A DNA stretch of 60,844 bases from IMG/VR virus record IMGVR_UViG_3300021085_000030, positions 1 through 60,844 of that record, one strand, 5' to 3'. The position numbers were made by a program, and so were the translations under genes. Source of the stretch: a virus. The notes beneath the pieces were generated by a model that was not told the DNA's origin, searched no databases, and saw only the letters and a program-made list of their open reading frames with translations. Shown piece after piece: positions 1-60,844 of this stretch (position 1 is the first letter of the stretch; each line of letters opens with the position of its first letter).

Positions 1-1
1 T

Positions 2-658
2 GGAACTGCTGATAATCAATATGAAATATTTGGTGGTGGAAACTGGGGTTATATGGGTTATAATACAAGTGGTTACCATAGATTTTTTGGTAGTGGTACT
101 GAAAGAATGAGGATTACAAACGCTGGCCTCGTTGGGATCGGGGAGAATTCACCTGTAGCTCAGCTGGATGTTCAATTGCACCATGGCACTGGAGCATTTA
201 ATAAAGATTGTGGAGCGAGAATAGGTAGAATACAATACGCTTGGCATACGGGTCAATACTACGCTAATAACAGCTATTCTTATGTACATTATAAAACAAA
301 TCTTTGGATGGGTGGATCACACACTAATTCATCAGGTTATTCAGGAAATACTCATTATATAATGGGAGGTTTTTATATAAAAAGTTATAAATATGGTTCA
401 TTAAGAGGTGATGGCACTGTACAGTTTCATAATTGGAGTGGTGGTTTCGCGGGTCTTACCGTTCAAAATTCCGGTAACTGGACTAATTTTGTACAAAGTC
501 CTTATACATCAAGTGATGGTTTTTGTGTTATTGTATTAGCGCATAATTATTACTCTACGCCAAATATTGATTTTCATCAAAGCTTTACCGCTTACCCTTG
601 GAGGAATGTTCAAGTTACAGCTTCATCACAGAGCAATAGCACAACAGGAGTATATTAA
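2..658 (+). CDS. Tail fibre protein, C-terminal part (5' truncated)
   Basis: The frame is open from the first bases of the window, so this is the 3' part of a larger gene; the ATG at 53 is internal. It carries the motif TERMRIT followed by VGIGENSPVAQLDV, the unit that recurs in the fibre at 776-2803 and in many marine phage fibres. The remainder is rich in Gly, Tyr, Asn and Ser, as in beta-structured fibre tips. No S74 chaperone is visible at the end. It probably belongs to a receptor-binding or decorating fibre. The partner N-terminus could be the truncated gene at 60619 if the map is circular, but the frames do not join directly. Confidence 0.7.
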   Translation, partial: GTADNQYEIFGGGNWGYMGYNTSGYHRFFGSGTERMRITNAGLVGIGENSPVAQLDVQLHHGTGAFNKDCGARIGRIQYAWHTGQYYANNSYSYVHYKTNLWMGGSHTNSSGYSGNTHYIMGGFYIKSYKYGSLRGDGTVQFHNWSGGFAGLTVQNSGNWTNFVQSPYTSSDGFCVIVLAHNYYSTPNIDFHQSFTAYPWRNVQVTASSQSNSTTGVY

Positions 659-669
659 AAATAAAAATT

Positions 670-774
670 ATGGATATTAACGAAATACCTTTTCCCGCAG
701 TTCAAGAAGGAGATAGAGTACTACATGAAGATGTATTCTATGTATATACTAACGGAACTTTTATAAAAGAATAA
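670..774 (+). CDS. Small hypothetical protein, 34 aa
   Basis: A short ORF (starts MDINEIPFP, ends NGTFIKE) fills the gap between two fibre genes, with ATG 12 bases after one stop and its own stop one base before the next ATG. The aromatic, acidic sequence is protein-like. I do not recognise it. Position suggests an accessory to fibre assembly or simply a small late gene; this is inference. Confidence 0.5.
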   Translation: MDINEIPFPAVQEGDRVLHEDVFYVYTNGTFIKE

Positions 775-775
775 T

Positions 776-2803
776 ATGGCAAATACTAAAGTAACAGGTG
801 ATTTAATAGCGAGCTCAACGATAGCTACAGGTAACATAGCGGATAACGCAGTTACTAGCGATAAAATAAGTGGGATTACAACAGCTCATATTACTGAGGG
901 TGCTAACTTGTATTATACAGATGCTAGAGCAGATGCTAGAGCGGCGTTATTAGTTGATTCAGCACCTAGTACTTTAAATACATTAAACGAATTAGCCGCA
1001 GCGCTAGGTGACGATCCTAATTTCGCGGCCACAACTGCTGTAAGCATCGGATTAAAAGCTCCTATAGCTTCTCCATCGTTTACTGGAAATGCAACTTTTG
1101 GAGGGGCAGTAAACATTGCAGGAACTTTAACATTAGACCAAGGCTCATTATTAAATGGTATAATTAATACACCAGCATCTTTAAGAATTAATATTGATAG
1201 TAATGATAACAATATAGGAGAAGGGTTTATTGTAGGTCATAATCAAACTAATATTAATAATAATAATGTTTTATTCAAAGTAGAAGAAAACGGAAAAGTA
1301 GGGATCGGAACGCCCTCGCCTGATAATATATTACATATAAGAAACGGAGATACTACTTATGCCTCTCAAGTGGGTGCAGATACAATGTTGTTTTTAGAAA
1401 CCACCAATGTTAGTAATGCTTTACAATTTACATCAGCTAATACTGGGCAACAATACATAATGTTTGGAGATGATGACCCAAATGTAGGATGGATTTCTTA
1501 TAACCATAGTGATAATAATTTAAATTTTAGAGTTAACGGTTCAGAAAAAATGCGTATTACAAGTGGAGGCAACGTGGGAATAGGAATGACTTCACCTGCT
1601 ACACGACTAGATATTGGGATAGGAACACTTGGCAACAATGGTTATGGAGGTATTCGTATTGCAGACGATGCAGCACATTTTTGGATGTTAATAGCAAAGA
1701 ATTCAGTTGGCAATAGACGTTTAAGTTTATATCACGGTCAAGGGAGCATACCTTTGGTTTTTCAAGAGGGTGGTGGAAATGTCGGGATCGGAACAACTTT
1801 GCCTGGTTATAAACTAGATGTAGCCGAAAAAATTAGAATGATTGCTGGTTTAAAAATAACACCAACTACTTCAAATTTATATAATGAAGATGGTGCTTTA
1901 TCTTATTATAGCAGTGGTAATGGGGTTTATTTAAATGGTGCAGGTGCTAGTGGTTGGTTGAGATTACAAGGATCAGGAGTTGAGAACGACAGAAATTCTA
2001 TAAATATTTATGGTAGTGCTGGGGATTATATGAATTTTAGGACTGCTAATTCTACAAGGATGATTATTAATTCGCAAGGTCAAATGTGGCTAGGTGGCAG
2101 TTATACAGGTGGTGGTATTGCTAATGGAAACACCGCTTATATGAATAATCTAAATGCAGGAGCTTTCAGTATTTTACATAGAAATTCAAGTGATGTCTAT
2201 GTTCATTTTAATAGTTATTATACAAGCAGTAACACTTATGTATCTAAATATAGTGGGCGTGGTTTTATGTTGGGTTATAATGCAGCTGTAGACAATGGTT
2301 TTTTCTTTTCAAAAGCGCCTAATACAACCGCAGGACAAAACCAAACTTTTTCCCAAGTAATGACTGTAGGGTATGGCACATCTAACAACGTCGGAATCGG
2401 AATTACAACTCCTGGCGCAAAATTGGAGGTTAAAGGAAACTTTAAAATACAAAGAAGTACAATTGCAGAAGCGTCTGAATTAACAATGGAAGCAGGGGAA
2501 TTTGATATTAAGGCACATTCTGCTTATAAAATAAGGTTTTTTACAGGTGGAGTAGAAAGAGTACATATTACAACTAGTGGTAATCTTGATCCCGCTGCTG
2601 ATGCTGCTCAAAACCTAGGTAGTACATCAAAAAGATGGGCTAATATATATACAACAGATTTACACCTTTCAAATAAAGGTAAATCCAATGATGTGGATAA
2701 CACATGGGGAGATTGGACAATACAAGAAGGTGAAGAAGATTTATTCCTAATAAATAACAGATCAGGTAAGAAATATAAGTTCTTACTTCAAAAAATAGAT
2801 TAA
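776..2803 (+). CDS. Tail fibre / virion structural protein
   Basis: A 675-residue protein. The N-terminal region has short repeats of the type found in phage fibre shafts, including ITEGANLYYTDARADARA. The middle holds repeated units of the form MRITSGGNVGIGMTSPATRLD and VGIGTTLPGYKLDV, which recur four to five times. The C-terminus reads SNDVDNTWGDWTIQEGEEDL followed by FLINNRSGKKYKF, a tail I associate with marine phage structural proteins. It lacks an S74 autoprotease, unlike the fibres at 50209 and 52179, and its N-terminus differs from theirs. It therefore probably attaches elsewhere on the tail or head. It starts two bases after the preceding small ORF. Confidence 0.8.
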   Translation: MANTKVTGDLIASSTIATGNIADNAVTSDKISGITTAHITEGANLYYTDARADARAALLVDSAPSTLNTLNELAAALGDDPNFAATTAVSIGLKAPIASPSFTGNATFGGAVNIAGTLTLDQGSLLNGIINTPASLRINIDSNDNNIGEGFIVGHNQTNINNNNVLFKVEENGKVGIGTPSPDNILHIRNGDTTYASQVGADTMLFLETTNVSNALQFTSANTGQQYIMFGDDDPNVGWISYNHSDNNLNFRVNGSEKMRITSGGNVGIGMTSPATRLDIGIGTLGNNGYGGIRIADDAAHFWMLIAKNSVGNRRLSLYHGQGSIPLVFQEGGGNVGIGTTLPGYKLDVAEKIRMIAGLKITPTTSNLYNEDGALSYYSSGNGVYLNGAGASGWLRLQGSGVENDRNSINIYGSAGDYMNFRTANSTRMIINSQGQMWLGGSYTGGGIANGNTAYMNNLNAGAFSILHRNSSDVYVHFNSYYTSSNTYVSKYSGRGFMLGYNAAVDNGFFFSKAPNTTAGQNQTFSQVMTVGYGTSNNVGIGITTPGAKLEVKGNFKIQRSTIAEASELTMEAGEFDIKAHSAYKIRFFTGGVERVHITTSGNLDPAADAAQNLGSTSKRWANIYTTDLHLSNKGKSNDVDNTWGDWTIQEGEEDLFLINNRSGKKYKFLLQKID

Positions 2804-2804
2804 T

Positions 2805-3500
2805 ATGGGCATACTTACAAACCAAGGTCTTCCGCTAGAAGGATTCCAAATACAGTCAACTTTAGTCAATCGCGCAGCACCAATGACGCCAGTTTTAATT
2901 TGGCCTAAATATAACAACAGTACAGCTAATACCAAAACATTTAGCTCCGCTGGTGATTATTCTCCAAATGCGGCAGCAGGTGGTGGAAACCTAGCTTATG
3001 CAGATTTAACGTTATCAAATTATACACACACAGTAAGTTGGTATAATCGTGTTCATGATAATGATGCTGGAAGAAGAAGTGGCGTAGACACTGGTATAAG
3101 CGATCTTAATAGGGCCTCTATATATGCTCAAATACAGGTAGGTGATTACCCACACCCTGGTGTCGGAGCTTCAAAAACACATTTATCTATGTTGTACAAT
3201 CAAGCAGGGGCTCATCATGCTTTGATAACAACAGGTTCTCCAACACCTAATTATGCACAACCTAGGGTTCTTGGCGGGAATATTTCTGCTTTTGAAAATT
3301 TTGAAATAAGCGGTCAAGGTTATTCACAAGGGGCATATGGTGGGTGGTACTGTTTAGCTCATTATATTCCCCATTTAACAGGGTCTTCCCATTATATTAG
3401 AGTTATAAATTGGGGAGGTATGGCTGACTCTAGAAGCAAAATTGTAATTAATGGGTTTGTTGTTTTACTTCACGGTGAAACTGGACAAAGCGGATCATAA
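2805..3500 (+). CDS. Probable virion-associated protein, 231 aa
   Basis: Unrecognised protein starting one base after the fibre stop. It is rich in Gly, Ser, Tyr and His, has no transmembrane segment or signal peptide, and ends in a beta-rich stretch (KIVINGFVVLLHG). Composition and position directly after a fibre gene suggest a small tail or fibre-tip protein. I cannot assign a fold. Confidence 0.65.
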   Translation: MGILTNQGLPLEGFQIQSTLVNRAAPMTPVLIWPKYNNSTANTKTFSSAGDYSPNAAAGGGNLAYADLTLSNYTHTVSWYNRVHDNDAGRRSGVDTGISDLNRASIYAQIQVGDYPHPGVGASKTHLSMLYNQAGAHHALITTGSPTPNYAQPRVLGGNISAFENFEISGQGYSQGAYGGWYCLAHYIPHLTGSSHYIRVINWGGMADSRSKIVINGFVVLLHGETGQSGS

Positions 3501-3511
3501 ATATTAATAAA

Positions 3512-3877
3512 ATGAAAATAATAGAATACGGTATTTGTATATTTAACGGAGAGCAGAGTAAGTCTGGAATTAATTCAAAGGTGGATTTAAACCAATACAA
3601 AGAAGTCTACGACATGAACCAAGATCCTCCTGAGTTGTTACACACTAAAACTGATCAAGAGGTTTATATAGAATGGGAAACTGCGGAAATAAATGATTTT
3701 GCACAAAAACAAATACACAAGTATTACCCAGCCTGGAAACAATCTAATATTTTAAGAGACGGTACGGCAGAACAAAAAAATGAAATGGGGGTATTTATAG
3801 ATTCTGTAAGAAATTGGTCAAATCAAAGCACTCCACCGGATCCTTTAGATGGATCTTTAGAATTAATAATACCTTAA
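3512..3877 (+). CDS. Hypothetical protein, possible fibre-assembly accessory, 121 aa
   Basis: Unrecognised by name. The C-terminal half (KYYPAWKQSNILRDG, then FIDSVRNWSNQSTPPDPLDG) has the look of the short helical region seen at the end of phage tail-fibre assembly and DUF4376-like proteins, in which Trp/Arg-rich helices precede a Pro-rich tail. Its place after fibre genes fits that idea, but similarity is weak. ATG at 3512 follows an A-rich leader. Confidence 0.6.
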   Translation: MKIIEYGICIFNGEQSKSGINSKVDLNQYKEVYDMNQDPPELLHTKTDQEVYIEWETAEINDFAQKQIHKYYPAWKQSNILRDGTAEQKNEMGVFIDSVRNWSNQSTPPDPLDGSLELIIP

Positions 3878-3906
3878 TAACAACAACTTAAAATAAATAA
3901 ATAAAA

Positions 3907-4245
3907 ATGGCAAACACCTACAAATGGACAATTAATGCGTTAGACGCAAAAATTTCCCACGATAGCAAAGATAATGTTATCAACACAATTCACTGGGGAT
4001 ATTCCGCAGTAGATAATGATGATGCTGCAAAAATGGCTTCATCTATAGGAACTCATTCCGTAGAATACGACGCAGATAACTTTACAGAATACGATAGTAT
4101 AGTAGAGGCTGATGTGATTGGTTGGTTAGAAAATGGATTAGATATAGACAGTATGAAAGCTAGTTTAGATTCACAAATTGAATTACAAAAAACACCAGTT
4201 GACACAACGTTCCACGCACCTTTTGCACCAGCTGCTGAAGAATAA
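3907..4245 (+). CDS. Conserved marine phage protein, 112 aa (DUF7936-like)
   Basis: The N-terminus MANTYKWTINALDAKISHD followed by INTIHWGYSA resembles a small protein family I remember from marine phages, where it sits near tail-fibre genes and often ends with a Pro/Ala tail, as here (FAPAAEE). It is acidic and probably a single small domain. Function is unknown. The leader is purely A-rich (taaataaaaATG) with no Shine-Dalgarno sequence. Confidence 0.7.
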   Translation: MANTYKWTINALDAKISHDSKDNVINTIHWGYSAVDNDDAAKMASSIGTHSVEYDADNFTEYDSIVEADVIGWLENGLDIDSMKASLDSQIELQKTPVDTTFHAPFAPAAEE

Positions 4246-4319
4246 TTAGAAATTAAGTAAAACAAGTGATAATAAATTATAACCCAAACAATTAAATTAA
4301 ATTTTAAAAATTAAAGATT

Positions 4320-4577
4320 ATGGAAAACCAAGTAAACAAAATTACACCTGAACAATTAGAAGAATTACAGGGATTTGTAGGTAAGCTTAACAACGCTGCT
4401 TCGCAAATAGGTAACTTAGAATTAAAGAAACACCAGCTTAACCACGCTGCAGCAGAAGTTCAACAAGATTTGAATAAGTTGCAGGCTAAGCTAGAAGAGA
4501 AGTACGGTAAAATACAAATTAATATTGAAGACGGATCGTACGAGCCAATCAAAGAAGAAGATGAGTCTAGTTCGTAA
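4320..4577 (+). CDS. Small coiled-coil protein, 85 aa
   Basis: Residues 8-65 are strongly helical with heptad-like Leu/Ala spacing and alternating Lys/Glu (LQAKLEEKYGK), giving a predicted coiled coil, followed by an acidic tail. Such small coiled-coil proteins are common beside terminase genes, but I cannot give a function. Its stop overlaps the start of the next gene. Confidence 0.65.
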   Translation: MENQVNKITPEQLEELQGFVGKLNNAASQIGNLELKKHQLNHAAAEVQQDLNKLQAKLEEKYGKIQINIEDGSYEPIKEEDESSS

Positions 4578-4779
4578 AATAAGTATAGGTAGAGACTATA
4601 AGAACGACGCTATGCATTATGCGGTAGGCCAAGAAGTATATGGTGGCCACACAATATGTGACATAGTAGAAGGTGACGATAAGTTTTCTATTTATATTAA
4701 AAAAAAGAACGAAGTATTACCGTGGAAAGATTTTAATAAAAACATGGCAATAGCCGTGGAATACAATTTAGAATATTAA
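4561..4779 (+). CDS. Hypothetical protein, 72 aa
   Basis: I chose the ATG at 4561 (MSLVRKISIGRDY), preceded by a purine-rich aaagaagaag, rather than an in-frame start upstream at 4525 inside the previous gene. It overlaps the preceding stop by 17 bases and shares TAATG with the next gene, so the three are probably translationally coupled. The sequence alternates beta-like stretches (GGHTICDIVE, FSIYIKKKN). No family recognised. Confidence 0.65.
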   Translation: MSLVRKISIGRDYKNDAMHYAVGQEVYGGHTICDIVEGDDKFSIYIKKKNEVLPWKDFNKNMAIAVEYNLEY

Positions 4780-5372
4780 TGCAAAGTTTATTTGATTTTA
4801 TTATAAAACCAAAAAACGAAAGATACGATAATAAAAAATATATAGATGGTCAAGAGCTTTTAGTTAATACTGAAATCTCTGATCATCGATATGTTAGTCG
4901 TACTGGAATTGTTTTAAACGTACCTAAGTCTGAAGATAACGAAATACAAATTGGTGATGAAGTTATATTACATCACAATGTATTCAGAAGATGGTACAAT
5001 CAATACGGCGTGGAAAAAAATTCACGTGGCTATTATAAAGATGATCTTTATTTTGTTAAAGCAGATCAAATATACTTATACAAAAGAGATAACAAATGGA
5101 ACGCCCCTAAAGGCTTCTGTTTTGTTAAGCCAATCAAATCTACTGATATATTAAATAACGAGAAAGAACAAGCCCTAAGGGGCATTATAAAGCACGTTGA
5201 TAACGACATTAGCGGTTTAATAGAAAAAGAAGATTTAGTTGGGTTTACACCTAGTAGCGAATACGAATTTATTGTAGAAGGCGAAAGAATGTATAGAGTA
5301 TTAACCAATTCAATATCTATTAAATATGAACGTCAAGGAAACGAAAAAGAATATAATCCAAGCTGGACATGA
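4779..5372 (+). CDS. GroES-like double-domain protein (putative co-chaperonin)
   Basis: 197 residues that read as two Cpn10-type beta-barrels. The first (about 20-95) has TGIVLNVPKSEDNEIQIGDE, VILHHNVFRR and YYKDDLYFVKADQIYLYK; the second (about 110-185) has FCFVKPIKSTD, RGIIKHVDND, VGFTPSSEYEFIVEGE and RMYRVLTNSISIKYE. The final pattern matches the end of GroES, where the Cpn10 domain returns to its first strand. Similar proteins lie next to terminase genes in other marine phages. A role in folding capsid or terminase with a GroEL is inference. It starts in a TAATG overlap with the gene before it. A second, canonical GroES is encoded at 57553. Confidence 0.55.
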   Translation: MQSLFDFIIKPKNERYDNKKYIDGQELLVNTEISDHRYVSRTGIVLNVPKSEDNEIQIGDEVILHHNVFRRWYNQYGVEKNSRGYYKDDLYFVKADQIYLYKRDNKWNAPKGFCFVKPIKSTDILNNEKEQALRGIIKHVDNDISGLIEKEDLVGFTPSSEYEFIVEGERMYRVLTNSISIKYERQGNEKEYNPSWT

Positions 5373-5601
5373 AGCAGTCAAAGAACTTATTAAAGTTGCT
5401 AAAGAACCTATTGTTGAAACTGATGATGACATCTCAGCCGATAGACTCAAGAACGCTGCAGCCACTAAAAAGCTCGCAATATTCGATGCATTTGAGATCT
5501 TAGGTAGAATCGAAGAGGAAAATGATATACTTAATAACAAACCTAAAAAAGAAGCTGAAGCAGAAGTATTCAGTGGGTTTGCAGAAAGGAGGTCTAAATA
5601 A
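5326..5601 (+). CDS. Putative terminase small subunit
   Basis: 91 residues, mostly helical, with DISADRLKNAAATKKLAIFD and a downstream helix EILGRIEEEND, the pattern seen in small terminase-like proteins of Bacteroidota phages. It lies immediately before the large terminase gene and shares TAATG with it, which supports a role in DNA recognition for packaging. It overlaps the end of the GroES-like gene by 47 bases. No clear helix-turn-helix is visible, so the call depends mainly on context. Confidence 0.6.
   Translation: MNVKETKKNIIQAGHEAVKELIKVAKEPIVETDDDISADRLKNAAATKKLAIFDAFEILGRIEEENDILNNKPKKEAEAEVFSGFAERRSK
5584..5593 (+). promoter_or_regulatory. Strong Shine-Dalgarno site for the large terminase
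   Basis: The sequence agaaaggaggt lies about 8 bases before the ATG at 5601. Most genes here have only A-rich leaders, so this is an unusually strong ribosome-binding site. It also confirms the start at 5601. Confidence 0.6.
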
Positions 5602-7808
5602 TGTACAAGCAGAGCTTATATAAGGTTATAGAGCCTATTAAAATAACTACTATTAAAAGATTAAACAAATCTAAAAAGTGGAAGTACGGATACAACGAAG
5701 AACATGACGTTGTTGTTATATCTAAGACAGGTCAGATAGGGGAAGTGTATAGCATACAGAATTTAAAAATAGCATTGCCAAAAGAAACAAACGTTGATAA
5801 TCAGAATGACGTATGGACTCCACACGAGTATCCTAAAGAACTTAAAGCAATCAAGAGTATATTTGATTGGAAAGATTATCCGAATGAATTTAAACAGAAG
5901 TGGCATGGATACATTGATAAAGAATTTACTAAGCGAGATGAAGGGCATTGGTTCAAGAGTAAAGGGGTTTCTACCTATATTACTGGCACTCACTATATGT
6001 ACTTGCAGTGGACCAAGATTGATGTTGGGCAACCAGATTTTAGGGAAGCAAACAGATTATTCTTTATTCACTGGGAAGCTTGCAAAGCAGATAAAAGATG
6101 CTACGGAATGTGCTATCTTAAAAACAGACGTTCAGGATTTTCATTTATGGCATCCGGAGAGACCGTTAACTTGGCTACAGCATCATCTGATTCAAGATAC
6201 GGTATATTATCAAAGTCAGGTGCAGATGCAAAAAAAATGTTTACAGATAAAGTTGTACCAATATCAATTAACTACCCGTTCTTTTTCAGACCCATACAAG
6301 ATGGTATGGACAGACCGAAAACAGAACTTGCATACAGAGTACCAGCTTCAAAGTTTACTCGTAAAAGATTTGAGTCTAAAGACAAAACTCAAGAGATAGC
6401 TGGATTAGATACAACTATTGACTGGAAAAATACAGGAGACAACAGTTATGATGGTGAAAAACTTGCACTACTAGTACATGATGAAGCAGGCAAATGGGAA
6501 CGTCCAGAAAACATTCTTAACAACTGGCGTGTTACAAAAACCACGCTTAGATTAGGTTCAAGAATAATTGGTAAGTGTATGATGGGCTCAACATCAAACG
6601 CTTTAGATAAAGGAGGGGAGAATTTTAAAAAACTATATAATAATTCAGATGTTACGAAACGGAATAAAAATGGACAGACTCGTTCGGGATTATATTCTTT
6701 GTTCATACCTATGGAATGGAATTTCGAAGGATTCATCGATTCTTATGGAATACCTGTCTTTAACACACCGAAAGAGCCTATTGCCAACAACCAGGGAGAT
6801 AATATCGACGTCGGGGTTATTGAACATTGGGAGAATGAAGTAGATGGTTTAAAGGGAGATCAAGATGGTTTAAATGAATTTTATAGACAGTTTCCCCGTA
6901 CAGAGGAACATGCATTCAGAGACGAGGCTAAGAACAGTATATTTAACTTAGCTAAGATATACGAACAAATTGATTTTAATGATGATATAACAACAGAAGC
7001 TAATGTTACAACAGGAAGCTTCTCTTGGCAAAATGGTATTAAAGATACTAAAGTACAATTCACACCTAATCCAAATGGAAGATTTAAAGTAAGTTGGGTA
7101 CCGAGTATTACATTACAAAATAACATCATTAATAAAAATGGTATTAAATATCCAGGCAATGAACATATGGGTGCGTTTGGTTGTGACAGTTATGATATAT
7201 CAGGGACAACAGATGGCAAAGGATCTAAAGGTGCATTGCACGGATTAACAAAGTTTAGTATGGAGGATGCTCCTCCTAATAGATTTTTTTTAGAATATGT
7301 AGCTAGACCGCAAACAGCAGAGATGTTTTTTGAAGATGTTTTAATGTCATTAGTATTTTACGGAATGCCAATACTTGCTGAAAACAATAAACCTAGGCTA
7401 CTATATTATTTAAGAAGAAGAGGATACAGGGGATATTCTATGAATAGGCCCGATAGGTTGTGGAATAAATTATCGGTTACTGAAAAAGAAATTGGTGGTA
7501 TACCGAATTCAAGTGAAGACATTAGACAAGCACACGCGGCAGCTATTGAAACTTATATAAATACTCATGTAGGTGTATTGTCAGATGGCAACTATGGTGA
7601 TCTGTATTTTAATAATACATTAAATGATTGGGCTAAGTTTGATATAAATAAAAGAACGAAGTTTGATGCAGCTATTAGTTCAGGATTAGCTGTTATGGCA
7701 TGTAATAAAAATAAGTACAGACCGAGTGCAGAAATACAAAAACAAAAAGTTAACATTAACTTTTCAAGATACGAAAACAAAGGAATTACATCAAAAATAA
7801 TTAATTAA
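5601..7808 (+). CDS. terL: Terminase large subunit (packaging ATPase/nuclease)
   Basis: 735 residues, matching large terminases of Bacteroidota phages in size and layout. The ATPase domain has a divergent Walker A-like loop (LKNRRSGFSF, about 173-182), Walker B LALLVHDEAG (288-297) with the catalytic Glu, and a coupling motif MMGSTSNAL. The C-terminal half begins its RNase H-like nuclease with GAFGCDSYDISGT, where the first metal-binding Asp is expected. The enzyme translocates DNA into the prohead and cuts genome units. The unusual Walker A (no classical GKT/S) is known in related phages. The start overlaps the small subunit stop and has a strong ribosome site. Confidence 0.9.
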   Translation: MYKQSLYKVIEPIKITTIKRLNKSKKWKYGYNEEHDVVVISKTGQIGEVYSIQNLKIALPKETNVDNQNDVWTPHEYPKELKAIKSIFDWKDYPNEFKQKWHGYIDKEFTKRDEGHWFKSKGVSTYITGTHYMYLQWTKIDVGQPDFREANRLFFIHWEACKADKRCYGMCYLKNRRSGFSFMASGETVNLATASSDSRYGILSKSGADAKKMFTDKVVPISINYPFFFRPIQDGMDRPKTELAYRVPASKFTRKRFESKDKTQEIAGLDTTIDWKNTGDNSYDGEKLALLVHDEAGKWERPENILNNWRVTKTTLRLGSRIIGKCMMGSTSNALDKGGENFKKLYNNSDVTKRNKNGQTRSGLYSLFIPMEWNFEGFIDSYGIPVFNTPKEPIANNQGDNIDVGVIEHWENEVDGLKGDQDGLNEFYRQFPRTEEHAFRDEAKNSIFNLAKIYEQIDFNDDITTEANVTTGSFSWQNGIKDTKVQFTPNPNGRFKVSWVPSITLQNNIINKNGIKYPGNEHMGAFGCDSYDISGTTDGKGSKGALHGLTKFSMEDAPPNRFFLEYVARPQTAEMFFEDVLMSLVFYGMPILAENNKPRLLYYLRRRGYRGYSMNRPDRLWNKLSVTEKEIGGIPNSSEDIRQAHAAAIETYINTHVGVLSDGNYGDLYFNNTLNDWAKFDINKRTKFDAAISSGLAVMACNKNKYRPSAEIQKQKVNINFSRYENKGITSKIIN

Positions 7809-7809
7809 T

Positions 7810-10233
7810 ATGGCTGAGTCAGTTATAAAAAGTTACTTCCCAAGCCAAACGGCTAGCGACGATGAAAAATTAGGATTGGATTACGGTCTTAATGTTGCTA
7901 GAGCTATTCAAAATGAGTGGTTTAAAAAAGATAGAGGATCAAACAGATTCTTCGTTAATCAAAACAATTACCACAAATTAAGATTATATGCTAGAGGGGA
8001 GCAAAGTATACAAAAATATAAAGATGAATTATCTATTAACGGTGATTTATCTTATTTAAATTTAGATTGGAAGCCAGTACCAATAATTCCAAAGTTTGTT
8101 GATATTGTAGTAAACGGTATCGCAGAAAGAACTTACGATATAAAAGCACATTCTCAAGATCAAAATGGTGTTAACAAGAGAACACAATATATGGAGGGTA
8201 TTCTTGCTGACATGAGAACTAAAGAATTTGGTAATTATGTTCAAGAACAATTTGGCCTTAATGTATTTAATAACGATCCTGCTACGTTACCAGATAATGA
8301 AGATGAGTTGCAGCTACACATGCAACTTAATTACAAGCAAGCAGTTGAAATAGCAGAAGAGCAAGCGATACAAACTATACTTAATCAAAATCAATACGAA
8401 TTAATAAAGAAAAGATTTTTTTATGATTTAACCGTTTTAGGTATTGGTTGTGTTAAAACATTGTTTACGCCGTCAGAAGGTATTGTAGTTGATTACGTTG
8501 ACCCTGCTAATATAGTTTATTCTTATACTGAATCACCTTATTTCGATGACATATATTACGTTGGTGAAGTTAAGACTATAACTATAAGTGAATTAAAGAA
8601 ACAATTTCCTAATTTAACTAATGAGGAATTAAAAGCAATAACAGAGCAGGGTAATCAAGATTATAGTATTTATAATAAATATAACAGCCAACAACAAAAT
8701 CAAGATAATAATTCAGTACAAGTTATGTATTTTAATTACAAAACTTACATGAACGAAGTTTATAAAGTTAAAGAAGTATCTACTGGGGCTGAAAAAATTA
8801 TTAAAAAAACAGATGCTTTTAATCCACCCGCAGACAGTAACCTAAGGTTTGAAAGAATAGCTAAGAACATAGAAGTATTATACGAAGGTGTTTTTATACC
8901 CGGATCTAATAAATTATTAAAATGGGAACTTGCGGACAATATGCTCCGTGAAAAAAGCGATGTTAATAAAGTTAAACTTAACTATTCTATTGTAGCGCCT
9001 AGAATGTATAATGGTAAAATTGAATCTTTAGTTAGTAGAGTTACAGGCTTTGCTGATATGATACAATTAACACATTTAAAAATACAACAAGTATTATCAA
9101 GAATGGTCCCTGATGGTGTTTATTTAGACGCCGATGGTTTAGCTGAAATTGATTTAGGTAACGGTACAAATTATAATCCTCAAGAAGCATTGAATATGTT
9201 TTTTCAAACAGGATCTGTAATTGGTAGATCATTTACTTCTGAAGGAGACATGAATCCTGGTAAAATACCTATTCAGGAAATAAGTAATAATGGAGGTGCT
9301 AATAAATTAGCTCAATTAATCAGTACATATAATTATTATATGCAAATGGTTAGAGACGCTACTGGATTAAATGAAGCAAGAGATGGAAGCACACCTGATA
9401 AAAATGCTTTAGTTGGTGTTCAAAAGCTTGCGGCTGCAAATTCAAATACAGCAACAAGACACATATTACAGAGTGGTTTATTTTTAACAGCTGAACTTGC
9501 TGAAAAAATATCATTAAGAATATCAGATGTTATAGAATATTCACCAACAAGAAACGCATTTATACAAAGTATAGGTGCACATAATGTGGCTACGTTAGAG
9601 GAAATGTCAGAATTACATTTATATGATTTTGGTATATACTTAGAATTAGCACCTGATGAAGAAGAAAAACAATTACTTGAAAACAATATACAAGTTGCTA
9701 TTGCCCAAAACAATATAGAACTTGAAGATGCTATTGATATTAGAGAAATTAAAAATACTAAATTAGCAAATCAAGTACTTAAGTTAAGAAGAAAGAAAAA
9801 GCTTGAAAGAGATCAAAAGGCTCAACAACAAAACATACAAGCACAGTCTCAAGCTAATGCCCAAGCGCAACAAGTTGCAGCTCAAGCAGAGGTACAAAAA
9901 CAACAAGCTTTAACACAAACTCAAATACAATTAGCACAAGCTAAATCACAATTTGAAATGCAAAGAATGCAAGGAGAAGTTGAAATGAAAAAACAACTTA
10001 TGCAATTAGAATTTCAAATGAATATGCAATTACAGCAAATGACCATGCAAGCTAAGGATGCGGAAATGAATGCAAAAGAAGACAGAAAAGACGATCGAAC
10101 AAAAATACAAGCTAGTCAACAAAGCGAGCTCATAGAGCAGCGAAACAGTAAAACACCTCCTAAAAAATTCGAATCCAGTGGAAACGATATATTAAGCGGT
10201 GATTTTGGCTTAGGTGCGTTTGAACCTAAGTAA
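7810..10233 (+). CDS. Portal protein
   Basis: 807 residues, one base after the terminase. The order terminase-portal-scaffold-capsid and the sequence support the call: an N-terminal portal core with KPVPIIPKFVDIVVNGIAER, a middle region with VDYVDPANIVYSYTESPYFD, and a stem-like segment MVRDATGLNEARDGSTPDK typical of podovirus portals. After about residue 620 comes a long Gln/Ala/Met-rich coiled coil (QAQSQANAQAQQVAAQAEVQ) forming an extended crown or barrel helix. It forms the dodecameric ring for DNA passage. Confidence 0.9.
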   Translation: MAESVIKSYFPSQTASDDEKLGLDYGLNVARAIQNEWFKKDRGSNRFFVNQNNYHKLRLYARGEQSIQKYKDELSINGDLSYLNLDWKPVPIIPKFVDIVVNGIAERTYDIKAHSQDQNGVNKRTQYMEGILADMRTKEFGNYVQEQFGLNVFNNDPATLPDNEDELQLHMQLNYKQAVEIAEEQAIQTILNQNQYELIKKRFFYDLTVLGIGCVKTLFTPSEGIVVDYVDPANIVYSYTESPYFDDIYYVGEVKTITISELKKQFPNLTNEELKAITEQGNQDYSIYNKYNSQQQNQDNNSVQVMYFNYKTYMNEVYKVKEVSTGAEKIIKKTDAFNPPADSNLRFERIAKNIEVLYEGVFIPGSNKLLKWELADNMLREKSDVNKVKLNYSIVAPRMYNGKIESLVSRVTGFADMIQLTHLKIQQVLSRMVPDGVYLDADGLAEIDLGNGTNYNPQEALNMFFQTGSVIGRSFTSEGDMNPGKIPIQEISNNGGANKLAQLISTYNYYMQMVRDATGLNEARDGSTPDKNALVGVQKLAAANSNTATRHILQSGLFLTAELAEKISLRISDVIEYSPTRNAFIQSIGAHNVATLEEMSELHLYDFGIYLELAPDEEEKQLLENNIQVAIAQNNIELEDAIDIREIKNTKLANQVLKLRRKKKLERDQKAQQQNIQAQSQANAQAQQVAAQAEVQKQQALTQTQIQLAQAKSQFEMQRMQGEVEMKKQLMQLEFQMNMQLQQMTMQAKDAEMNAKEDRKDDRTKIQASQQSELIEQRNSKTPPKKFESSGNDILSGDFGLGAFEPK

Positions 10234-10264
10234 TATATAATGTATAATCATATAATATTTTATC
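10234..10264 (+). promoter_or_regulatory. Possible promoter upstream of scaffold and capsid genes
   Basis: The 31-base gap after the portal is entirely AT and contains tatataatgtataatcatataat, with overlapping TATAAT-like boxes ending about 8 bases before the next ATG. No ACGAA element like that of the early promoters is present. It could be a late promoter for abundant scaffold and capsid expression, or just a leader. Confidence 0.25.
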
Positions 10265-11458
10265 ATGTCAAAAAAAATGGAAGCTAAAGCCGTAGAAGCT
10301 GAAGAGTTGTCTACAGCTGAAAGAGAGCAAAAAGTACAAGAAAATGCGGGAGTCAAGATTGACGACGGTGTTTACAAGGTGGATTTATCAAAACCACCAA
10401 CAACAGAAGTTGAACCAGAACCAGAGGCGGTTGTAGAAGAACCCGTGGAGGAAGAGGTTAAAGAGGAACCAGTATTAGAAGAAAGTACTGAAGAACCAAA
10501 ACAGGAAACTGAGGAGGTTGAAGAAGTAATATTAGAAGAGATAACAGAAGAGCCAGAGGCTGAAAAGCAAGAAGATGAAATTGTTGAACCTGAAGTAAAA
10601 AAAGAGGAGGCAATAAAAGAAGAGAAGCAGGATTATCCAGAAAACATCGAAGAGCTTGTCAAGTTCATGAATGAAACTGGAGGAACTTTGGAAGATTATG
10701 TTAAATTAAATAAAGACTACGCAGGTTATGAAGACATGTCTTTGTTAAGAGAATATTACGAAAAGGCAAAACCACATTTAACATCTGATGAAATAAGTTT
10801 TTTAATTGAAGACAAATTTTCATTTGATGAAGAAATTGATGAGCCTAAAGATATTAAAAGAAGAAAATTAGCGTTTAAAGAAGAGGTGGCAGCAGCCAAA
10901 AATCATCTTGAAGGACAAAAAGCTAATTATTATAAAGAAATTAAAGCTGGATCTAAGTTAACACAAGACCAGCAAAAAGCGGTAGACTTTTTTAACAGAT
11001 ACAATGAGGAGTCTGAGGAATCGCAAAAAATAACACAGCACCAAAGAGCTGTATTTAACAATAAGACTGACAATCTTTTTAACAATCAATTCAAAGGTTT
11101 TGAATATAAGGTTGGTGACAAGAAGTACAGATTTAATGTTAAGAATGTGAATGAGATTAAAAAATCCCAAAGTGATATTTCAAATTTTACTAAGAAGTTC
11201 TTAAACAAAAATAATGAAATGAGCGATGCAAGTGGTTATCATAAATCTTTATTTACAGCAATGAATGCAGACGCAATTGCAAATCATTTTTACGAACAAG
11301 GCAAAACTGACGCTATTAAAGAATCAGTTAAGTCTGCTAAGAATATCAATATGGATCCGAGGTCGGGTCACAAAGCTATTGAGTCTGGCGGAATAAAAGC
11401 GAAAGTAGTTGGCGGTTTGGATTCAAAAAACCTTAAATTAAAACTTAAAAATTATTAA
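10265..11458 (+). CDS. Scaffold-like protein
   Basis: 397 residues. Residues 35-125 are extremely acidic with repeated Glu/Pro/Val stretches, followed by a helical region with EELVKFMNETGGTLEDYVKL, SLLREYYEKAKPHL and LIEDKFSFDEEID. The order portal, this gene, capsid is the usual place for a scaffold in tailed phages, and the acidic, low-complexity, helical composition agrees. The basic C-terminal end (KLKLKNY) may contact capsid. No protease motif is seen, so scaffold removal is probably non-proteolytic or done by another protein. Confidence 0.75.
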   Translation: MSKKMEAKAVEAEELSTAEREQKVQENAGVKIDDGVYKVDLSKPPTTEVEPEPEAVVEEPVEEEVKEEPVLEESTEEPKQETEEVEEVILEEITEEPEAEKQEDEIVEPEVKKEEAIKEEKQDYPENIEELVKFMNETGGTLEDYVKLNKDYAGYEDMSLLREYYEKAKPHLTSDEISFLIEDKFSFDEEIDEPKDIKRRKLAFKEEVAAAKNHLEGQKANYYKEIKAGSKLTQDQQKAVDFFNRYNEESEESQKITQHQRAVFNNKTDNLFNNQFKGFEYKVGDKKYRFNVKNVNEIKKSQSDISNFTKKFLNKNNEMSDASGYHKSLFTAMNADAIANHFYEQGKTDAIKESVKSAKNINMDPRSGHKAIESGGIKAKVVGGLDSKNLKLKLKNY

Positions 11459-11461
11459 AAA

Positions 11462-12892
11462 ATGGCAACAAACGTTTCATTTGCTGGCCCAGCGGCTGGC
11501 AGTATAATTAGCCCAAGTGCACAAAAACAAACACTTGCATCTAATTATTTAAATTTCCACGGTTCAGGTGGAGCAAATTGGTCACAACAATATTTACCTG
11601 AATTGTATGAACAAGAAGTAGAAAGATATGGAAATAGAACTATATCTTCTTTCTTAAGAATGGTAAGTGCAGAAATGCCTATGGCTTCTGATCAAGTTAT
11701 TTGGTCTGAACAAGGTAGATTACACTTATCTTACAATGGTTCAATAAACCCTGCAAATGGAGTTATTGACACTATCACAGGAATTGACTCTGGGACTGCA
11801 GAGGCTCACGCTGTAAGAAAAGGAGCAACTGTAGTAGCTTCTATTGGATCTGACGTATTCAAAGCGTACGTAACAGCTGGTATCGAAGCATCAACGTCTT
11901 CTTTAACTATCAAGCCTTACGGTGGTGCGAATGTAGAGGATATAGGATCTATCGGTTCTACTAATGATCAAGCAATTAAATTTTTCGTATACGGTTCTGA
12001 ATACGGAAAAGGATCTGCAAGTATGACTGACGCTGTTGAGCCAACTTTCAAGTCTTTTACTAATAAGCCACTTATTATTAAAGATCACTACGAAGTTAAT
12101 GGTTCTGACACAGCGCAGATCGGATGGGTAGAAGTATCTGGAGAGTCTGGACAAAACGGATTCTTATGGTATTTAAAAGCAGAAGGTGACACAAGAGTAA
12201 GATATGAAGATTACTTAGAAATGGTAATGATTGAAGCTGAGAAAAAAGATGGTGGAGACGCTGCAGTACCAGATGGTTCTGAAGGGTTATTTTCTGCAAT
12301 CTCTTCAAGAGGTATCGTAGCAAGTAATCAATTTGACTCAGCTACACCAGCTGCTGATAAACTTCCTGAATTTGACTTATTATTAAAAGAATTAGACAAA
12401 CAAGGATCAATTGAAGAAAACATGTTATTCTTAGATAGAGATGCAAATCTTTACTTCGATGATATGCTAGCAGGATTAAACCCGAATATTTCAGGTGGTT
12501 TATCATTTGGAGTTTTTGAAAACTCTCAAGATATGGCACTTAATTTAGGTTTCTCTGGATTTAGAAGAGGTTCTTATGACTTCTACAAAACTGACTGGAA
12601 ATATCTTAATGATAAATCTACAAGAGGTTTAGTAGGCGGTATAAGCGGACTTTTAGTTCCAGCTGGTACATCTTCAGTGTATGACCAACAATTAGGTAAA
12701 AATGTTAGAAGACCTTTCTTACACGTAAGATATAGAGCTTCTGAGACTGATGACAGAAGAATGAAATCTTGGATTACTGGTTCAGTAGGCGGTGCGCAGA
12801 CTACTGGTGATGACAAAATGGAAGTTCACTATTTATCAGAAAGATGTTTAGTAGCACAAGCAACGAATAATTTTGTGTTATTTAACTCTTAA
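11462..12892 (+). CDS. Major capsid protein
   Basis: 476 residues. It starts MATNVSFAGPAAG, has YLPELYEQEVERYGNRTIS near residue 45, and contains a central segment with QFDSATPAADKLPEFDLLLK and MLFLDRDANLYFDDMLAG. These match the single-copy capsid family of Bacteroidota podovirus-like phages as I remember them. The position after the scaffold and the terminator directly downstream agree with high-level expression. An HK97-type fold is expected for the family but is not provable from the sequence by eye. Confidence 0.85.
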   Translation: MATNVSFAGPAAGSIISPSAQKQTLASNYLNFHGSGGANWSQQYLPELYEQEVERYGNRTISSFLRMVSAEMPMASDQVIWSEQGRLHLSYNGSINPANGVIDTITGIDSGTAEAHAVRKGATVVASIGSDVFKAYVTAGIEASTSSLTIKPYGGANVEDIGSIGSTNDQAIKFFVYGSEYGKGSASMTDAVEPTFKSFTNKPLIIKDHYEVNGSDTAQIGWVEVSGESGQNGFLWYLKAEGDTRVRYEDYLEMVMIEAEKKDGGDAAVPDGSEGLFSAISSRGIVASNQFDSATPAADKLPEFDLLLKELDKQGSIEENMLFLDRDANLYFDDMLAGLNPNISGGLSFGVFENSQDMALNLGFSGFRRGSYDFYKTDWKYLNDKSTRGLVGGISGLLVPAGTSSVYDQQLGKNVRRPFLHVRYRASETDDRRMKSWITGSVGGAQTTGDDKMEVHYLSERCLVAQATNNFVLFNS

Positions 12893-12908
12893 TACTTAAC
12901 GTAATTTT

Positions 12909-12957
12909 TACCCTCGTTGTTCTGACGGGGGTAATCATTACTCTATTAATTTTTTAT
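12909..12957 (+). terminator. Terminator after the major capsid gene
   Basis: Arms taccctcgt (12909-12917) and acgggggta (12925-12933) form 9 pairs including one G-U, around a 7-base loop. A T-rich stretch (attttttatt) follows some 15 bases later, so it may be a partial terminator or a 3' stabilising hairpin. Confidence 0.55.
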
Positions 12958-12968
12958 TATATTATATC

Positions 12969-13763
12969 ATGGCAAAAAAAGAAAAGGAAGCGGTAGCAGT
13001 AGCAGAACCGCAAATAAAAGAAGTTAAAACTTCTAAAACCCCAAAATGGGAAATAAAAGATAGGGTTTACGAATTAACGTCAAAAAAAACACCTATTGTA
13101 TTCATATTAAAAAGTAGAGGATTACTTTGGTTTGATAAAGAACTAGGGTACGAAAGAGAAATTAAATATTGCGAAAATCAAAAGACAGTATTTTTAGATG
13201 AAATGAAAGGACCAGAAAGATTAAGTCACATTATATTTAGAGACGGAAGGCTTTTTGTACCAAAAGAAAAAACAACTTTACAGAAGTTTCTTTCTAATTT
13301 TCATCCGGATAACGGGAAAAGATTCATAGAACATAACCCGGTTCAAATAGCAGAAGATGACATTAGTTATCTTGAAACTGAAATTGAAGCTTTAAATTTA
13401 GCACAACAAATTGATATTGATCAAACAGAAGCAATACTTAGAACAGAATTAGGTAATAAAGTATCTACAATGACTTCTAAGGAACTTAAAAGAGATTTAT
13501 TATTATTTGCTAGGAGAAATCCAGAGCTATTCTTAGAGTTGGTTAAAGACGAAAACATAAGTATAAGAAATGTTGGTATAAAATCAGTTGAAATGGGTAT
13601 TGTTAAACTTTCAAGTGATCAAAGAACATTTAAATGGGCATCGAATGACAGAAAACTTATAACAGTTCCTTTTGATGAAAATCCATATTCAGCTTTAGCA
13701 GCATATTTCAAAACCGATGAAGGTGTTGAAGTATATCAAACTATTGAAAAGAAATTAAAGTAA
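12969..13763 (+). CDS. Conserved structural/head morphogenesis protein, 264 aa
   Basis: Starts MAKKEKEAVAVAEPQ with a Lys/Glu tail, then a beta-rich domain (PIVFILKSRGLLWFDKELGY) and a helical C-terminal half (TMTSKELKRDLLLFARRNPE). It lies between the capsid gene and the connector genes, flanked by hairpins on both sides, so it may be expressed at its own level. I take it to be a head or neck component from context; I do not recognise a named family. Confidence 0.65.
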   Translation: MAKKEKEAVAVAEPQIKEVKTSKTPKWEIKDRVYELTSKKTPIVFILKSRGLLWFDKELGYEREIKYCENQKTVFLDEMKGPERLSHIIFRDGRLFVPKEKTTLQKFLSNFHPDNGKRFIEHNPVQIAEDDISYLETEIEALNLAQQIDIDQTEAILRTELGNKVSTMTSKELKRDLLLFARRNPELFLELVKDENISIRNVGIKSVEMGIVKLSSDQRTFKWASNDRKLITVPFDENPYSALAAYFKTDEGVEVYQTIEKKLK

Positions 13764-13770
13764 GCAATTG

Positions 13771-13805
13771 TAGGTAAGGGCCTACTATTGTGGGCCTTTA
13801 ACCTA
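13771..13805 (+). terminator. Hairpin terminator or 3' stabiliser
   Basis: taggtaagggcc (13771-13782) pairs with ggcctttaaccta (13793-13805), with one G-U and one bulge, around a short loop. An A-rich rather than T-rich stretch follows, so it may act as a processing or stabilising hairpin between the head and connector genes. Confidence 0.5.
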
Positions 13806-13818
13806 TAATAAAAATAAA

Positions 13819-14511
13819 ATGAGTGTAAACATAAATACTGTATACCAAGCGGTGTTAGCTGTGACTAACAAAGAACAACGAGGTTATATAACACCTCAGG
13901 AATTTAATTATCTTGCGAATCAAGCTCAATTAGATATATTTGAGCAATATTTTTATGATGTAAATCAGTTCAGTAGACTTCCTGGTAACAGCACAGAATA
14001 TTCTGATATGGTAGACATATTAGATGAAAAAATAAGTTTATTTGAAAAAACTTCACAAGCCATAACTGGCGGAATAACTTTACCTAGCGATCTATATAGG
14101 TTAGGCAGTGTTATATTTAATAACGCTGAAGCATCACAAGTTAAACAAAAGGATTGGATATATATAAAATCCACACCTTTAAATCAACCAACAAACGATT
14201 TTCCTATTTTCATTAAAGATGAAAGCGGAGTTAAAATTTACGGTAAAGACGCAAGCGGTAATGTAGAACAAAAGACATCAGGTGTTACTTGTAACTATAT
14301 AAAACAACCTGTAGTTGTATCTTGGGCCTATAATTCTGTAACTGGAACTTACGATGCTAGCAATTCAATTAATTTCGAATTACACCCTTCTGAAGAAACC
14401 GAACTTATAATTAAAATATTAGGTTTAGCTGGTATAATACTTAAAGATAATTCTTTATACGGTATTGCTAGTGGCGAAGACGTAAAGAACACTCAACAAG
14501 AAAAATCATAA
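13819..14511 (+). CDS. Head-tail connector-like (ring/adaptor) protein
   Basis: 230 residues. The N-terminal helices include GYITPQEFNYLANQAQLDIF, a pattern I associate with connector or ring proteins of Bacteroidota podoviruses including crAss-like relatives. A later segment (INFELHPSEETELIIKILGL) is typical of the same group. Four genes after the portal and before the giant hub protein is where such proteins sit. It probably forms part of the neck below the portal. Confidence 0.65.
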   Translation: MSVNINTVYQAVLAVTNKEQRGYITPQEFNYLANQAQLDIFEQYFYDVNQFSRLPGNSTEYSDMVDILDEKISLFEKTSQAITGGITLPSDLYRLGSVIFNNAEASQVKQKDWIYIKSTPLNQPTNDFPIFIKDESGVKIYGKDASGNVEQKTSGVTCNYIKQPVVVSWAYNSVTGTYDASNSINFELHPSEETELIIKILGLAGIILKDNSLYGIASGEDVKNTQQEKS

Positions 14512-14514
14512 TAA

Positions 14515-15381
14515 ATGGGGCTACTTAATCAATCACAACAACAATATCACGAAGGCGGAGATTTCGGAGGCTATCAATTTGTAACGCTAAAAGACATTAT
14601 AAACAACTTTATGTTGTCTTATGTGGGCGAAGATAAAATTATAGCTAAGATAAAAAGAACCAACGTGGCTTTCTATGCACAAAGAGCATTGCAAGAGCTT
14701 AGTTATGATACATTAAAATCTGAAAAATCTAGGGAAATAGACATTCCACCTACATTAGTGATGGCGTTACCGCAAGACTACGTTAATTACGTTAAAGTAA
14801 GTTGGGTTGATGTGAACGGTGCTGAGCACGTTTTAATTCCAGCATCACAAACAAGTAATCCAGAGGCTATTATACAAGATGATCAATACAATTTTACATT
14901 TGATTCGGAGGGTAACTTATTAAAAGCCAATGAATCTGAAACATGGAAAAAATTTAAAGGTCAAAATACAGGATCTGATGCTGTTAATGATTTTTATTTA
15001 ACAGAAACTCTTGACGGTAAAAGATACGGATCTAGTCCTGAAAATATGAATTCAAACGGATCTTTTTATATTGATCCTATAAAATCAAGAATACACTTCT
15101 CCGGTAACTTAACAGATAAAACTGTAACTTTAAAATATATAACAGATGGTTTGGCTACTGATGCTGAAATGAAAATACATAAACTAGCTGAAGAAGCGAT
15201 GTACAAATGTATAGCATATTATATTTTAGAAACTAAAATAAACACGCCAGAGTATCTAGTAATGAGATACAGAAAAGATAAGTTTGCTTCAGTTAGAAAA
15301 GCAAAACTAAGATTATCAAATATTAAACTTAGTGAACTCTCACAAGCTTTAAGAGGTAAATCCAAACAGATAAAACACTAG
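14515..15381 (+). CDS. Head-tail connector-like (tail adaptor) protein
   Basis: 288 residues with helical segments AFYAQRALQELSYDTLKSEK and MALPQDYVNYVKVSWVDVNG, and a basic C-terminus (MRYRKDKFASVRKAKLRLSN). The helix, then beta-domain, then helix layout resembles podovirus tail adaptors such as T7 gp11 or P22 gp4, inferred by context and pattern. It starts three bases after the previous gene and is followed at once by the hub gene. Confidence 0.65.
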   Translation: MGLLNQSQQQYHEGGDFGGYQFVTLKDIINNFMLSYVGEDKIIAKIKRTNVAFYAQRALQELSYDTLKSEKSREIDIPPTLVMALPQDYVNYVKVSWVDVNGAEHVLIPASQTSNPEAIIQDDQYNFTFDSEGNLLKANESETWKKFKGQNTGSDAVNDFYLTETLDGKRYGSSPENMNSNGSFYIDPIKSRIHFSGNLTDKTVTLKYITDGLATDAEMKIHKLAEEAMYKCIAYYILETKINTPEYLVMRYRKDKFASVRKAKLRLSNIKLSELSQALRGKSKQIKH

Positions 15382-15384
15382 AAT

Positions 15385-18300
15385 ATGCCTGAAATTAAAA
15401 ACGCTTTCCTCAAGGGCAAAATGAATAAAGACCTTGACGAAAGATTAGTTCCTAATGGTGAATATAGAGATGCATTAAACGTAGACGTTGATTACTCAAG
15501 TAATAGCGACGTAGGGGCGTTAAAAAACATTTTAGGTAATACATTAATTGATTCAATCAATGTAGCGGCAGCGACGTGTATCGGTAGTGTAGCAGACACT
15601 GAAAATAATAAAATATACTGGTTAATAGCATCAGCTGTTAAAGATATAATAGCAGAATATGACCAAGCAACTGGAGCTGTAAGTCCTGTTATAGTTGATT
15701 TTGGGTTTGTATTAAATTTCAATGTCTCAAATCTAGTTACAGGAATAAATATATTAGATGAAACGTTATATTTTACAGATGATTTAAACGAGCCTAAACA
15801 AGTTGATATAGCGTATTGGAAAACGCAAACAGCTGACTTTAATACAGGGACAACAGGTTTATTAGAAGAAAGAATAACTGTTATTAAAAAATCTCCACTG
15901 CAAGCTCCAACATTAGATATGAATAGTTCCACTAGGGGCGGTAACGGTACACAAGGCAATACACAAGTAACCGTAGATTTAAATTTAGCAGATACTGGTG
16001 GTCAGGTTACAGTATTGTATGCACCACTAGACTCCGGAGATGATGTAGTTGGTACGTTTTCATTAGCACCAAATTACAAACCAGGAGATATAATCGTATT
16101 AAAACATATTTTTACCGACGCAGCTAGCAATGAAGAAAGCAGTTTAGAGGCTAGATTGTTGTTAAAATCAACATATGTAGCACAAGCAACATTTTTTCAA
16201 GCTGAATTATTAACTGTAAGTGAGCTTGTTCCTGGCGCTATTGTACAATGGGAGGTATTACTAGAAGAAGATGAACCTTTGTTTGAACTAAAGTTTCCTT
16301 TGTTTTCGTATAGATACAAATATACCAATGGCCAATACAGTTGTTTTGCACCTTTCTCAAAAGCGGCATTTTTACCAGATTCTAGTAAGGTTGGAGATGA
16401 TTTTGAATACGATTCAAAAAATGGTTATAATGTAGGTATGACAAATACATTAAGACAACTAGAATTGCAGGATTTAAACCATAACATTGGAATAGATGTT
16501 GAGGAAGTCGATGTATTGTATAAAGATTCTTTAAACAGTAATGTTTATATTGTTGATACTATTAAAAAAGTCAATGGTTCTTTAGCGACTACATTTGAGA
16601 TTAAAGATGAACAAATATTTAAAACAGTTGAAGCAAATCAATTGTTAAGATTATTTGATAGTGTGCCTAAAAAAGCTAAATCACAGGAAATATCAGCAAA
16701 TAGAATTATATACGGTAATTATACACATCAATTTGATTTACCAAATAATAATCCTTTGTTTGATATAAAACTTAAAAACAGATACAACCCTAGCGACACT
16801 ACATATACGGAAGACAAGAAAGAAATGTTATCTATTAAATCTAATAGAACATATCAAATGGGTGTGGTTTATATAGACAAGTACGGAAGACAAACTCCAA
16901 TACTAACAGATAAATCTGGTATTATTAAAGTCCCTTTCAATCAAGCTAAAAATAAAACTCAATTTGAAGTTAGTGTTACTAACGGACTAACAAGTGGTTT
17001 TGAAAACTATAAATATTTTATAAAAGAAATATCTTCAACAACCTACAACTTGTGTGCAGATAGTTTTTATCAAGATGATGAAGGGGCAATATACATATCT
17101 TTCCCATCATCTGAAATAAATAAAGTAAAAGAAGACGATATATTATTGTTAAAAAAGAAAGCTGGTAATAACTTAAGTGAAGACGGAAGTAAATTTAAAG
17201 TTTTAGATAAACTTAGTGTAGTGCCTGATTTCTTGGCCAAACCACTAAGACCAGAATATGTTCCAGAATATTTTAATTTTGGAAGACAATTTAATAGAGA
17301 TAGTGGATATGCAGTACAGCCTTCAAACAGTGAAAGAGATGGTCCATATATGGGTACAAATGCATCACAATCTGGTGGTAAAGCTTGGTTTTTAGAGCCA
17401 GGATCAACACCTGTTCCAAACCATAACTCTATCATAATAAGAGACATGTTTAACGTTGGTGACACACAAATAGCAGATGCTGACTCACAATATACCGCCG
17501 CATTTAATGGTATTTCATCTGAGGCTAAAGACGCTATGAGACCAGGCTCTAAAATAAGATGGAATGTCGGAGGTGCACAAACAAAAATTTATACTATAAA
17601 ATCATTTCAAATTGGTACAGGACCGACTAGTACATCACATGATGATGCTGAAGTAACTTTTGAAGAAGAGTTTGGACAAGATGTTTTAGTATTATACGAT
17701 GAACAAGATTACGAAGATAATCCTAGAATTGCTGTTTTAGCACAGGGTATAACGATAGAAACTTTAAATACTAAAGATGAAAGTGGTAAAGCTGAATACG
17801 CTGGTAAGTTTTTTATAAAATTACAGGCACAAACAAATTTACTAAATGAATTAGTTGACACAACAAACACTGACCAATTAGTCGCAAGATCAACAGTTAG
17901 ATTTGATGGATATGACGATGGTAACTTTAACAACGCTGAAAGTAATAGTTACAGACAGTTTTTTATTGCATATGGAGGTAAAGCAGGAACAGATTCATCA
18001 CAATTGTCTTCTTTATCAAGACCACTTAATCAAGGTGGTTGGGCTCATTCAACAGCTGGTTTAAGTTTACCTGCAAACTGGGAAGATGAAGGTTATCATT
18101 TTGTTCTACAAACCGAAAGAAAACTAAACGATAACAATAGTAATTATGGTAGCCATCCTTTCATAAAAAATTTAAAAGAAGATAATTATATAAGATTTAG
18201 CGGTTTTAAATATAGTGGAACTACAAGGTGGTTTGATGAAAAATATTACAAAATAAAAAAGATATTAAGAAGAGATTACACTGGGAGTGGAGATGATAAT

Positions 18301-19947
18301 AATAATAGATTGTTCTTTATAAAACTAGACCAAGCTTTAGATTATGATTTAACATTCCGTGATCAATCTAGCCAGCAAAGTACAACGGGTAGAGGATACT
18401 CGTATGCAACTGTTTTTGATTTTGATAGATATAAAGCTATAAATATAACTAACCCTCCTATATTTGAGGTTGAGCCGAAGGATGATGTGGACATTGATAT
18501 ATATTATGAAACTCAAGAAGTTTTTCCAGTAAGCTCTATTACAACGGCTAAGAATTTACAGTACCATAACTGTTATAGTTTTGGTAATGGCGTAGAGTCA
18601 TTTGTTATAAGAGACGATTACAATGCACCCGCTCTCGGCAAAGGGGTTAGGGTTTCAACTGTATTTGAAGACAATTATCAAGAAGAAACACTTAAGAGTG
18701 GTTTAATATATTCACAGATATACAACGGTAAAAGCTCTGTTAATAGATTAAATCAGTTTATTATAGCTGATAAAATTACTAAAAATTTAAATCCTGAATA
18801 CGGCAGCATACAAAAGCTTTACGGAAGAGACACGGATCTACTTGCATTTTGTGAAGACAAAATTATCAAGATATTAGCTAATAAAGACGCTGTATTCAAC
18901 GCAGATGGTAATCCGCAGTTAATTGCAAGCAATAGAGTACTTGGTCAAGCTATTATACCAGCTACATTTGGCTCATACGGCATCTCTAAGAACCCTGAAA
19001 GTTTTGTAGAGTTTACTTATAGATCTTACTTTGTAGACAAAGCCAGAGGCTGTGTATTGAGACTGTCAGCAGACGGTATAACGGAGGTTTCAAACTACGG
19101 ATTAAAAGATTACTTTAGAGATAACCTTTCAATTCAGTCTAATAAAATATACGGAACTTATGACTCTACTAAAGGGCAATATAATTTAAGTCTACCCACA
19201 ACAGTAAACACAACACTTTCCTTTTCTGAAAGCATAAACGGTTGGGTAAGCAGAAAAAGTTTTATACCAGAAAGCGGGTTAAGCTTAAACAATAAGTATT
19301 ACACCTTCAATCAAGGGCATTTATATGAGCACCACAACGGGGCTACAAATACTTTTTACGGAACTAAAACTGATTCAGAAGTTACTTTCTTATTAAACGA
19401 AGCACCTGCTAATGTTAAAAACTTCAGAACTCTGAATTATGAAGGAGATGAGGGATGGTACTGTGATTCCATAATAACAAATAAACAAGATGGTCAAATA
19501 TCAACGTTTATTGAAAAAGAAGGTAAATACTTTAATTATATATCGGGCATTGAGGAAAATGAAAATACTGTAGATACTAAAGCTTTTAACGTTCAAGGAT
19601 TAGGCTATTTAACATCTCAAGCGTTGTCGGGTAGTAATAAAGTGTATACTTTTAATTTTGAATTAAACAAAGAAATACAATTAAACGACAAACTTTATTA
19701 TGTAGATTCTTCTAATATAAAGCAAGATTTAGGTAGTATAACCGCAATAGATAAAGTAAATAAAACAATAACAGTTGTAGATGGCTTAGGTGTTCCACAG
19801 AGTAACGCTTACATGTTCTTTGTTAAGAACGCTAAATTTAACACTTCTGGAGTTTTAGGTTATTATGCTACTGTAAAAATGAAAAACGAATCAACTACGC
19901 CAAAAGAGCTTTACTCTGTTGGTTCTGAAATTAGTATAAGTAGTTAA
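15385..19947 (+). CDS. Giant tail hub/nozzle (stabilisation) protein
   Basis: 1520 residues. It begins MPEIKNAFLKGKMNKDLDER then LVPNGEYRDALNVDV, a motif shared by P22 gp10-type and T7 gp12-type tail hub proteins and by crAss-like stabilisation proteins, in which the first strand region starts a beta-propeller-like platform. Downstream it is beta-rich with many Gly, Asn, Asp and aromatic residues and includes KLYGRDTDLLAFCEDKIIKI and AIIPATFGSYGISKNPESF, typical of the platform domain. It should cap the neck and anchor fibres. The large size compared with T7 gp12 (about 800 residues) implies added domains. Confidence 0.75.
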   Translation: MPEIKNAFLKGKMNKDLDERLVPNGEYRDALNVDVDYSSNSDVGALKNILGNTLIDSINVAAATCIGSVADTENNKIYWLIASAVKDIIAEYDQATGAVSPVIVDFGFVLNFNVSNLVTGINILDETLYFTDDLNEPKQVDIAYWKTQTADFNTGTTGLLEERITVIKKSPLQAPTLDMNSSTRGGNGTQGNTQVTVDLNLADTGGQVTVLYAPLDSGDDVVGTFSLAPNYKPGDIIVLKHIFTDAASNEESSLEARLLLKSTYVAQATFFQAELLTVSELVPGAIVQWEVLLEEDEPLFELKFPLFSYRYKYTNGQYSCFAPFSKAAFLPDSSKVGDDFEYDSKNGYNVGMTNTLRQLELQDLNHNIGIDVEEVDVLYKDSLNSNVYIVDTIKKVNGSLATTFEIKDEQIFKTVEANQLLRLFDSVPKKAKSQEISANRIIYGNYTHQFDLPNNNPLFDIKLKNRYNPSDTTYTEDKKEMLSIKSNRTYQMGVVYIDKYGRQTPILTDKSGIIKVPFNQAKNKTQFEVSVTNGLTSGFENYKYFIKEISSTTYNLCADSFYQDDEGAIYISFPSSEINKVKEDDILLLKKKAGNNLSEDGSKFKVLDKLSVVPDFLAKPLRPEYVPEYFNFGRQFNRDSGYAVQPSNSERDGPYMGTNASQSGGKAWFLEPGSTPVPNHNSIIIRDMFNVGDTQIADADSQYTAAFNGISSEAKDAMRPGSKIRWNVGGAQTKIYTIKSFQIGTGPTSTSHDDAEVTFEEEFGQDVLVLYDEQDYEDNPRIAVLAQGITIETLNTKDESGKAEYAGKFFIKLQAQTNLLNELVDTTNTDQLVARSTVRFDGYDDGNFNNAESNSYRQFFIAYGGKAGTDSSQLSSLSRPLNQGGWAHSTAGLSLPANWEDEGYHFVLQTERKLNDNNSNYGSHPFIKNLKEDNYIRFSGFKYSGTTRWFDEKYYKIKKILRRDYTGSGDDNNNRLFFIKLDQALDYDLTFRDQSSQQSTTGRGYSYATVFDFDRYKAINITNPPIFEVEPKDDVDIDIYYETQEVFPVSSITTAKNLQYHNCYSFGNGVESFVIRDDYNAPALGKGVRVSTVFEDNYQEETLKSGLIYSQIYNGKSSVNRLNQFIIADKITKNLNPEYGSIQKLYGRDTDLLAFCEDKIIKILANKDAVFNADGNPQLIASNRVLGQAIIPATFGSYGISKNPESFVEFTYRSYFVDKARGCVLRLSADGITEVSNYGLKDYFRDNLSIQSNKIYGTYDSTKGQYNLSLPTTVNTTLSFSESINGWVSRKSFIPESGLSLNNKYYTFNQGHLYEHHNGATNTFYGTKTDSEVTFLLNEAPANVKNFRTLNYEGDEGWYCDSIITNKQDGQISTFIEKEGKYFNYISGIEENENTVDTKAFNVQGLGYLTSQALSGSNKVYTFNFELNKEIQLNDKLYYVDSSNIKQDLGSITAIDKVNKTITVVDGLGVPQSNAYMFFVKNAKFNTSGVLGYYATVKMKNESTTPKELYSVGSEISISS

Positions 19948-19981
19948 CGTGTAATTATAAATATAACAAAAACAATATAAT

Positions 19982-20641
19982 ATGGATCCAACAACAGCGG
20001 GGCTTGCGGTAAAAGGAGCTGCAAAGGCAGTAGGCGGTGTAGTTAAGACCGTCGGTTCATTATTTGGCGGAGGTAAAAGAAGAAGAGAGCAAAGAGAAGC
20101 TAAAGCAGAGCTAGGTAGATATAAAGAAAAATATGACCAATTAGATACTTCCAACCCTTACGCGAACATAACTAACCCTTACCAAAACTTAACAGTCAAC
20201 ACTCAGGCAGCTGATTTTGCAGCACAGCAAAATTCTCAAAATTCGGCTAATATAATGAGTGGATTAGCTGCTGCCGCAGGAGGTAGTGGTATTGCTGCAT
20301 TAGCACAATCTATGGCAAATAGCCAAGCGCAGCAAACACAACAAGCTTCTGCTAGTATTGCACAGCAGGAATCTAAAAATCAAATTATGGCTGCTCAAGG
20401 TGAAAACCAAAGACAAATAGCTGTAGCAAAAGGTGAAGAGAAATCAAGACAAATGCAGGCGGATAAAGTAGGTACACAAATGGGCATGGCACAGTCAAGG
20501 GTAACTGCAGCAAATGAAGCTAGAGCCGCTGCAAAAGCTGATTTAGTTGGCGGTCTAAGTGATGCGGTTGGTGGAGCGGCACAAGCCTACGCAGGCACTG
20601 CTGCTGGCCAAGAGTTTTTAGAAGAACAAGTTGAAAACTAA
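19982..20641 (+). CDS. Internal virion/ejection protein, Ala/Gln-rich
   Basis: 219 residues. The N-terminus alternates Gly/Ala/Val (GLAVKGAAKAVGGVVKTVGS) like a membrane-active glycine-zipper helix, then RRREQREAKAE, then long Gln/Ala helices. The composition resembles T7 gp14-like and other ejection proteins that enter the host envelope. It is the first of three consecutive genes of probable ejection proteins after the hub gene. Function inferred from context and composition. Confidence 0.6.
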   Translation: MDPTTAGLAVKGAAKAVGGVVKTVGSLFGGGKRRREQREAKAELGRYKEKYDQLDTSNPYANITNPYQNLTVNTQAADFAAQQNSQNSANIMSGLAAAAGGSGIAALAQSMANSQAQQTQQASASIAQQESKNQIMAAQGENQRQIAVAKGEEKSRQMQADKVGTQMGMAQSRVTAANEARAAAKADLVGGLSDAVGGAAQAYAGTAAGQEFLEEQVEN

Positions 20642-20647
20642 TATAAT

Positions 20648-21835
20648 ATGGCAACAAAAAAATCACAATCAATAAATTCTCAATTAATATCTGGAGCATA
20701 TAAAGCGGCAAGATCTGGTGGTTATCAAAAATCAAATTTTAAATTAGATTTAGATGGTGTAGCAGATATGTTAACCGCGAAGGCGGCTGCAAATCAAAAA
20801 TTACAAGAAGAAGCGGAAGAAATGTTAGATTTTCAACCAGCTCTTGGAAAGGTTGGCGAAAACGATCAAGGGCCATTATTAAATTATTTTAGTGGGGTTA
20901 AAAATCAAATGGCTGATATTCATACAGAAATGCAGGGAGCAGATCAAGAAACTAGAATTAGATTACAAGGTGAGTTAGCTAGGCTGAAGCAAACGGCGAT
21001 TACAGCAAATGAATCTTTAACACAACGTTCTCAAATTTCAGAAGACTACGCAGAGGCTATAAATAAGAGAGAATTGACAGGAGCAATGGATAGTGTTAGA
21101 AGAGCTCAATTAAATAAAATACATATTGAAAAAGATTACGAGTTAATTTTAGAAAATGGTCAAACTTCTTATAAGCTACCAGACGGGAGTATATTAACAA
21201 ATAAAGAAGCTAATGATTTTAAATTAAAAGCTTTTGATCAACAAAAGGCTATTACTGAATTATCTGAAAATTTCTTTAAAGATGGTTATCAAAACAAACC
21301 TTTAGCTCCTGATGCATTAGATATGACTCGCCAAAGCTTAATGAAAAATTTGACTAAAGATGCAATGGAATCTTTAAAATCTGATAAATTATTAGGCGGT
21401 CAAGATGTGATTATTGATGAAGAAAAAGAATATGCTGCTATTAATTTAAAATACGGGACAAATTATAAAGTTGGAGATAAATTACCTGAAGAGCACGAGC
21501 GATACGGTATAGCAAACAATATAACAGGTCATTTGAAGAAGGTACATGAATCAGGTATCAAGGATTATCAAGCTAAACAAAAATTAAAGAAAAATGGTAA
21601 GCTAGGAACATTCCACCAAAATATTGCAAATAAAAAATCTAATAAAGTAGATGCAATTAGTAACTTAAAAGAAGGCGATAATGCTATTAGTGGTTATGGT
21701 AGTAAAGATAATTTTTATGCACAGGCAGTTGGAGATGGAACTTATATAATTGTTGATAAAGACCTGGGCCCGATTAACGCATACCCTAACCCACTGTCCT
21801 TAGAGGAAACACAAGAAGCACTGAATTTAAATTAA
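20648..21835 (+). CDS. Putative internal virion protein, 395 aa
   Basis: Predominantly helical with Ala/Gln/Lys-rich stretches (MLTAKAAANQKLQEEAEEML; EDYAEAINKRELTGAMDSVR). It lies between the small Ala/Gln-rich protein and the giant 2483-residue protein, where podoviruses keep ejected proteins. No enzyme motif seen. A structural core or ejection role is inferred. Confidence 0.55.
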   Translation: MATKKSQSINSQLISGAYKAARSGGYQKSNFKLDLDGVADMLTAKAAANQKLQEEAEEMLDFQPALGKVGENDQGPLLNYFSGVKNQMADIHTEMQGADQETRIRLQGELARLKQTAITANESLTQRSQISEDYAEAINKRELTGAMDSVRRAQLNKIHIEKDYELILENGQTSYKLPDGSILTNKEANDFKLKAFDQQKAITELSENFFKDGYQNKPLAPDALDMTRQSLMKNLTKDAMESLKSDKLLGGQDVIIDEEKEYAAINLKYGTNYKVGDKLPEEHERYGIANNITGHLKKVHESGIKDYQAKQKLKKNGKLGTFHQNIANKKSNKVDAISNLKEGDNAISGYGSKDNFYAQAVGDGTYIIVDKDLGPINAYPNPLSLEETQEALNLN

Positions 21836-21839
21836 TAAT

Positions 21840-24800
21840 ATGGAGGAAGAATATTTGCTTGACGGCGAAATGTATTCTCTTGCTGATATTAAAATATTAG
21901 CAGAAGAAGCTGGTATCGATGATGCTAGTTTTATTCAAGAGTATGGGTTCAAGCCTAAGCCCGCTAAAAAAATAGAAGTAGATCCAAAAGTTGCAAAAAT
22001 ACAAGAGAAACTAGGGGTATCTGCAGCTCCCTCTGAAATTAAAGTTAATGAGAAAGATAAGTCGGCTGTGTTGAAATACATGGAAAGCTTAGACCCTGAA
22101 TTTGAAGAAAAAGAATTTAGAAAAAAAGAGCAAGAAGGTGAATGGGCGATATCGACTAAAGCCGATAGTGGAAAGATATTTAATGCAGCATATAAAAACG
22201 CACCTAAAACAGAATATGGGACATTAGACTATAGTGATCCTGAGAAAATACAAAAATTTAGAAACGATGCTACCTCTCAATTCATTGGTTCTAATAAGGA
22301 GATTAACAAAACTATAATTCCTGAAATACAAAAAAAAGTACAGCCACTTTTAGATTCCTATATAAGCACAGCTAAAGAAAAATACGATTTAAATGATCCC
22401 AGCTCTGTAACGCAAGAAAATATTGATGCATTTTATAAAGATGTTAATGGCTATTATTCAAAATTGGTTAACAATTCTTTAATGAAAGACAAGAGGTTTT
22501 TAGGGTTGACGTCTGCTTTCAATAATCACATGGATGAAAATCCTATTTTAGGCGAGGATTATATGCAGTTTGTGCGAGATGAAAACACTAGTGATTTGTG
22601 GAGAAAAATAAAAGCAAGCTCCAATGTTACCCCCAATGTTTTTGATGATCTTTTTGTTACTGGTGTAGAGCAATTATATAGAGGGTCAAAAAATATATCT
22701 ACTGATCTAAAAAAGTCTGCTAACGCGGGTTTAGCTGGCCAAACAGCTGAAAAAATGAATAGGTTTGCTTACACTAATGATCTCGCATCTAAATATGGCT
22801 GGGAAAATGAAACAGAAGGGTATTGGATTGAAGATCCTACCCAAAAAAGTAAAAGTTTTATTTTTACTCCAAAATTTCAAAAAGACTTAGGACATGAAAA
22901 TGACAACACCACTTTTAAGCCTTCAGGCGCTATTGAGGGGACTTGGAGTGAATTTCAAGAAAAATTTAAGGGTAACGTAAAAAATACAGAACTTCAGTTA
23001 CAAAAAAATCTAAGTAAAATATTAGATGAACAATTAGTAAATCAGGCTTTTGATATTAAAGCTTTTGATAAAATAATGGAGGGCGAGGATGTTTTGAAAA
23101 ACACCGTTGCATTAATGGGTGAGCAACTTCCACAAATGGGGGCGGCAATTCTTACAATGGGTGTATCCTCCGGCTTGCAGATTGGAGGAGGTATTTACTG
23201 GGAAAGAATACAAGAGGAAGCGATATCTAAAAGAAAAAAAGACACGGGAGAGCCTGTAACAGCAATAGAAATGATTTCTGTTTTAAAAAATGAAAAGTTT
23301 TTAAATGATACAGAAGATTTAGCAATTGCGGGTGGATTTATTGGCGGTCAATTAGAAAGAATTGGTGCCGGAAAAGCTTTAAAACCTTTTGTTATAAAAG
23401 GAACTAAATCAATATTGCGGGGAGGTATAAAAAACTTCGTTAAAGATGTTGTGACAAAGGGTGTTAATAATACTAAAAACGGCCTTGCTGAATCATTAAC
23501 AGAGGTTCTGCAAGAGGTAACTCAAAGCGTAGCTGTATCGGGCAAATTGCCTGAAGGGGAACAGCTATTTAAAGCTGGTGGTACTGGATTTATAGTGGGT
23601 GCGGCTTTTGGTACAACTGGTAATGTGATGCAACAATCGATTACTGAGATTAAAACGATTAATAACATGATCGCTGGCAAGTTAAACCCCAAAAGCGCAG
23701 AAGCTTTTTACAATGCTAAAATTGCTGAAATTGATGACTTGTTAACAAAGTACTCAGATAACCCAAAAGCTGTTAGTAATTTACAAGAAAAAAGAGATTT
23801 AATAATAAAAGCAAAAGAAGCTAATATTAAAATACCTAGTAATTTTTCTGGAAAAACTAAAGAAAAGATTTTAGATTTATTAGTAAAAAAAGGGGCTCTA
23901 GAAAATAAAATACAAGGCAAAGATAAAAAGCTTGTTGAAAAAGACTCTAATAAAATAATAGAAATAAATCAAGAGTTAGCAATGTTATCTGCCACGGAGC
24001 AGTTGACTATTAAAGCGACTCAAGCGGGAGCAGATGTAGCAGGCTTAGAAATTATAGAGGCTGAAAATTCAACAGAAGCACAAGAAAAAGCTGGTAAAAA
24101 TAGTTTGTCGTTAGATGCTAATGCTACTGGTATCATTAGTGAAGATGGTAGGACTATAGTAATAGATAAATCTAAAGCCGCTAAATTTGGAGACGTAAAT
24201 ACTGCTGCCCATGAATTATTGCACGCGGTTTTATTTAAAACACTGTATAGCAAAAACAAAGATGGCGAAGTGGTTGGCAACAATGTTATAAGGGGACTAG
24301 CAATAGAGCTTGATAAAAAATTAGCTGAACTAGATCCAGATAAATTAAAAAACAGTACTTTTTCAAAAAGATTAGCGTTATATAAAAAAGACCCATCAAG
24401 CATAAGAGCAGAAGAAAAGTTAACATTATTTGCTGATGCATTATTTTATGGTGATATAAAATTTAATGAAGGTGTTTTTACTAAAATAAAAGATTTTGTA
24501 AGAAGACTTTTGCAAGACGCCGGATTTAAAAATATTTCTTTTAATAGTGAACAAGATGTATATAACTTTTTAAAGGATTACAACAGAGCTATTCAAAAAG
24601 GGAAGTTAGGAAAAGCTATAAAAACTATGGCAAATGAAGGGGCTGTTGTTGGGAAAGATATAAAAAGAGTTAAAGGGCCAGAGGCTGTGCCGGCTGCAAA
24701 ATCTTCAAGAGTGGAACTATCTGAGGCAGCAATGGAAAAAAGCTTTGCTGCTCTTAATGAAATAAAAACTACAGAGCAATTTTTGTCCCCAAAAGGGCAA

Positions 24801-27800
24801 AGGGTGGTTTATGCTGGGCTAAGAGCCATGGCACAGGTTAAGGCTAATAAATTTAATTTATCTCCTGACGTTAAGGAGTCGTTAGCTTCGGAAATTTTTA
24901 TAATGACACTTGAAGACGTGACAAAAAATCCTTATAATCCTCAAAATGAAAAAAGTCAGTTGTCTGGTTATTTAAACGAAAGAGTGGGGTATTCTTTGCA
25001 AGACATAGAGTTTGCAGATTATAAATTTTCAAGTCTTGATAATAAATTTTTTAATAAAACCAGTAATAAACAAGTTGAGGATTATAAAACAACAATTTTA
25101 GATGATCCAGCCCCAAGTGCTAAACCTGAAGCTCCTAAATATAGAAAAATAAAAGACAGTAAAATATTTCCGCCAAATGTTATAAATAGTGTTAAAAATA
25201 AACTTTTACAAACAGTAAGGGTTTTAAAATCTAAAATAGACGCTATAACAACTATAAACAAAAGTGTTAAACCTATTGTAGCTGAAATTAAAAAAGAAAT
25301 GGGTAAACAGGGGGATATTGACATTAAGACATATATGGGCACTATGAAAACAGGCCTAAAGTCAAACTTTTTGAAAGCAAAAAAAGCTACCCTTGAAAAT
25401 GCTCCTACAACATGGCTTGCCACAGCAATGCCTTTTGCAGTACAAAAGTCTGTAGGAGGAGTTTTTACTGACCAAGACATAAAAGATCCTATAACTGGCA
25501 AGGTTGTTGGAAAAGTTTTTAAACCAAATTACACTAGCGATTGGCAAGGAAAGAAAATAGATAGGGTTAAAAGCTCTACCGACGCAGCAGGCAATACTTC
25601 GGGAAATCAATTTATACGAAGATTACCGAATGTAGATAAAAACGTATCTAACGAGCAGTACATGACATACATACTTGATAAGAACGGAAAGCTAATAGCG
25701 GGTAGAAAAGAATCTTGGTCAAAAATGACAGCTGAAGAAATGGCCTTTGAAATTTTTGAAGAAGATATAAATGATGCAAATAGCGAATTAACAAAAGCTT
25801 TTAAAAACAACCAGGAAGCTAGGGGGGTTGTATTGGCTGACAACTATGCAGAGGTGCTAAGTAAGGACTTTGAAAGAGGAAATGTTAAAAGAAGTAGATC
25901 TTTAGGGTTTGGAAATTTAAAACCAATCAAACAAAACCAATGGGTTGCTGGCAAAGATAATTTTATAAACAATTTAATTAAATTAAATTTACCTAAAGCC
26001 ACTACTGGGTCGGTTATTAAAGCGCATATAGAGGCATATGGCGATATTTTTACAAAGGAAGAACACATTAGGATTGGTAAAGAATTTCATTCGGTACTGG
26101 GCCCCGTGCGAAAGGTAGAAAAATTTGAAAAGAAATTAAAAAAAGATAATCAAACGCTTGAAGAATTTTTAGAAACAATAGTTAATCAAAAAGATTTTAA
26201 TGAAAGCATAGTAAAATTAACCGGAGCATCTCTTGCTGTAATAGATTTATGGCAAGTTGAAGGCAACGTTGGGTTGGCTCAGGGTTTTGTTATAGAGGGA
26301 TTAAAAGGCATGCAAACTGATGCAGCTTTGGCTTTGTTAAAAAACACTTTTCAAAATGCAAACAAAGTTGGTAAAAGAGATTACAGCAACACAGAAGAAG
26401 ATTTTAGAGCTGATCTATTTACGGCTACGGAAATAATTCCCACGCTGAAAGCCGCAGGGCATGACATAAGTTCTTTCACCAGAACCACTTATACAGATAG
26501 TAAAGGTAAAGTTTTTCCAAGAAATATAAAAGTACAATCTACAATAAATCAAGAACACTTAGGTAATGATTTTGATACAGATGAGTCTATAAAAAATGCT
26601 GATGCCGCTTGGGAATTTACTACTAAAATAATGGAATCTTTAAAAAATGCGGATCCAGATATTCAAGCTATGGTTATGGCTTCTATGAATTCCGGGACCT
26701 CCACATCATTAAGGGCGGCAGCGCCTGTTTTATGGAGAACATCAGTATTACCTTATACTAAAACAAATAAATACAGATACGAACATTCATTACCAGCTAG
26801 AGTAGTGCTTGCTTTAATGTATAAAAATATTATAAATGGAGATAAATCAATTGATTTAGATGCTGTAAAAAAAGATTATTCAGTCGCTATTATACCACTT
26901 GAAATGGATAAAGCTATTAACAATGCTGGTTTCCAAAGGAGCGGCGCAATAGGATACGTTCCCGGTAAAATGGATCCAAACCAAAGATATTATAATTTTT
27001 TTACTAAAGGCTATGTTCAATTTGCTTTACAATCTTTAGTCGATTCTAAAGTAATTGTTGGTCAAAGCTATGCTAATTATTACAATTTAAAAAATAAGCC
27101 TAAAGCAAAAAACAAATCCATACCACCAATAATAAAACCTTCTAAATCTAGTAAAAGCTTAAACGTAGAGCTTAACAATATGATAGCTAGACAAAAAGGA
27201 GTTAAGTCGGAGGCTGTATATTCTAAAGTTGTTGCTAGAAAAAAAGGAGGAAACAAAGGAAAATACAAATTCTTTTTGCCTTCTACGGCAGAAGATTTCA
27301 GAGGATTAACACAATATACTTTTGCTGGCAAAGGAAAGCAAGGCGAAGCGGATCAAAAGTTTTTTGAAGATAATTTAGTTAAACCTTATCTAAAAGGTAT
27401 ATCAGCTATGGAATCTCAAAAGCAAGCTTTAAAAAATGACTACAGCTCTTTGTTAAAAATGTTTCCTAAAATCAAAAAACAATTAAATAAAGAAATTGCA
27501 GAAACTGGATTTACAAACGATCAAGCTATAAGAGTTTATTTATATAATAAATCTGGTTTTGATGTTCCTGGTATTTCTAAAAGAGACCAAAAGAAGTTAA
27601 TAGATATTGTAAATAAAAATGAAAATTTAAAAGGATTTGCAGACGGGTTACAAAATATATCTAAAAAAGAATCCTGGGCGGAGCCATCTGAATATTGGGA
27701 CGTTGGGAGTGTTTTAAAAGATCTTAATGAGCTTTCAGAAAACGTTAGTAGAAAAGACTATCTTGAAGAATTTATAACCAATGCGGACCAAATTTTCAAT

Positions 27801-29291
27801 GAAGACAATTTAAATAAAGTTGAAGCGTTGTATGGTTCAAGACACAGGGAAGCTCTTGAGGATATTATAAGAAGAATGAAAAGTGGAAGCAATAGACCCG
27901 GTAATCCCGATAGATTAACTGGTGCTTGGCTTGATTGGGTTAATAATTCTGTTGGCACTATAATGTTCTTTAACAGAAGATCAGCTTTATTACAGATGTT
28001 ATCGTTTACTAACTTTGTTAACTGGTCAGATAATAATCCGCTGATGGCTGCAAAAGCATTCGCAAATCAACCAGCATACTGGTCAGCATGGGCAAAAATA
28101 TTTAATTCAGATAAACTAAAGCAAAGAAGAGGTGGTTTAAAATCCGATGTACAAGAACAGGAGATAGCTAACCAAGCCAAGAACGCTAAAGATAAATACA
28201 GTGCAGCTGTTTCTTATTTATTAAAAATTGGTTTTACACCAACACAAATAGCGGATAGTATGGCTATTGCAACAGGAGGTGCTACATTCCTAATAAATAG
28301 AACTAACACTTACGTTAAACAAGGCATGTCGAAAGCGGATGCTGAAGCAAAAGCGTTTGAAGACTTCAGTGCAATATCAGATGAGACACAACAGTCTGGG
28401 GATCCTATGTTAATATCTAAACAACAATCGAGTCATCTTGGTAGATTAATATTAGCATTTCAAAATACACCAATGCAGTACACTCGATTAATGAAGAAGG
28501 CTGGCCAAGATTTAATTAATAGAAGGGGTGATGCTAAAACAAATATTAGTAAAATAATTTATTATGGATTTGTACAGAATTTAATTTTCTCTACACTACA
28601 AAATGCATTGTTTGCATTACTCCCAGGGTTTGATCCAGATGATGAAGATGAAGAGAAATTCCAAAAAGTTATTAATACAAAGCAGGAAAGAATTATGAAC
28701 AGTATGGTTGACACTATACTAAGAGGTAGCGGATTAGCTGGTGCTGTAGTATCAACTCTAAAAAATACTATTAACGAATACTATAGACAAGAAGAAAAAG
28801 GATCGTTTATGGCAGATCACACTTACACCTTATTACAGTTGGCTAATGTATCCCCTCCGATTGGTTCAAAACTTAGAAAAGTTTATGGGTCCATACAAAC
28901 TAAGAATTTTGAAAAAGATGTTATAGCAGAAAGAGGTTGGAATTTAGATAGCCCTAAATATGAAGTCATCGGTAATTTATTATCATCTGGTTTAAATATA
29001 CCGCTTGACAGGGCCGTCTCAGAAGTTAGAGGTATTACAGAGGCTTTAGACGATAGAAACACTGCTTACCAAAGATTAGCATTAGGTTTAGGCTGGAGGA
29101 CTTGGGACGTTAATGCTAAGAATGAAGAACATGAATTAATAAAAACAAAAGCCAAAGCTTTAAGAAAAGAAGAAGGAAAGAAAAAAGCGGCTGAAACCAG
29201 AAAAAGAAAAAAACGAGAAAAATTAGCAGAAAACAAAAGACTATTAGAAGAAAGAATATCAAAAATTAAAGAAAAAAATAAAAATAAATAA
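21840..29291 (+). CDS. Giant internal virion protein with zincin motif, 2483 aa
   Basis: Much the largest gene. Residues about 430-600 contain Gly/Ala-rich hydrophobic segments (AAILTMGVSSGLQIGGG; GGFIGGQLERIGAGKAL) that could contact membrane. An HExxH zinc-protease signature, AAHELLHAV, lies at about 789-797 (His791, Glu792, His795). The C-terminal region has FFNRRSALLQMLSFTNFVNW, ASHLGRLILAFQNTPMQYTR-like text and a highly basic coiled tail (KKKAAETRKRKKREK), all characteristic of giant virion proteins in marine phages as I remember them. It is probably ejected with DNA; the zincin could cut host envelope or defence proteins, as in polyvalent ejected proteins (Iyer-type MPTase domains). 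Function is inferred. Confidence 0.65.
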   Translation: MEEEYLLDGEMYSLADIKILAEEAGIDDASFIQEYGFKPKPAKKIEVDPKVAKIQEKLGVSAAPSEIKVNEKDKSAVLKYMESLDPEFEEKEFRKKEQEGEWAISTKADSGKIFNAAYKNAPKTEYGTLDYSDPEKIQKFRNDATSQFIGSNKEINKTIIPEIQKKVQPLLDSYISTAKEKYDLNDPSSVTQENIDAFYKDVNGYYSKLVNNSLMKDKRFLGLTSAFNNHMDENPILGEDYMQFVRDENTSDLWRKIKASSNVTPNVFDDLFVTGVEQLYRGSKNISTDLKKSANAGLAGQTAEKMNRFAYTNDLASKYGWENETEGYWIEDPTQKSKSFIFTPKFQKDLGHENDNTTFKPSGAIEGTWSEFQEKFKGNVKNTELQLQKNLSKILDEQLVNQAFDIKAFDKIMEGEDVLKNTVALMGEQLPQMGAAILTMGVSSGLQIGGGIYWERIQEEAISKRKKDTGEPVTAIEMISVLKNEKFLNDTEDLAIAGGFIGGQLERIGAGKALKPFVIKGTKSILRGGIKNFVKDVVTKGVNNTKNGLAESLTEVLQEVTQSVAVSGKLPEGEQLFKAGGTGFIVGAAFGTTGNVMQQSITEIKTINNMIAGKLNPKSAEAFYNAKIAEIDDLLTKYSDNPKAVSNLQEKRDLIIKAKEANIKIPSNFSGKTKEKILDLLVKKGALENKIQGKDKKLVEKDSNKIIEINQELAMLSATEQLTIKATQAGADVAGLEIIEAENSTEAQEKAGKNSLSLDANATGIISEDGRTIVIDKSKAAKFGDVNTAAHELLHAVLFKTLYSKNKDGEVVGNNVIRGLAIELDKKLAELDPDKLKNSTFSKRLALYKKDPSSIRAEEKLTLFADALFYGDIKFNEGVFTKIKDFVRRLLQDAGFKNISFNSEQDVYNFLKDYNRAIQKGKLGKAIKTMANEGAVVGKDIKRVKGPEAVPAAKSSRVELSEAAMEKSFAALNEIKTTEQFLSPKGQRVVYAGLRAMAQVKANKFNLSPDVKESLASEIFIMTLEDVTKNPYNPQNEKSQLSGYLNERVGYSLQDIEFADYKFSSLDNKFFNKTSNKQVEDYKTTILDDPAPSAKPEAPKYRKIKDSKIFPPNVINSVKNKLLQTVRVLKSKIDAITTINKSVKPIVAEIKKEMGKQGDIDIKTYMGTMKTGLKSNFLKAKKATLENAPTTWLATAMPFAVQKSVGGVFTDQDIKDPITGKVVGKVFKPNYTSDWQGKKIDRVKSSTDAAGNTSGNQFIRRLPNVDKNVSNEQYMTYILDKNGKLIAGRKESWSKMTAEEMAFEIFEEDINDANSELTKAFKNNQEARGVVLADNYAEVLSKDFERGNVKRSRSLGFGNLKPIKQNQWVAGKDNFINNLIKLNLPKATTGSVIKAHIEAYGDIFTKEEHIRIGKEFHSVLGPVRKVEKFEKKLKKDNQTLEEFLETIVNQKDFNESIVKLTGASLAVIDLWQVEGNVGLAQGFVIEGLKGMQTDAALALLKNTFQNANKVGKRDYSNTEEDFRADLFTATEIIPTLKAAGHDISSFTRTTYTDSKGKVFPRNIKVQSTINQEHLGNDFDTDESIKNADAAWEFTTKIMESLKNADPDIQAMVMASMNSGTSTSLRAAAPVLWRTSVLPYTKTNKYRYEHSLPARVVLALMYKNIINGDKSIDLDAVKKDYSVAIIPLEMDKAINNAGFQRSGAIGYVPGKMDPNQRYYNFFTKGYVQFALQSLVDSKVIVGQSYANYYNLKNKPKAKNKSIPPIIKPSKSSKSLNVELNNMIARQKGVKSEAVYSKVVARKKGGNKGKYKFFLPSTAEDFRGLTQYTFAGKGKQGEADQKFFEDNLVKPYLKGISAMESQKQALKNDYSSLLKMFPKIKKQLNKEIAETGFTNDQAIRVYLYNKSGFDVPGISKRDQKKLIDIVNKNENLKGFADGLQNISKKESWAEPSEYWDVGSVLKDLNELSENVSRKDYLEEFITNADQIFNEDNLNKVEALYGSRHREALEDIIRRMKSGSNRPGNPDRLTGAWLDWVNNSVGTIMFFNRRSALLQMLSFTNFVNWSDNNPLMAAKAFANQPAYWSAWAKIFNSDKLKQRRGGLKSDVQEQEIANQAKNAKDKYSAAVSYLLKIGFTPTQIADSMAIATGGATFLINRTNTYVKQGMSKADAEAKAFEDFSAISDETQQSGDPMLISKQQSSHLGRLILAFQNTPMQYTRLMKKAGQDLINRRGDAKTNISKIIYYGFVQNLIFSTLQNALFALLPGFDPDDEDEEKFQKVINTKQERIMNSMVDTILRGSGLAGAVVSTLKNTINEYYRQEEKGSFMADHTYTLLQLANVSPPIGSKLRKVYGSIQTKNFEKDVIAERGWNLDSPKYEVIGNLLSSGLNIPLDRAVSEVRGITEALDDRNTAYQRLALGLGWRTWDVNAKNEEHELIKTKAKALRKEEGKKKAAETRKRKKREKLAENKRLLEERISKIKEKNKNK

Positions 29292-29293
29292 TT

Positions 29294-29425
29294 ATGCCAA
29301 AAGATGCGTGTTACAAAAAAGTTAAAGCAAGATACAAAGTATTTCCATCCGCTTATGCAAGTGGAGCTATTGCAAAGTGCAGAAAGAAGGGCGCTAGCAA
29401 TTGGGGAAACAAAAGTAAAAAGTAA
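29294..29425 (+). CDS. Small basic protein, 43 aa
   Basis: Reads MPKDACYKKVKARYKVFPSA then YASGAIAKCRKKGASNWGNK, a short Cys- and Lys-rich family I recall from many marine phages. ATG is three bases after the giant gene; the stop overlaps the next ATG (TAATG). Probably nucleic-acid associated or a packaged basic protein; function unknown. Confidence 0.7.
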   Translation: MPKDACYKKVKARYKVFPSAYASGAIAKCRKKGASNWGNKSKK

Positions 29426-29703
29426 TGGCTGTTAGAAAAACAAAGAAAGGTGCTTCGTTAAAGCGCTGGTTTAAAGAGAAGTGGGTAGATGTTAGAACAG
29501 GTAAACCTTGCGGTAGAACAAAAGGAGATGGAAGAGGCGTACCTTATTGTAGGCCCAGTAAAAGAGTATCTGGTAAAACACCAAAAACATCTGGTGAAAT
29601 GTCTTCATCTGAAAAAGCAAAAAAGATTAGAGAAAAGAAAAGCTTGGGCCAACCGAAAGGCAAGCCACGAAGAGTAAAAAACGTTAAAAGGAATAAAAAA
29701 TAG
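29425..29703 (+). CDS. DUF5872-like basic protein, 92 aa
   Basis: The motif WFKEKWVDVRTGKPCGR then VPYCRPSKRVSGKTPKT matches DUF5872 as I remember it, with conserved Trp, Cys and Arg residues. The C-terminal third is Lys-rich. Function not known. Starts in a TAATG overlap with the preceding gene, so the two are probably co-translated. Confidence 0.75.
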   Translation: MAVRKTKKGASLKRWFKEKWVDVRTGKPCGRTKGDGRGVPYCRPSKRVSGKTPKTSGEMSSSEKAKKIREKKSLGQPKGKPRRVKNVKRNKK

Positions 29704-29737
29704 GTGATTACATATATTATAGAAACTTAAAACAATT

Positions 29738-30019
29738 ATGGCTCAAAAAATTTCAGAGAACACAGAAGTACAATTAGATTTAAAAACGATTGGAATGTTG
29801 GTTGCGGGCGCGGTGAGTTTAGCAGCCATGTATTTTACTTTGCAAAAAGATATAGATCTTGCAAAAGAATTACCTAAACCAGAGGTGAGTAGAACAGAAT
29901 ATGATTTAAAAGATGAACTGGTTAGAACTACTATTATGGATATTGACGAAAAAGTTCAAGATAATAGTGAAAAACTAGATAAAATCGACGACAAACTGTT
30001 CACAATTATAAACAAATAA
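29738..30019 (+). CDS. Single-span membrane protein, possible holin-like/lysis accessory
   Basis: 93 residues with one hydrophobic helix (TIGMLVAGAVSLAAMYFTL, about 17-35) after a short polar N-terminus, then a charged coiled coil (MDIDEKVQDNSEKLDKIDDK). Located upstream of a secreted thioredoxin-like protein and the M15 endolysin. It could be a pinholin, antiholin or membrane anchor, but a 3TM holin is encoded at 60154, so the role is open. Confidence 0.65.
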   Translation: MAQKISENTEVQLDLKTIGMLVAGAVSLAAMYFTLQKDIDLAKELPKPEVSRTEYDLKDELVRTTIMDIDEKVQDNSEKLDKIDDKLFTIINK

Positions 30020-30020
30020 A

Positions 30021-30335
30021 ATGAAAAAGATTCTAATAATATTAAGTTTACTCTTTACAATTGCAGGATATTCACAATACGAAGTACTGCACATCAATTC
30101 TTCTTGGAATTCAAGACATAACCTCGACCTTGCAGGTATTAAGTATGCTAAGGTAAAATATTTAATACTAGAAGAACAAACGCCTTCATTTAGGCAACAA
30201 ATAAAATCTGTTCCAACTATTTTAGTTTTACACAACGGTAAACCTAAAGGGCAATGGAGTGGTGGTATAGCATTGAAGTTAAAGATAACAAAGGAAGATA
30301 TAGAAAACCATATCGAAAGATTAAAAGCTCAATAG
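30021..30335 (+). CDS. Exported thioredoxin-fold protein lacking catalytic cysteines
   Basis: Signal peptide MKKILIILSLLFTIAGYSQ ends in the GYSQ common in Flavobacteriia. The mature part has a thioredoxin-like arrangement: strand and HINSSWNSRHN where WCxxC would be, then VKYLILEEQTPSF, then SVPTILVLHNGK with the cis-Pro loop. The Trp is kept but both cysteines are missing, so no redox activity is expected. It lies one base after a membrane protein and shares TAGATG spacing with the endolysin, so a lysis or periplasmic-binding role is plausible but unproven. Confidence 0.55.
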   Translation: MKKILIILSLLFTIAGYSQYEVLHINSSWNSRHNLDLAGIKYAKVKYLILEEQTPSFRQQIKSVPTILVLHNGKPKGQWSGGIALKLKITKEDIENHIERLKAQ

Positions 30336-30800
30336 ATGAGTAAGATAAGCGAACATATAACAAAGAAAGAAGCCATATTTAGTGCGACTGCATTAAGGAA
30401 AGGTATAGAGAATGAGCCTGGAGAATACGAATTACAGAATATGGAACTTATTGCTGAAAAAGTATTTGAACCATTAAGAAAAGCTGTAAATGGCCCAATA
30501 AAAATTAATTCATTCTTTCGTTCAGAAGAATTGAATAAAGCAATCGGTGGAAGTAGTAAGTCACAACATTGCCAAGGAAGAGCAATGGATTTGGATGACA
30601 CTTACGGCTACATGTCTAATAAAGATATGTACCATTACATAAAAGAAAATTTAGATTTCGATCAAATGATTTGGGAATTTGGAACCGAAGATAACCCCTC
30701 TTGGGTTCATGTAAGTTATGTAGATGCTGATTCTAATAGAAAGCGTTGTTTAGAAGCTTACAAAGACGAGAACAATAAAACAAAATATAAAATAATATAA
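30336..30800 (+). CDS. M15-family peptidase endolysin
   Basis: 154 residues of the peptidase M15A/VanY type. Zinc ligands appear in SQHCQGRAMDLD (His78, Asp85) and WVHVSY (His125), with NSFFRSEELNKAIGGSSKSQ as the substrate loop. It should cut peptide stems in peptidoglycan at lysis. No signal peptide or wall-binding domain, as usual for phage lysins needing a holin. Starts one base after the previous stop and overlaps the next gene by TAATG. Confidence 0.85.
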   Translation: MSKISEHITKKEAIFSATALRKGIENEPGEYELQNMELIAEKVFEPLRKAVNGPIKINSFFRSEELNKAIGGSSKSQHCQGRAMDLDDTYGYMSNKDMYHYIKENLDFDQMIWEFGTEDNPSWVHVSYVDADSNRKRCLEAYKDENNKTKYKII

Positions 30801-31456
30801 TGAAATTATGGAAAACTGTCCTTTTTGTAACGGCCACTCTGGTTGTTGTTAGTTGCGGAATACAAAAAACACCGCCTGCACCACTATCAGGTCCCTGGTT
30901 AGATGTTCCTTCTACTGTTAAGATAGATACATTATCTTATACAAGATTAAATTGGAAGATGAGAAATAGCTTTACATTTAGATGGAACTACGCTAAGTTT
31001 GCATCTAATCAGCCGTTCTCATTTTATTCTTCTGCATCGTTTGCTAGATTTTGGAATCCGTTTAATTCTTTTGATATGTATTGGAATAGACATAATTTCT
31101 GGTACGATTGGGCTTTTGGTTACCCTTATTTTAATTATCAAATACCAAGATATTATATGTATGAACAGCCTCGTAATGTAGCTGTAATGAAAGGAAGGAG
31201 AAATAGTATTAGAAAAGTAAGAGAAGATAAAGTTAATATAGTAGCTAATAGATTAAGAAACGAAGTAAAGTTAAATAACAATAGACAAGAAAGAACATGG
31301 AATAATAAAAACAAATTTGTTCCAAGAGAAAATCCTAATAATAATTTTAATTCTAAAATTACTCCAAAAGAAAATCCAAGGCCAGATATAAGGCCAAGTA
31401 GATCTTTAGTTAATTCAACTAAAATATCTATGAGAACTCAAGTTAAAAATAAATAA
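30800..31456 (+). CDS. Lipoprotein of the lysis region
   Basis: Signal and lipobox MKLWKTVLFVTATLVVVSCG, with lipidation expected at Cys19. The mature part is rich in Trp, Tyr, Phe and Arg in the first half and basic Asn-rich in the second (RERTWNNKNKF-like). Outer-membrane attachment and its position after the endolysin suggest an o-spanin-like role, but it is larger than typical spanins and no inner-membrane partner is obvious. It could also block superinfection. Confidence 0.6.
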   Translation: MKLWKTVLFVTATLVVVSCGIQKTPPAPLSGPWLDVPSTVKIDTLSYTRLNWKMRNSFTFRWNYAKFASNQPFSFYSSASFARFWNPFNSFDMYWNRHNFWYDWAFGYPYFNYQIPRYYMYEQPRNVAVMKGRRNSIRKVREDKVNIVANRLRNEVKLNNNRQERTWNNKNKFVPRENPNNNFNSKITPKENPRPDIRPSRSLVNSTKISMRTQVKNK

Positions 31457-31460
31457 AAAA

Positions 31461-31490
31461 AAGGGGCCTTAAAAAAGCCCCTTAAATTTT
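31461..31490. terminator. Bidirectional terminator between converging operons
   Basis: The stem aaggggc (31461-31467) pairs with gccccTT (31477-31483) around a short A-rich loop. On the plus side aaattttat follows; on the minus side eight T residues follow directly. It therefore serves both the late plus block and the nrd operon end. Confidence 0.85.
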
Positions 31491-33210
31491 ATCCATCACA
31501 CGCTAAGCAATTTTCATCCATTGCATTCTGTGCAATATCACCTCTAAGAACTGATTCAGTTCGCATATAATATAAGGTTTTAATACCTTTCTTCCACGCT
31601 TCATAATGAACTTTATTAATCCACTTAGGTTCTGCAACACTCGGGAATGCTAAATTTAAACTAACAGATTGATCTATATACTGTTGTCTTATTCCCGCTT
31701 GATTAACTAATTCTAGTTGATTAATTTCCTTAAACGTTTTAAATACTTCTTTCGCTGGTGTTTCCCATTTGCCAAGCTTAATATCATCAAGCTCTTTAAC
31801 ACCTTGTACGGAACCAGCATCTTTCATTATCTTGTTCCATACTTTATCAATATTAATTTTATATTTCTTTAATACTTTTAATAACGCAGGGTTCTTGCGA
31901 ATGAAAGTACCCTTTGCACTTTGTTCTGTAAATACGTTTGCAGCCCAAGGTTCGATTCCAGGACTAACGTTGCCACTAAGCTTGCTGTTAGATACAGTAG
32001 GAGCAATAGCCCGCAAATGAGTATTCCTAAAACCTGAACCACGGCACCAAAGAGGTTCGCCAAATTCTTCCGCAAGAGCCATTGAAGCTCTCTCACTTTC
32101 AATTTTAATTTGTGAAAATATTTTTCTTGTTTCATATTGTGATAGTAATCCTTCAAACGGTAAACCTTGATCTTGCAAATAAGTATGCCAACCAAGTACG
32201 CCTAATCCTAACGCCCTACCTTTTTCAGCAGATCTTACAGAATTATGAAAGCCAACTTTACCTTTGGATTTTTGTATAAATTCTTCTAATACACCATCTA
32301 AAAACCAGATGCTGTCATAAATAAGATTAGTGTTTTTCCACTCCTCATATTTAGCTAAATTCAAACTAGACAAGCAACAAACAAATGAATGTGATTCATC
32401 TGTATGTAATGTAATTTCACTACATATATTTGTCATGTGAACTTTTAAACCATGCTTTCTGTATTGCTCTGGATTATTTTTGTTTGTATTTCCCTTAAAT
32501 AATATATAAGGTTCTCCAGTTGCTTTACGCTTTTGTAAAAGCTTTCCCCATTTTTTTCTTGCTTCAACATCTCCGCTTTCAACTCTTCGCATGAACTTGT
32601 CGCCGACCACAGCGCACTGGTGGAGGTTGAGCGACTGACGATTAACGTCTCCTTTAGGTTCTCTAATTTCAAGCCATTCCTCAAAGTCGGGATGCTCAAT
32701 ATTGATATTAACTGATGCTGCTCCTCTTCGGACAGATCCTTGATTAGTGGCAAGTATTGTTGAATCGTATATCTTGCAAAAAGGCACCACGCCGTCACTT
32801 GTTCCATTTCCATTAATTGTATCGCCAGCGGGTCTGATTTGATTTATACCAATGCCAACTCCACCGCCGTGCTTAGCGAGTAACATCATCTCTAAATTCT
32901 TGCTTCCAATATCATATATTGAATCAGCAACATCTATACCAAAGCATGATATAGGCAACCCTCGATCTGAACCAGTGTTTGATAACACAGGGGAGGCTAA
33001 ACACAGCCAACCATTCCATATGTATTCAAAAAATGTTGGAGCAAGTTCTGGGCGTCCTAAACGCTTCGCTACAGTTTCGCACACACGATTATATGCGTCT
33101 CGTGGGGTTTCTTCTTTAATCAAATATCCTCCACCAATTGTTTTCTTATAAACATCGGTTTCACCCCAAGCAGGATAATCAATTCCTTTTTTCCAATTAT
33201 TGTTCCACAT
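31489..33210 (-). CDS. nrdA: Ribonucleotide reductase large subunit
   Basis: 573 residues of the class I alpha subunit, which reduces ribonucleoside diphosphates to deoxy forms. Catalytic features are TNICSEITLHT (Asn261, Cys263, Glu265), LPISCFG (Cys89) and FVCCLSSLNL, the YY dyad in TLYYMRTES, and the C-terminal reducing pair ENCLACDG. The N-terminal ATP-cone is absent, giving a shorter protein than bacterial NrdA (about 750), as in other phage reductases, so overall activity inhibition by dATP is not expected. Ends at the shared terminator and overlaps the upstream small gene by 14 bases. Confidence 0.95.
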   Translation of the reverse strand: MWNNNWKKGIDYPAWGETDVYKKTIGGGYLIKEETPRDAYNRVCETVAKRLGRPELAPTFFEYIWNGWLCLASPVLSNTGSDRGLPISCFGIDVADSIYDIGSKNLEMMLLAKHGGGVGIGINQIRPAGDTINGNGTSDGVVPFCKIYDSTILATNQGSVRRGAASVNINIEHPDFEEWLEIREPKGDVNRQSLNLHQCAVVGDKFMRRVESGDVEARKKWGKLLQKRKATGEPYILFKGNTNKNNPEQYRKHGLKVHMTNICSEITLHTDESHSFVCCLSSLNLAKYEEWKNTNLIYDSIWFLDGVLEEFIQKSKGKVGFHNSVRSAEKGRALGLGVLGWHTYLQDQGLPFEGLLSQYETRKIFSQIKIESERASMALAEEFGEPLWCRGSGFRNTHLRAIAPTVSNSKLSGNVSPGIEPWAANVFTEQSAKGTFIRKNPALLKVLKKYKINIDKVWNKIMKDAGSVQGVKELDDIKLGKWETPAKEVFKTFKEINQLELVNQAGIRQQYIDQSVSLNLAFPSVAEPKWINKVHYEAWKKGIKTLYYMRTESVLRGDIAQNAMDENCLACDG

Positions 33211-33403
33211 CTCTTTTTTCTAAATCTTTAAGTTCTTCAACAAGCCTATCCCACTCCTCTTGTCCAATATGTAATTGAAAAGAAGTAAGTGTACCTTGAG
33301 CTAACATTTTAATAGCATCTAAATCTTTTAATGCCCTTGTTAAAGCACCACCCAAGACTTCTACTTGTTCTTGTAATTGTTTAATATTCTTTTGTACTCC
33401 CAT
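33197..33403 (-). CDS. Small coiled-coil protein, 68 aa
   Basis: Helical heptads throughout (NIKQLQEQVEVLGGALTRAL; WDRLVEELKDLEKRD). The ATG at 33403 follows the genome's usual ataat leader. It lies between nrdA and a small membrane gene and overlaps nrdA by 14 bases. No function recognised. Confidence 0.65.
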   Translation of the reverse strand: MGVQKNIKQLQEQVEVLGGALTRALKDLDAIKMLAQGTLTSFQLHIGQEEWDRLVEELKDLEKRDVEQ

Positions 33404-33404
33404 A

Positions 33405-33656
33405 TTATATAATTAAATGTTTAATCCAGGCTATAAGCCCATTAATATTTAAAGCAACTAAATTCCATTGCTTACGAGATGCAGTCTGCACACCAACACA
33501 AATAAAACCAACTATGTATAAAGTTGGCTCTATCGTCCATTGTGCTGCTACTAGAAAACCAGCTCCCATATAACCTATACGGGTAGCTAATCTTTCACTA
33601 GGTTTTAGTTTTCTTTTTCTTTCTATTAAAAACCTTAGCAGTCTGTACTTTACCAT
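33405..33656 (-). CDS. Small membrane protein, 83 aa
   Basis: A basic N-terminus (RFLIERKRKLKPSE) followed by two hydrophobic segments (IGYMGAGFLVAAQW; PTLYIVGFICVGVQTAS) and a third weaker one at the end. The start at 33656 overlaps the nrdB stop. I recall related small membrane proteins next to nucleotide metabolism genes in marine phages, but no function is known to me. Confidence 0.65.
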   Translation of the reverse strand: MVKYRLLRFLIERKRKLKPSERLATRIGYMGAGFLVAAQWTIEPTLYIVGFICVGVQTASRKQWNLVALNINGLIAWIKHLII

Positions 33657-34627
33657 ACGTCTTCAAAATCTTCGCCTTCATTTGCTTTACTATAGTCAGT
33701 CGGCCTAATAGCGAAAAAATCAGTGTGAGTGTGACCCCCAGTAAGATGGTCGAACCAAGCCATTTTATCAATTGACTTTTGGTCATATTCGAATTTAAAC
33801 TTTCCTTCTTGTTTATAACCCAATTCTTGAAGTTTATCACCTGTTCGTTTTTTAATAAAGTGTTTAAGATCATATTCTGTTATTCCTTCAATATCACCCA
33901 TTTCGAATAACTTACTTATGTAAGTCATTTCAGCATTATGCATTGTTAAAGCTGCATCGTATATATGCTCCTTGCATTCTTCTTTTAATCCTGGTATTTG
34001 AGAACACATGTGTCTAAATAATTGACAACCCATTTTAGAATGTAATGACTCATCTCTTACAGACCATTTCATTTGTTGTCCAATACCTTTAAGTAAGTTA
34101 CGCATTTGAAAACTGTATAGCACAGCAAACGCAGAATACAAACTAACGCCTTCTGCAAAGGCTGAGAACGTAGCTAACGATTTACCTATACCCACAGGGT
34201 CATTACCTTCATAAGCAACTAAGTTATCGAACCTAGCGGCTGTTGCGGGCTCATGTAAGAACGCTTCGTAATCTTCTAAGCCTAATGTTTCATTCAAGTA
34301 ACTATAAGCTACTGCGTGAATTGTTTCTTGGCTTCCGAACATCATAGACATTTGTTGTATTTCGTGTTTAGGAAACCAACCAACGACTTTTTGTGTCCAG
34401 TAATCTGACACAGCGCATTCAGTTTGAGCAAAGCCTAGCAAGATATTTCCTACTAGGTTTTTCTCTTTATCATTTAACTTTTCGTTCCAGTCTTTTAAAT
34501 CACCTGACATAGGAATTTCCGTATGCAACCAAAACGCTTGAGCCTGTTTAAGCCAGCCTTCTGTATAATATTCCGGGTATTCAAATGGTTTGTACGGGAT
34601 TCTTTCTGTAAATAAAGGTGCTTTCAT
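33650..34627 (-). CDS. nrdB: Ribonucleotide reductase small subunit
   Basis: 325 residues. Metal ligands by position are Glu70 (GFAQTE), Glu101 and His104 (QETIHAVAY), Glu160 (FAEG), Glu193 and His196 (RDESLH); Tyr108 sits four residues after His104 as in the radical-bearing Tyr of class Ia. The first ligand is Glu, whereas E. coli has Asp84; the 31-residue spacing to the next ligand matches exactly. The C-terminus EGEDFEDVW resembles the alpha-binding tail. No ATP-cone. The metal subclass needs testing. Confidence 0.93.
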   Translation of the reverse strand: MKAPLFTERIPYKPFEYPEYYTEGWLKQAQAFWLHTEIPMSGDLKDWNEKLNDKEKNLVGNILLGFAQTECAVSDYWTQKVVGWFPKHEIQQMSMMFGSQETIHAVAYSYLNETLGLEDYEAFLHEPATAARFDNLVAYEGNDPVGIGKSLATFSAFAEGVSLYSAFAVLYSFQMRNLLKGIGQQMKWSVRDESLHSKMGCQLFRHMCSQIPGLKEECKEHIYDAALTMHNAEMTYISKLFEMGDIEGITEYDLKHFIKKRTGDKLQELGYKQEGKFKFEYDQKSIDKMAWFDHLTGGHTHTDFFAIRPTDYSKANEGEDFEDVW

Positions 34628-34628
34628 A

Positions 34629-34784
34629 TTAATTTTTTATTTCTATTGCTATATCTACAAACGGTAGATAAAATACGTGTTGTGTGTGTGTTGGGCCTTC
34701 ATAAGTTCTAGCTCCAAATAATACTCCTGGATACGTGCCTAAAGCCATGCTCCAAGTTCCAGATGGTTCTTCATTTTCATCCAT
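34629..34784 (-). CDS. Small hypothetical protein, 51 aa
   Basis: Reads from MDENEEPSGTWSMALGTYPG to IAIEIKN and starts with an ATG that overlaps the upstream gene's stop (ATGGATGA). It ends one base before nrdB. The compact mixed sequence with aromatic and Gly residues looks coding. Not recognised. Confidence 0.55.
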   Translation of the reverse strand: MDENEEPSGTWSMALGTYPGVLFGARTYEGPTHTQHVFYLPFVDIAIEIKN

Positions 34785-34950
34785 AACATTTTATATTATA
34801 TTGTTCATGTATCATTATAAGATCTTTCCATTTTAAATAGCCTCTCTTGTTTACAGACCATTTAATATACGTGTCTATTTTACGTTCTTTATATTTCGTT
34901 CGAGCTAAATGCTTTCCGGAAATTTTATTAGTTCTATTACCTGATCGCAT
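34777..34950 (-). CDS. Small basic protein, 57 aa
   Basis: Starts MRSGNRTNKISGKHLARTKY inside the end of the resolvase gene, in another frame, and continues with TYIKWSVNKRGYLKWKDLIM, ending where the next gene begins (TGA inside ATGGATGA). Basic and aromatic, possibly nucleic-acid binding. The tidy stop/start overlap supports coding, but part of the overlap with the upstream gene is about 45 bases. Confidence 0.5.
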   Translation of the reverse strand: MRSGNRTNKISGKHLARTKYKERKIDTYIKWSVNKRGYLKWKDLIMIHEQYNIKCYG

Positions 34951-35360
34951 TCTTTTTGATTTTGTGGTTTATATAAAGTATAGCCTGGGAATTGTTTAGT
35001 CATTAAATGTTTAAACAACTTCCATCGTATCGGAAAAGACTCATTTGGTCTACCTTTTGTTTCTATTATAAAGTTATCGCCAATAAAGTCTGGTGTATAT
35101 TTAATCGGTAGTATTCTTTTACAACCTCTATTCTTAAATATTCCTTTGCTATTAGCTTGCCTTTCGTATACTTTGTTTTCAAAATGAAAACCATTAATTA
35201 AAACAAAAGTTTCGCCTTCGTATTTAGTTCTTATATTAGCCACTTTAAGAGCTTTGTACATATATTTTTCTAAACCAGAAGCGAATTGGATCCCGTCATA
35301 AATAACTTTCTTAGCTACAACGGGACCTCTTTTTCTTTTATATACTCTTTTCTTTCTCAT
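34905..35360 (-). CDS. Endonuclease I-like Holliday junction resolvase
   Basis: 151 residues when started at the ATG at 35360, which reduces overlap with the upstream gene to 23 bases; an in-frame start at 35432 is possible but adds an unlikely N-terminus. Catalytic pattern of T7 endonuclease I (PD-(D/E)XK): SGLE with Glu31, YTPDF with Asp91, and IETKGR with Glu100 and Lys102. T7 enzyme has Glu20, Asp55, Glu65, Lys67. The basic N-terminus would aid DNA binding. It probably resolves branched DNA before packaging. Confidence 0.8.
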   Translation of the reverse strand: MRKKRVYKRKRGPVVAKKVIYDGIQFASGLEKYMYKALKVANIRTKYEGETFVLINGFHFENKVYERQANSKGIFKNRGCKRILPIKYTPDFIGDNFIIETKGRPNESFPIRWKLFKHLMTKQFPGYTLYKPQNQKECDQVIELIKFPESI

Positions 35361-35556
35361 ATGTTTCTTTAGCTTTTTGTAAATACAAAACAGCATCCAT
35401 AAGTTCTTCTTGTAAATGATTAAGCCAATCAACTACTTTAGAAGGATCATCGTCAAGTGTAATGCCGTATTTTTTATAGCCTACATCTGATCGTTGTTTG
35501 AATTTGTCTACGACTCTTTCAACAACAGGATCTCTGAATTTACACTTACAGCTCAT
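35338..35556 (-). CDS. MazG-like small protein, 72 aa
   Basis: The segment VDWLNHLQEELMDAVLYLQK carries the EExxD pattern of all-alpha NTP pyrophosphohydrolases, after a Cys-rich start (MSCKCK) and RSDVGYKKYGITL. It is shorter than a full MazG and may act as a dimer. It is adjacent to a gene with a complete MazG domain, so nucleotide-pool cleaning is the likely theme. Overlaps that gene by 11 bases. Confidence 0.6.
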   Translation of the reverse strand: MSCKCKFRDPVVERVVDKFKQRSDVGYKKYGITLDDDPSKVVDWLNHLQEELMDAVLYLQKAKETYEKEKSI

Positions 35557-36340
35557 CTTTGACGAATGTTCCGTTAATCATTTTACCAGTTCTAGCATTG
35601 ATAACTTTGTAAGCATCAGCGATACATTCTTCAATGGTAACACCTTTTAAATGTGCAAGGTTAGTTAACACTACAACTATATCACCAATAGCATCAATAA
35701 CCTCTGGTTGATCTTCTTTAAGCAATGCTTTAGCTAACTCACCAGCTTCTTCTTGAAGCTTAACATATTGAGTCATAGGATCACCCTTTTCATATAAGCC
35801 TCTTTCTTCAGCCCACTTTCTAATTTTCTTAAACATCATTAATTCTTTCTTTGGCATTGTTAAACCGCCAATTGTATTTAATGGTGCGAAGTGTTTTTTA
35901 ACTGCTTCAAAATAGTTTGATAAGGATTTGTTGTACACATAGCTTCTTTCGCTATTAAACATAGATGTTTGTACATTTTTCATGATCCATGTAATAGAGT
36001 CTGCATTTATATTAAACTCACCATGATCTGTTTTCCAGCGCATTCCTAAACTATCGTTTAGTCTTCCCTTAAGTTTATTCACTGGACAAGGGAATGTTGT
36101 TGTTTGTTCGGTTACGTTTACTTTCATTTTAAATAAATTTTTATAAGGTTTAATATCTACTTTATAGCCATAAGACGTTTGAAGTTCTAGTTCTTTCTTT
36201 GATATATAATTTATATCGTCAGACTGATCTAAAACTTCGTATTCAGTAGGCTTATAACCCTGCGTTAGCGTAACTCTTTTATTAAGATCACGTGTAACGC
36301 CGATTTTTTTACCCGGAATATGATATAAATAATACATCAT
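35546..36340 (-). CDS. GIY-YIG-like / MazG fusion protein
   Basis: 264 residues. The N-terminal 70 residues (YYLYHIPGKKIGVTRDLNKR, then ELELQTSYGYKVD) resemble a GIY-YIG endonuclease-like fold, with Tyr and Arg in place but not a clear catalytic Glu to my eye. The C-terminal 100 residues are MazG: YVKLQEEAGELAKALL and VIDAIGDIVVVLTNLA give the paired acidic motifs for Mg-NTP hydrolysis. A linker of about 80 residues joins them. ATGA overlap with thyA. A start at the second Met (36337) is equally possible. Confidence 0.7.
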   Translation of the reverse strand: MMYYLYHIPGKKIGVTRDLNKRVTLTQGYKPTEYEVLDQSDDINYISKKELELQTSYGYKVDIKPYKNLFKMKVNVTEQTTTFPCPVNKLKGRLNDSLGMRWKTDHGEFNINADSITWIMKNVQTSMFNSERSYVYNKSLSNYFEAVKKHFAPLNTIGGLTMPKKELMMFKKIRKWAEERGLYEKGDPMTQYVKLQEEAGELAKALLKEDQPEVIDAIGDIVVVLTNLAHLKGVTIEECIADAYKVINARTGKMINGTFVKDEL

Positions 36341-37185
36341 TTGCCAACATTTAATTTTGCTGGTATTGCAGGCAGCGGGTTATAATTAGATATTGTTATT
36401 AATTCTTTACTCGGTATATACAATTCACCATCAACAATATCAATACCCTTTTGTAAATTCAATTCAGGTAAATCATTTGTTTCTCTTCTGTATGCATAAC
36501 AATTCGCCGCATCAATATGGTTTTTATATATATGACAATCACCCAACTGAGCTATTAATTTACCAGGAGTATATTCTGTTTCTTTACATAACAACTCTAA
36601 TAATAAACCATACATAGCTATATCGTAAGGTAAGCCTAAGAATACATCAGCAGATCTTTGTATCCACATTAAATCCATTTTACCATTGTTGATATAAACT
36701 TGAAAAGCGTAATGACAAGGAGGCAAGGCCATATGTTTTAATTGGCCAACATTCCAAGCATTAACCATTAATCTTCTCGAGCTTGGATTTTCTTTTATAT
36801 TCTTAACTAAATTCAATAACTGATCTTCATACCTTGTGTAGTAGCCATCAGTTATTTTCCACTTACGCCATTGCGCGCCATAAACAGGGCCTAATGTTCC
36901 GTCTGTTCTGCCTGATCTTTTATAATCGGCATCCCAATAAGTTACATTATTATCCTGTAAGTATTTCATATCTGTTTTGCCATGCAATATCCACAGTAAT
37001 TCTGTTCTTGCAGAATTGAAATACATCTTCTTGTTTGTTAATAGAGGAAAGCCTAAGGCCATATCGTGAGTAAGTTGTCTACCAAATACAGATTTAGTTC
37101 CTACTCCTGTTCTATCATCTTTATCAACACCTGATCCTAATATGCCAGACACTAATCCCCTATATTCATTTTCTATATTTATCAT
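36337..37185 (-). CDS. thyA: Thymidylate synthase (ThyA type)
   Basis: 282 residues, the usual size. Catalytic Cys157 is in HMALPPCHYAF, phosphate-binding residues in DRTGVGT (Arg25) and SSRR, and QRSADVFLGLPYDIA forms the nucleotide-binding segment. Makes dTMP from dUMP with methylene-tetrahydrofolate, feeding phage DNA synthesis together with NrdAB. The start overlaps the preceding gene by 20 bases; the stop overlaps the fusion gene start. Confidence 0.95.
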   Translation of the reverse strand: MINIENEYRGLVSGILGSGVDKDDRTGVGTKSVFGRQLTHDMALGFPLLTNKKMYFNSARTELLWILHGKTDMKYLQDNNVTYWDADYKRSGRTDGTLGPVYGAQWRKWKITDGYYTRYEDQLLNLVKNIKENPSSRRLMVNAWNVGQLKHMALPPCHYAFQVYINNGKMDLMWIQRSADVFLGLPYDIAMYGLLLELLCKETEYTPGKLIAQLGDCHIYKNHIDAANCYAYRRETNDLPELNLQKGIDIVDGELYIPSKELITISNYNPLPAIPAKLNVGK

Positions 37186-37441
37186 AATAATATTTACACA
37201 TTTTATAGTATTCTACCCAAAGGGTTTCTTTATCATATACATAGGGAGCAAAGTTACATTTCTCTCCTTTAACATATGAGCCTAAGTTTATACATATCTT
37301 CCATTGACCATCTTGTGGTGTAGCCCAAGGTGATATTCTTATGTTGTTTCGTGTACAATATAATTTCCACTCTTGTTCTTCCGGGCTTGGTAAGTATGGC
37401 GGAAGGTAATTTGGTTTTCTTCTTTTGTATAAGCTTTTCAT
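37166..37441 (-). CDS. Hypothetical protein, 91 aa
   Basis: Aromatic, basic protein (RRKPNYLPPYLPSPEEQEWK; ETLWVEYYKMCKYYYDKYRK) with two Cys residues in the middle. Its ATG overlaps the helicase stop by ATGA. It seems a conserved small gene of marine phage replication clusters, function unknown. Confidence 0.65.
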   Translation of the reverse strand: MKSLYKRRKPNYLPPYLPSPEEQEWKLYCTRNNIRISPWATPQDGQWKICINLGSYVKGEKCNFAPYVYDKETLWVEYYKMCKYYYDKYRK

Positions 37442-39156
37442 AAATCCCAGGGCATAGGTTCATTTTCGTGTATAGCAAGTTGATGTGGTATAAAACAACC
37501 AGATCTAGGCTCCCAAGTAAAATGTGCTTCAGCACCATTCTCTCCAAGGTTTTGGAATTTTACTTTAAGAACTTTTGCTTTAACAGTTTTATTTTCATAA
37601 TCCCTGTGAACTAATATACCGTGATAAGATGCATCATACCATTCGCCTCCTCCTTTAATGTTGTACATTGTTGGCTCTTCAATCTTGCCGTTACTGTCTT
37701 TATACATTTTAGTTGGATGAGCTACTACAAATACAAGTACATCGTACTTTTTAGCAAACGTTTCAATCTTAGTTAGATACTCCATAGTGTATCTATTGAC
37801 GTCTTCAGTTTTACAATCAACGTCCCTAACTTTATTAAATGGATCTATAACTAAACATTTAATACCTTTACGTTTTACTAGCTCAGCACCTTTCCTTAAT
37901 ACTGATTCTAAAGTATATCGTTCCATATCGATAAAGTAAAAGTTATCATTAACGTGATCCGCTACTTGATTCCATTTATCTGTACCAATATCGTTTTTCT
38001 TTGGCATGTCTTGCCAAACTTTTCTCATTAATTTATGAGCATGTAAATAGGTTGGTGCATTCTCGGGAGATGCAAATGCTGTTTTCCATTGATACTTTTG
38101 ATTGTATCCTACAACCATCTGATCAACGAAGTCAGATTTTCCGCTAGATGGTATGCCAGTAACAGTGATAAACTGCCCAGTGTAAGTACTAAAAATATCA
38201 TCAAAATTAGGTAAACCAATTTGATACCCACGTTTGAAACCATTCTTAACAAAGTCTGTAATTTCATCTTCTATGTCTTTAAAAGTTGTTACATTTTCTA
38301 ATGGAACTGGTCTTGCTCCTTCAATACGTTTAATTAATTTCTCTTTACCGTATTTTATTAAATATTCATTTGCATCTTTGCAATCTTCAAATGTAGCTAT
38401 GTAACAAACTTCTGCTCCGAGTCTTCTTATAAATTCTTGTTGTAGTGCTTGACCTGGTTCGTCATCATCTACAGCTAGTATTACTCTTTCTTTATTGTCA
38501 AAGTAATCTATACAGTTATCCAAATAATCTAAATTATTTGAATTTAGTGTTGCTCCGTTTGGAACAGATACTGCGTTAGTTATTCCAGCTTCATGCAACG
38601 CTAACACGTCCATCTCACCTTCTGTTATAACACAGTCTTCATATCCGACTATACTATTTATATTGTAAAATACTTTTTCAGCACCTTTATATAATTTGAA
38701 ATTCTTTCTGCCGTCTCTATATTTTACATTGATAAGCTGTTCGCCCATCAAATAGTTAAATTGAATTGTATTCTCGGTCTTGCCGGTTTGTGGCATAAAC
38801 TCAGGACCCTCACCAACATTTAAGTCAGTAAGAGTCTTCTGAGAAATACCTCTTGTGTTAAACCATTCAACTACTTTGCTTGCTGGAGGTTTTATCTCTA
38901 CAGTTTCAGGTCGTACGTAGACCTTTTCACTTCCGCCTTTACGTTCGTAAGTGTGCAATTGAAACGATGAATCACAATGATGACAAGTACCCAATCCTCT
39001 TTCCCAATCGTAAGAAGCACACTTTTGCTTTCTATTTTCAGGTTTTCTATCAGACGAACACAGGGGACAAATCCCCTGCGCTTTACCAACATCTAAATCG
39101 TGTTGGTTAAACTGGTCGATTAAAAAACCATTAATCTCCGTGTTGTTTACTTGCAT
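37438..39156 (-). CDS. DNA primase-helicase (T7 gp4-like)
   Basis: 572 residues. An N-terminal zinc-binding domain has Cys30, Cys33, Cys58 and Cys61. The TOPRIM primase region has VITEGEMDVLAL (Glu179) and ILAVDDDEPG. The RecA-like helicase has Walker A TGIPSSGKS (about 333-341) and CLVIDPFNKV as Walker B. It should unwind DNA 5'-3' and lay primers. Neighbours are SSB upstream and ThyA downstream. No DNA polymerase is found nearby. Confidence 0.92.
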   Translation of the reverse strand: MQVNNTEINGFLIDQFNQHDLDVGKAQGICPLCSSDRKPENRKQKCASYDWERGLGTCHHCDSSFQLHTYERKGGSEKVYVRPETVEIKPPASKVVEWFNTRGISQKTLTDLNVGEGPEFMPQTGKTENTIQFNYLMGEQLINVKYRDGRKNFKLYKGAEKVFYNINSIVGYEDCVITEGEMDVLALHEAGITNAVSVPNGATLNSNNLDYLDNCIDYFDNKERVILAVDDDEPGQALQQEFIRRLGAEVCYIATFEDCKDANEYLIKYGKEKLIKRIEGARPVPLENVTTFKDIEDEITDFVKNGFKRGYQIGLPNFDDIFSTYTGQFITVTGIPSSGKSDFVDQMVVGYNQKYQWKTAFASPENAPTYLHAHKLMRKVWQDMPKKNDIGTDKWNQVADHVNDNFYFIDMERYTLESVLRKGAELVKRKGIKCLVIDPFNKVRDVDCKTEDVNRYTMEYLTKIETFAKKYDVLVFVVAHPTKMYKDSNGKIEEPTMYNIKGGGEWYDASYHGILVHRDYENKTVKAKVLKVKFQNLGENGAEAHFTWEPRSGCFIPHQLAIHENEPMPWDL

Positions 39157-39165
39157 TTATTTAAT

Positions 39166-39252
39166 TTAATTATTGTCTCTACAATCTGGACATATGTCAC
39201 AAAACTCATATTCATCTTGTGACATACCTTGTCCACACATTTCACATTTCAT
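39166..39252 (-). CDS. Zinc-binding micro-protein, 28 aa
   Basis: Reads MKCEMCGQGMSQ then a CDICPDC stretch: a CxxC plus a CxxCxxC set suitable for one zinc. The ATG overlaps the SSB stop as TAATG, and the gene ends 9 bases before the helicase ATG. That exact fit suggests a real gene. Perhaps a small zinc ribbon assisting replication; inference only. Confidence 0.6.
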   Translation of the reverse strand: MKCEMCGQGMSQDEYEFCDICPDCRDNN

Positions 39253-39560
39253 TAGAAAGGCAAATCATCCGCTGGTGCTGGAGCAGCTACAGCTTGCGCT
39301 GGCTGATCTGATCTTGGTGCAGCACTAACGTTATCACCATTTGTCCAAACTACTTGAACATTACCTAAATAAACTTTAGGATTTTTAGCTTCTCTTTCCT
39401 CTTTGGATTGAGCAACTACAACCGGTCCTTGATTACCAAACTGATCAACTTCATCGTTTATAGTAATTGTAATAGGTAAATACTTACCCTTCTTACCAAC
39501 AATGATCTTGTCTTTTGGTATCTCGTTAAGGTTGATACTTGTTTTAATTATACTAGCCAT
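39252..39560 (-). CDS. ssb: Single-stranded DNA-binding protein
   Basis: 102 residues. A beta-rich N-terminus (KIIVGKKGKYLPITITINDE; PKVYLGNVQVVWTNGD) is followed by a Pro/Ala/Gln linker and an acidic hydrophobic tail ADDLPF, the standard SSB tail that recruits partner proteins. It is shorter than bacterial SSB but matches short SSB-like proteins of marine phages. Sits next to the primase-helicase. Confidence 0.75.
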   Translation of the reverse strand: MASIIKTSINLNEIPKDKIIVGKKGKYLPITITINDEVDQFGNQGPVVVAQSKEEREAKNPKVYLGNVQVVWTNGDNVSAAPRSDQPAQAVAAPAPADDLPF

Positions 39561-39561
39561 A

Positions 39562-39780
39562 TTATACTGCTGTTTGAAATAAGTTATTGAACATAGTTCT
39601 TAGCTCAGTAGTTCCTACTGTAGCCCCTGTAGCTTGTAACCTTCTACGAAAGTTATCGGCTTTTTTGCTATACGCATGCAATCCATCTTTAGACGTATTG
39701 TTCGCATAAAACTCAGTTGTTGGGAAAGTCATTCCCGTCATTGCACATAATTTAGTTGTTGCTTTTTTTCTTCTTGCCAT
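39562..39780 (-). CDS. Small basic protein, 72 aa
   Basis: Starts MARRKKATTKLCAMTGMTFP and contains SKKADNFRRRLQATG, suggesting nucleic-acid contact. Starts 14 bases after the exonuclease stop and ends one base before the ssb start codon. Not recognised. Confidence 0.6.
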   Translation of the reverse strand: MARRKKATTKLCAMTGMTFPTTEFYANNTSKDGLHAYSKKADNFRRRLQATGATVGTTELRTMFNNLFQTAV

Positions 39781-39793
39781 AATAATAAGGGTT

Positions 39794-40525
39794 TTAAAGG
39801 GTTAAATTCATAAAATATTGCGAAGGTTCAAATCCTTCTGTCTTAAAAAATAAGTCGTAAGCCTCAGTGGCTCTTTTAACTTTAGCCTCACCTGATCTGT
39901 AAAAATCTGGTGAGCAATCAATAACTGCTATTTGGTGAGTATTCTTATCCATAACCATAAACACAAATTCATAGCCAAATAATTTACTATAAATATAAGC
40001 TTGTGAATCGTAGTTGTAACGGTAAGCAGAACGCTTGAAAGAATTTATATCGGAAGTGGTTTTCAGGTCAATGATTAGTTGATCATCATGGTTTATGATG
40101 TCAGCTTTTCCTTTCCACATATTTCCTTCAAGCTCTACTATACCAGGCTTCTCATACTCAACGTCAATACCACGAACTAAGCCGCGACAAATGTCGTTTT
40201 TCATCAGTTTTTCGGTCATCAATTCTATCTTGTCGACCTCATGTTGTAATAAACACAACTCGCCACCAGACATTTCTTTGTAGTGTTTTGTATTTCTTGT
40301 ACTGCTTTCTATTATCTTAAACTTCTTAAGTTTATCAGGTTCTAGTATTGCAGTGTGGAAATAACCACCAACTAAAAATGCAGATGACATTTTTGATTGT
40401 TCGCCTAAAGCTAAAGGATTAGTAAGCAAAGTAGATATATCACTGTTACTCAAGAATTGTTTACCAAACTTGCCGTAATAATGTTCATCTTCTTTTAACT
40501 TTTCTAATACCTTTTCTTTTTTCAT
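39794..40525 (-). CDS. PD-(D/E)XK exonuclease (RecE/YqaJ-like)
   Basis: 243 residues. GKADIINHDDQLIIDLKTTS carries the Asp and Asp-x-Lys of the PD-(D/E)XK nuclease, followed by YDSQAYIYSKLFGYEF, the conserved Gln-Tyr segment of RecB-family exonucleases. An adjacent ERF annealase completes a RecET- or Red-like pair, making 3' single strands for annealing. Stop and start abut directly. Confidence 0.78.
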   Translation of the reverse strand: MKKEKVLEKLKEDEHYYGKFGKQFLSNSDISTLLTNPLALGEQSKMSSAFLVGGYFHTAILEPDKLKKFKIIESSTRNTKHYKEMSGGELCLLQHEVDKIELMTEKLMKNDICRGLVRGIDVEYEKPGIVELEGNMWKGKADIINHDDQLIIDLKTTSDINSFKRSAYRYNYDSQAYIYSKLFGYEFVFMVMDKNTHQIAVIDCSPDFYRSGEAKVKRATEAYDLFFKTEGFEPSQYFMNLTL

Positions 40526-41095
40526 TTACAATGTAGTTAATTCAATTAGTTCTTTTTTAACATCGTTTGTTAAATTATACTTGTTTTCAATCACTGCCAT
40601 TTTACCGCCTGCTTTTATATAGTCTAAAGCTTTTTGAAATTTGGGATCTTTTACGTTCTTTATTTCAGCTTTGATTGCGACTGGTTTAGCTGCTGTAACT
40701 TTGCCGTGACTGTTTGTTGCGTCACTATCTTGAGTGTCGTCTATTAGTAATAAGTTGCCAAGTGCATACTTTTTACCGTAACTCGATGCACTACCAAACT
40801 TCTGAGGTGTTTGCATACCCTTTTGATTAAGGTCTACACCAACTAAAGCTGTAGCTTCCAATTCCATACCTTTCTCATCTTGAATAACTGCTGTGCTTTC
40901 AAGTATAGGCATAGGATCACTTGAGATTAATCTTTCTTTAATCCTTACTGATACTCCTAGCTCTAATAGATAGGGTTTAATTGATTCGAGAATGTCTTCG
41001 GCTGATCTGAAGTTGTATTTGCCGAATGAGTTAAATCTACTTTTCTTCGATTTAAATTTTGTCTGAATGGTTGACAGTTTTTGGTTTAGGGTCAT
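40526..41095 (-). CDS. erf: ERF-family single-strand annealing protein
   Basis: 189 residues. FGSASSYGKKYALGNLLLI then DDTQDSDAT is the ERF signature region. The N-terminal part contains YNFRSAEDILESIKPYLLEL as in ERF. It anneals complementary single strands in recombination. Located one base upstream of its partner exonuclease gene, as in many phages. Confidence 0.82.
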   Translation of the reverse strand: MTLNQKLSTIQTKFKSKKSRFNSFGKYNFRSAEDILESIKPYLLELGVSVRIKERLISSDPMPILESTAVIQDEKGMELEATALVGVDLNQKGMQTPQKFGSASSYGKKYALGNLLLIDDTQDSDATNSHGKVTAAKPVAIKAEIKNVKDPKFQKALDYIKAGGKMAVIENKYNLTNDVKKELIELTTL

Positions 41096-41147
41096 AATAT
41101 ATTATTACATGTTTTTAATTAAACTTAAATTCGTTATTTACCGTAAC
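41096..41147 (-). other. Short intergenic gap before erf
   Basis: 52 bases without a gene between the sigma-factor stop and erf. It is AT-rich (atattattacatg, and ttaaacttaaattcg) with no clear hairpin or ACGAA/TATAAT promoter. It may hold an unlabelled promoter for erf. Confidence 0.3.
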
Positions 41148-41912
41148 CTACAGGTAATCAAGCACTTGCGAGCTGTCTACGTTGTCGATTAAGGTTTGTA
41201 TAGCATCACGTTTTATTTGTGAAATTCTTACATGAGCAGTGCTCACACTAATTCCAACTTGAGTGGCTATATCGTTTGCAGAATGCTTATCACAGTCTAA
41301 ACCGTAACTTAGCCTCAATACATTATATTGTCTTTCATCTAAATGCGTTCGCATTAAACCCAGCAAATAAGTATTTAATAAAGCTATGTTATATGGTTCG
41401 GATTTGTCTATTACTTGATAAGCTAAATTTTCATCATCATTAGGGCTAGCATCGATTGAAGAGAATACTGAATTAAAGAACATTGCAACAAGCTTTTCAT
41501 CTTTAGGATTCTTGCGTATTTCATTTAATTTATGTTCAGGTATTCTTATCTCACCTCTGTTCATATCAACGGCTCGTCTGATTGCTCCCTTAATTCGTTT
41601 AGATAAAAACGATTTAAGTGTTTTTTCTTGGTCTTCAGATTTCAATAGTAATTCTCTGTCTAGTTTATTTACTGCGGCAATTAATGCATAATTACCATCC
41701 TGTATTAAATCTAGTATAGACAGTATACCCGATGCTTGATTAGTTGTTGATTGTTTTCTCGCTATGTTTTCAACTAGCGGTAAGAAGTTTATTATTAATT
41801 CTTCATTAGTTAACTTAGTATAATCACCGTCAATTGGTTTATTAACTTCTTCAATTGCATCTTCAACTTCTTCTTTATATTTTAAATATATTGGTATGTT
41901 ATATTTTTTCAT
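41148..41912 (-). CDS. RNA polymerase sigma factor (sigma-70 family)
   Basis: 254 residues. Region 2 has NFLPLVENIARKQ and SILDLIQDGNYALIAAVNKL, then FLSKRIKGAIRRAVDMNRGE continuing IRIPEHKLNEI into a region 3-like stretch. Region 4 has DERQYNVLRLSYGLD and ANDIATQVGISVSTAHVRIS, the DNA-reading helix. It should direct host RNA polymerase to phage promoters. The seven-copy promoter at 44.8-49.7 kb is one candidate target, though early genes could instead use host sigma. ATGA overlap with the downstream-encoded HTH gene's end. Confidence 0.85.
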   Translation of the reverse strand: MKKYNIPIYLKYKEEVEDAIEEVNKPIDGDYTKLTNEELIINFLPLVENIARKQSTTNQASGILSILDLIQDGNYALIAAVNKLDRELLLKSEDQEKTLKSFLSKRIKGAIRRAVDMNRGEIRIPEHKLNEIRKNPKDEKLVAMFFNSVFSSIDASPNDDENLAYQVIDKSEPYNIALLNTYLLGLMRTHLDERQYNVLRLSYGLDCDKHSANDIATQVGISVSTAHVRISQIKRDAIQTLIDNVDSSQVLDYL

Positions 41913-42547
41913 AGTTCATTATTAAGTAGTTCTTTTTCTGTTTTCAATTGATTGCCCATATTTCTGTGTATTGTTCTTGTGGTACAACTTAATAACTTGG
42001 CTAGTTTACTTATTGTTATCTTTTGCTTTTCGTGATTGAGATCAAGCATACATTGGTATATGTCGTCTTCTGAAACTTTTTTACCTTTACCAATTAATTT
42101 ACCTACTATGCTTAGCTTCTGTGATAATGTTAAACCTGTCCCGTGTTTGAATATTACTTTACGTATTCGATTACGAGGAGGTGTATCACCGATGCCAAGC
42201 ACTTCATTAATCATATTGTCAAGTATTTTTTGTTTCATAAAGAATGTAACAAAACCGTTTTCTTTGTCTGCAATAAAATTAAATATGGACCGCATATCAT
42301 CATCAAGTGAGACATCATCTCCTTCGATGCCATCCGCATTTAAATAGTATAAAACTAAAAAATGCCACTTTAATGATTTATATGTAGTTATCTTTGCTTT
42401 ACTGCGAAATAGATTGTAGCATTGGAACGTACCTTCCGCGTAGTAATCATATAGATTAGTTGATTCGGTTGGTAGGTCTGAGATAGGGTTACGGTAATAT
42501 ATAACTTGCCTATCGTTCAGCCACTTTAAGTTTCTATCTTGTGACAT
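41909..42547 (-). CDS. HTH DNA-binding protein, 212 aa
   Basis: The C-terminal segment KITISKLAKLLSCTTRTIHR continues NMGNQLKTEK, a helix-turn-helix with clear turn. The rest is helical with no enzyme motif. It overlaps the sigma-factor gene by ATGA, so the two are probably co-expressed regulators. It could be an anti-sigma, co-regulator or replication initiator. I found no family name. Confidence 0.65.
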   Translation of the reverse strand: MSQDRNLKWLNDRQVIYYRNPISDLPTESTNLYDYYAEGTFQCYNLFRSKAKITTYKSLKWHFLVLYYLNADGIEGDDVSLDDDMRSIFNFIADKENGFVTFFMKQKILDNMINEVLGIGDTPPRNRIRKVIFKHGTGLTLSQKLSIVGKLIGKGKKVSEDDIYQCMLDLNHEKQKITISKLAKLLSCTTRTIHRNMGNQLKTEKELLNNEL

Positions 42548-42564
42548 TAGCTTATTACTAATTA

Positions 42565-42678
42565 TTATTTATTAGCTTTCGTCGCTCTTCTCGGCTTTTG
42601 AAATTTCTTTATTTTGTTTGCAATGTTAAAAACATTTGCATTTATTAAATGCTTTGCATTTTTTGTTGTTTTACTCAT
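42565..42678 (-). CDS. Small basic protein, 37 aa
   Basis: Reads MSKTTKNAKHLINANVFNIA then NKIKKFQKPRRATKANK. It starts within the last bases of the 3D-domain gene and ends just before the HTH gene. Very basic; maybe RNA or DNA binding. Coding status rests on tiling between genes. Confidence 0.5.
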   Translation of the reverse strand: MSKTTKNAKHLINANVFNIANKIKKFQKPRRATKANK

Positions 42679-43021
42679 TTAATTCAATTTTAATGTTATT
42701 CCATTTTCCCATAGTGCCAACGTTAACAAGAAAGTCAATACGTTTAGTAAAACGTTTATTCATTCTGTCTTGTACGGTCCAGTCACCATCAAATTCTCTA
42801 CTTATTCCTTCTATGCAGACGCTCGCTCCAAACGTGTAACCCAACTTTTCAAGGTCTCGAGAAACCGCAATCCATCTGTGCCCAGCAGGGTTATCAGGAT
42901 TAATATGTTTCATTGAGGCAGTGACGAATGGAGTGCTGTCTGTCTGTTCAATTACCGCATGGTAAACCGTAGCGGTCACTAACTCCCCGAGGAATAGTGT
43001 TAAAATTATAAGCTGTTTCAT
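42671..43021 (-). CDS. Secreted 3D-domain (RlpA-like beta-barrel) protein
   Basis: Signal peptide MKQLIILTLFLGELVTATVY, then a double-psi beta-barrel pattern: RWIAVSRDLEKLGYTFGASV, then EFDGDWTVQDRMNKRFTKRI. This matches the 3D domain of cell-wall proteins, including the conserved Asp pattern (FDGDW, QDRM, RID). It may act on peptidoglycan or glycans in the periplasm. Odd location among replication genes. Its N-terminus overlaps the upstream gene by 74 bases in another frame. Confidence 0.65.
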   Translation of the reverse strand: MKQLIILTLFLGELVTATVYHAVIEQTDSTPFVTASMKHINPDNPAGHRWIAVSRDLEKLGYTFGASVCIEGISREFDGDWTVQDRMNKRFTKRIDFLVNVGTMGKWNNIKIELNE

Positions 43022-43478
43022 TCTTATTTATTATTTTTGCTTTTTCTATTATGTAATACGTCCAATACCCGTGTATAGCATTTGACCGTTTGAACTCGTC
43101 AGGCATACACTGTGGTGGTTGCTCAAACTTGTTGCCAAGTGGCATACCTACAGGACAGTTTTTCAATACATCAAAACATTTTTCAATACTTAAATGTCGT
43201 TTGTTATATCGTTTAGTGTACTCATTACCGAGCGCTAGCATGTGTTCAAATAACCAATAGTACTGTGCACTTGTTTCACGGCACCATATACTTGAAGGGT
43301 GGTTGTAATGTGCTTTTTTATATGGTATATAAGAAGCATCATAATCTCGCTCTTCTGCATAATGATGATGGGCCGTACAGAGCATTTGGGCGCTCTCTAA
43401 GATCATTTTAACTTTGTGTTTGTCATAAACATAACTCGCTGCTAAATGAGGGTCGTCGTGTAAATAAAATATATTCAT
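42948..43478 (-). CDS. Conserved phage protein, 176 aa
   Basis: Starts MNIFYLHDDPHLAASYVYDK then HKVKMILESAQMLCTAHHH, with many His and Tyr, and YNHPSSIWCRETSAQYYWLF, RYNKRHL and PPQCMPDEFKRSN. I recall this family in many phages, annotated variously and once near pyrimidine-dimer glycosylases, but I am unsure of any enzyme activity. The last 15-20 residues run into the next gene's frame. Confidence 0.65.
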   Translation of the reverse strand: MNIFYLHDDPHLAASYVYDKHKVKMILESAQMLCTAHHHYAEERDYDASYIPYKKAHYNHPSSIWCRETSAQYYWLFEHMLALGNEYTKRYNKRHLSIEKCFDVLKNCPVGMPLGNKFEQPPQCMPDEFKRSNAIHGYWTYYIIEKAKIINKNETAYNFNTIPRGVSDRYGLPCGN

Positions 43479-43576
43479 GCTTTATTAACTCTATTATAGT
43501 GTGTGTCTAATAATATGTTAGCAACTTCTATGCTTATCATATTTTCGTTGTATAATTGCCATATAACTTTACTCAT
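43475..43576 (-). CDS. Micro-protein, 33 aa
   Basis: Reads MSKVIWQLYNENMISIEVAN then ILLDTHYNRVNKA. The stop overlaps the next gene's ATG as ATGA, and its start lies within the upstream micro-gene's end. The chained overlaps argue for translation. No function known. Confidence 0.5.
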   Translation of the reverse strand: MSKVIWQLYNENMISIEVANILLDTHYNRVNKA

Positions 43577-43682
43577 AATTGTATATTTCTTCAAGTTCAC
43601 ATATTAACATTTCATCTATTTCTTCTATAGAAAACCTATAAAAGTTTGGGTGTGTGTATGCTTTAGTCCAAGGGTTATTCAT
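43569..43682 (-). CDS. Micro-protein, 37 aa
   Basis: Reads MNNPWTKAYTHPNFYRFSIE then EIDEMLICELEEIYNYE. It starts in the last bases of the ligase gene and ends inside the next micro-gene. Acidic helical tail. No family recognised. Confidence 0.5.
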   Translation of the reverse strand: MNNPWTKAYTHPNFYRFSIEEIDEMLICELEEIYNYE

Positions 43683-44532
43683 AATTTCTAATGGTTTTAA
43701 ATAGTGGGTGTCTGTAACTACCGGCTTTAGTGCGTTCGAAATAAGTGAATGTAGCTCTCTGGCCTATATAGTCGCTGATGTTATTCAGTATGGCAGCTAA
43801 GTCTTTGTAACTGTAGCCTTTGCCGGGAGGGCAACCGAATCTGTTACCGTCGTCGTCCATCATTAAGAACTTACCGAGTGTGCCTTCACGTTTACCTTTA
43901 CCGATTTCGTAACCAACAATAGTAGCTTCGGTGTCGCTGAAGTCTTTAAACTTTTGTAAGTTATAAGATCGTTTTTGTTCGTAAGGTTTATCAAGACGTA
44001 ATATAGAACCTTCATAACCTTGAGGTAGAAAAGCATTGTGATGTAAGTCTAGTGCTTCTTCATACTTGTTGACTAAATACGTTGGCACATATTTAATACA
44101 GTAGTTGTACATATCAGAACAAGCTAGTTGATCAGACCTGTAACTGTAAGGCTTATCCATGACTGTTTCTATATAGTCATAGCAGTGAAACTGTATTAGC
44201 CTTTCAGCTTCAGCTTTATCAGCATCAGTTGGTTTTTGTTTTCTAACTAATGATATAATCTTTTCGAAGTCATCTTTAAGATCATGGTTGTATAATTCAC
44301 CGTCGAGCACGACATCTACATTAGCATAGTCAAAGAAAAATTTGTTTAACGATAGTTTAATGTGTTCAAGATTGTGAAATTCTTTACCTGTACGTGAGAA
44401 ACATCTAATGTTTTCTTTGTCGTCGACGTATATAACACACCTTACGCCGTCAAGCTTGGGTTGAATGTATACTTTCTCGGACCAGTCGACAGGTTTTTTG
44501 TCTACTTTGTATGCGAGCATTGGTTTTATCAT
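43675..44532 (-). CDS. ATP-dependent DNA ligase
   Basis: 285 residues. The adenylation Lys26 lies in IQPKLDGVR (motif I), followed by SRTGKEF (III-like), VLDGELY (motif III), GYEGSILRL (motif IV) and LQKFKDF (motif V). A short OB-type C-terminal part (EGTLGKFLMMDDDGNRFGCP) completes the usual small phage ligase. It seals nicks during replication and repair. Confidence 0.9.
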   Translation of the reverse strand: MIKPMLAYKVDKKPVDWSEKVYIQPKLDGVRCVIYVDDKENIRCFSRTGKEFHNLEHIKLSLNKFFFDYANVDVVLDGELYNHDLKDDFEKIISLVRKQKPTDADKAEAERLIQFHCYDYIETVMDKPYSYRSDQLACSDMYNYCIKYVPTYLVNKYEEALDLHHNAFLPQGYEGSILRLDKPYEQKRSYNLQKFKDFSDTEATIVGYEIGKGKREGTLGKFLMMDDDGNRFGCPPGKGYSYKDLAAILNNISDYIGQRATFTYFERTKAGSYRHPLFKTIRNYE

Positions 44533-44786
44533 AATTCTTTTTTTATTTTATTTATTCTTTTTTTAATTAATGCGGCTTGTTCGTATTCTTCGTTAGCCTC
44601 GTATTCTTTCATTACACCAGTCAAACTCTCTATTTCTTCAAGTAATAAATCATTTGTGCTGTAATACTTAGATTCCTGTTGTCGTACGACATCAAGCCCG
44701 TAAGTTGCTGTTTCAGGATTTATAAACTCATTGTATAAATCGGTACGTATTCTGCGGTATAGCATTTTGTATTCGTCGTCTGTCAT
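44529..44786 (-). CDS. Small UVR-motif-like protein, 85 aa
   Basis: C-terminal helix pair NEEYEQAALIKKRINKIKKE looks like a UVR motif, the hairpin used for protein contact in UvrB/UvrC. The N-terminal half is unknown. ATGA overlap with the ligase. Its ATG lies only a few bases after the promoter at 44791-44828, implying an almost leaderless message. Confidence 0.55.
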   Translation of the reverse strand: MTDDEYKMLYRRIRTDLYNEFINPETATYGLDVVRQQESKYYSTNDLLLEEIESLTGVMKEYEANEEYEQAALIKKRINKIKKEL

Positions 44787-44790
44787 ATAT

Positions 44791-44828
44791 TATTATTATA
44801 CATTTGCGTTCGTGTTTATTCTGTGTCG
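44791..44828 (-). promoter_or_regulatory. Early-type promoter copy 1
   Basis: On the minus strand: ACAGAATAAACACGAA, 8 bases (with CGCAAATG ending), then TATAAT at 44800-44795. Spacing ACGAA to TATAAT is 8, identical to the other six copies. Drives the gene at 44529-44786 and on to the ligase. Confidence 0.75.
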
Positions 44829-45202
44829 TTTAATTCTTTTTCAGATTCAATTTTGTCTTGTACTATTATATATTGTTCATGAAGTAAATCATCGATATAT
44901 AATTCGTCGTAAATTTCTTCATCAACAAATATATCAAGACCATCTTTAACACAACTTATAATTTCATCAACCAATCCGTTAGCATAGTAATAAACATTTT
45001 CAGGGTTGAAACCATAATCGTCGTTTGCATGAGCCCAATATACTGTGTAAGAGTCTGCAGTATATACAGATTCAAAAATATAGTCACAAGTATTAGTTCC
45101 CATATAATCGGTTGTTATTTTAGAGTTGTAATAATCTAATATCCAAGTCTTTGCTTCTTCAGGTGTGACATCGTGCATGTCTTCTTTATATATTTTTTCC
45201 AT
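44816..45202 (-). CDS. Acidic hypothetical protein, 128 aa
   Basis: Strongly acidic with aromatic residues (YYYANGLVDEIISCVKDGL; DEEIYDELYIDDLLHEQYII), possibly a DNA mimic. Its 3' end overlaps the upstream element of promoter copy 1. No family recognised. Confidence 0.6.
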   Translation of the reverse strand: MEKIYKEDMHDVTPEEAKTWILDYYNSKITTDYMGTNTCDYIFESVYTADSYTVYWAHANDDYGFNPENVYYYANGLVDEIISCVKDGLDIFVDEEIYDELYIDDLLHEQYIIVQDKIESEKELNDTE

Positions 45203-45203
45203 A

Positions 45204-45452
45204 TTAATCTAGTAATACCATATAGGCTTTAGGGTTATTTGTTCTGAACCATGACAAACCGTCTTGCCAGTTTTTAATTACAGAATCATTTAAATTTGTT
45301 GAGGGTATCATTGCACACCCCATAACAAAGTCGTACATACTTAATTCTAAGTTGTTAAGTTCGTAGCTTTCGCCAGAGAATGGATTTGTTACACTATCGC
45401 CTTGATTGTATACGGTTCCATTAAACCATTTAGGTAATTTATTTTCTTTCAT
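45204..45452 (-). CDS. Conserved phage protein, 82 aa
   Basis: LPKWFNGTVYNQGD and VTNPFSGESYELNNLELSMY with the end WFRTNNPKAYMVLLD match a family I remember as widespread in marine phages, always of unknown function. ATGA-type overlap with the next upstream gene. Confidence 0.7.
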   Translation of the reverse strand: MKENKLPKWFNGTVYNQGDSVTNPFSGESYELNNLELSMYDFVMGCAMIPSTNLNDSVIKNWQDGLSWFRTNNPKAYMVLLD

Positions 45453-45931
45453 ATTAAATTTATTTTTTGCTTCATAGGTTTTATTTCTTTATTCCACTGT
45501 GTGTAGCCTGCATTAGGTTCTGCATATTTTTCTATTATTTTATTAGGACTACCTACAAATATATTTTTATTTGAGTAGTTATCCCAACAACTTATCCAAA
45601 CATCAGGTTTACCAACCCATATAATCCATGTATACTGGTGGTCAACTGATGTGACACTAGGATATAAATATTGACTGTTGTAGTGAAAGTCGTGTGCTAA
45701 ATGGCTTGCAATTCTAGAACCATCACCAAATTGAGTGAAGCCTTCATCTTTTTGCATGTAGTTTACCCAGTTAGCTAGCTCAACACCACGCCACGAAGGA
45801 TAGCCATCATGGTGCATATACATATTTACATAGCTATCGTCTTTAACCTGTTCAGGATTAACTGCGAAGCCTGCTTCAAATTGTTTTGCTTCTGATCGAT
45901 TTACGACCATTGTTACGTTTCTAGTACTCAT
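45449..45931 (-). CDS. Conserved phage protein, 160 aa
   Basis: Contains YMHHDGYPSWRGVELANWVN, an HxDGYPxxxGxxLxxW pattern found in a family of small phage and bacterial proteins, then HQYTWIIWVGKPDVWISCWD. I do not know its biochemical role. Its stop overlaps the ATG of the 82-residue gene. Confidence 0.65.
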   Translation of the reverse strand: MSTRNVTMVVNRSEAKQFEAGFAVNPEQVKDDSYVNMYMHHDGYPSWRGVELANWVNYMQKDEGFTQFGDGSRIASHLAHDFHYNSQYLYPSVTSVDHQYTWIIWVGKPDVWISCWDNYSNKNIFVGSPNKIIEKYAEPNAGYTQWNKEIKPMKQKINLI

Positions 45932-45932
45932 A

Positions 45933-46151
45933 TTATTTAATTAGGGATGATAAGTATAACCATACTTGTTTTTGTTTGTATAAACCGCTTAAAATACTTT
46001 CATGCATTTCAACAGTGATGCCAACTTTAGATAATGTTTTGTTATCTATGTTTTCCTGACAGTCTTTAATCTCATTTTCAAGGTGGCATAAGTTTGCAAA
46101 AACTTTACAGACTGCTCGCTCTTTCGTTTCTTTAAGGTGATCAACATTCAT
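45933..46151 (-). CDS. Hypothetical protein, 72 aa
   Basis: Helical with three Cys residues (LKETKERAVCKVFANLCHLE; ESILSGLYKQKQVWLYLSSL). Shares TAATG with the gene upstream. Not recognised. Confidence 0.6.
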   Translation of the reverse strand: MNVDHLKETKERAVCKVFANLCHLENEIKDCQENIDNKTLSKVGITVEMHESILSGLYKQKQVWLYLSSLIK

Positions 46152-46378
46152 TAGTCTTTAATTATTATATTGTCGCCGTATAGCACAGAATCTACTGATC
46201 TGTCGTAGAAGTCCGCCCATGTTTGCAGTTGTCTGACGTCGTCAACAGTTAATTGATACCACGCTGTGTGGCTCATTAATCTGTATTTTAGTTGTTTAGC
46301 GGTGGCGTATTCCCTCGCATTTGCATTTAGATTTTTCTTTAATTCAGGAAATAATCTTTGGTAAAGTGATTTGCTCAT
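46151..46378 (-). CDS. Hypothetical protein, 75 aa
   Basis: Starts MSKSLYQRLFPELKKNLNAN with a basic helical N-terminus, then LTVDDVRQLQTWADFYDRSV. It is the first gene after promoter copy 2. No family recognised. Confidence 0.6.
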   Translation of the reverse strand: MSKSLYQRLFPELKKNLNANAREYATAKQLKYRLMSHTAWYQLTVDDVRQLQTWADFYDRSVDSVLYGDNIIIKD

Positions 46379-46390
46379 AGTTTATTAATT

Positions 46391-46430
46391 TATTATATTA
46401 TACAATTTAGTTCGTGTTTGTTCTGTGTTA
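46391..46430 (-). promoter_or_regulatory. Early-type promoter copy 2
   Basis: Minus strand: ACAGAACAAACACGAA, 8 bases, TATAAT at 46402-46397. Lies just before the gene starting at 46378; its upstream edge touches the stop of the 51-residue gene. Confidence 0.8.
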
Positions 46431-46583
46431 AACCATTTCTTCAATTACACCGATTAACTCGCTGATTATCAATACTATAGTTGCCGCTATTATGTTGAAA
46501 GGTATTAGCGCATACCCGCCAATTCTTACTGTACTCTTCAGAATCGACACATAAAAATGTTTCGTTGCATTTGGATATTTCAT
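46428..46583 (-). CDS. Small membrane protein, 51 aa
   Basis: Reads MKYPNATKHFYVSILKSTVR then a hydrophobic helix YALIPFNIIAATIVLIISEL and an acidic end. One transmembrane span. The ATG lies 4 bases after the tRNA-Met 3' end on the same strand, so the two share a transcript. Confidence 0.6.
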   Translation of the reverse strand: MKYPNATKHFYVSILKSTVRIGGYALIPFNIIAATIVLIISELIGVIEEMV

Positions 46584-46586
46584 TAG

Positions 46587-46658
<72 letters not shown>

Positions 46659-46663
46659 TTTAG

Positions 46664-46867
46664 TGGAAGTGGGCGGAGTCGAACCGCCGTTTGAGATGTC
46701 GTGTACCGCAATCAAGCGAACAGTCTCACTTACCATATCACTCCCATATTCAGGTGCACAGACTGGTTGATTTTTATCTGTACTTTAGTCCAGTAATACC
46801 TGATATAGCTAGCAATTCACTTATGTGTAGAAATTCATCAAACAATTATTAAGTGTAATACACTTCC
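46664..46867 (-). ncRNA. Structured RNA with pseudoknot and tRNA-like 3' end (tmRNA-like?)
   Basis: The 3' end is a T-arm GGCGG TTCGACT CCGCC, acceptor strand CACTTCC and discriminator A (46664). Two candidate acceptor partners exist: GGAAGTG at 46867-46861 (perfect) and GGGAGTG at 46745-46739 (one G-U). Between them is an H-type pseudoknot: ACTGG (46794-46790) with CCAGT (46766-46762), and ACAG (46781-46778) with CTGT (46761-46758), enclosed by TATCAGGT (46805-46798) and ACCTGAATA (46755-46747). No normal D or anticodon arm; TGAGA (46728-46724) pairs TCTCA just before the T-arm. It resembles a tmRNA-type layout, but no clear tag reading frame is found. A degenerate tRNA remains possible. Confidence 0.45.
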
Positions 46868-46950
46868 GTCTTCTTTTGGGTAATTACTTCCTAGAATTCA
46901 CATACACTTATAATTGGCTTCAAATCTACCTAATTAAGCTACTCGTCTAG
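46868..46950 (-). other. Non-coding stretch upstream of the structured RNA
   Basis: 83 bases, AT-rich, containing gtaattac and the repeats ggaagtaattac / ggaagtgtattac. The sequence GCG AAG AAA GTA GCT then AGA CGA GTA GCT TAA (46960-46931) forms a short frame A-K-K-V-A-R-R-V-A, which overlaps the zinc-ribbon gene end. It could be a tag-like frame but more likely is chance. Confidence 0.3.
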
Positions 46951-47139
46951 CTACTTTCTTCGCCAAGCTCGGTGAACGGAATCGCTCACTTCTTGACTCA
47001 CTATCTGTATTGTGTTACCTGTTTTATGTGCTATTATAGGTACATAAGAATAGGTTTGGGTTGTTGAACAAGGCATACAAGTTCTATATCCTAATTTGAT
47101 TCGTACTTCGTGTACTTTGTCGCCGCATTTACAATACAT
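46951..47139 (-). CDS. Zinc-ribbon protein, 62 aa
   Basis: Starts MYCKCGDKVHEVRIKLGYRT then CMPCS, a Cys-x-Cys and CxxC pair for one zinc, and ends with a basic tail (VHRAWRRK). A small family I recall from many marine phages; DksA-like or nucleic-acid binding by analogy only. First gene after promoter copy 3. Confidence 0.7.
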   Translation of the reverse strand: MYCKCGDKVHEVRIKLGYRTCMPCSTTQTYSYVPIIAHKTGNTIQIVSQEVSDSVHRAWRRK

Positions 47140-47160
47140 ATATTAATTTTTTATTTGTTA

Positions 47161-47200
47161 CATTTATATTATACGATTTCATTCGTATTTGTTTTGTATC
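47161..47200 (-). promoter_or_regulatory. Early-type promoter copy 3
   Basis: Minus strand: ACAAAACAAATACGAA, 8 bases, TATAAT at 47173-47168. Drives the zinc-ribbon gene and the RNA genes downstream. Embedded in the 3' end of the 42-residue gene. Confidence 0.8.
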
Positions 47201-47307
47201 CATTGTTGAATACCTGAGTTGTATCGTTCCCAATACTGTTGTTCCGCTGCAATTATCTGTGCTTGCAGTAATTTGTGGTGGCTAAACTTTCTCTTTTGTT
47301 TCTTCAT
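47179..47307 (-). CDS. Small hypothetical protein, 42 aa
   Basis: Reads MKKQKRKFSHHKLLQAQIIA then AEQQYWERYNSGIQQWIQNK. Basic start, amphipathic helix. Overlaps the upstream gene by 26 bases, and its end covers the ACGAA part of promoter copy 3. Confidence 0.5.
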   Translation of the reverse strand: MKKQKRKFSHHKLLQAQIIAAEQQYWERYNSGIQQWIQNKYE

Positions 47308-47473
47308 ATAATTTTCTTATTGCTAAGTTCATAACGTGTGAATGTATAGCGTTGTAGTTATCGCCCTCCGCTTCATACTCTGATAGTTGCCAATCAACAC
47401 TATCATACATTAATTCTTTAGTGACGTCTGCAATACCTTGTGCAATATCGTCTAATTCTTTCATTTTACTCAT
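47282..47473 (-). CDS. Small acidic protein, 63 aa
   Basis: Starts MSKMKELDDIAQGIADVTKE and is helical and acidic, ending LAIRKLYEETKEKV. ATG at 47473. No family recognised. Confidence 0.55.
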   Translation of the reverse strand: MSKMKELDDIAQGIADVTKELMYDSVDWQLSEYEAEGDNYNAIHSHVMNLAIRKLYEETKEKV

Positions 47474-47474
47474 G

Positions 47475-47588
47475 TTATATATTATTTAGTAGTTCATCTC
47501 TGTCGAAACCTTGCTCTATTGCAAACTCTAGTGATCCTTCACCAAACTTTTCTTCGAACAATCGTTCTAATTCTTCTGTATTATTCAT
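47475..47588 (-). CDS. Micro-protein, 37 aa
   Basis: Reads MNNTEELERLFEEKFGEGSL then EFAIEQGFDRDELLNNI. Very acidic. Its ATG lies within the last bases of the upstream gene, and its stop is one base before the next ATG. Confidence 0.5.
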   Translation of the reverse strand: MNNTEELERLFEEKFGEGSLEFAIEQGFDRDELLNNI

Positions 47589-47799
47589 TGTAATAAGGTT
47601 TTAAGTAGTTAGTGTTATAATTAATTGATTTTGCTACATTTTGTCTGAATTGCCACTCGTTTTTTCTGTATTCATAGCTTTGACACCATTTTTTCGTTGC
47701 AGTTACTTGTGGTATTGTACCGTATTTAGCTTCGTAGTCAAGACATTGCTGTAGTTTGGCTTGTATTAATTCAGGTTTATAGTCTTTAAATTTATTCAT
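47581..47799 (-). CDS. Hypothetical protein, 72 aa
   Basis: I use the ATG at 47799 (MNKFKDYKPELIQAKLQQCL); an earlier TTG exists but lies inside the promoter region. Basic and aromatic, with WCQSYEYRKNEWQFRQNVAK. Directly follows promoter copy 4. Confidence 0.6.
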   Translation of the reverse strand: MNKFKDYKPELIQAKLQQCLDYEAKYGTIPQVTATKKWCQSYEYRKNEWQFRQNVAKSINYNTNYLKPYYNE

Positions 47800-47800
47800 A

Positions 47801-47842
47801 TTCAATTATATTATACTTATTTGCTCGTGTTTAGTTTGTAAG
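47801..47842 (-). promoter_or_regulatory. Early-type promoter copy 4
   Basis: Minus strand: ACAAACTAAACACGAG, 8 bases, TATAAT at 47815-47810. It has ACGAG instead of ACGAA but keeps the exact spacing. Overlaps the end of the upstream gene. Confidence 0.75.
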
Positions 47843-48068
47843 TCACACCGGAGTTGTTATAGTTCCATATTGTAGTGTAACTAGGTTTTTTACGTTTACT
47901 GTAGTTGCTTTTTTGTTCAACTCGGTATCTTTTGTTACCCATACCACTGCAAGGTCCGTGTACTTTGGCCATCTCATAGTGAGAATGAGCTCGTTGTTTT
48001 CTTTTTGCTTTGGTAAATGCGAGGAGTTCTTTCATCGTCTTACATACATAGTAGGTTTTATTTGTCAT
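47817..48068 (-). CDS. Small basic protein, 83 aa
   Basis: The ATG at 48068 (MTNKTYYVCKTMKELLAFTK) is preferred over upstream TTG/ATG codons, since it leaves only an 11-base overlap with the gene before it. Lys/Arg-rich (KAKRKQRAHSHYEMAK; NYSKRKKPSY). Likely nucleic-acid binding; unproven. Ends within promoter copy 4. Confidence 0.6.
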   Translation of the reverse strand: MTNKTYYVCKTMKELLAFTKAKRKQRAHSHYEMAKVHGPCSGMGNKRYRVEQKSNYSKRKKPSYTTIWNYNNSGVTYKLNTSK

Positions 48069-48192
48069 AGTGTTCAAGTATTTCTTCGACTGCATTACTG
48101 AAGTCATGGTGATCAATTGTTTCGTCTCTTAACATTTTAGCATGGAAGTGCAGTTCATTAAGTAATTCGCGTAGTGTTTTATCTAGTATCAT
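48058..48192 (-). CDS. Micro-protein, 44 aa
   Basis: Reads MILDKTLRELLNELHFHAKM then LRDETIDHHDFSNAVEEILE. Acidic and His-rich helix. The start overlaps the previous stop as ATGA. Confidence 0.5.
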   Translation of the reverse strand: MILDKTLRELLNELHFHAKMLRDETIDHHDFSNAVEEILEHYDK

Positions 48193-48299
48193 AATGTAAA
48201 CCCTCCGTTGTTAAGTAAGTTAGTTAAGTAGATTACTGTTCCGATAAAGATTGCAAGGTTGTACTTTTGTACTGTAGTCATTTCATTATTATTTTTCAT
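48189..48299 (-). CDS. Single-span membrane micro-protein, 36 aa
   Basis: Reads MKNNNEMTTVQKYNLAIFIG then TVIYLTNLLNNGGFTL; residues 13-29 are hydrophobic. First gene after promoter copy 5. ATGA overlap with the next gene. Confidence 0.5.
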   Translation of the reverse strand: MKNNNEMTTVQKYNLAIFIGTVIYLTNLLNNGGFTL

Positions 48300-48307
48300 A
48301 TTATTAA

Positions 48308-48348
48308 TTTATTATATTATACGTTAGTGTTCGTGTTTAGTTTGTGAG
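48308..48348 (-). promoter_or_regulatory. Early-type promoter copy 5
   Basis: Minus strand: ACAAACTAAACACGAA, 8 bases, TATAAT at 48321-48316. The -10 box covers the stop codon of the 43-residue upstream gene. Confidence 0.8.
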
Positions 48349-48448
48349 TCTCGATTATACCTAGTACATCTTCTCTAGTTAGTTTATCTTCCATTTGCAT
48401 ACCTATTGCCCAAGTAAGATCGTTTCCGTAATTATCTTTATATATCAT
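48317..48448 (-). CDS. Micro-protein, 43 aa
   Basis: Reads MIYKDNYGNDLTWAIGMQME then DKLTREDVLGIIETHKLNTN. Its 3' end encodes the promoter motif (KLNTNTNV is the translated promoter), so these codons may be shaped by the promoter rather than the protein. Confidence 0.5.
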   Translation of the reverse strand: MIYKDNYGNDLTWAIGMQMEDKLTREDVLGIIETHKLNTNTNV

Positions 48449-48452
48449 ATTA

Positions 48453-48578
48453 TTATTTTTTATTTATTATATTATCTACAATTTCGTTTATTTTATCTTG
48501 TAGTTCGTCACCGTCATATTCATATTGTAGGTGTGAGTAGTCTTGTATTACTTCGTTATATATTTCTTCTCTATTCAT
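48453..48578 (-). CDS. Acidic micro-protein, 41 aa
   Basis: Reads MNREEIYNEVIQDYSHLQYE then YDGDELQDKINEIVDNIINK. Acidic, aromatic. Ends 4 bases before the next gene. Not recognised. Confidence 0.5.
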   Translation of the reverse strand: MNREEIYNEVIQDYSHLQYEYDGDELQDKINEIVDNIINKK

Positions 48579-48579
48579 T

Positions 48580-48810
48580 TTATTTAATTTTATTTAGTTT
48601 GTTTATTAATTCACTTAGTAATTCAGTGTTAGTGTACTTTAATCTTTCGTCAAACCAATCTTGATTTACTATTTCATAAGTTAGAAAGTAGTTGAATATT
48701 TCATTTTCATTTTCTATATTTTCAATAGTTCCACAGTAGTCTGGGTTTTCATTTAGGTTAGTAATTTCTTTTTGAATTACATTTTTAATTAGGGGTAAAG
48801 TTCTTAACAT
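48580..48810 (-). CDS. Hypothetical protein, 76 aa
   Basis: Starts MLRTLPLIKNVIQKEITNLN and is Asn/Glu-rich, with LTYEIVNQDWFDERLKYTNT. ATG at 48810 sits two bases before the next gene's stop. No family recognised. Confidence 0.55.
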   Translation of the reverse strand: MLRTLPLIKNVIQKEITNLNENPDYCGTIENIENENEIFNYFLTYEIVNQDWFDERLKYTNTELLSELINKLNKIK

Positions 48811-48812
48811 AT

Positions 48813-48959
48813 TTATATTTCTTTAATTGATTTTATATTATTGTTTTTGTAGTATTCTTTTACTTCTTCTATACTTTTACTTTTCATATAGTATTTAAAG
48901 TTAGTTGGAATTCCTCTTTTATCCCAAGTGTTGTTAGAAATTATTTTAAACATTTTCAT
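48813..48959 (-). CDS. Small basic protein, 48 aa
   Basis: Reads MKMFKIISNNTWDKRGIPTN then FKYYMKSKSIEEVKEYYKNN. Mixed beta-helix character. First gene after promoter copy 6. Confidence 0.55.
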   Translation of the reverse strand: MKMFKIISNNTWDKRGIPTNFKYYMKSKSIEEVKEYYKNNNIKSIKEI

Positions 48960-48977
48960 ATTACTTATTTTTTATTA

Positions 48978-49017
48978 CACTTATATTATACAATTAGATT
49001 CGTATTAGTTTAGTGAA
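48978..49017 (-). promoter_or_regulatory. Early-type promoter copy 6
   Basis: Minus strand: ACTAAACTAATACGAA, 8 bases, TATAAT at 48990-48985, followed by ATAAGTG as in copy 7. Confidence 0.78.
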
Positions 49018-49129
49018 ATTCATTATAGATTTCTAATACTTTTCTTTGTTCTTCTTTAGTTAAGTTGAAAACATTTTTGTTAGGGTAAAGTTTATTAGAG
49101 ATTCTAATTAAAGCTGAGTGATTATACAT
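49010..49129 (-). CDS. Micro-protein, 39 aa
   Basis: Reads MYNHSALIRISNKLYPNKNV then FNLTKEEQRKVLEIYNEFH. Its stop falls in the upstream end of promoter copy 6. No function recognised. Confidence 0.5.
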   Translation of the reverse strand: MYNHSALIRISNKLYPNKNVFNLTKEEQRKVLEIYNEFH

Positions 49130-49173
49130 AGTTATTATATTTAAAAGTTATTGACAACACTTTGTTATCTTAG

Positions 49174-49214
49174 TTGACACGGTGAGAATCGAACTCACAA
49201 AAACCGTTGTGTCA
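49174..49214 (-). ncRNA. tRNA-like acceptor/T-arm minihelix
   Basis: Minus strand: TGACACA, ACGGTTTTT, GTGAG TTCGATT CTCAC, CGTGTCA, A. Acceptor pairs TGACAC/GTGTCA, the T-arm is perfect, and the discriminator is A followed by CTAA as in the other two RNA genes. D and anticodon arms are missing, so it is a tRNA relic or the 3' domain of a larger RNA. Confidence 0.4.
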
Positions 49215-49269
49215 TTTACTCATTCACATTTTTATACTTATAGAAACAAGTGGAACTTAAAGTAGGTAG

Positions 49270-49298
49270 TTTGTTTACAGTTGTTAATTTGTTTACAG
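49270..49298. repeat. 11-bp direct repeat, two copies
   Basis: tttgtttacag occurs at 49270-49280 and 49288-49298, an 18-base period, in the non-coding region. It could be a protein-binding pair or alternative pairing partners in an RNA. Confidence 0.6.
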
Positions 49299-49362
49299 AT
49301 GTAACCCTTCACCTGTGTACCTGTAAAAGTGTGACATTAGGTACATAATGATTTAATAGTAG

Positions 49363-49686
49363 TTAGCTATTGTCACTGTTTTCAAGTAGTTTAATTCTTT
49401 CGATTACTACATTTCGAACATTACTTGGCATGTCAGTTGATTGAGACCAGTAACCTCTCTTTAACCAGCAAGGTAGAATGTTTAGTTTAGGTAACATTAC
49501 TTTAAGAACCTCATCGTGATTGTAGGTGATTTGTTCATGTTTGTTATTGATGAACGTGATGATTTGATTTCTACCGTACCATGACTTTCTTACAACAAAG
49601 TTATTTCGGTGAATTGGTGGGAAGATCTCAGTTAGTTGGTCAGTCGTTAGTTCGCTGATTGCATTGTTTAATTTTAATTTATTCAT
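49363..49686 (-). CDS. Hypothetical early protein, 107 aa
   Basis: Starts MNKLKLNNAISELTTDQLTE, with a middle HRNNFVVRKSWYGRNQIITF and LPCWLKRGYWSQSTDMPSNV. First gene of the leftward block, after promoter copy 7. Position suggests an immediate-early product, perhaps host take-over. No family recognised. Confidence 0.6.
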   Translation of the reverse strand: MNKLKLNNAISELTTDQLTEIFPPIHRNNFVVRKSWYGRNQIITFINNKHEQITYNHDEVLKVMLPKLNILPCWLKRGYWSQSTDMPSNVRNVVIERIKLLENSDNS

Positions 49687-49708
49687 ATCTATTATTATTT
49701 GATTGTTA

Positions 49709-49748
49709 CACTTATATTATACGAAAGTATTCGTACTTGTTTCAGGAT
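49709..49748 (-). promoter_or_regulatory. Early-type promoter copy 7
   Basis: Minus strand: TGAAACAAGTACGAA, 8 bases (TACTTTCG), TATAAT at 49721-49716. Its upstream half diverges most from the others but spacing is exact. It heads the leftward block. Confidence 0.75.
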
Positions 49749-49965
49749 ATACTACTAATGCTATACAACCTTGAAACCAAATCGATAATAATATAATCAA
49801 TATGGGGGGTGGGTAAATATAAATGACTTTTATATAAAGGTTATAGAGTATATACGGTAGTGTTACACATACACCCAATATATGTGACGTTAGCTAATAA
49901 AGTATACTAGTAGCTACCTAATGTCTCACTATTAACTTATTAGCATTGCAAGTGATAATATAGGT
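49749..49965. other. Divergent intergenic region
   Basis: 217 bases between the leftward and rightward blocks. It holds an uncommon G-run (tggggggtggg, 49803-49813), AT-rich stretches, palindromic tactagta and paired tagcta copies, and gataatat about 10 bases before the ATG at 49966, a possible rightward -10 box. A place for rightward promoters and perhaps a replication origin; unproven. Confidence 0.4.
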
Positions 49966-50196
49966 ATGGCACAAAAACTATCACCTACAGCACGCAGAGC
50001 GAAAGCAGCGAGAGATAAACGCTACGCAATGAGTGAGTGGGGTAAATATAAAAAAAGAACAGCCCAAGCTAAGAAGTGTCCTAAGGGATACGACTATGAC
50101 CACCGAACAAGTAAATGTATTAAATCTTCTAAAAATCGTGCTGGTGGAAAGAACGGTACCAAAAACGAAACAACAAGAAGGCGTTACGGCTTTTAA
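49966..50196 (+). CDS. Small basic protein, 76 aa
   Basis: Lys/Arg-rich throughout (LSPTARRAKAARDKRYAMSE; KKRTAQAKKCPKGYDYDHRT) with two Cys. First gene of the rightward block. Probably nucleic-acid binding; one of several small basic proteins in this genome. No family known to me. Confidence 0.65.
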   Translation: MAQKLSPTARRAKAARDKRYAMSEWGKYKKRTAQAKKCPKGYDYDHRTSKCIKSSKNRAGGKNGTKNETTRRRYGF

Positions 50197-50208
50197 AACA
50201 AACTCATA

Positions 50209-52176
50209 ATGGCAAAGATACACAATTACACTAATGACTCAGAGATAACAGCCTCTGATAAGGTCATAGGTTCATCGTATGAAAACGGAATCTATATTAC
50301 TAAAAACTATTCAATGGCTTCATTGGGTAGCTATTTCGCTGGTTTACTCAATCAGAACGGAAATGGATATGACTTAGCAGCTATATCCTCAAGCATTACA
50401 ACAAACACAAACAGTATTGCTACAGCAAATCAATCCTTAACAACAAATACAACTAATATTGCAGCGAATTCTACATTCTCTACAAACTTAGCATCGTCAT
50501 TTGGTACAACCGACGCAACAGGAACAATAACTTCCTTAGCACAATCGTTTGCGGATCTAGTTTTAACAACTACTGCATCGGATAGGTTTGCCACATCTTC
50601 ATATGCCACTAATTTAGCGGCTTCTGTGGGTACTTACAATGCAGACGGCACATTAAGTGCATTATCTGAGGCGTTTGCCAACAGTGTGCTTACCACAACT
50701 ACCGATGCAACATTTGCAACATCGACGTTTGTTAACAATTTAGGCTCTAGTTTTGGTACAGTTGCTTCTAATGGAGCAGTTACTATATCTGAAGCCTTTG
50801 CAAACGAGATATTAACTACAACAACTAATGCTGATTTCGCTTCAACATCATATGTTAACAATTTAGCAAGCAGTTTTGGTGCAATTGATTCAAGCGGTAA
50901 CTTAACATTATCACAATCCTTTGCAAATACTGTAATGAATCTAGAGAATTCAACAAATTATGCTTCTGCAGCTTCAGTTACTAGCTTAGGGACTACAGTT
51001 GGACAAAATACATCAGCGATACAGATCAATCAAACTTCATTAAACGGTGTGCAATCAAAATATGGGGTTACATTAGACACAAATGGGGCTGTAACTGGTT
51101 TTCAAATTATAAGTGGAGCAAATGCACAAAGCGATTTTATAGTAACAGCTGACAATTTCAAAATATACAGTTCAAATGGCCAATTAAGCCCATTTAGTGT
51201 TGTAACAGATGGATCCACAAGTAAAGTACAAATAAACGGTAGCTTAAATGTATCCGATACGGTAGTAATTCAAGGTGCTGGTGATTTTACAAGTGGTGAT
51301 GGAAGTATAAATGATATAAACGGCAGACCTACAGCTTTACTTATGAAAGCGGGTGCAGTTGCAAACGATGCAGGTTCAGTTTGTTTAGAAATGCAATCGG
51401 CACAAAGATGGCACCACGTTATAAAAACGACTGGCGGAACAGATGGACAAGGTAATTTTGATCTTAATGCAGAATACAGGCTGGGTAGATCACTTGTGGC
51501 GGGTAATGAAGGAGATAACTACTCTAAAATAATGATGAAGCTGAACGGCGCAGGATTAATAATACCAAATCAATCTGCCAATAGTGTAACACCCTCTGCA
51601 GATTATGCGAGTGGTATGAACATTATATTTAATGAGAATAGTGGTAGCAGAACGGCTGACTCGGGTAGGTTGCATGTAAGTGAATACTATAAAACGTTCT
51701 TTTTAGATATACCAAGTTCAACACCTACAACAGGCACTTGGGCAAATAAAAATTTCGTTATAAGAAAATATGTACCAGCTAATCCCAGTGCTGTTCCCCC
51801 GACTCCAGCGTATGAAACAGCGGTGCTTTGGTTAGACAATTCCAATGATAGTTTGCATATTGATGGTGCTTGTAATGCTACAGCGTTTAATACAACATCA
51901 GATTACAGATTGAAAGAAGATTATCAATCGTTCAATGGATTAGATATAATAGATAACATAAACGTCTACGATTTTAAATGGAAAGACAAGGAAAATAAAA
52001 TTGGCAAAAGAGCGTATGGTGTTAAGGCACATGAATTAGACGCTGTGGTAACTTCTGCGGTTACAGGTGAAAAAGATGCTACAGATATGCAAACAGTTGA
52101 TTACAGTAAATTAGTTCCTATATTAATAAAATCTATACAAGAATTAAAAGCTGAAATAGAAATACTAAAAGGTTAA
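50209..52176 (+). CDS. Tail fibre with S74 intramolecular chaperone
   Basis: 655 residues. The N-terminal 45 residues (IHNYTNDSEITASDKVIGSS) match the starts of the genes at 52179 and 60619 and probably attach to the tail. A shaft of Thr/Asn/Ser repeats follows, then a beta-rich tip region. The C-terminus is the S74 chaperone of endosialidase: TTSDYRLKEDYQS, then AYGVKAHELDAVV, then VPILIKSIQELKAEIEILKG. It trimerises the fibre and cleaves itself off. Receptor binding is its likely role. Confidence 0.85.
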   Translation: MAKIHNYTNDSEITASDKVIGSSYENGIYITKNYSMASLGSYFAGLLNQNGNGYDLAAISSSITTNTNSIATANQSLTTNTTNIAANSTFSTNLASSFGTTDATGTITSLAQSFADLVLTTTASDRFATSSYATNLAASVGTYNADGTLSALSEAFANSVLTTTTDATFATSTFVNNLGSSFGTVASNGAVTISEAFANEILTTTTNADFASTSYVNNLASSFGAIDSSGNLTLSQSFANTVMNLENSTNYASAASVTSLGTTVGQNTSAIQINQTSLNGVQSKYGVTLDTNGAVTGFQIISGANAQSDFIVTADNFKIYSSNGQLSPFSVVTDGSTSKVQINGSLNVSDTVVIQGAGDFTSGDGSINDINGRPTALLMKAGAVANDAGSVCLEMQSAQRWHHVIKTTGGTDGQGNFDLNAEYRLGRSLVAGNEGDNYSKIMMKLNGAGLIIPNQSANSVTPSADYASGMNIIFNENSGSRTADSGRLHVSEYYKTFFLDIPSSTPTTGTWANKNFVIRKYVPANPSAVPPTPAYETAVLWLDNSNDSLHIDGACNATAFNTTSDYRLKEDYQSFNGLDIIDNINVYDFKWKDKENKIGKRAYGVKAHELDAVVTSAVTGEKDATDMQTVDYSKLVPILIKSIQELKAEIEILKG

Positions 52177-52178
52177 TA

Positions 52179-55100
52179 ATGGCAAGAGTACAATCCTATA
52201 CTAAAGACGCTTCAATAAATGAAAAAGATAAACTATTAGGTTCTTCTTTTATATCAACATCGAGTGGAGCAGATGTGTTTGAAACGGGTAATTTTACCAT
52301 AGGTGATCTTGCACGATTTTTTGCAAACTATAATGAATCAGAGGGTACTGTATATAATTTAGCTACGTTTGATCAATCTATTTCAACCAACGCCACTAAT
52401 ATTGGCAACAATACAACGTATTCAACTAATTTAGCTGGTAATTTTGGAACGTTTGATGCAAACGGTAATTTAGTTACTCTTTCTGAAGCATTCGCTAATC
52501 AAGTGTTCACCACTACAACAAATGCAGATTTTGCTTCAGCTAGTTATACAACCAACTTAGCTAGCAGTTTTGGTACTTTCGATGCTAATGGTAATCTTAC
52601 CGCTTTATCAGAAGCTTTTGCTAATAGTGTAATGAGTACAACAACATCTCAGGATGCTGCCTCAGCAACAGCTTTAACTAACTTAACTGCAATAGTAAAC
52701 AACAATACAGCTAGCATAACAACTAATGCAACAGATATAACAACAGTTACAGCATCAGCTACAAGTAATGCAACTGATATAACAACTAATGAAGGTAATA
52801 TTACAACAGTGACTACAGCCGCTGCCGCTAATGCTACTGATATAGCTACATTAACATCTAACTTAGCAACCGCTAATGCTAGTATTAATCAAAATTCAAC
52901 TAGTATAACAACATTAGATTCATCTGTAACGAGCAATACAACTAATATAAGTGGGAATGGTTCTAGTATAATTAGTAATTCAAATGATATAACCGCAAAT
53001 GCGACGGCTATAACCACTCTTACTAATAATCTTTCCACAGCCAATACAAGCATCCAACAGAATGCAAGTGATGTTACTAGTTTAACAAGCAATGTTACAA
53101 CTAACACTACGAACATATCAAACAACGATACCGATATAACAACAGCCAACACTGGTATATCAACAAATGCAACCGCTATATCAACTTTAGTTAATGATTT
53201 AGCTACTGCAAATACAGCAATTACTCAAAACGCATCTGACGTTACCACACTTGATACATCTGTAACTACTAACACAACAGATATAACTACAGCTAATACA
53301 AATATAACTACAGCTAACACAAACATTTCAACAAATGCAGCTGCAATAACTACACTAACCAATAACTTAGCTACTACTGACACAAATGTAACACAAAATG
53401 CAACAGATGTAACCACTTTAGAGACTGATGTAACTACGGCAAATACCAATATTGCTACTAACGGTACAAACATTGCCACGGCAAACACGAACATAGCTAC
53501 TAATGCGTCGGATATTACAACGCTAACTAATAACTTAGCCACCACTGATACTAACGTTACTCAAAATGCTACAGATGTTACATCTCTAACAACTAATGTT
53601 ACAACTAATACAAGTGATATAAGTGACAACGAATCAGATATTACAACAGCCAACACTAATATAGCTACAAATGCTACTGCAATAACCACATTAACAAATA
53701 ATCTTGCCACAGCTAATACAGCTATAACACAGAATGCAACAAACCATACAAGTTTGTCAAGTGACGTTACAACTAATGAGACTGCAATAACTGCAAATGG
53801 CACAGCGATAACAACAGCTAATACTAATATTGCAACCAATGCCACCAATATTACTTCACTTACAAATGACCTAACAACAGCCGAAGCGGATATAACTCAA
53901 AATGCTACAGACGTTACTTCATTGACAACAACAGTAGGCACTAACACAACTGGGCTTGGTACTGCGAATACAAACATTGCGACTAATGCCACTAGCATTT
54001 CTACATTAGATACCGCTATAACAAATGCAAACACTAATATAGCCGCTAATGCGACGGATATAGTAACTCTTGATACAACAAGTACAAACAACGGAACTAA
54101 TATTACAGCTAACGCTACCGCAATTACTAATTTAAGCACAACTGTCGGGACTAACACAACTAGCATAACTACTAATGCAACATCTATTAATGGTATCGAA
54201 GGCAGATATGGTGTTACTATAGATAGTAATGGTGCATTGACAGGTTTTCAATTAATAGGTAGTTCTACAACAAGTGTATTTAAAGTAAACGCGGATGATT
54301 TTAAAATATATACATCAGGGGGTGATTTAAATCCGTTTAGTGTTTCAGGGGGTGTAGTACAAATAAATGGTAACCTTAATGTATCCGGTACAGCTGAAAT
54401 AAAAGGTTCATCAAACACAGGCCAATTCATAGCTTGTGATTTTAAAAACACAGGTTCATCCGGGTTATCAAGTATAAGGGTATTAAATAGTAGCAATTAT
54501 TATGGTTTATTTAGATTAAATACAACTGTAGCTGGAGATATTGGCTATTATGGTATCGATCTAGTTATTGGACCCGCTACTGGTGGTGGTGAGAAAAAAC
54601 TTGTTAATTTTAATGGCGGTGGTATATCGATGGGATTATACGGTACTGCACTTATTTTTAATGACGGTTTTGCTGGTGACTACACCTTAGCAGGTGCTGG
54701 TGGTATAAGAGTAGCAGGTTCGTCAGATGGGCAAGCTACTCAAGCTATGTTTATTACAGTTCCTACTAACCAAGCCGCTTCAACACCTGCTTTTGCTATA
54801 GAGAACAGTAGCTCAAGTAGTTTATTTAAAGTGTTTAAAACGGGGCATGTTGAAACCGCTAGTATACAAACAAGTGGAAATATAACAGGAGCGACATTAA
54901 GTTCTAACGGCACTATAACAGCAACAGGAGCTATAACATCAAATAGCACAGTTAAAGGAACCCAGTTTATAGATAAGAACAACGCAAATTACTACTTAGA
55001 TCCCGCTTCTACTTCAAATTTAAACGCGGCTTCATTAGCGGGTACTTTCATAGGGCAAAACGGATACTTTGGGCAAGATTTAGCGGTTGGATTTAGTTCG

Positions 55101-55637
55101 GGATCAATTGGTGGTAAAATAAATTTAAAAAGATCCAACGCTGGTATTGGTATTAAAAACAATTATGGTACTGCAGCAAGCGGAACAATTGGTGTGCTAG
55201 GCTACACAAGTGCTGGTATGTTGACAAGTGGAGCGTACCATTTGGTGTTTCAAGCTGATAATGGGTTGGGTACTATTTCAAACATGCTCCTCTGTGATCT
55301 TAATGGTAATTTAAGAAATTTTAACAATTCTTACGGCAGCACTTCTGACGAAAGATTAAAAGAAAATATAATAGATGCCACCCCTAAATTAGAAGGTATT
55401 AAACAACTAAAAGTTAAAAACTTCAATTTTATAGGAAATGAACTTAAACAAATAGGGTTAATAGCGCAAGAGGTCGAACAAATATTTCCTGGTTTAGTTG
55501 AGGAAACAAAAGATCCTAGCTCAGACGGAACCGAAGGAGCTATTGCTTATAAATCTATTAAATACTCTGTATTAGTACCAATGCTTATAAAAGCAATACA
55601 AGAGTTAGAAGCTAGAGTTGCGACATTAGAAGGTTAA
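52179..55637 (+). CDS. Long repetitive tail fibre with S74 chaperone
   Basis: 1152 residues. The N-terminal adaptor (VQSYTKDASINEKDKLLGSS) is shared with the fibres at 50209 and 60619. Residues about 70-680 are tandem units of the type ITTLTNNLATANTAITQNAT, a Thr/Asn trimeric coiled coil of long period. Near 690 the segment RYGVTIDSNGALTGFQLIGS is also found in the preceding fibre. The S74 chaperone ends the protein: STSDERLKENIIDATPKLEG then LIAQEVEQIFPGLVEE. The main long fibre of the virion, by length. Confidence 0.88.
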   Translation: MARVQSYTKDASINEKDKLLGSSFISTSSGADVFETGNFTIGDLARFFANYNESEGTVYNLATFDQSISTNATNIGNNTTYSTNLAGNFGTFDANGNLVTLSEAFANQVFTTTTNADFASASYTTNLASSFGTFDANGNLTALSEAFANSVMSTTTSQDAASATALTNLTAIVNNNTASITTNATDITTVTASATSNATDITTNEGNITTVTTAAAANATDIATLTSNLATANASINQNSTSITTLDSSVTSNTTNISGNGSSIISNSNDITANATAITTLTNNLSTANTSIQQNASDVTSLTSNVTTNTTNISNNDTDITTANTGISTNATAISTLVNDLATANTAITQNASDVTTLDTSVTTNTTDITTANTNITTANTNISTNAAAITTLTNNLATTDTNVTQNATDVTTLETDVTTANTNIATNGTNIATANTNIATNASDITTLTNNLATTDTNVTQNATDVTSLTTNVTTNTSDISDNESDITTANTNIATNATAITTLTNNLATANTAITQNATNHTSLSSDVTTNETAITANGTAITTANTNIATNATNITSLTNDLTTAEADITQNATDVTSLTTTVGTNTTGLGTANTNIATNATSISTLDTAITNANTNIAANATDIVTLDTTSTNNGTNITANATAITNLSTTVGTNTTSITTNATSINGIEGRYGVTIDSNGALTGFQLIGSSTTSVFKVNADDFKIYTSGGDLNPFSVSGGVVQINGNLNVSGTAEIKGSSNTGQFIACDFKNTGSSGLSSIRVLNSSNYYGLFRLNTTVAGDIGYYGIDLVIGPATGGGEKKLVNFNGGGISMGLYGTALIFNDGFAGDYTLAGAGGIRVAGSSDGQATQAMFITVPTNQAASTPAFAIENSSSSSLFKVFKTGHVETASIQTSGNITGATLSSNGTITATGAITSNSTVKGTQFIDKNNANYYLDPASTSNLNAASLAGTFIGQNGYFGQDLAVGFSSGSIGGKINLKRSNAGIGIKNNYGTAASGTIGVLGYTSAGMLTSGAYHLVFQADNGLGTISNMLLCDLNGNLRNFNNSYGSTSDERLKENIIDATPKLEGIKQLKVKNFNFIGNELKQIGLIAQEVEQIFPGLVEETKDPSSDGTEGAIAYKSIKYSVLVPMLIKAIQELEARVATLEG

Positions 55638-55680
55638 AATACCTAACAACCACGTGATTATAGTAACATAACCAAAACCA

Positions 55681-55977
55681 ATGACTTATTTTTACAAAAC
55701 CTATTCCTGGGGGAACAACAGTACTCAAGGAATATCCGAAGAAACCAGAACTCTTTGGGAGCACATCGCTAAAAAAGAAAACTGGCGAATTGTTCAACTA
55801 CCTAATGGATTTTTCCAAGCCGAATACAAAGATCTAAGTGAAGAAGAAAAATGGATCGATGTTACAAGGCGTGAAACTTTAGAAAGCTGTGAGGCAGCGA
55901 TTGATGGAAGCATTAGTCATTACTCTAAAAAGCTTGAATTTTTAAAAGGACCTAAAGTCGTGAAAACATTCAAATAA
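55681..55977 (+). CDS. Hypothetical protein, 98 aa
   Basis: Contains YSWGNNSTQGISEETRTLWE and IVQLPNGFFQAEYKDLSEEE. A small single domain of unknown role, placed between fibre and chaperonin genes. I recall similar proteins next to tail fibres in other marine phages, but no function. Confidence 0.65.
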   Translation: MTYFYKTYSWGNNSTQGISEETRTLWEHIAKKENWRIVQLPNGFFQAEYKDLSEEEKWIDVTRRETLESCEAAIDGSISHYSKKLEFLKGPKVVKTFK

Positions 55978-56000
55978 CCACTTACAATAAATTTAATTAA

Positions 56001-57566
56001 ATGGAATATAATAACCCAAGTGAGATAGTAAAAGATTTATCCTTCGGGATAAATGCAAGAACAAAAATAATGACAGGTGTTGAAAAATTAACTCAAGCAG
56101 TTAAATCAACCCTTGGTGCTTCTGGTAAATGTGTAATTTACGAGGACGCTCTCGGAAGGCCGGTAATAACAAAAGACGGAGTAACCGTTGCGGAAAGCGT
56201 AGTCTTAATTGACCCGGTCGAAAACATGGGAGCAACCTTGATAAAGGAAGCAGCTAAAAACACAGTGAAAGAAGCAGGTGACGGTACCACTACGGCAACC
56301 GTCCTTGCTCATTCATTATTAAATTTAGCAACAAAAAAAGAAGATTTTACAAATAATATAAGAAACATAAAAAACGGTATTGAAAATGGTTTACAAAAAG
56401 TAAATCATTACTTAGATGAAGCTGCGGTTGAAGTCGAAGGTGATATGTTAGAAAATGTAAGTAGTATTAGCTGTAACAACGATAAAGAACTCGGCAAGAT
56501 AATATCGCAAGCCTATTCGAAAGTGGGTAAAGACGGCGTCGTCTTAATGGAAGAGTCTGAGACCGAAAAAACAAATGTTGAATTTGTTGAAGGCACACAG
56601 ATAGAGTGCGGACTCAAATCGCCATACTTTGTAACCGACAAGGATAAAGGAAAAGCAGAACTAGAAAAACCGTACGTAATGATAGTTTCTTCTCCAATCC
56701 CAAACATTCGTAAGATTCAGAATGTACTAGAGTTTGTTATAAAAGAAAAAAGAAGTTTGCTTATCGTAGCGACCGTAGAACAGCAGCCATTAGCAGCATT
56801 GCTAGCAAATAAAGTTAAAGGCAATATAAAAGTCAATGTAATTGATCTCCCTGGATTCGGACCTACCAAGCAAGACACAACTGAAGATCTTGCGATACTT
56901 ACCGGTGCTAAAGTCATAAACGAAGAGTTAGGTGATGATTTAGATTTAATTGGGCCTGATATATTAGGTGAAGCAATTAAAGCCGTTACAGATGATAAAA
57001 ACACTGTATTAACGATAAAAGATCAAGGTACTGTATTAAGCGAAAGAATAGAGTTAGTTGAAAGCAAAGTTAAAGATGAAAAAAATCCATTCTTTAAGAA
57101 AAGACTACAACAAAGACTAGCGATGTTAAATGGATATGTAGCTATTGTAAAAGTAGGTGCTAATTCAAAAGTAGAGTTGAAAGAAAAGAAAGATAGAGTT
57201 GAAGATGCAATATATGCAACTAAAGCAGCATTACAAGAAGGTATTGTTCCAGGAGGTGGTGTAGCTTTGCTGGATGCATCGTATAGCATAATTCCTGCGG
57301 ATGAAGGCGAATCAATTCTTCTTGAAGCAATAAAATCACCTTACGCTACAATACTTGAGAATGCAAACTTAGAATATAAAGAGTCTGGCAAATCGGGCAA
57401 AGGAATAAATGTAATCAACGGTAAAACTGTTGATATGATTAAAGAAGGTGTTATAGATCCAGTGCTAGTTACTAAAACAGCCCTGAAGAATGCAGTTAGT
57501 GTTGTTAATACTATTTTCTCTGCAGATTGTGTAATTAATAATGTTAGGATACATGAAAGCAATTAA
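56001..57566 (+). CDS. groEL: Chaperonin GroEL
   Basis: 521 residues, close to bacterial GroEL (about 545). ATP site GDGTTTATVLAHSLL, the segment GIVPGGGVALLDAS, and the apical substrate-binding VEFVEGTQIECG are all present. The usual Gly-Gly-Met tail is missing. With the GroES overlapped downstream, the phage could fold its own capsid or replication proteins without the host pair. Sequence is diverged from typical flavobacterial GroEL at the apical domain by inspection, so origin is not recent. Confidence 0.95.
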   Translation: MEYNNPSEIVKDLSFGINARTKIMTGVEKLTQAVKSTLGASGKCVIYEDALGRPVITKDGVTVAESVVLIDPVENMGATLIKEAAKNTVKEAGDGTTTATVLAHSLLNLATKKEDFTNNIRNIKNGIENGLQKVNHYLDEAAVEVEGDMLENVSSISCNNDKELGKIISQAYSKVGKDGVVLMEESETEKTNVEFVEGTQIECGLKSPYFVTDKDKGKAELEKPYVMIVSSPIPNIRKIQNVLEFVIKEKRSLLIVATVEQQPLAALLANKVKGNIKVNVIDLPGFGPTKQDTTEDLAILTGAKVINEELGDDLDLIGPDILGEAIKAVTDDKNTVLTIKDQGTVLSERIELVESKVKDEKNPFFKKRLQQRLAMLNGYVAIVKVGANSKVELKEKKDRVEDAIYATKAALQEGIVPGGGVALLDASYSIIPADEGESILLEAIKSPYATILENANLEYKESGKSGKGINVINGKTVDMIKEGVIDPVLVTKTALKNAVSVVNTIFSADCVINNVRIHESN

Positions 57567-57810
57567 TTACTACGTAGTTATAGAGAAGATAAAAGAAGCA
57601 CCAAAGAAAGTTGGTGGCTTAGAGCTAACTGAAGATCAAAACAAAGATGTTAGATATTTAAAAGGCAAAGTAATATCTGCTGGTAATTTAGTAGAAGGCC
57701 TTAATAAAGATGATATAGTTCATTATGATAAAGTAGCCGGTCACGGTATTGAATGGAAAGATCAACTATATTATGTATTGAAACTTGGTGACATAGTACT
57801 TGTGGAATGA
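57553..57810 (+). CDS. groES: Co-chaperonin GroES
   Basis: 85 residues from the ATG at 57553 (MKAINYYVVIEKIKEAPKKV), overlapping groEL by 14 bases; an earlier ATG at 57541 would add four residues. GLELTE, RYLKGKVISAGN, the roof loop and DIVLVE at the end follow the Cpn10 fold. The mobile loop region (APKKVGGLELTEDQ) keeps the GroEL-contact pattern GG plus hydrophobic residues. Confidence 0.88.
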   Translation: MKAINYYVVIEKIKEAPKKVGGLELTEDQNKDVRYLKGKVISAGNLVEGLNKDDIVHYDKVAGHGIEWKDQLYYVLKLGDIVLVE

Positions 57811-58247
57811 GAATAAGTACAGATGACATAAAAGATTTAAATTTATTAAAATATTACAGGCTCATTCGTAAATGGGCCTGTAAAACTTATAATATAAAGG
57901 ATGCTGATCTTGAATTACTAATCTATTTAGATTGCAAAGATCGATTTACGCGTAATGAATTTATTGATGGTGTTTACACCTACAGTTGGGATAAAGACAG
58001 ATGGGAGAGATTAAGAAGAGACGGTTGGATCGATGTTTGGAGAGAGCGAAAAGGTAAATTACAAAAATACACAATATACAAAACAAGTTTTAAATGTAAG
58101 CAATTAATTAAACGAGTGTATCGTATAATGCTTGCAGAAGAAGACTTACCAACAGGAACAAGAAGTAAATTTTTTAATAACAGATCATATACAGATAAAG
58201 TTTATAATAAAGCTATAGATGATATGATTAAAGATAAAAACAGATAA
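57807..58247 (+). CDS. Winged-helix DNA-binding protein, 146 aa
   Basis: MarR-like arrangement: LLKYYRLIRKWACKTYNIKD, a recognition region RFTRNEFIDGVYTYSWDKDR, and a wing YTIYKTSFKCKQLIKRVYRI. ATGA overlap with groES. Likely a transcription regulator of late genes or a virion-associated DNA-binding protein; family resemblance to other marine phage proteins. Confidence 0.65.
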   Translation: MRISTDDIKDLNLLKYYRLIRKWACKTYNIKDADLELLIYLDCKDRFTRNEFIDGVYTYSWDKDRWERLRRDGWIDVWRERKGKLQKYTIYKTSFKCKQLIKRVYRIMLAEEDLPTGTRSKFFNNRSYTDKVYNKAIDDMIKDKNR

Positions 58248-58249
58248 TT

Positions 58250-58741
58250 ATGCCATTCGAACACAAAATGGGGTCAAAAGAAAAAGACACTCCAGGAAAT
58301 TTCAACGAGAGAGACTCTAAGATAATAAACAATTCCCCACAATCTAAAGCAAGTAGAAGTGAAGTTAAAAGCTTTATTCAAAGCCAAGCTCCTAAAAAAC
58401 CAGAAGTAGTTGGTGGTTCAGGCGGCCTCGCGGCTGTAGGTGGTCTTATTGGAGGAGCCGCTAAAACTGCAACTAAAATCTTTTCAGCGTTTAGCAACGC
58501 AGGCAAACAATATGCGAAGCATGGAGCTAGCAAAACAATTGCTTTAAGGAATGCGGGTGTTACATCTGCAAAAGATATGAGGTATGCAGATAAAAGTTGG
58601 ACAGCTTCAGCTATAAAAAATAATCAAAAGTCAACTACGGCTAAAATTAAAACTCCAAGTGATGGTAATTTTAGAGAAATTGCAAACGCAAAATTAAGAA
58701 GAGGTTTAAATAAAGGGGATAAAAAAGATTTAACTTATTAA
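58250..58741 (+). CDS. Probable virion protein with KMGSKE N-terminal motif, 163 aa
   Basis: Starts MPFEHKMGSKEKDTPGNFNE, a motif shared in part with the protein at 59311. The middle is Gly/Ala-rich (GGSGGLAAVGGLIGGAAKTA), possibly a membrane-active helix, and the end is basic. Resembles ejected or internal virion proteins. Function inferred from composition and position. Confidence 0.6.
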   Translation: MPFEHKMGSKEKDTPGNFNERDSKIINNSPQSKASRSEVKSFIQSQAPKKPEVVGGSGGLAAVGGLIGGAAKTATKIFSAFSNAGKQYAKHGASKTIALRNAGVTSAKDMRYADKSWTASAIKNNQKSTTAKIKTPSDGNFREIANAKLRRGLNKGDKKDLTY

Positions 58742-58753
58742 AAAATAAACATT

Positions 58754-58852
58754 ATGCCAAAAGTAGGAAACAAAAAATTTGCTTACACAGCAAAAGGCAA
58801 AGCGGCAGCTAAAAAAGCAGCAGCAAAAATGAAAAAGAAAAAGAAAAAATAG
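58754..58852 (+). CDS. Lys/Ala-rich micro-protein, 32 aa
   Basis: Reads MPKVGNKKFAYTAKGKAAAK then KAAAKMKKKKKK. Histone H1-tail-like composition; a similar short gene is known to me from several marine phages. Perhaps DNA condensation in the head. Confidence 0.65.
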   Translation: MPKVGNKKFAYTAKGKAAAKKAAAKMKKKKKK

Positions 58853-58854
58853 TT

Positions 58855-59142
58855 ATGCCTAACAAAAAAGCACCATCAAAGAAAAAGTCAAAAGGCTATT
58901 ACACTAAAGTCAATAAGAAAGGCGGCACTGGGGCAAAAGCTGGTGGTGGTATGTCTAAAAAAGGTGTAGCTAAATACAGGAGAGATAATCCTGGTAGTAA
59001 ACTTAAAACAGCAGTTACAACACCTCCATCTAAATTAAAGAAAGGAAGTAAAGCTGCAAAAAGACGTAAATCATTTTGCGCAAGATCAAAAGGCTGGAAG
59101 TCTGAAAGAGGTTTGGCTGCTAGAAGAAAATGGAATTGTTAA
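58855..59142 (+). CDS. DUF6321-like basic protein, 95 aa
   Basis: The core NPGSKLKTAVTTPPSKLKKG then SKAAKRRKSFCARSKGWKSE, ending RKWNC, matches a small basic family that I recall as DUF6321. Many Lys/Arg residues and two Cys. DNA-binding or packaged; function unknown. Two bases after the preceding stop. Confidence 0.75.
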   Translation: MPNKKAPSKKKSKGYYTKVNKKGGTGAKAGGGMSKKGVAKYRRDNPGSKLKTAVTTPPSKLKKGSKAAKRRKSFCARSKGWKSERGLAARRKWNC

Positions 59143-59143
59143 T

Positions 59144-59305
59144 ATGAAAAGTAGAGGATTAGGTGATTCAATAGAGAAGTTCACAAGAAAAACAGGAATT
59201 AAAGGTTTAGTGGATAAAGTATCCCAAGGCTTAAACATCCCATGCGGTTGCGAGGGAAGACAAAAAGCTATGAACACTATATTCCCTTACAAATATAAAA
59301 AATAA
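59144..59305 (+). CDS. Small conserved protein, 53 aa
   Basis: Reads MKSRGLGDSIEKFTRKTGIK then GLVDKVSQGLNIPCGCEGRQ. The IPCGCxxRQ pattern marks a family seen widely in phages of marine Bacteroidota, always small. Possibly zinc binding through the CGC. Starts one base after the previous stop. Confidence 0.7.
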   Translation: MKSRGLGDSIEKFTRKTGIKGLVDKVSQGLNIPCGCEGRQKAMNTIFPYKYKK

Positions 59306-59310
59306 ATATT

Positions 59311-60153
59311 ATGTCTTACAAACAAAAGATGGGTAGCAAAGAAATATATTCTGACGGCACCTTTGATAGAAGAACAGAAGATTTAATCAGTAAGTCATCA
59401 TTAGGTGATCCCAACACGAACTCTAATAATAGCTTTAGTGTTTCGGGGCTAGATTTAAAAAGCTCTGGTTTAAATCTTGGGGATCAATTTAATTTCGATA
59501 ATACTCTCGGCACGTTAATTGAGTTAAACGACACCAGCACCCCTAGCTACACTATACCGGGGTCTTCTGGAAGTGATGAATTTAAATCTGCTTTTGGAAA
59601 CGCTAGAAAAAGTGGGTTAAAAGAATTTGAATTTGGTGGAAAAAAATATAATACAAATTTAAGCACAGATCCTGATTTTGGCAAAGAAAAAGTGGTTGAA
59701 GGGACAAGCGGTTTCACAGGAAAATATACTTCTCCAGGGACTCCTGATATACCAGAAGTTAGAGTTGATGCTTTCAGCAATTTAGGAAGAAGAGGACAAG
59801 TGAGAGGAATTAAAACCGGCACGGCAATGGAGAAAAGAAATACAATGAAAGCCGCAAGGAATGAAGCAAAAAGTATTAAAGGTAAAAACATTTTTGAAAC
59901 ATTAAAACTAAGAAAAGAGCACACAAAAAATGCTAGGATTGCGGCTAAAACTAAAATGACAAACGACAGAGCGTCTCAAATTAAAGAGGTAAACAGCCAA
60001 AGACAAAAACAAAACGAACAAGGTGTTAATCATAGACTTGGTAAAAAGAACAGAGTTGTTAAGACAAAAGGAGTAAAGGGAACTAGTTCGACACCAGCAA
60101 ACTCAAGTTTCGTATCATTTGATGAGTTTATTAAAAATAAAAAAAATAGCTAA
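59311..60153 (+). CDS. Probable virion protein with KMGSKE N-terminal motif, 280 aa
   Basis: Starts MSYKQKMGSKEIYSDGTFDR, sharing KMGSKE and a Gly/Phe pattern with the protein at 58250. A Ser/Asn/Gly-rich middle is followed by a very basic helical region (GTAMEKRNTMKAARNEAKSI; ARIAAKTKMTNDRASQIKEV). Could be packaged or ejected. No family name. Confidence 0.6.
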   Translation: MSYKQKMGSKEIYSDGTFDRRTEDLISKSSLGDPNTNSNNSFSVSGLDLKSSGLNLGDQFNFDNTLGTLIELNDTSTPSYTIPGSSGSDEFKSAFGNARKSGLKEFEFGGKKYNTNLSTDPDFGKEKVVEGTSGFTGKYTSPGTPDIPEVRVDAFSNLGRRGQVRGIKTGTAMEKRNTMKAARNEAKSIKGKNIFETLKLRKEHTKNARIAAKTKMTNDRASQIKEVNSQRQKQNEQGVNHRLGKKNRVVKTKGVKGTSSTPANSSFVSFDEFIKNKKNS

Positions 60154-60615
60154 ATGAGTAAACCAAAAAAGAAATTTGCAGAAACTACAGTAGGTAAACT
60201 ATTGTTCGGCGCAGCTTCATTGGTTAACCCTACGTTAGGTAATCTAATTAGCGGTGCATCAACACCAGCAGAGGCTATAGCAGCAATAGGTAAATCTGAT
60301 GTAAGTAGTGATGAAAAAATAAAATTACAACAACTTATATTTGAACAACAAAATAAAGAGATGGAAGCGGTCACTTCAAGATGGCAAGCTGATTCAATAT
60401 CAGATTCATGGCTTTCGAAAAACGTACGCCCACTAGTTTTAGTGTGGTGTATTGTTATATTTTCTTTAGCAGGAATACTAGATAGTGTTGAATCGATACC
60501 ATTTCATATAGGAGTTACATGGAACGATACATTTGAAAAAGTCATGATGGCAGTTGTATTAGCTTATTTCGGCGGACGAAGTAGCGAAAAGGTTACAAGT
60601 ATATTTAAAAAATAA
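60154..60615 (+). CDS. Holin of the 3TM superfamily
   Basis: 153 residues. An Ala/Gly-rich first hydrophobic segment (LLFGAASLVNPTLGNLI) precedes the signature TSRWQADSISDSWLSKNVRP, then two transmembrane spans (LVLVWCIVIFSLAGIL; MMAVVLAYFGGRSSEKV). This is the GTA-type 3TM holin pattern. It should release the M15 endolysin encoded some 30 kb away on the linear map. One base after the previous stop. Confidence 0.8.
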   Translation: MSKPKKKFAETTVGKLLFGAASLVNPTLGNLISGASTPAEAIAAIGKSDVSSDEKIKLQQLIFEQQNKEMEAVTSRWQADSISDSWLSKNVRPLVLVWCIVIFSLAGILDSVESIPFHIGVTWNDTFEKVMMAVVLAYFGGRSSEKVTSIFKK

Positions 60616-60618
60616 TCA

Positions 60619-60844
60619 ATGGCAAGAATAACCTCTTATGCTTTAGATACAACACCGGATAAGAACGACAAGGTTATCGGTTCTGATGCTGGAGGCGAAA
60701 CAAGAAACTTTTCATTCGAGGGTATATCTAATTTCTTTAATACATCGGGATTAATTAATCTTAATGGTATTGTAAATAAATTTATTCCAGAAAATTCAAA
60801 TTTAGCTTCGGGTTTTTTTAAATTACCTAACGGTGGAACTGGTA
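60619..60844 (+). CDS. Tail fibre protein, N-terminal part (3' truncated)
   Basis: Runs off the end of the window. The N-terminus MARITSYALDTTPDKNDKVI then GSDAGGETRNFSFEGISNFF matches the adaptor domain of the fibres at 50209 and 52179. The last residues LPNGGTG are a Gly-rich fibre motif. Its missing C-terminus may be the fragment at 2-658. Confidence 0.75.
   Translation, partial: MARITSYALDTTPDKNDKVIGSDAGGETRNFSFEGISNFFNTSGLINLNGIVNKFIPENSNLASGFFKLPNGGTG

Follow-up and report, generated by a model that had tools for sequence, protein, structure and literature searches.

The window, a single IMG/VR record of 60,844 bases, carries a gene for an HTH protein that overlaps a gene for a sigma70-family factor, and the two probably constitute a translationally coupled control module in which the sigma factor would act on phage promoters and the HTH protein on a 45-bp operator. 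The genome is of the crAss-related podovirus type: its terminase is closest to that of MW202828 (62%) and next to that of the Flavobacterium Elemovirus (44%), its GroEL compares with that of Callevirus at 39%, and a crAss muzzle domain was found. Late structural genes lie on the plus strand, and small early genes together with replication genes on the minus strand, early and late being assigned from gene content only. The late block also encodes a phage GroEL and a GroES-like protein (56001-57566 and 4779-5372). Shine-Dalgarno-like motifs precede only 1 of 58 window genes, as expected for a phage of Bacteroidota, and 37 of the 58 have A at position -3; given these features and the relatives, two of which (among the sigma-less Elemovirus, Callevirus and MW202828) infect cultured Flavobacteriia, the host is presumably a member of the Bacteroidota. 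Host labels of metagenome-assembled genomes were dropped as unusable, since eight loci were labelled anything from Aliivibrio to Sphingobacteriales. ARAGORN and Rfam called a single tRNA, a tRNA-Met at 46586-46658, and a tRNA-like T-arm stretch (GTGAGAATCGAACTCAC) lies at about 49165-49215 in a long non-coding gap of the early block.

The initial annotation described a sigma-70 type gene overlapping an HTH gene by ATGA, and this description holds: both ORFs are open, lie on the minus strand and start with ATG (Table 1). A search for relatives of the sigma factor gave 221 stretches, of which 80 loci were analysed. In 71 of these 80 loci sigma is immediately preceded by an ORF of at least 100 aa, and 70 of the 71 ORFs are homologous to the HTH protein. 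The upstream ORF overlaps sigma in 64 of the 71 cases (33 by 4 nt, 29 by 14 nt and 2 by 23 nt), leaving seven with a gap of 27 to 144 nt. Because the overlaps take just these three lengths and nearly all upstream ORFs are homologous, the arrangement is not due to chance. A scan that started from the DNA pointed the same way. The class A promoter motif described below occurs in at least 118 stretches, and when 50 of the roughly 70 distinct contigs among the matches listed were tested, 33 carried sigma and the same 33 carried the HTH gene. The other 17 gave no match to sigma, HTH, ERF or primase-helicase (the search for the latter two was run without a positive control of its own), and as ERF and primase-helicase are missing too, these contigs look like fragments lacking that region. 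Two sigma-positive contigs had no HTH gene by profile. The first, G051 (68.8 kb), keeps both promoter classes; the second, G053, has an operator with two mismatches, and since sigma stands close to the end of this 49.7-kb piece, the HTH gene may lie off the contig. Elemovirus, Callevirus and MW202828 had neither gene in a profile search. We found no description of the HTH/sigma pair or of its promoters in the open-licence literature.

Table 1. Genes and predicted regulatory sites in the window
Feature	Position	Strand	Remarks
ERF-family ssDNA annealing protein (recombinase), first gene after sigma	40526..41095	-	Pfam PF04404, E 5e-30
Class B promoter, sigma-ERF interval	41100..41130	-	TTTAAG-N17-extended -10; 77/79 loci
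Phage sigma factor	41148..41912	-	254 aa, ATG start, regions 2 and 4
ATGA overlap (HTH stop / sigma start)	41909..41912	-	4-nt overlap in 33/71 relatives
Putative HTH regulator	41909..42547	-	212 aa, ATG start, C-terminal winged-HTH-like domain ~154-212
Putative operator O1	42541..42585	.	GYGACRNNAGCT-N21-AGCTNNYGTCRC across HTH start; ATGTCAC in right arm
Weak class-A-like site under O1	42564..42582	-	ACGA-N10-ATAAT; fails weight-matrix cut-off
Class A promoter	44794..44826	-	
Class A promoter	46396..46428	-	
Class A promoter	47167..47199	-	
Class A promoter	47809..47841	-	
Class A promoter	48315..48347	-	
Class A promoter	48984..49016	-	
Putative operator O2, early block	49331..49376	.	
Class A promoter, upstream-most of early block	49715..49747	-	
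Putative operator O3, directly upstream of first late promoter	49884..49927	.	
Late promoter, class-B-like	49931..49961	+	ATTAAC ... AAGTGATAATATA; ATG at 49966
First late-strand gene	49966..50196	+	76 aa
Possible class B site before gene preceding GroEL	55635..55662	+	pattern expected ~once per 65 kb by chance

Sequence and fold searches concur that the 254-aa protein is a sigma70-family factor with regions 2 and 4. It matches PHROG_351 ('RNA polymerase sigma factor') at E 7e-20, and the Pfam models of sigma region 2 (E 1.5e-4) and region 4 (E 6.5e-5) each score just under their curated cut-offs. Among solved structures, 56 sigma sequences match at E up to 0.1 (best 2.6e-7), and region 4 also aligns to the PDB sequence of SigB. 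With the AlphaFold model (mean pLDDT 75), Foldseek retrieved sigmaA/sigma70 chains at E 6e-6 and probability 1.00; global TM-scores were low (at most 0.34), and the linker at residues 152-174 is modelled poorly. The core-binding stretch of region 2 is retained (DLIQDGN in the phage protein, DIIQEGN in RpoD), whereas K105, R106, G109 and R112, invariant in 24 sequences, stand where RpoD has WW..Q..T in region 2.3/2.4, residues that we take to have their textbook role in RpoD. With LIQ-GN kept and K, R, G and R in place of WW, Q and T, the alignment points to an intact polymerase-binding surface combined with an altered -10 specificity. The phage sigma factor would then be expected to bind host core RNAP and to direct promoter-specific initiation. 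With this protein tblastn gave only weak matches (25-28% identity), in 6 of 50,697 phage records.

The 212-aa protein is harder to place. Its C-terminal HTH was recognised by Pfam HTH_11 at E 1.6e-4, below the cut-off; no confident PHROG was found (best E 0.33), tblastn gave zero matches in the same 50,697 phage records, and the AlphaFold model, mostly helical and of modest confidence (mean pLDDT 70.5), had no Foldseek match at E<=0.001. VIA-align on this model gave a best Z of 5.4 over 44 residues, and what aligned was only the HTH parts of DNA-binding proteins, many of them from sigma factors.

The initial annotation also reported a non-standard promoter family, and we recovered seven sites of it in the window, all on the minus strand; shuffled sequence gave 0.0 on average. 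Family-wide, the consensus of this class A is TTACAAACTAAATACGAA-N8-[GCA]GATAATATAA on the early strand, the window variant having GTATAATATAA, and its box is a direct repeat TACAAA/TACGAA with a period of 11 bp. Across the 80 of 221 loci, 279 of 291 class A matches share the same register (N10, or N13 in the ATAATAATA register) and 276 of these 279 lie on the strand of sigma, while three pooled sets of shuffled sequence gave 47 matches over all spacings, two of them at N10. The weight-matrix cut-off leaves 52 of 352 class A sites below it. At the expected +1, 7 nt after GATAAT, a purine stands in 99% of the 150 class A sites without a nearby ATG, and GATAAT therefore behaves as a -10 element with a sigma-type start. 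In 40 of 318 sites an ATG falls exactly at the inferred start point, which would yield leaderless mRNA, and in 21 of 318 the first ATG precedes it, some of these start codons being conserved. In three loci (L008, L011 and L022) the ATG of an exonuclease follows directly after GATAAT and hence precedes the inferred start; the class A site there would either serve only downstream genes or start differently. Four others (L034, L040, L041 and L063) have a class A site between HTH and sigma, with the sigma ATG at the start point or one base after it. No class A match was found in the three sigma-less relatives.

The two bases before ATAAT are near-uniform within a phage and vary between phages (GG, CG, AG or GT), being CG at 9 of 9 sites in one phage and GT at 7 of 7 in another. 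This concerted change spans 4-10 sites per phage and is seen in the window (44794-49747) and in 48 loci. The window (GT) and its relative L003 (GG) differ at all sites, although their sigma factors are identical over the 236 residues compared and their HTH proteins are 100% identical, so the sequence of sigma or HTH does not explain these bases. A search for covariation of sigma or HTH columns with them was likewise set aside, as the top columns just mark one clade. We also discarded the HTH protein as the reader of the class A TACRAA box, because the HTH-negative G051 retains the box, with its upstream half altered.

Class B has the ordinary geometry of sigma70-family promoters with an unusual sequence: a -35 TTTAAR, 17 nt, an extended -10 TG-T-AATTAT and a start 7 nt further on. 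The sequence TTTAA[AG]T-N11-T[AG]TGTAATTATATTA lies directly after sigma and ahead of the ERF gene in 77 of 79 loci. Genome-wide there are one to three matches per record, not above the approximately 1.0 per 65 kb expected, so that class B is argued from where its sites lie. An earlier form of the search, the late motif GTRATMATA beside any ATG, gave three matches in five records and was replaced by the positional test at ERF and operators.

The putative operator is a 45-bp inverted repeat, GYGACRNNAGCT-N20..22-AGCTNNYGTCRC, that lies across the HTH start codon, and in the window it overlaps the weak class-A-like site. It was found (at most 5 of 24 mismatches) at 68 of 72 HTH starts and in 1 of 400 random windows; because the half-site derives from HTH starts in the clade of the window, mismatches are more numerous in more distant phages. 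The operator was missed in four loci, L051, where the contig ends, L056, L057 and L058, and as an operator is listed near the start of the HTH ORF in L056 and L058, the start codon chosen there is probably wrong. A further 68 operators lie away from HTH starts. A class B -10 ([TCA]GT[AG]AT[TAC]ATA) stands 20-27 nt off, on the late side, in 22 of them, compared with 3 of 800 random positions having one within 70 nt; the other 46 have none within 70 nt. In 20 of the 22 class-B-linked cases 20-23 nt separate the end of the near arm from the conserved G of the -10, which places the operator edge at the late promoter flush with the -35 and about 37 nt ahead of the start point. The HTH-negative G051 has one operator-like match, with 4 mismatches, and matches of this quality are expected 0.7 times per 65 kb. 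From the position of the operator at the protein's own gene and from G051, we infer that the HTH protein binds it.

The Bacteroidota primary sigma factor reads TTTG/TANNTTTG (PMC6847099), and early regions were judged against this Bacteroidota-type consensus, the host being presumed. In the early regions of 39 sigma phages the host-type element TAHHTTTG was seen 32 times on the early strand, compared with 43.8 expected and 57 on the opposite strand. When the TTG element was strictly required, two matches were found, and 42 of 44 early regions had no host-type promoter outside ORFs. The sigma-less Elemovirus has six host-type TAHHTTTG elements (0.8 expected) and Callevirus two (0.8 expected). 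In Elemovirus, two tandem host-type promoters (TATATTTG; L114, 18360 and 18588, minus strand) head the early block. In MW202828, also without sigma, many early genes are preceded at a distance of a few bases by a perfect palindrome, GTGTCGTTAACGACAC (L113:44248-49918).

As to the lack of a phage RNA polymerase stated in the initial annotation, Pfam and PHROG gave no such enzyme among the window proteins scanned, a set that includes part of the small ORFs. A PF00940 search of 12 records had no match, the control genomes giving none either. No RNA polymerase similarity was found in the giant protein P0003 (21840-29291), which has 2483 aa, is of virion size and carries a HELLH motif at residue 791. 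The motif DFDTD in P0003, considered as a polymerase hint, was discarded, as it is not common to the giants of Elemovirus or MW202828.

The pair had been proposed as the switch that redirects host RNA polymerase between early and late classes. Two non-host promoter classes, one in the early block and the other directly behind sigma and ahead of the first late gene, with an operator that links the HTH start to the late promoter, agree with this proposal. Its simplest form, host sigma early and phage sigma late, fits poorly, as class A is unlike the presumed Bacteroidota promoters and there is no excess of host-type elements. In the scheme that we consider probable, for which we infer the binding partners, the early and late timing and the sign of regulation, the phage sigma factor would join host core RNAP and steer it to phage-specific promoters. 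Class B, at the recombination/replication operon after sigma and on the late strand, is the class most confidently assigned to it; class A, at the small early genes and in four relatives at sigma itself, would probably be read by it too. On O1 the HTH protein would repress the HTH-sigma operon, as expected of an operator that covers the HTH start codon and the adjoining upstream DNA. The copy at the first late promoter stops about 37 nt short of the start point, at the edge of the -35, where the HTH protein would be placed to touch sigma region 4 and activate. Coupled translation would keep the two proteins in proportion.

Reading of class A by the phage sigma factor leaves the first synthesis of that factor unexplained, as no clear host-type early promoter is seen. 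One alternative, which we regard as having a modest chance of being correct, is that sigma reads class B only and that class A is read at infection by host holoenzyme with an unrecognised host sigma. Class A upstream of sigma and HTH, with class B right after sigma and at the late strand, is the cascade expected from it, and phage 7-11 provides a precedent of host sigma70 early and phage sigma late (PMC8948821). However, the TTTG/TANNTTTG of the Bacteroidota primary sigma (PMC6847099) is missing from class A, and a host-read class A would be a promoter type not described for Bacteroidota in that paper. Class A also travels with sigma, being absent from the three sigma-less relatives. It is highly improbable that class A is the promoter of a virion-carried single-subunit phage RNAP, with sigma and HTH acting only later. 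The distance from AATACGA to the conserved G, which we take to equal that of the T7 promoter, the start codons that precede the sigma-type start point and a giant protein without assigned function would all suit such an enzyme, but a purine in 99% of sites 7 nt after GATAAT marks a sigma-type start, no polymerase was found by Pfam, PHROG or PDB sequence among the window proteins scanned, and relatives without class A also have giant proteins. The T7-like AATACGA register was set aside in view of the purine start and the polymerase not being found. Also doubtful, and in our estimation quite unlikely, is a more radical version in which host-type promoters are wholly discarded and every stage is phage-specified, with sigma (with or without HTH) either entering the cell together with the genome or arising from a hidden trace transcript, and the operator then flipping the divergent early/late block. 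To our knowledge, no virion-delivered sigma factor has been described; such delivery, if true, would be a new way of starting infection.

The role of the HTH protein allows other readings as well. Tight translational coupling suggests stoichiometric partners, and the DNA-binding look of the protein is confined to its C-terminal part, both of which would suit an anti-sigma factor or sigma chaperone, with another phage protein binding the operator. We consider this rather improbable, given that the HTH start codon lies inside an operator arm in 68 of 72 loci and that the HTH-negative G051 has no good operator. The HTH protein might also repress late promoters early in infection rather than activate them, as it is the position of the operator that is known and not its regulatory sign; yet the near arm lies upstream of the -35 in 20 of the 22 class-B-linked operators, an activator position, and the repressor-like placement is at the HTH gene, making late repression unlikely in our view.

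The known phage sigma factors with mapped promoters belong mainly to phages of Escherichia, Salmonella and Bacillus. Here the pair, two promoter classes and an operator family are readable from sequence across about 100 contigs of uncultured marine phages with cultured relatives that infect Flavobacteriia. They likely offer an orthogonal promoter set for Bacteroidota, whose promoters are not of the TATAAT type, and the exact DNA templates for in vitro testing are now defined. They also raise the question of the source of the first transcript when no host-type early promoter is evident.

Two known systems bear comparison with the proposed module. Like the phage sigma factors phiEco32 gp36 and 7-11 gp47, which belong to the sigma70 family and redirect host core to phage promoters (PMC8948821), the factor described here would do so, and a non-host promoter class that it would recognise stands at late genes (ahead of ERF in 77 of 79 loci, and on the late side of 22 of 68 operators). 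The 7-11 factor has region 4 and a bipartite promoter, and the phiEco32 helper gp79 activates transcription by the phage sigma and inhibits that of host and early genes, according to the same source. The partner in the present phages differs from gp79 in being an HTH protein with its own operator family, and the phiEco32/7-11 promoters (GTAAtg-16-aCTA; tAATGTAtA) differ from classes A and B. Early promoters of 7-11 are ordinary sigma70 promoters in this account, whereas no clear host-type early promoter appears here and the TTTG/TANNTTTG type of host primary sigma was not found at early genes, for a host presumed to belong to Bacteroidota. In the second system, the phi29 protein p4 represses early and activates late promoters by binding inverted repeats that lie between these divergent sets (PMC3100819), and the window likewise has an inverted-repeat site between divergent early and late promoters. 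The p4 site, CTTTTT-15 bp-AAAATG, differs from the 45-bp operator, p4 has a fold of five beta strands and four helices where the HTH model, of modest confidence, is mostly helical, and p4 uses host holoenzyme whereas a phage sigma factor is encoded here in the same operon. Elemovirus, Callevirus and MW202828 are annotated relatives by terminase or GroEL, yet lack sigma and HTH. As far as tested, the module would be a member of neither system; it appears to resemble a phiEco32-type sigma factor placed in one operon with a p4-like regulator.
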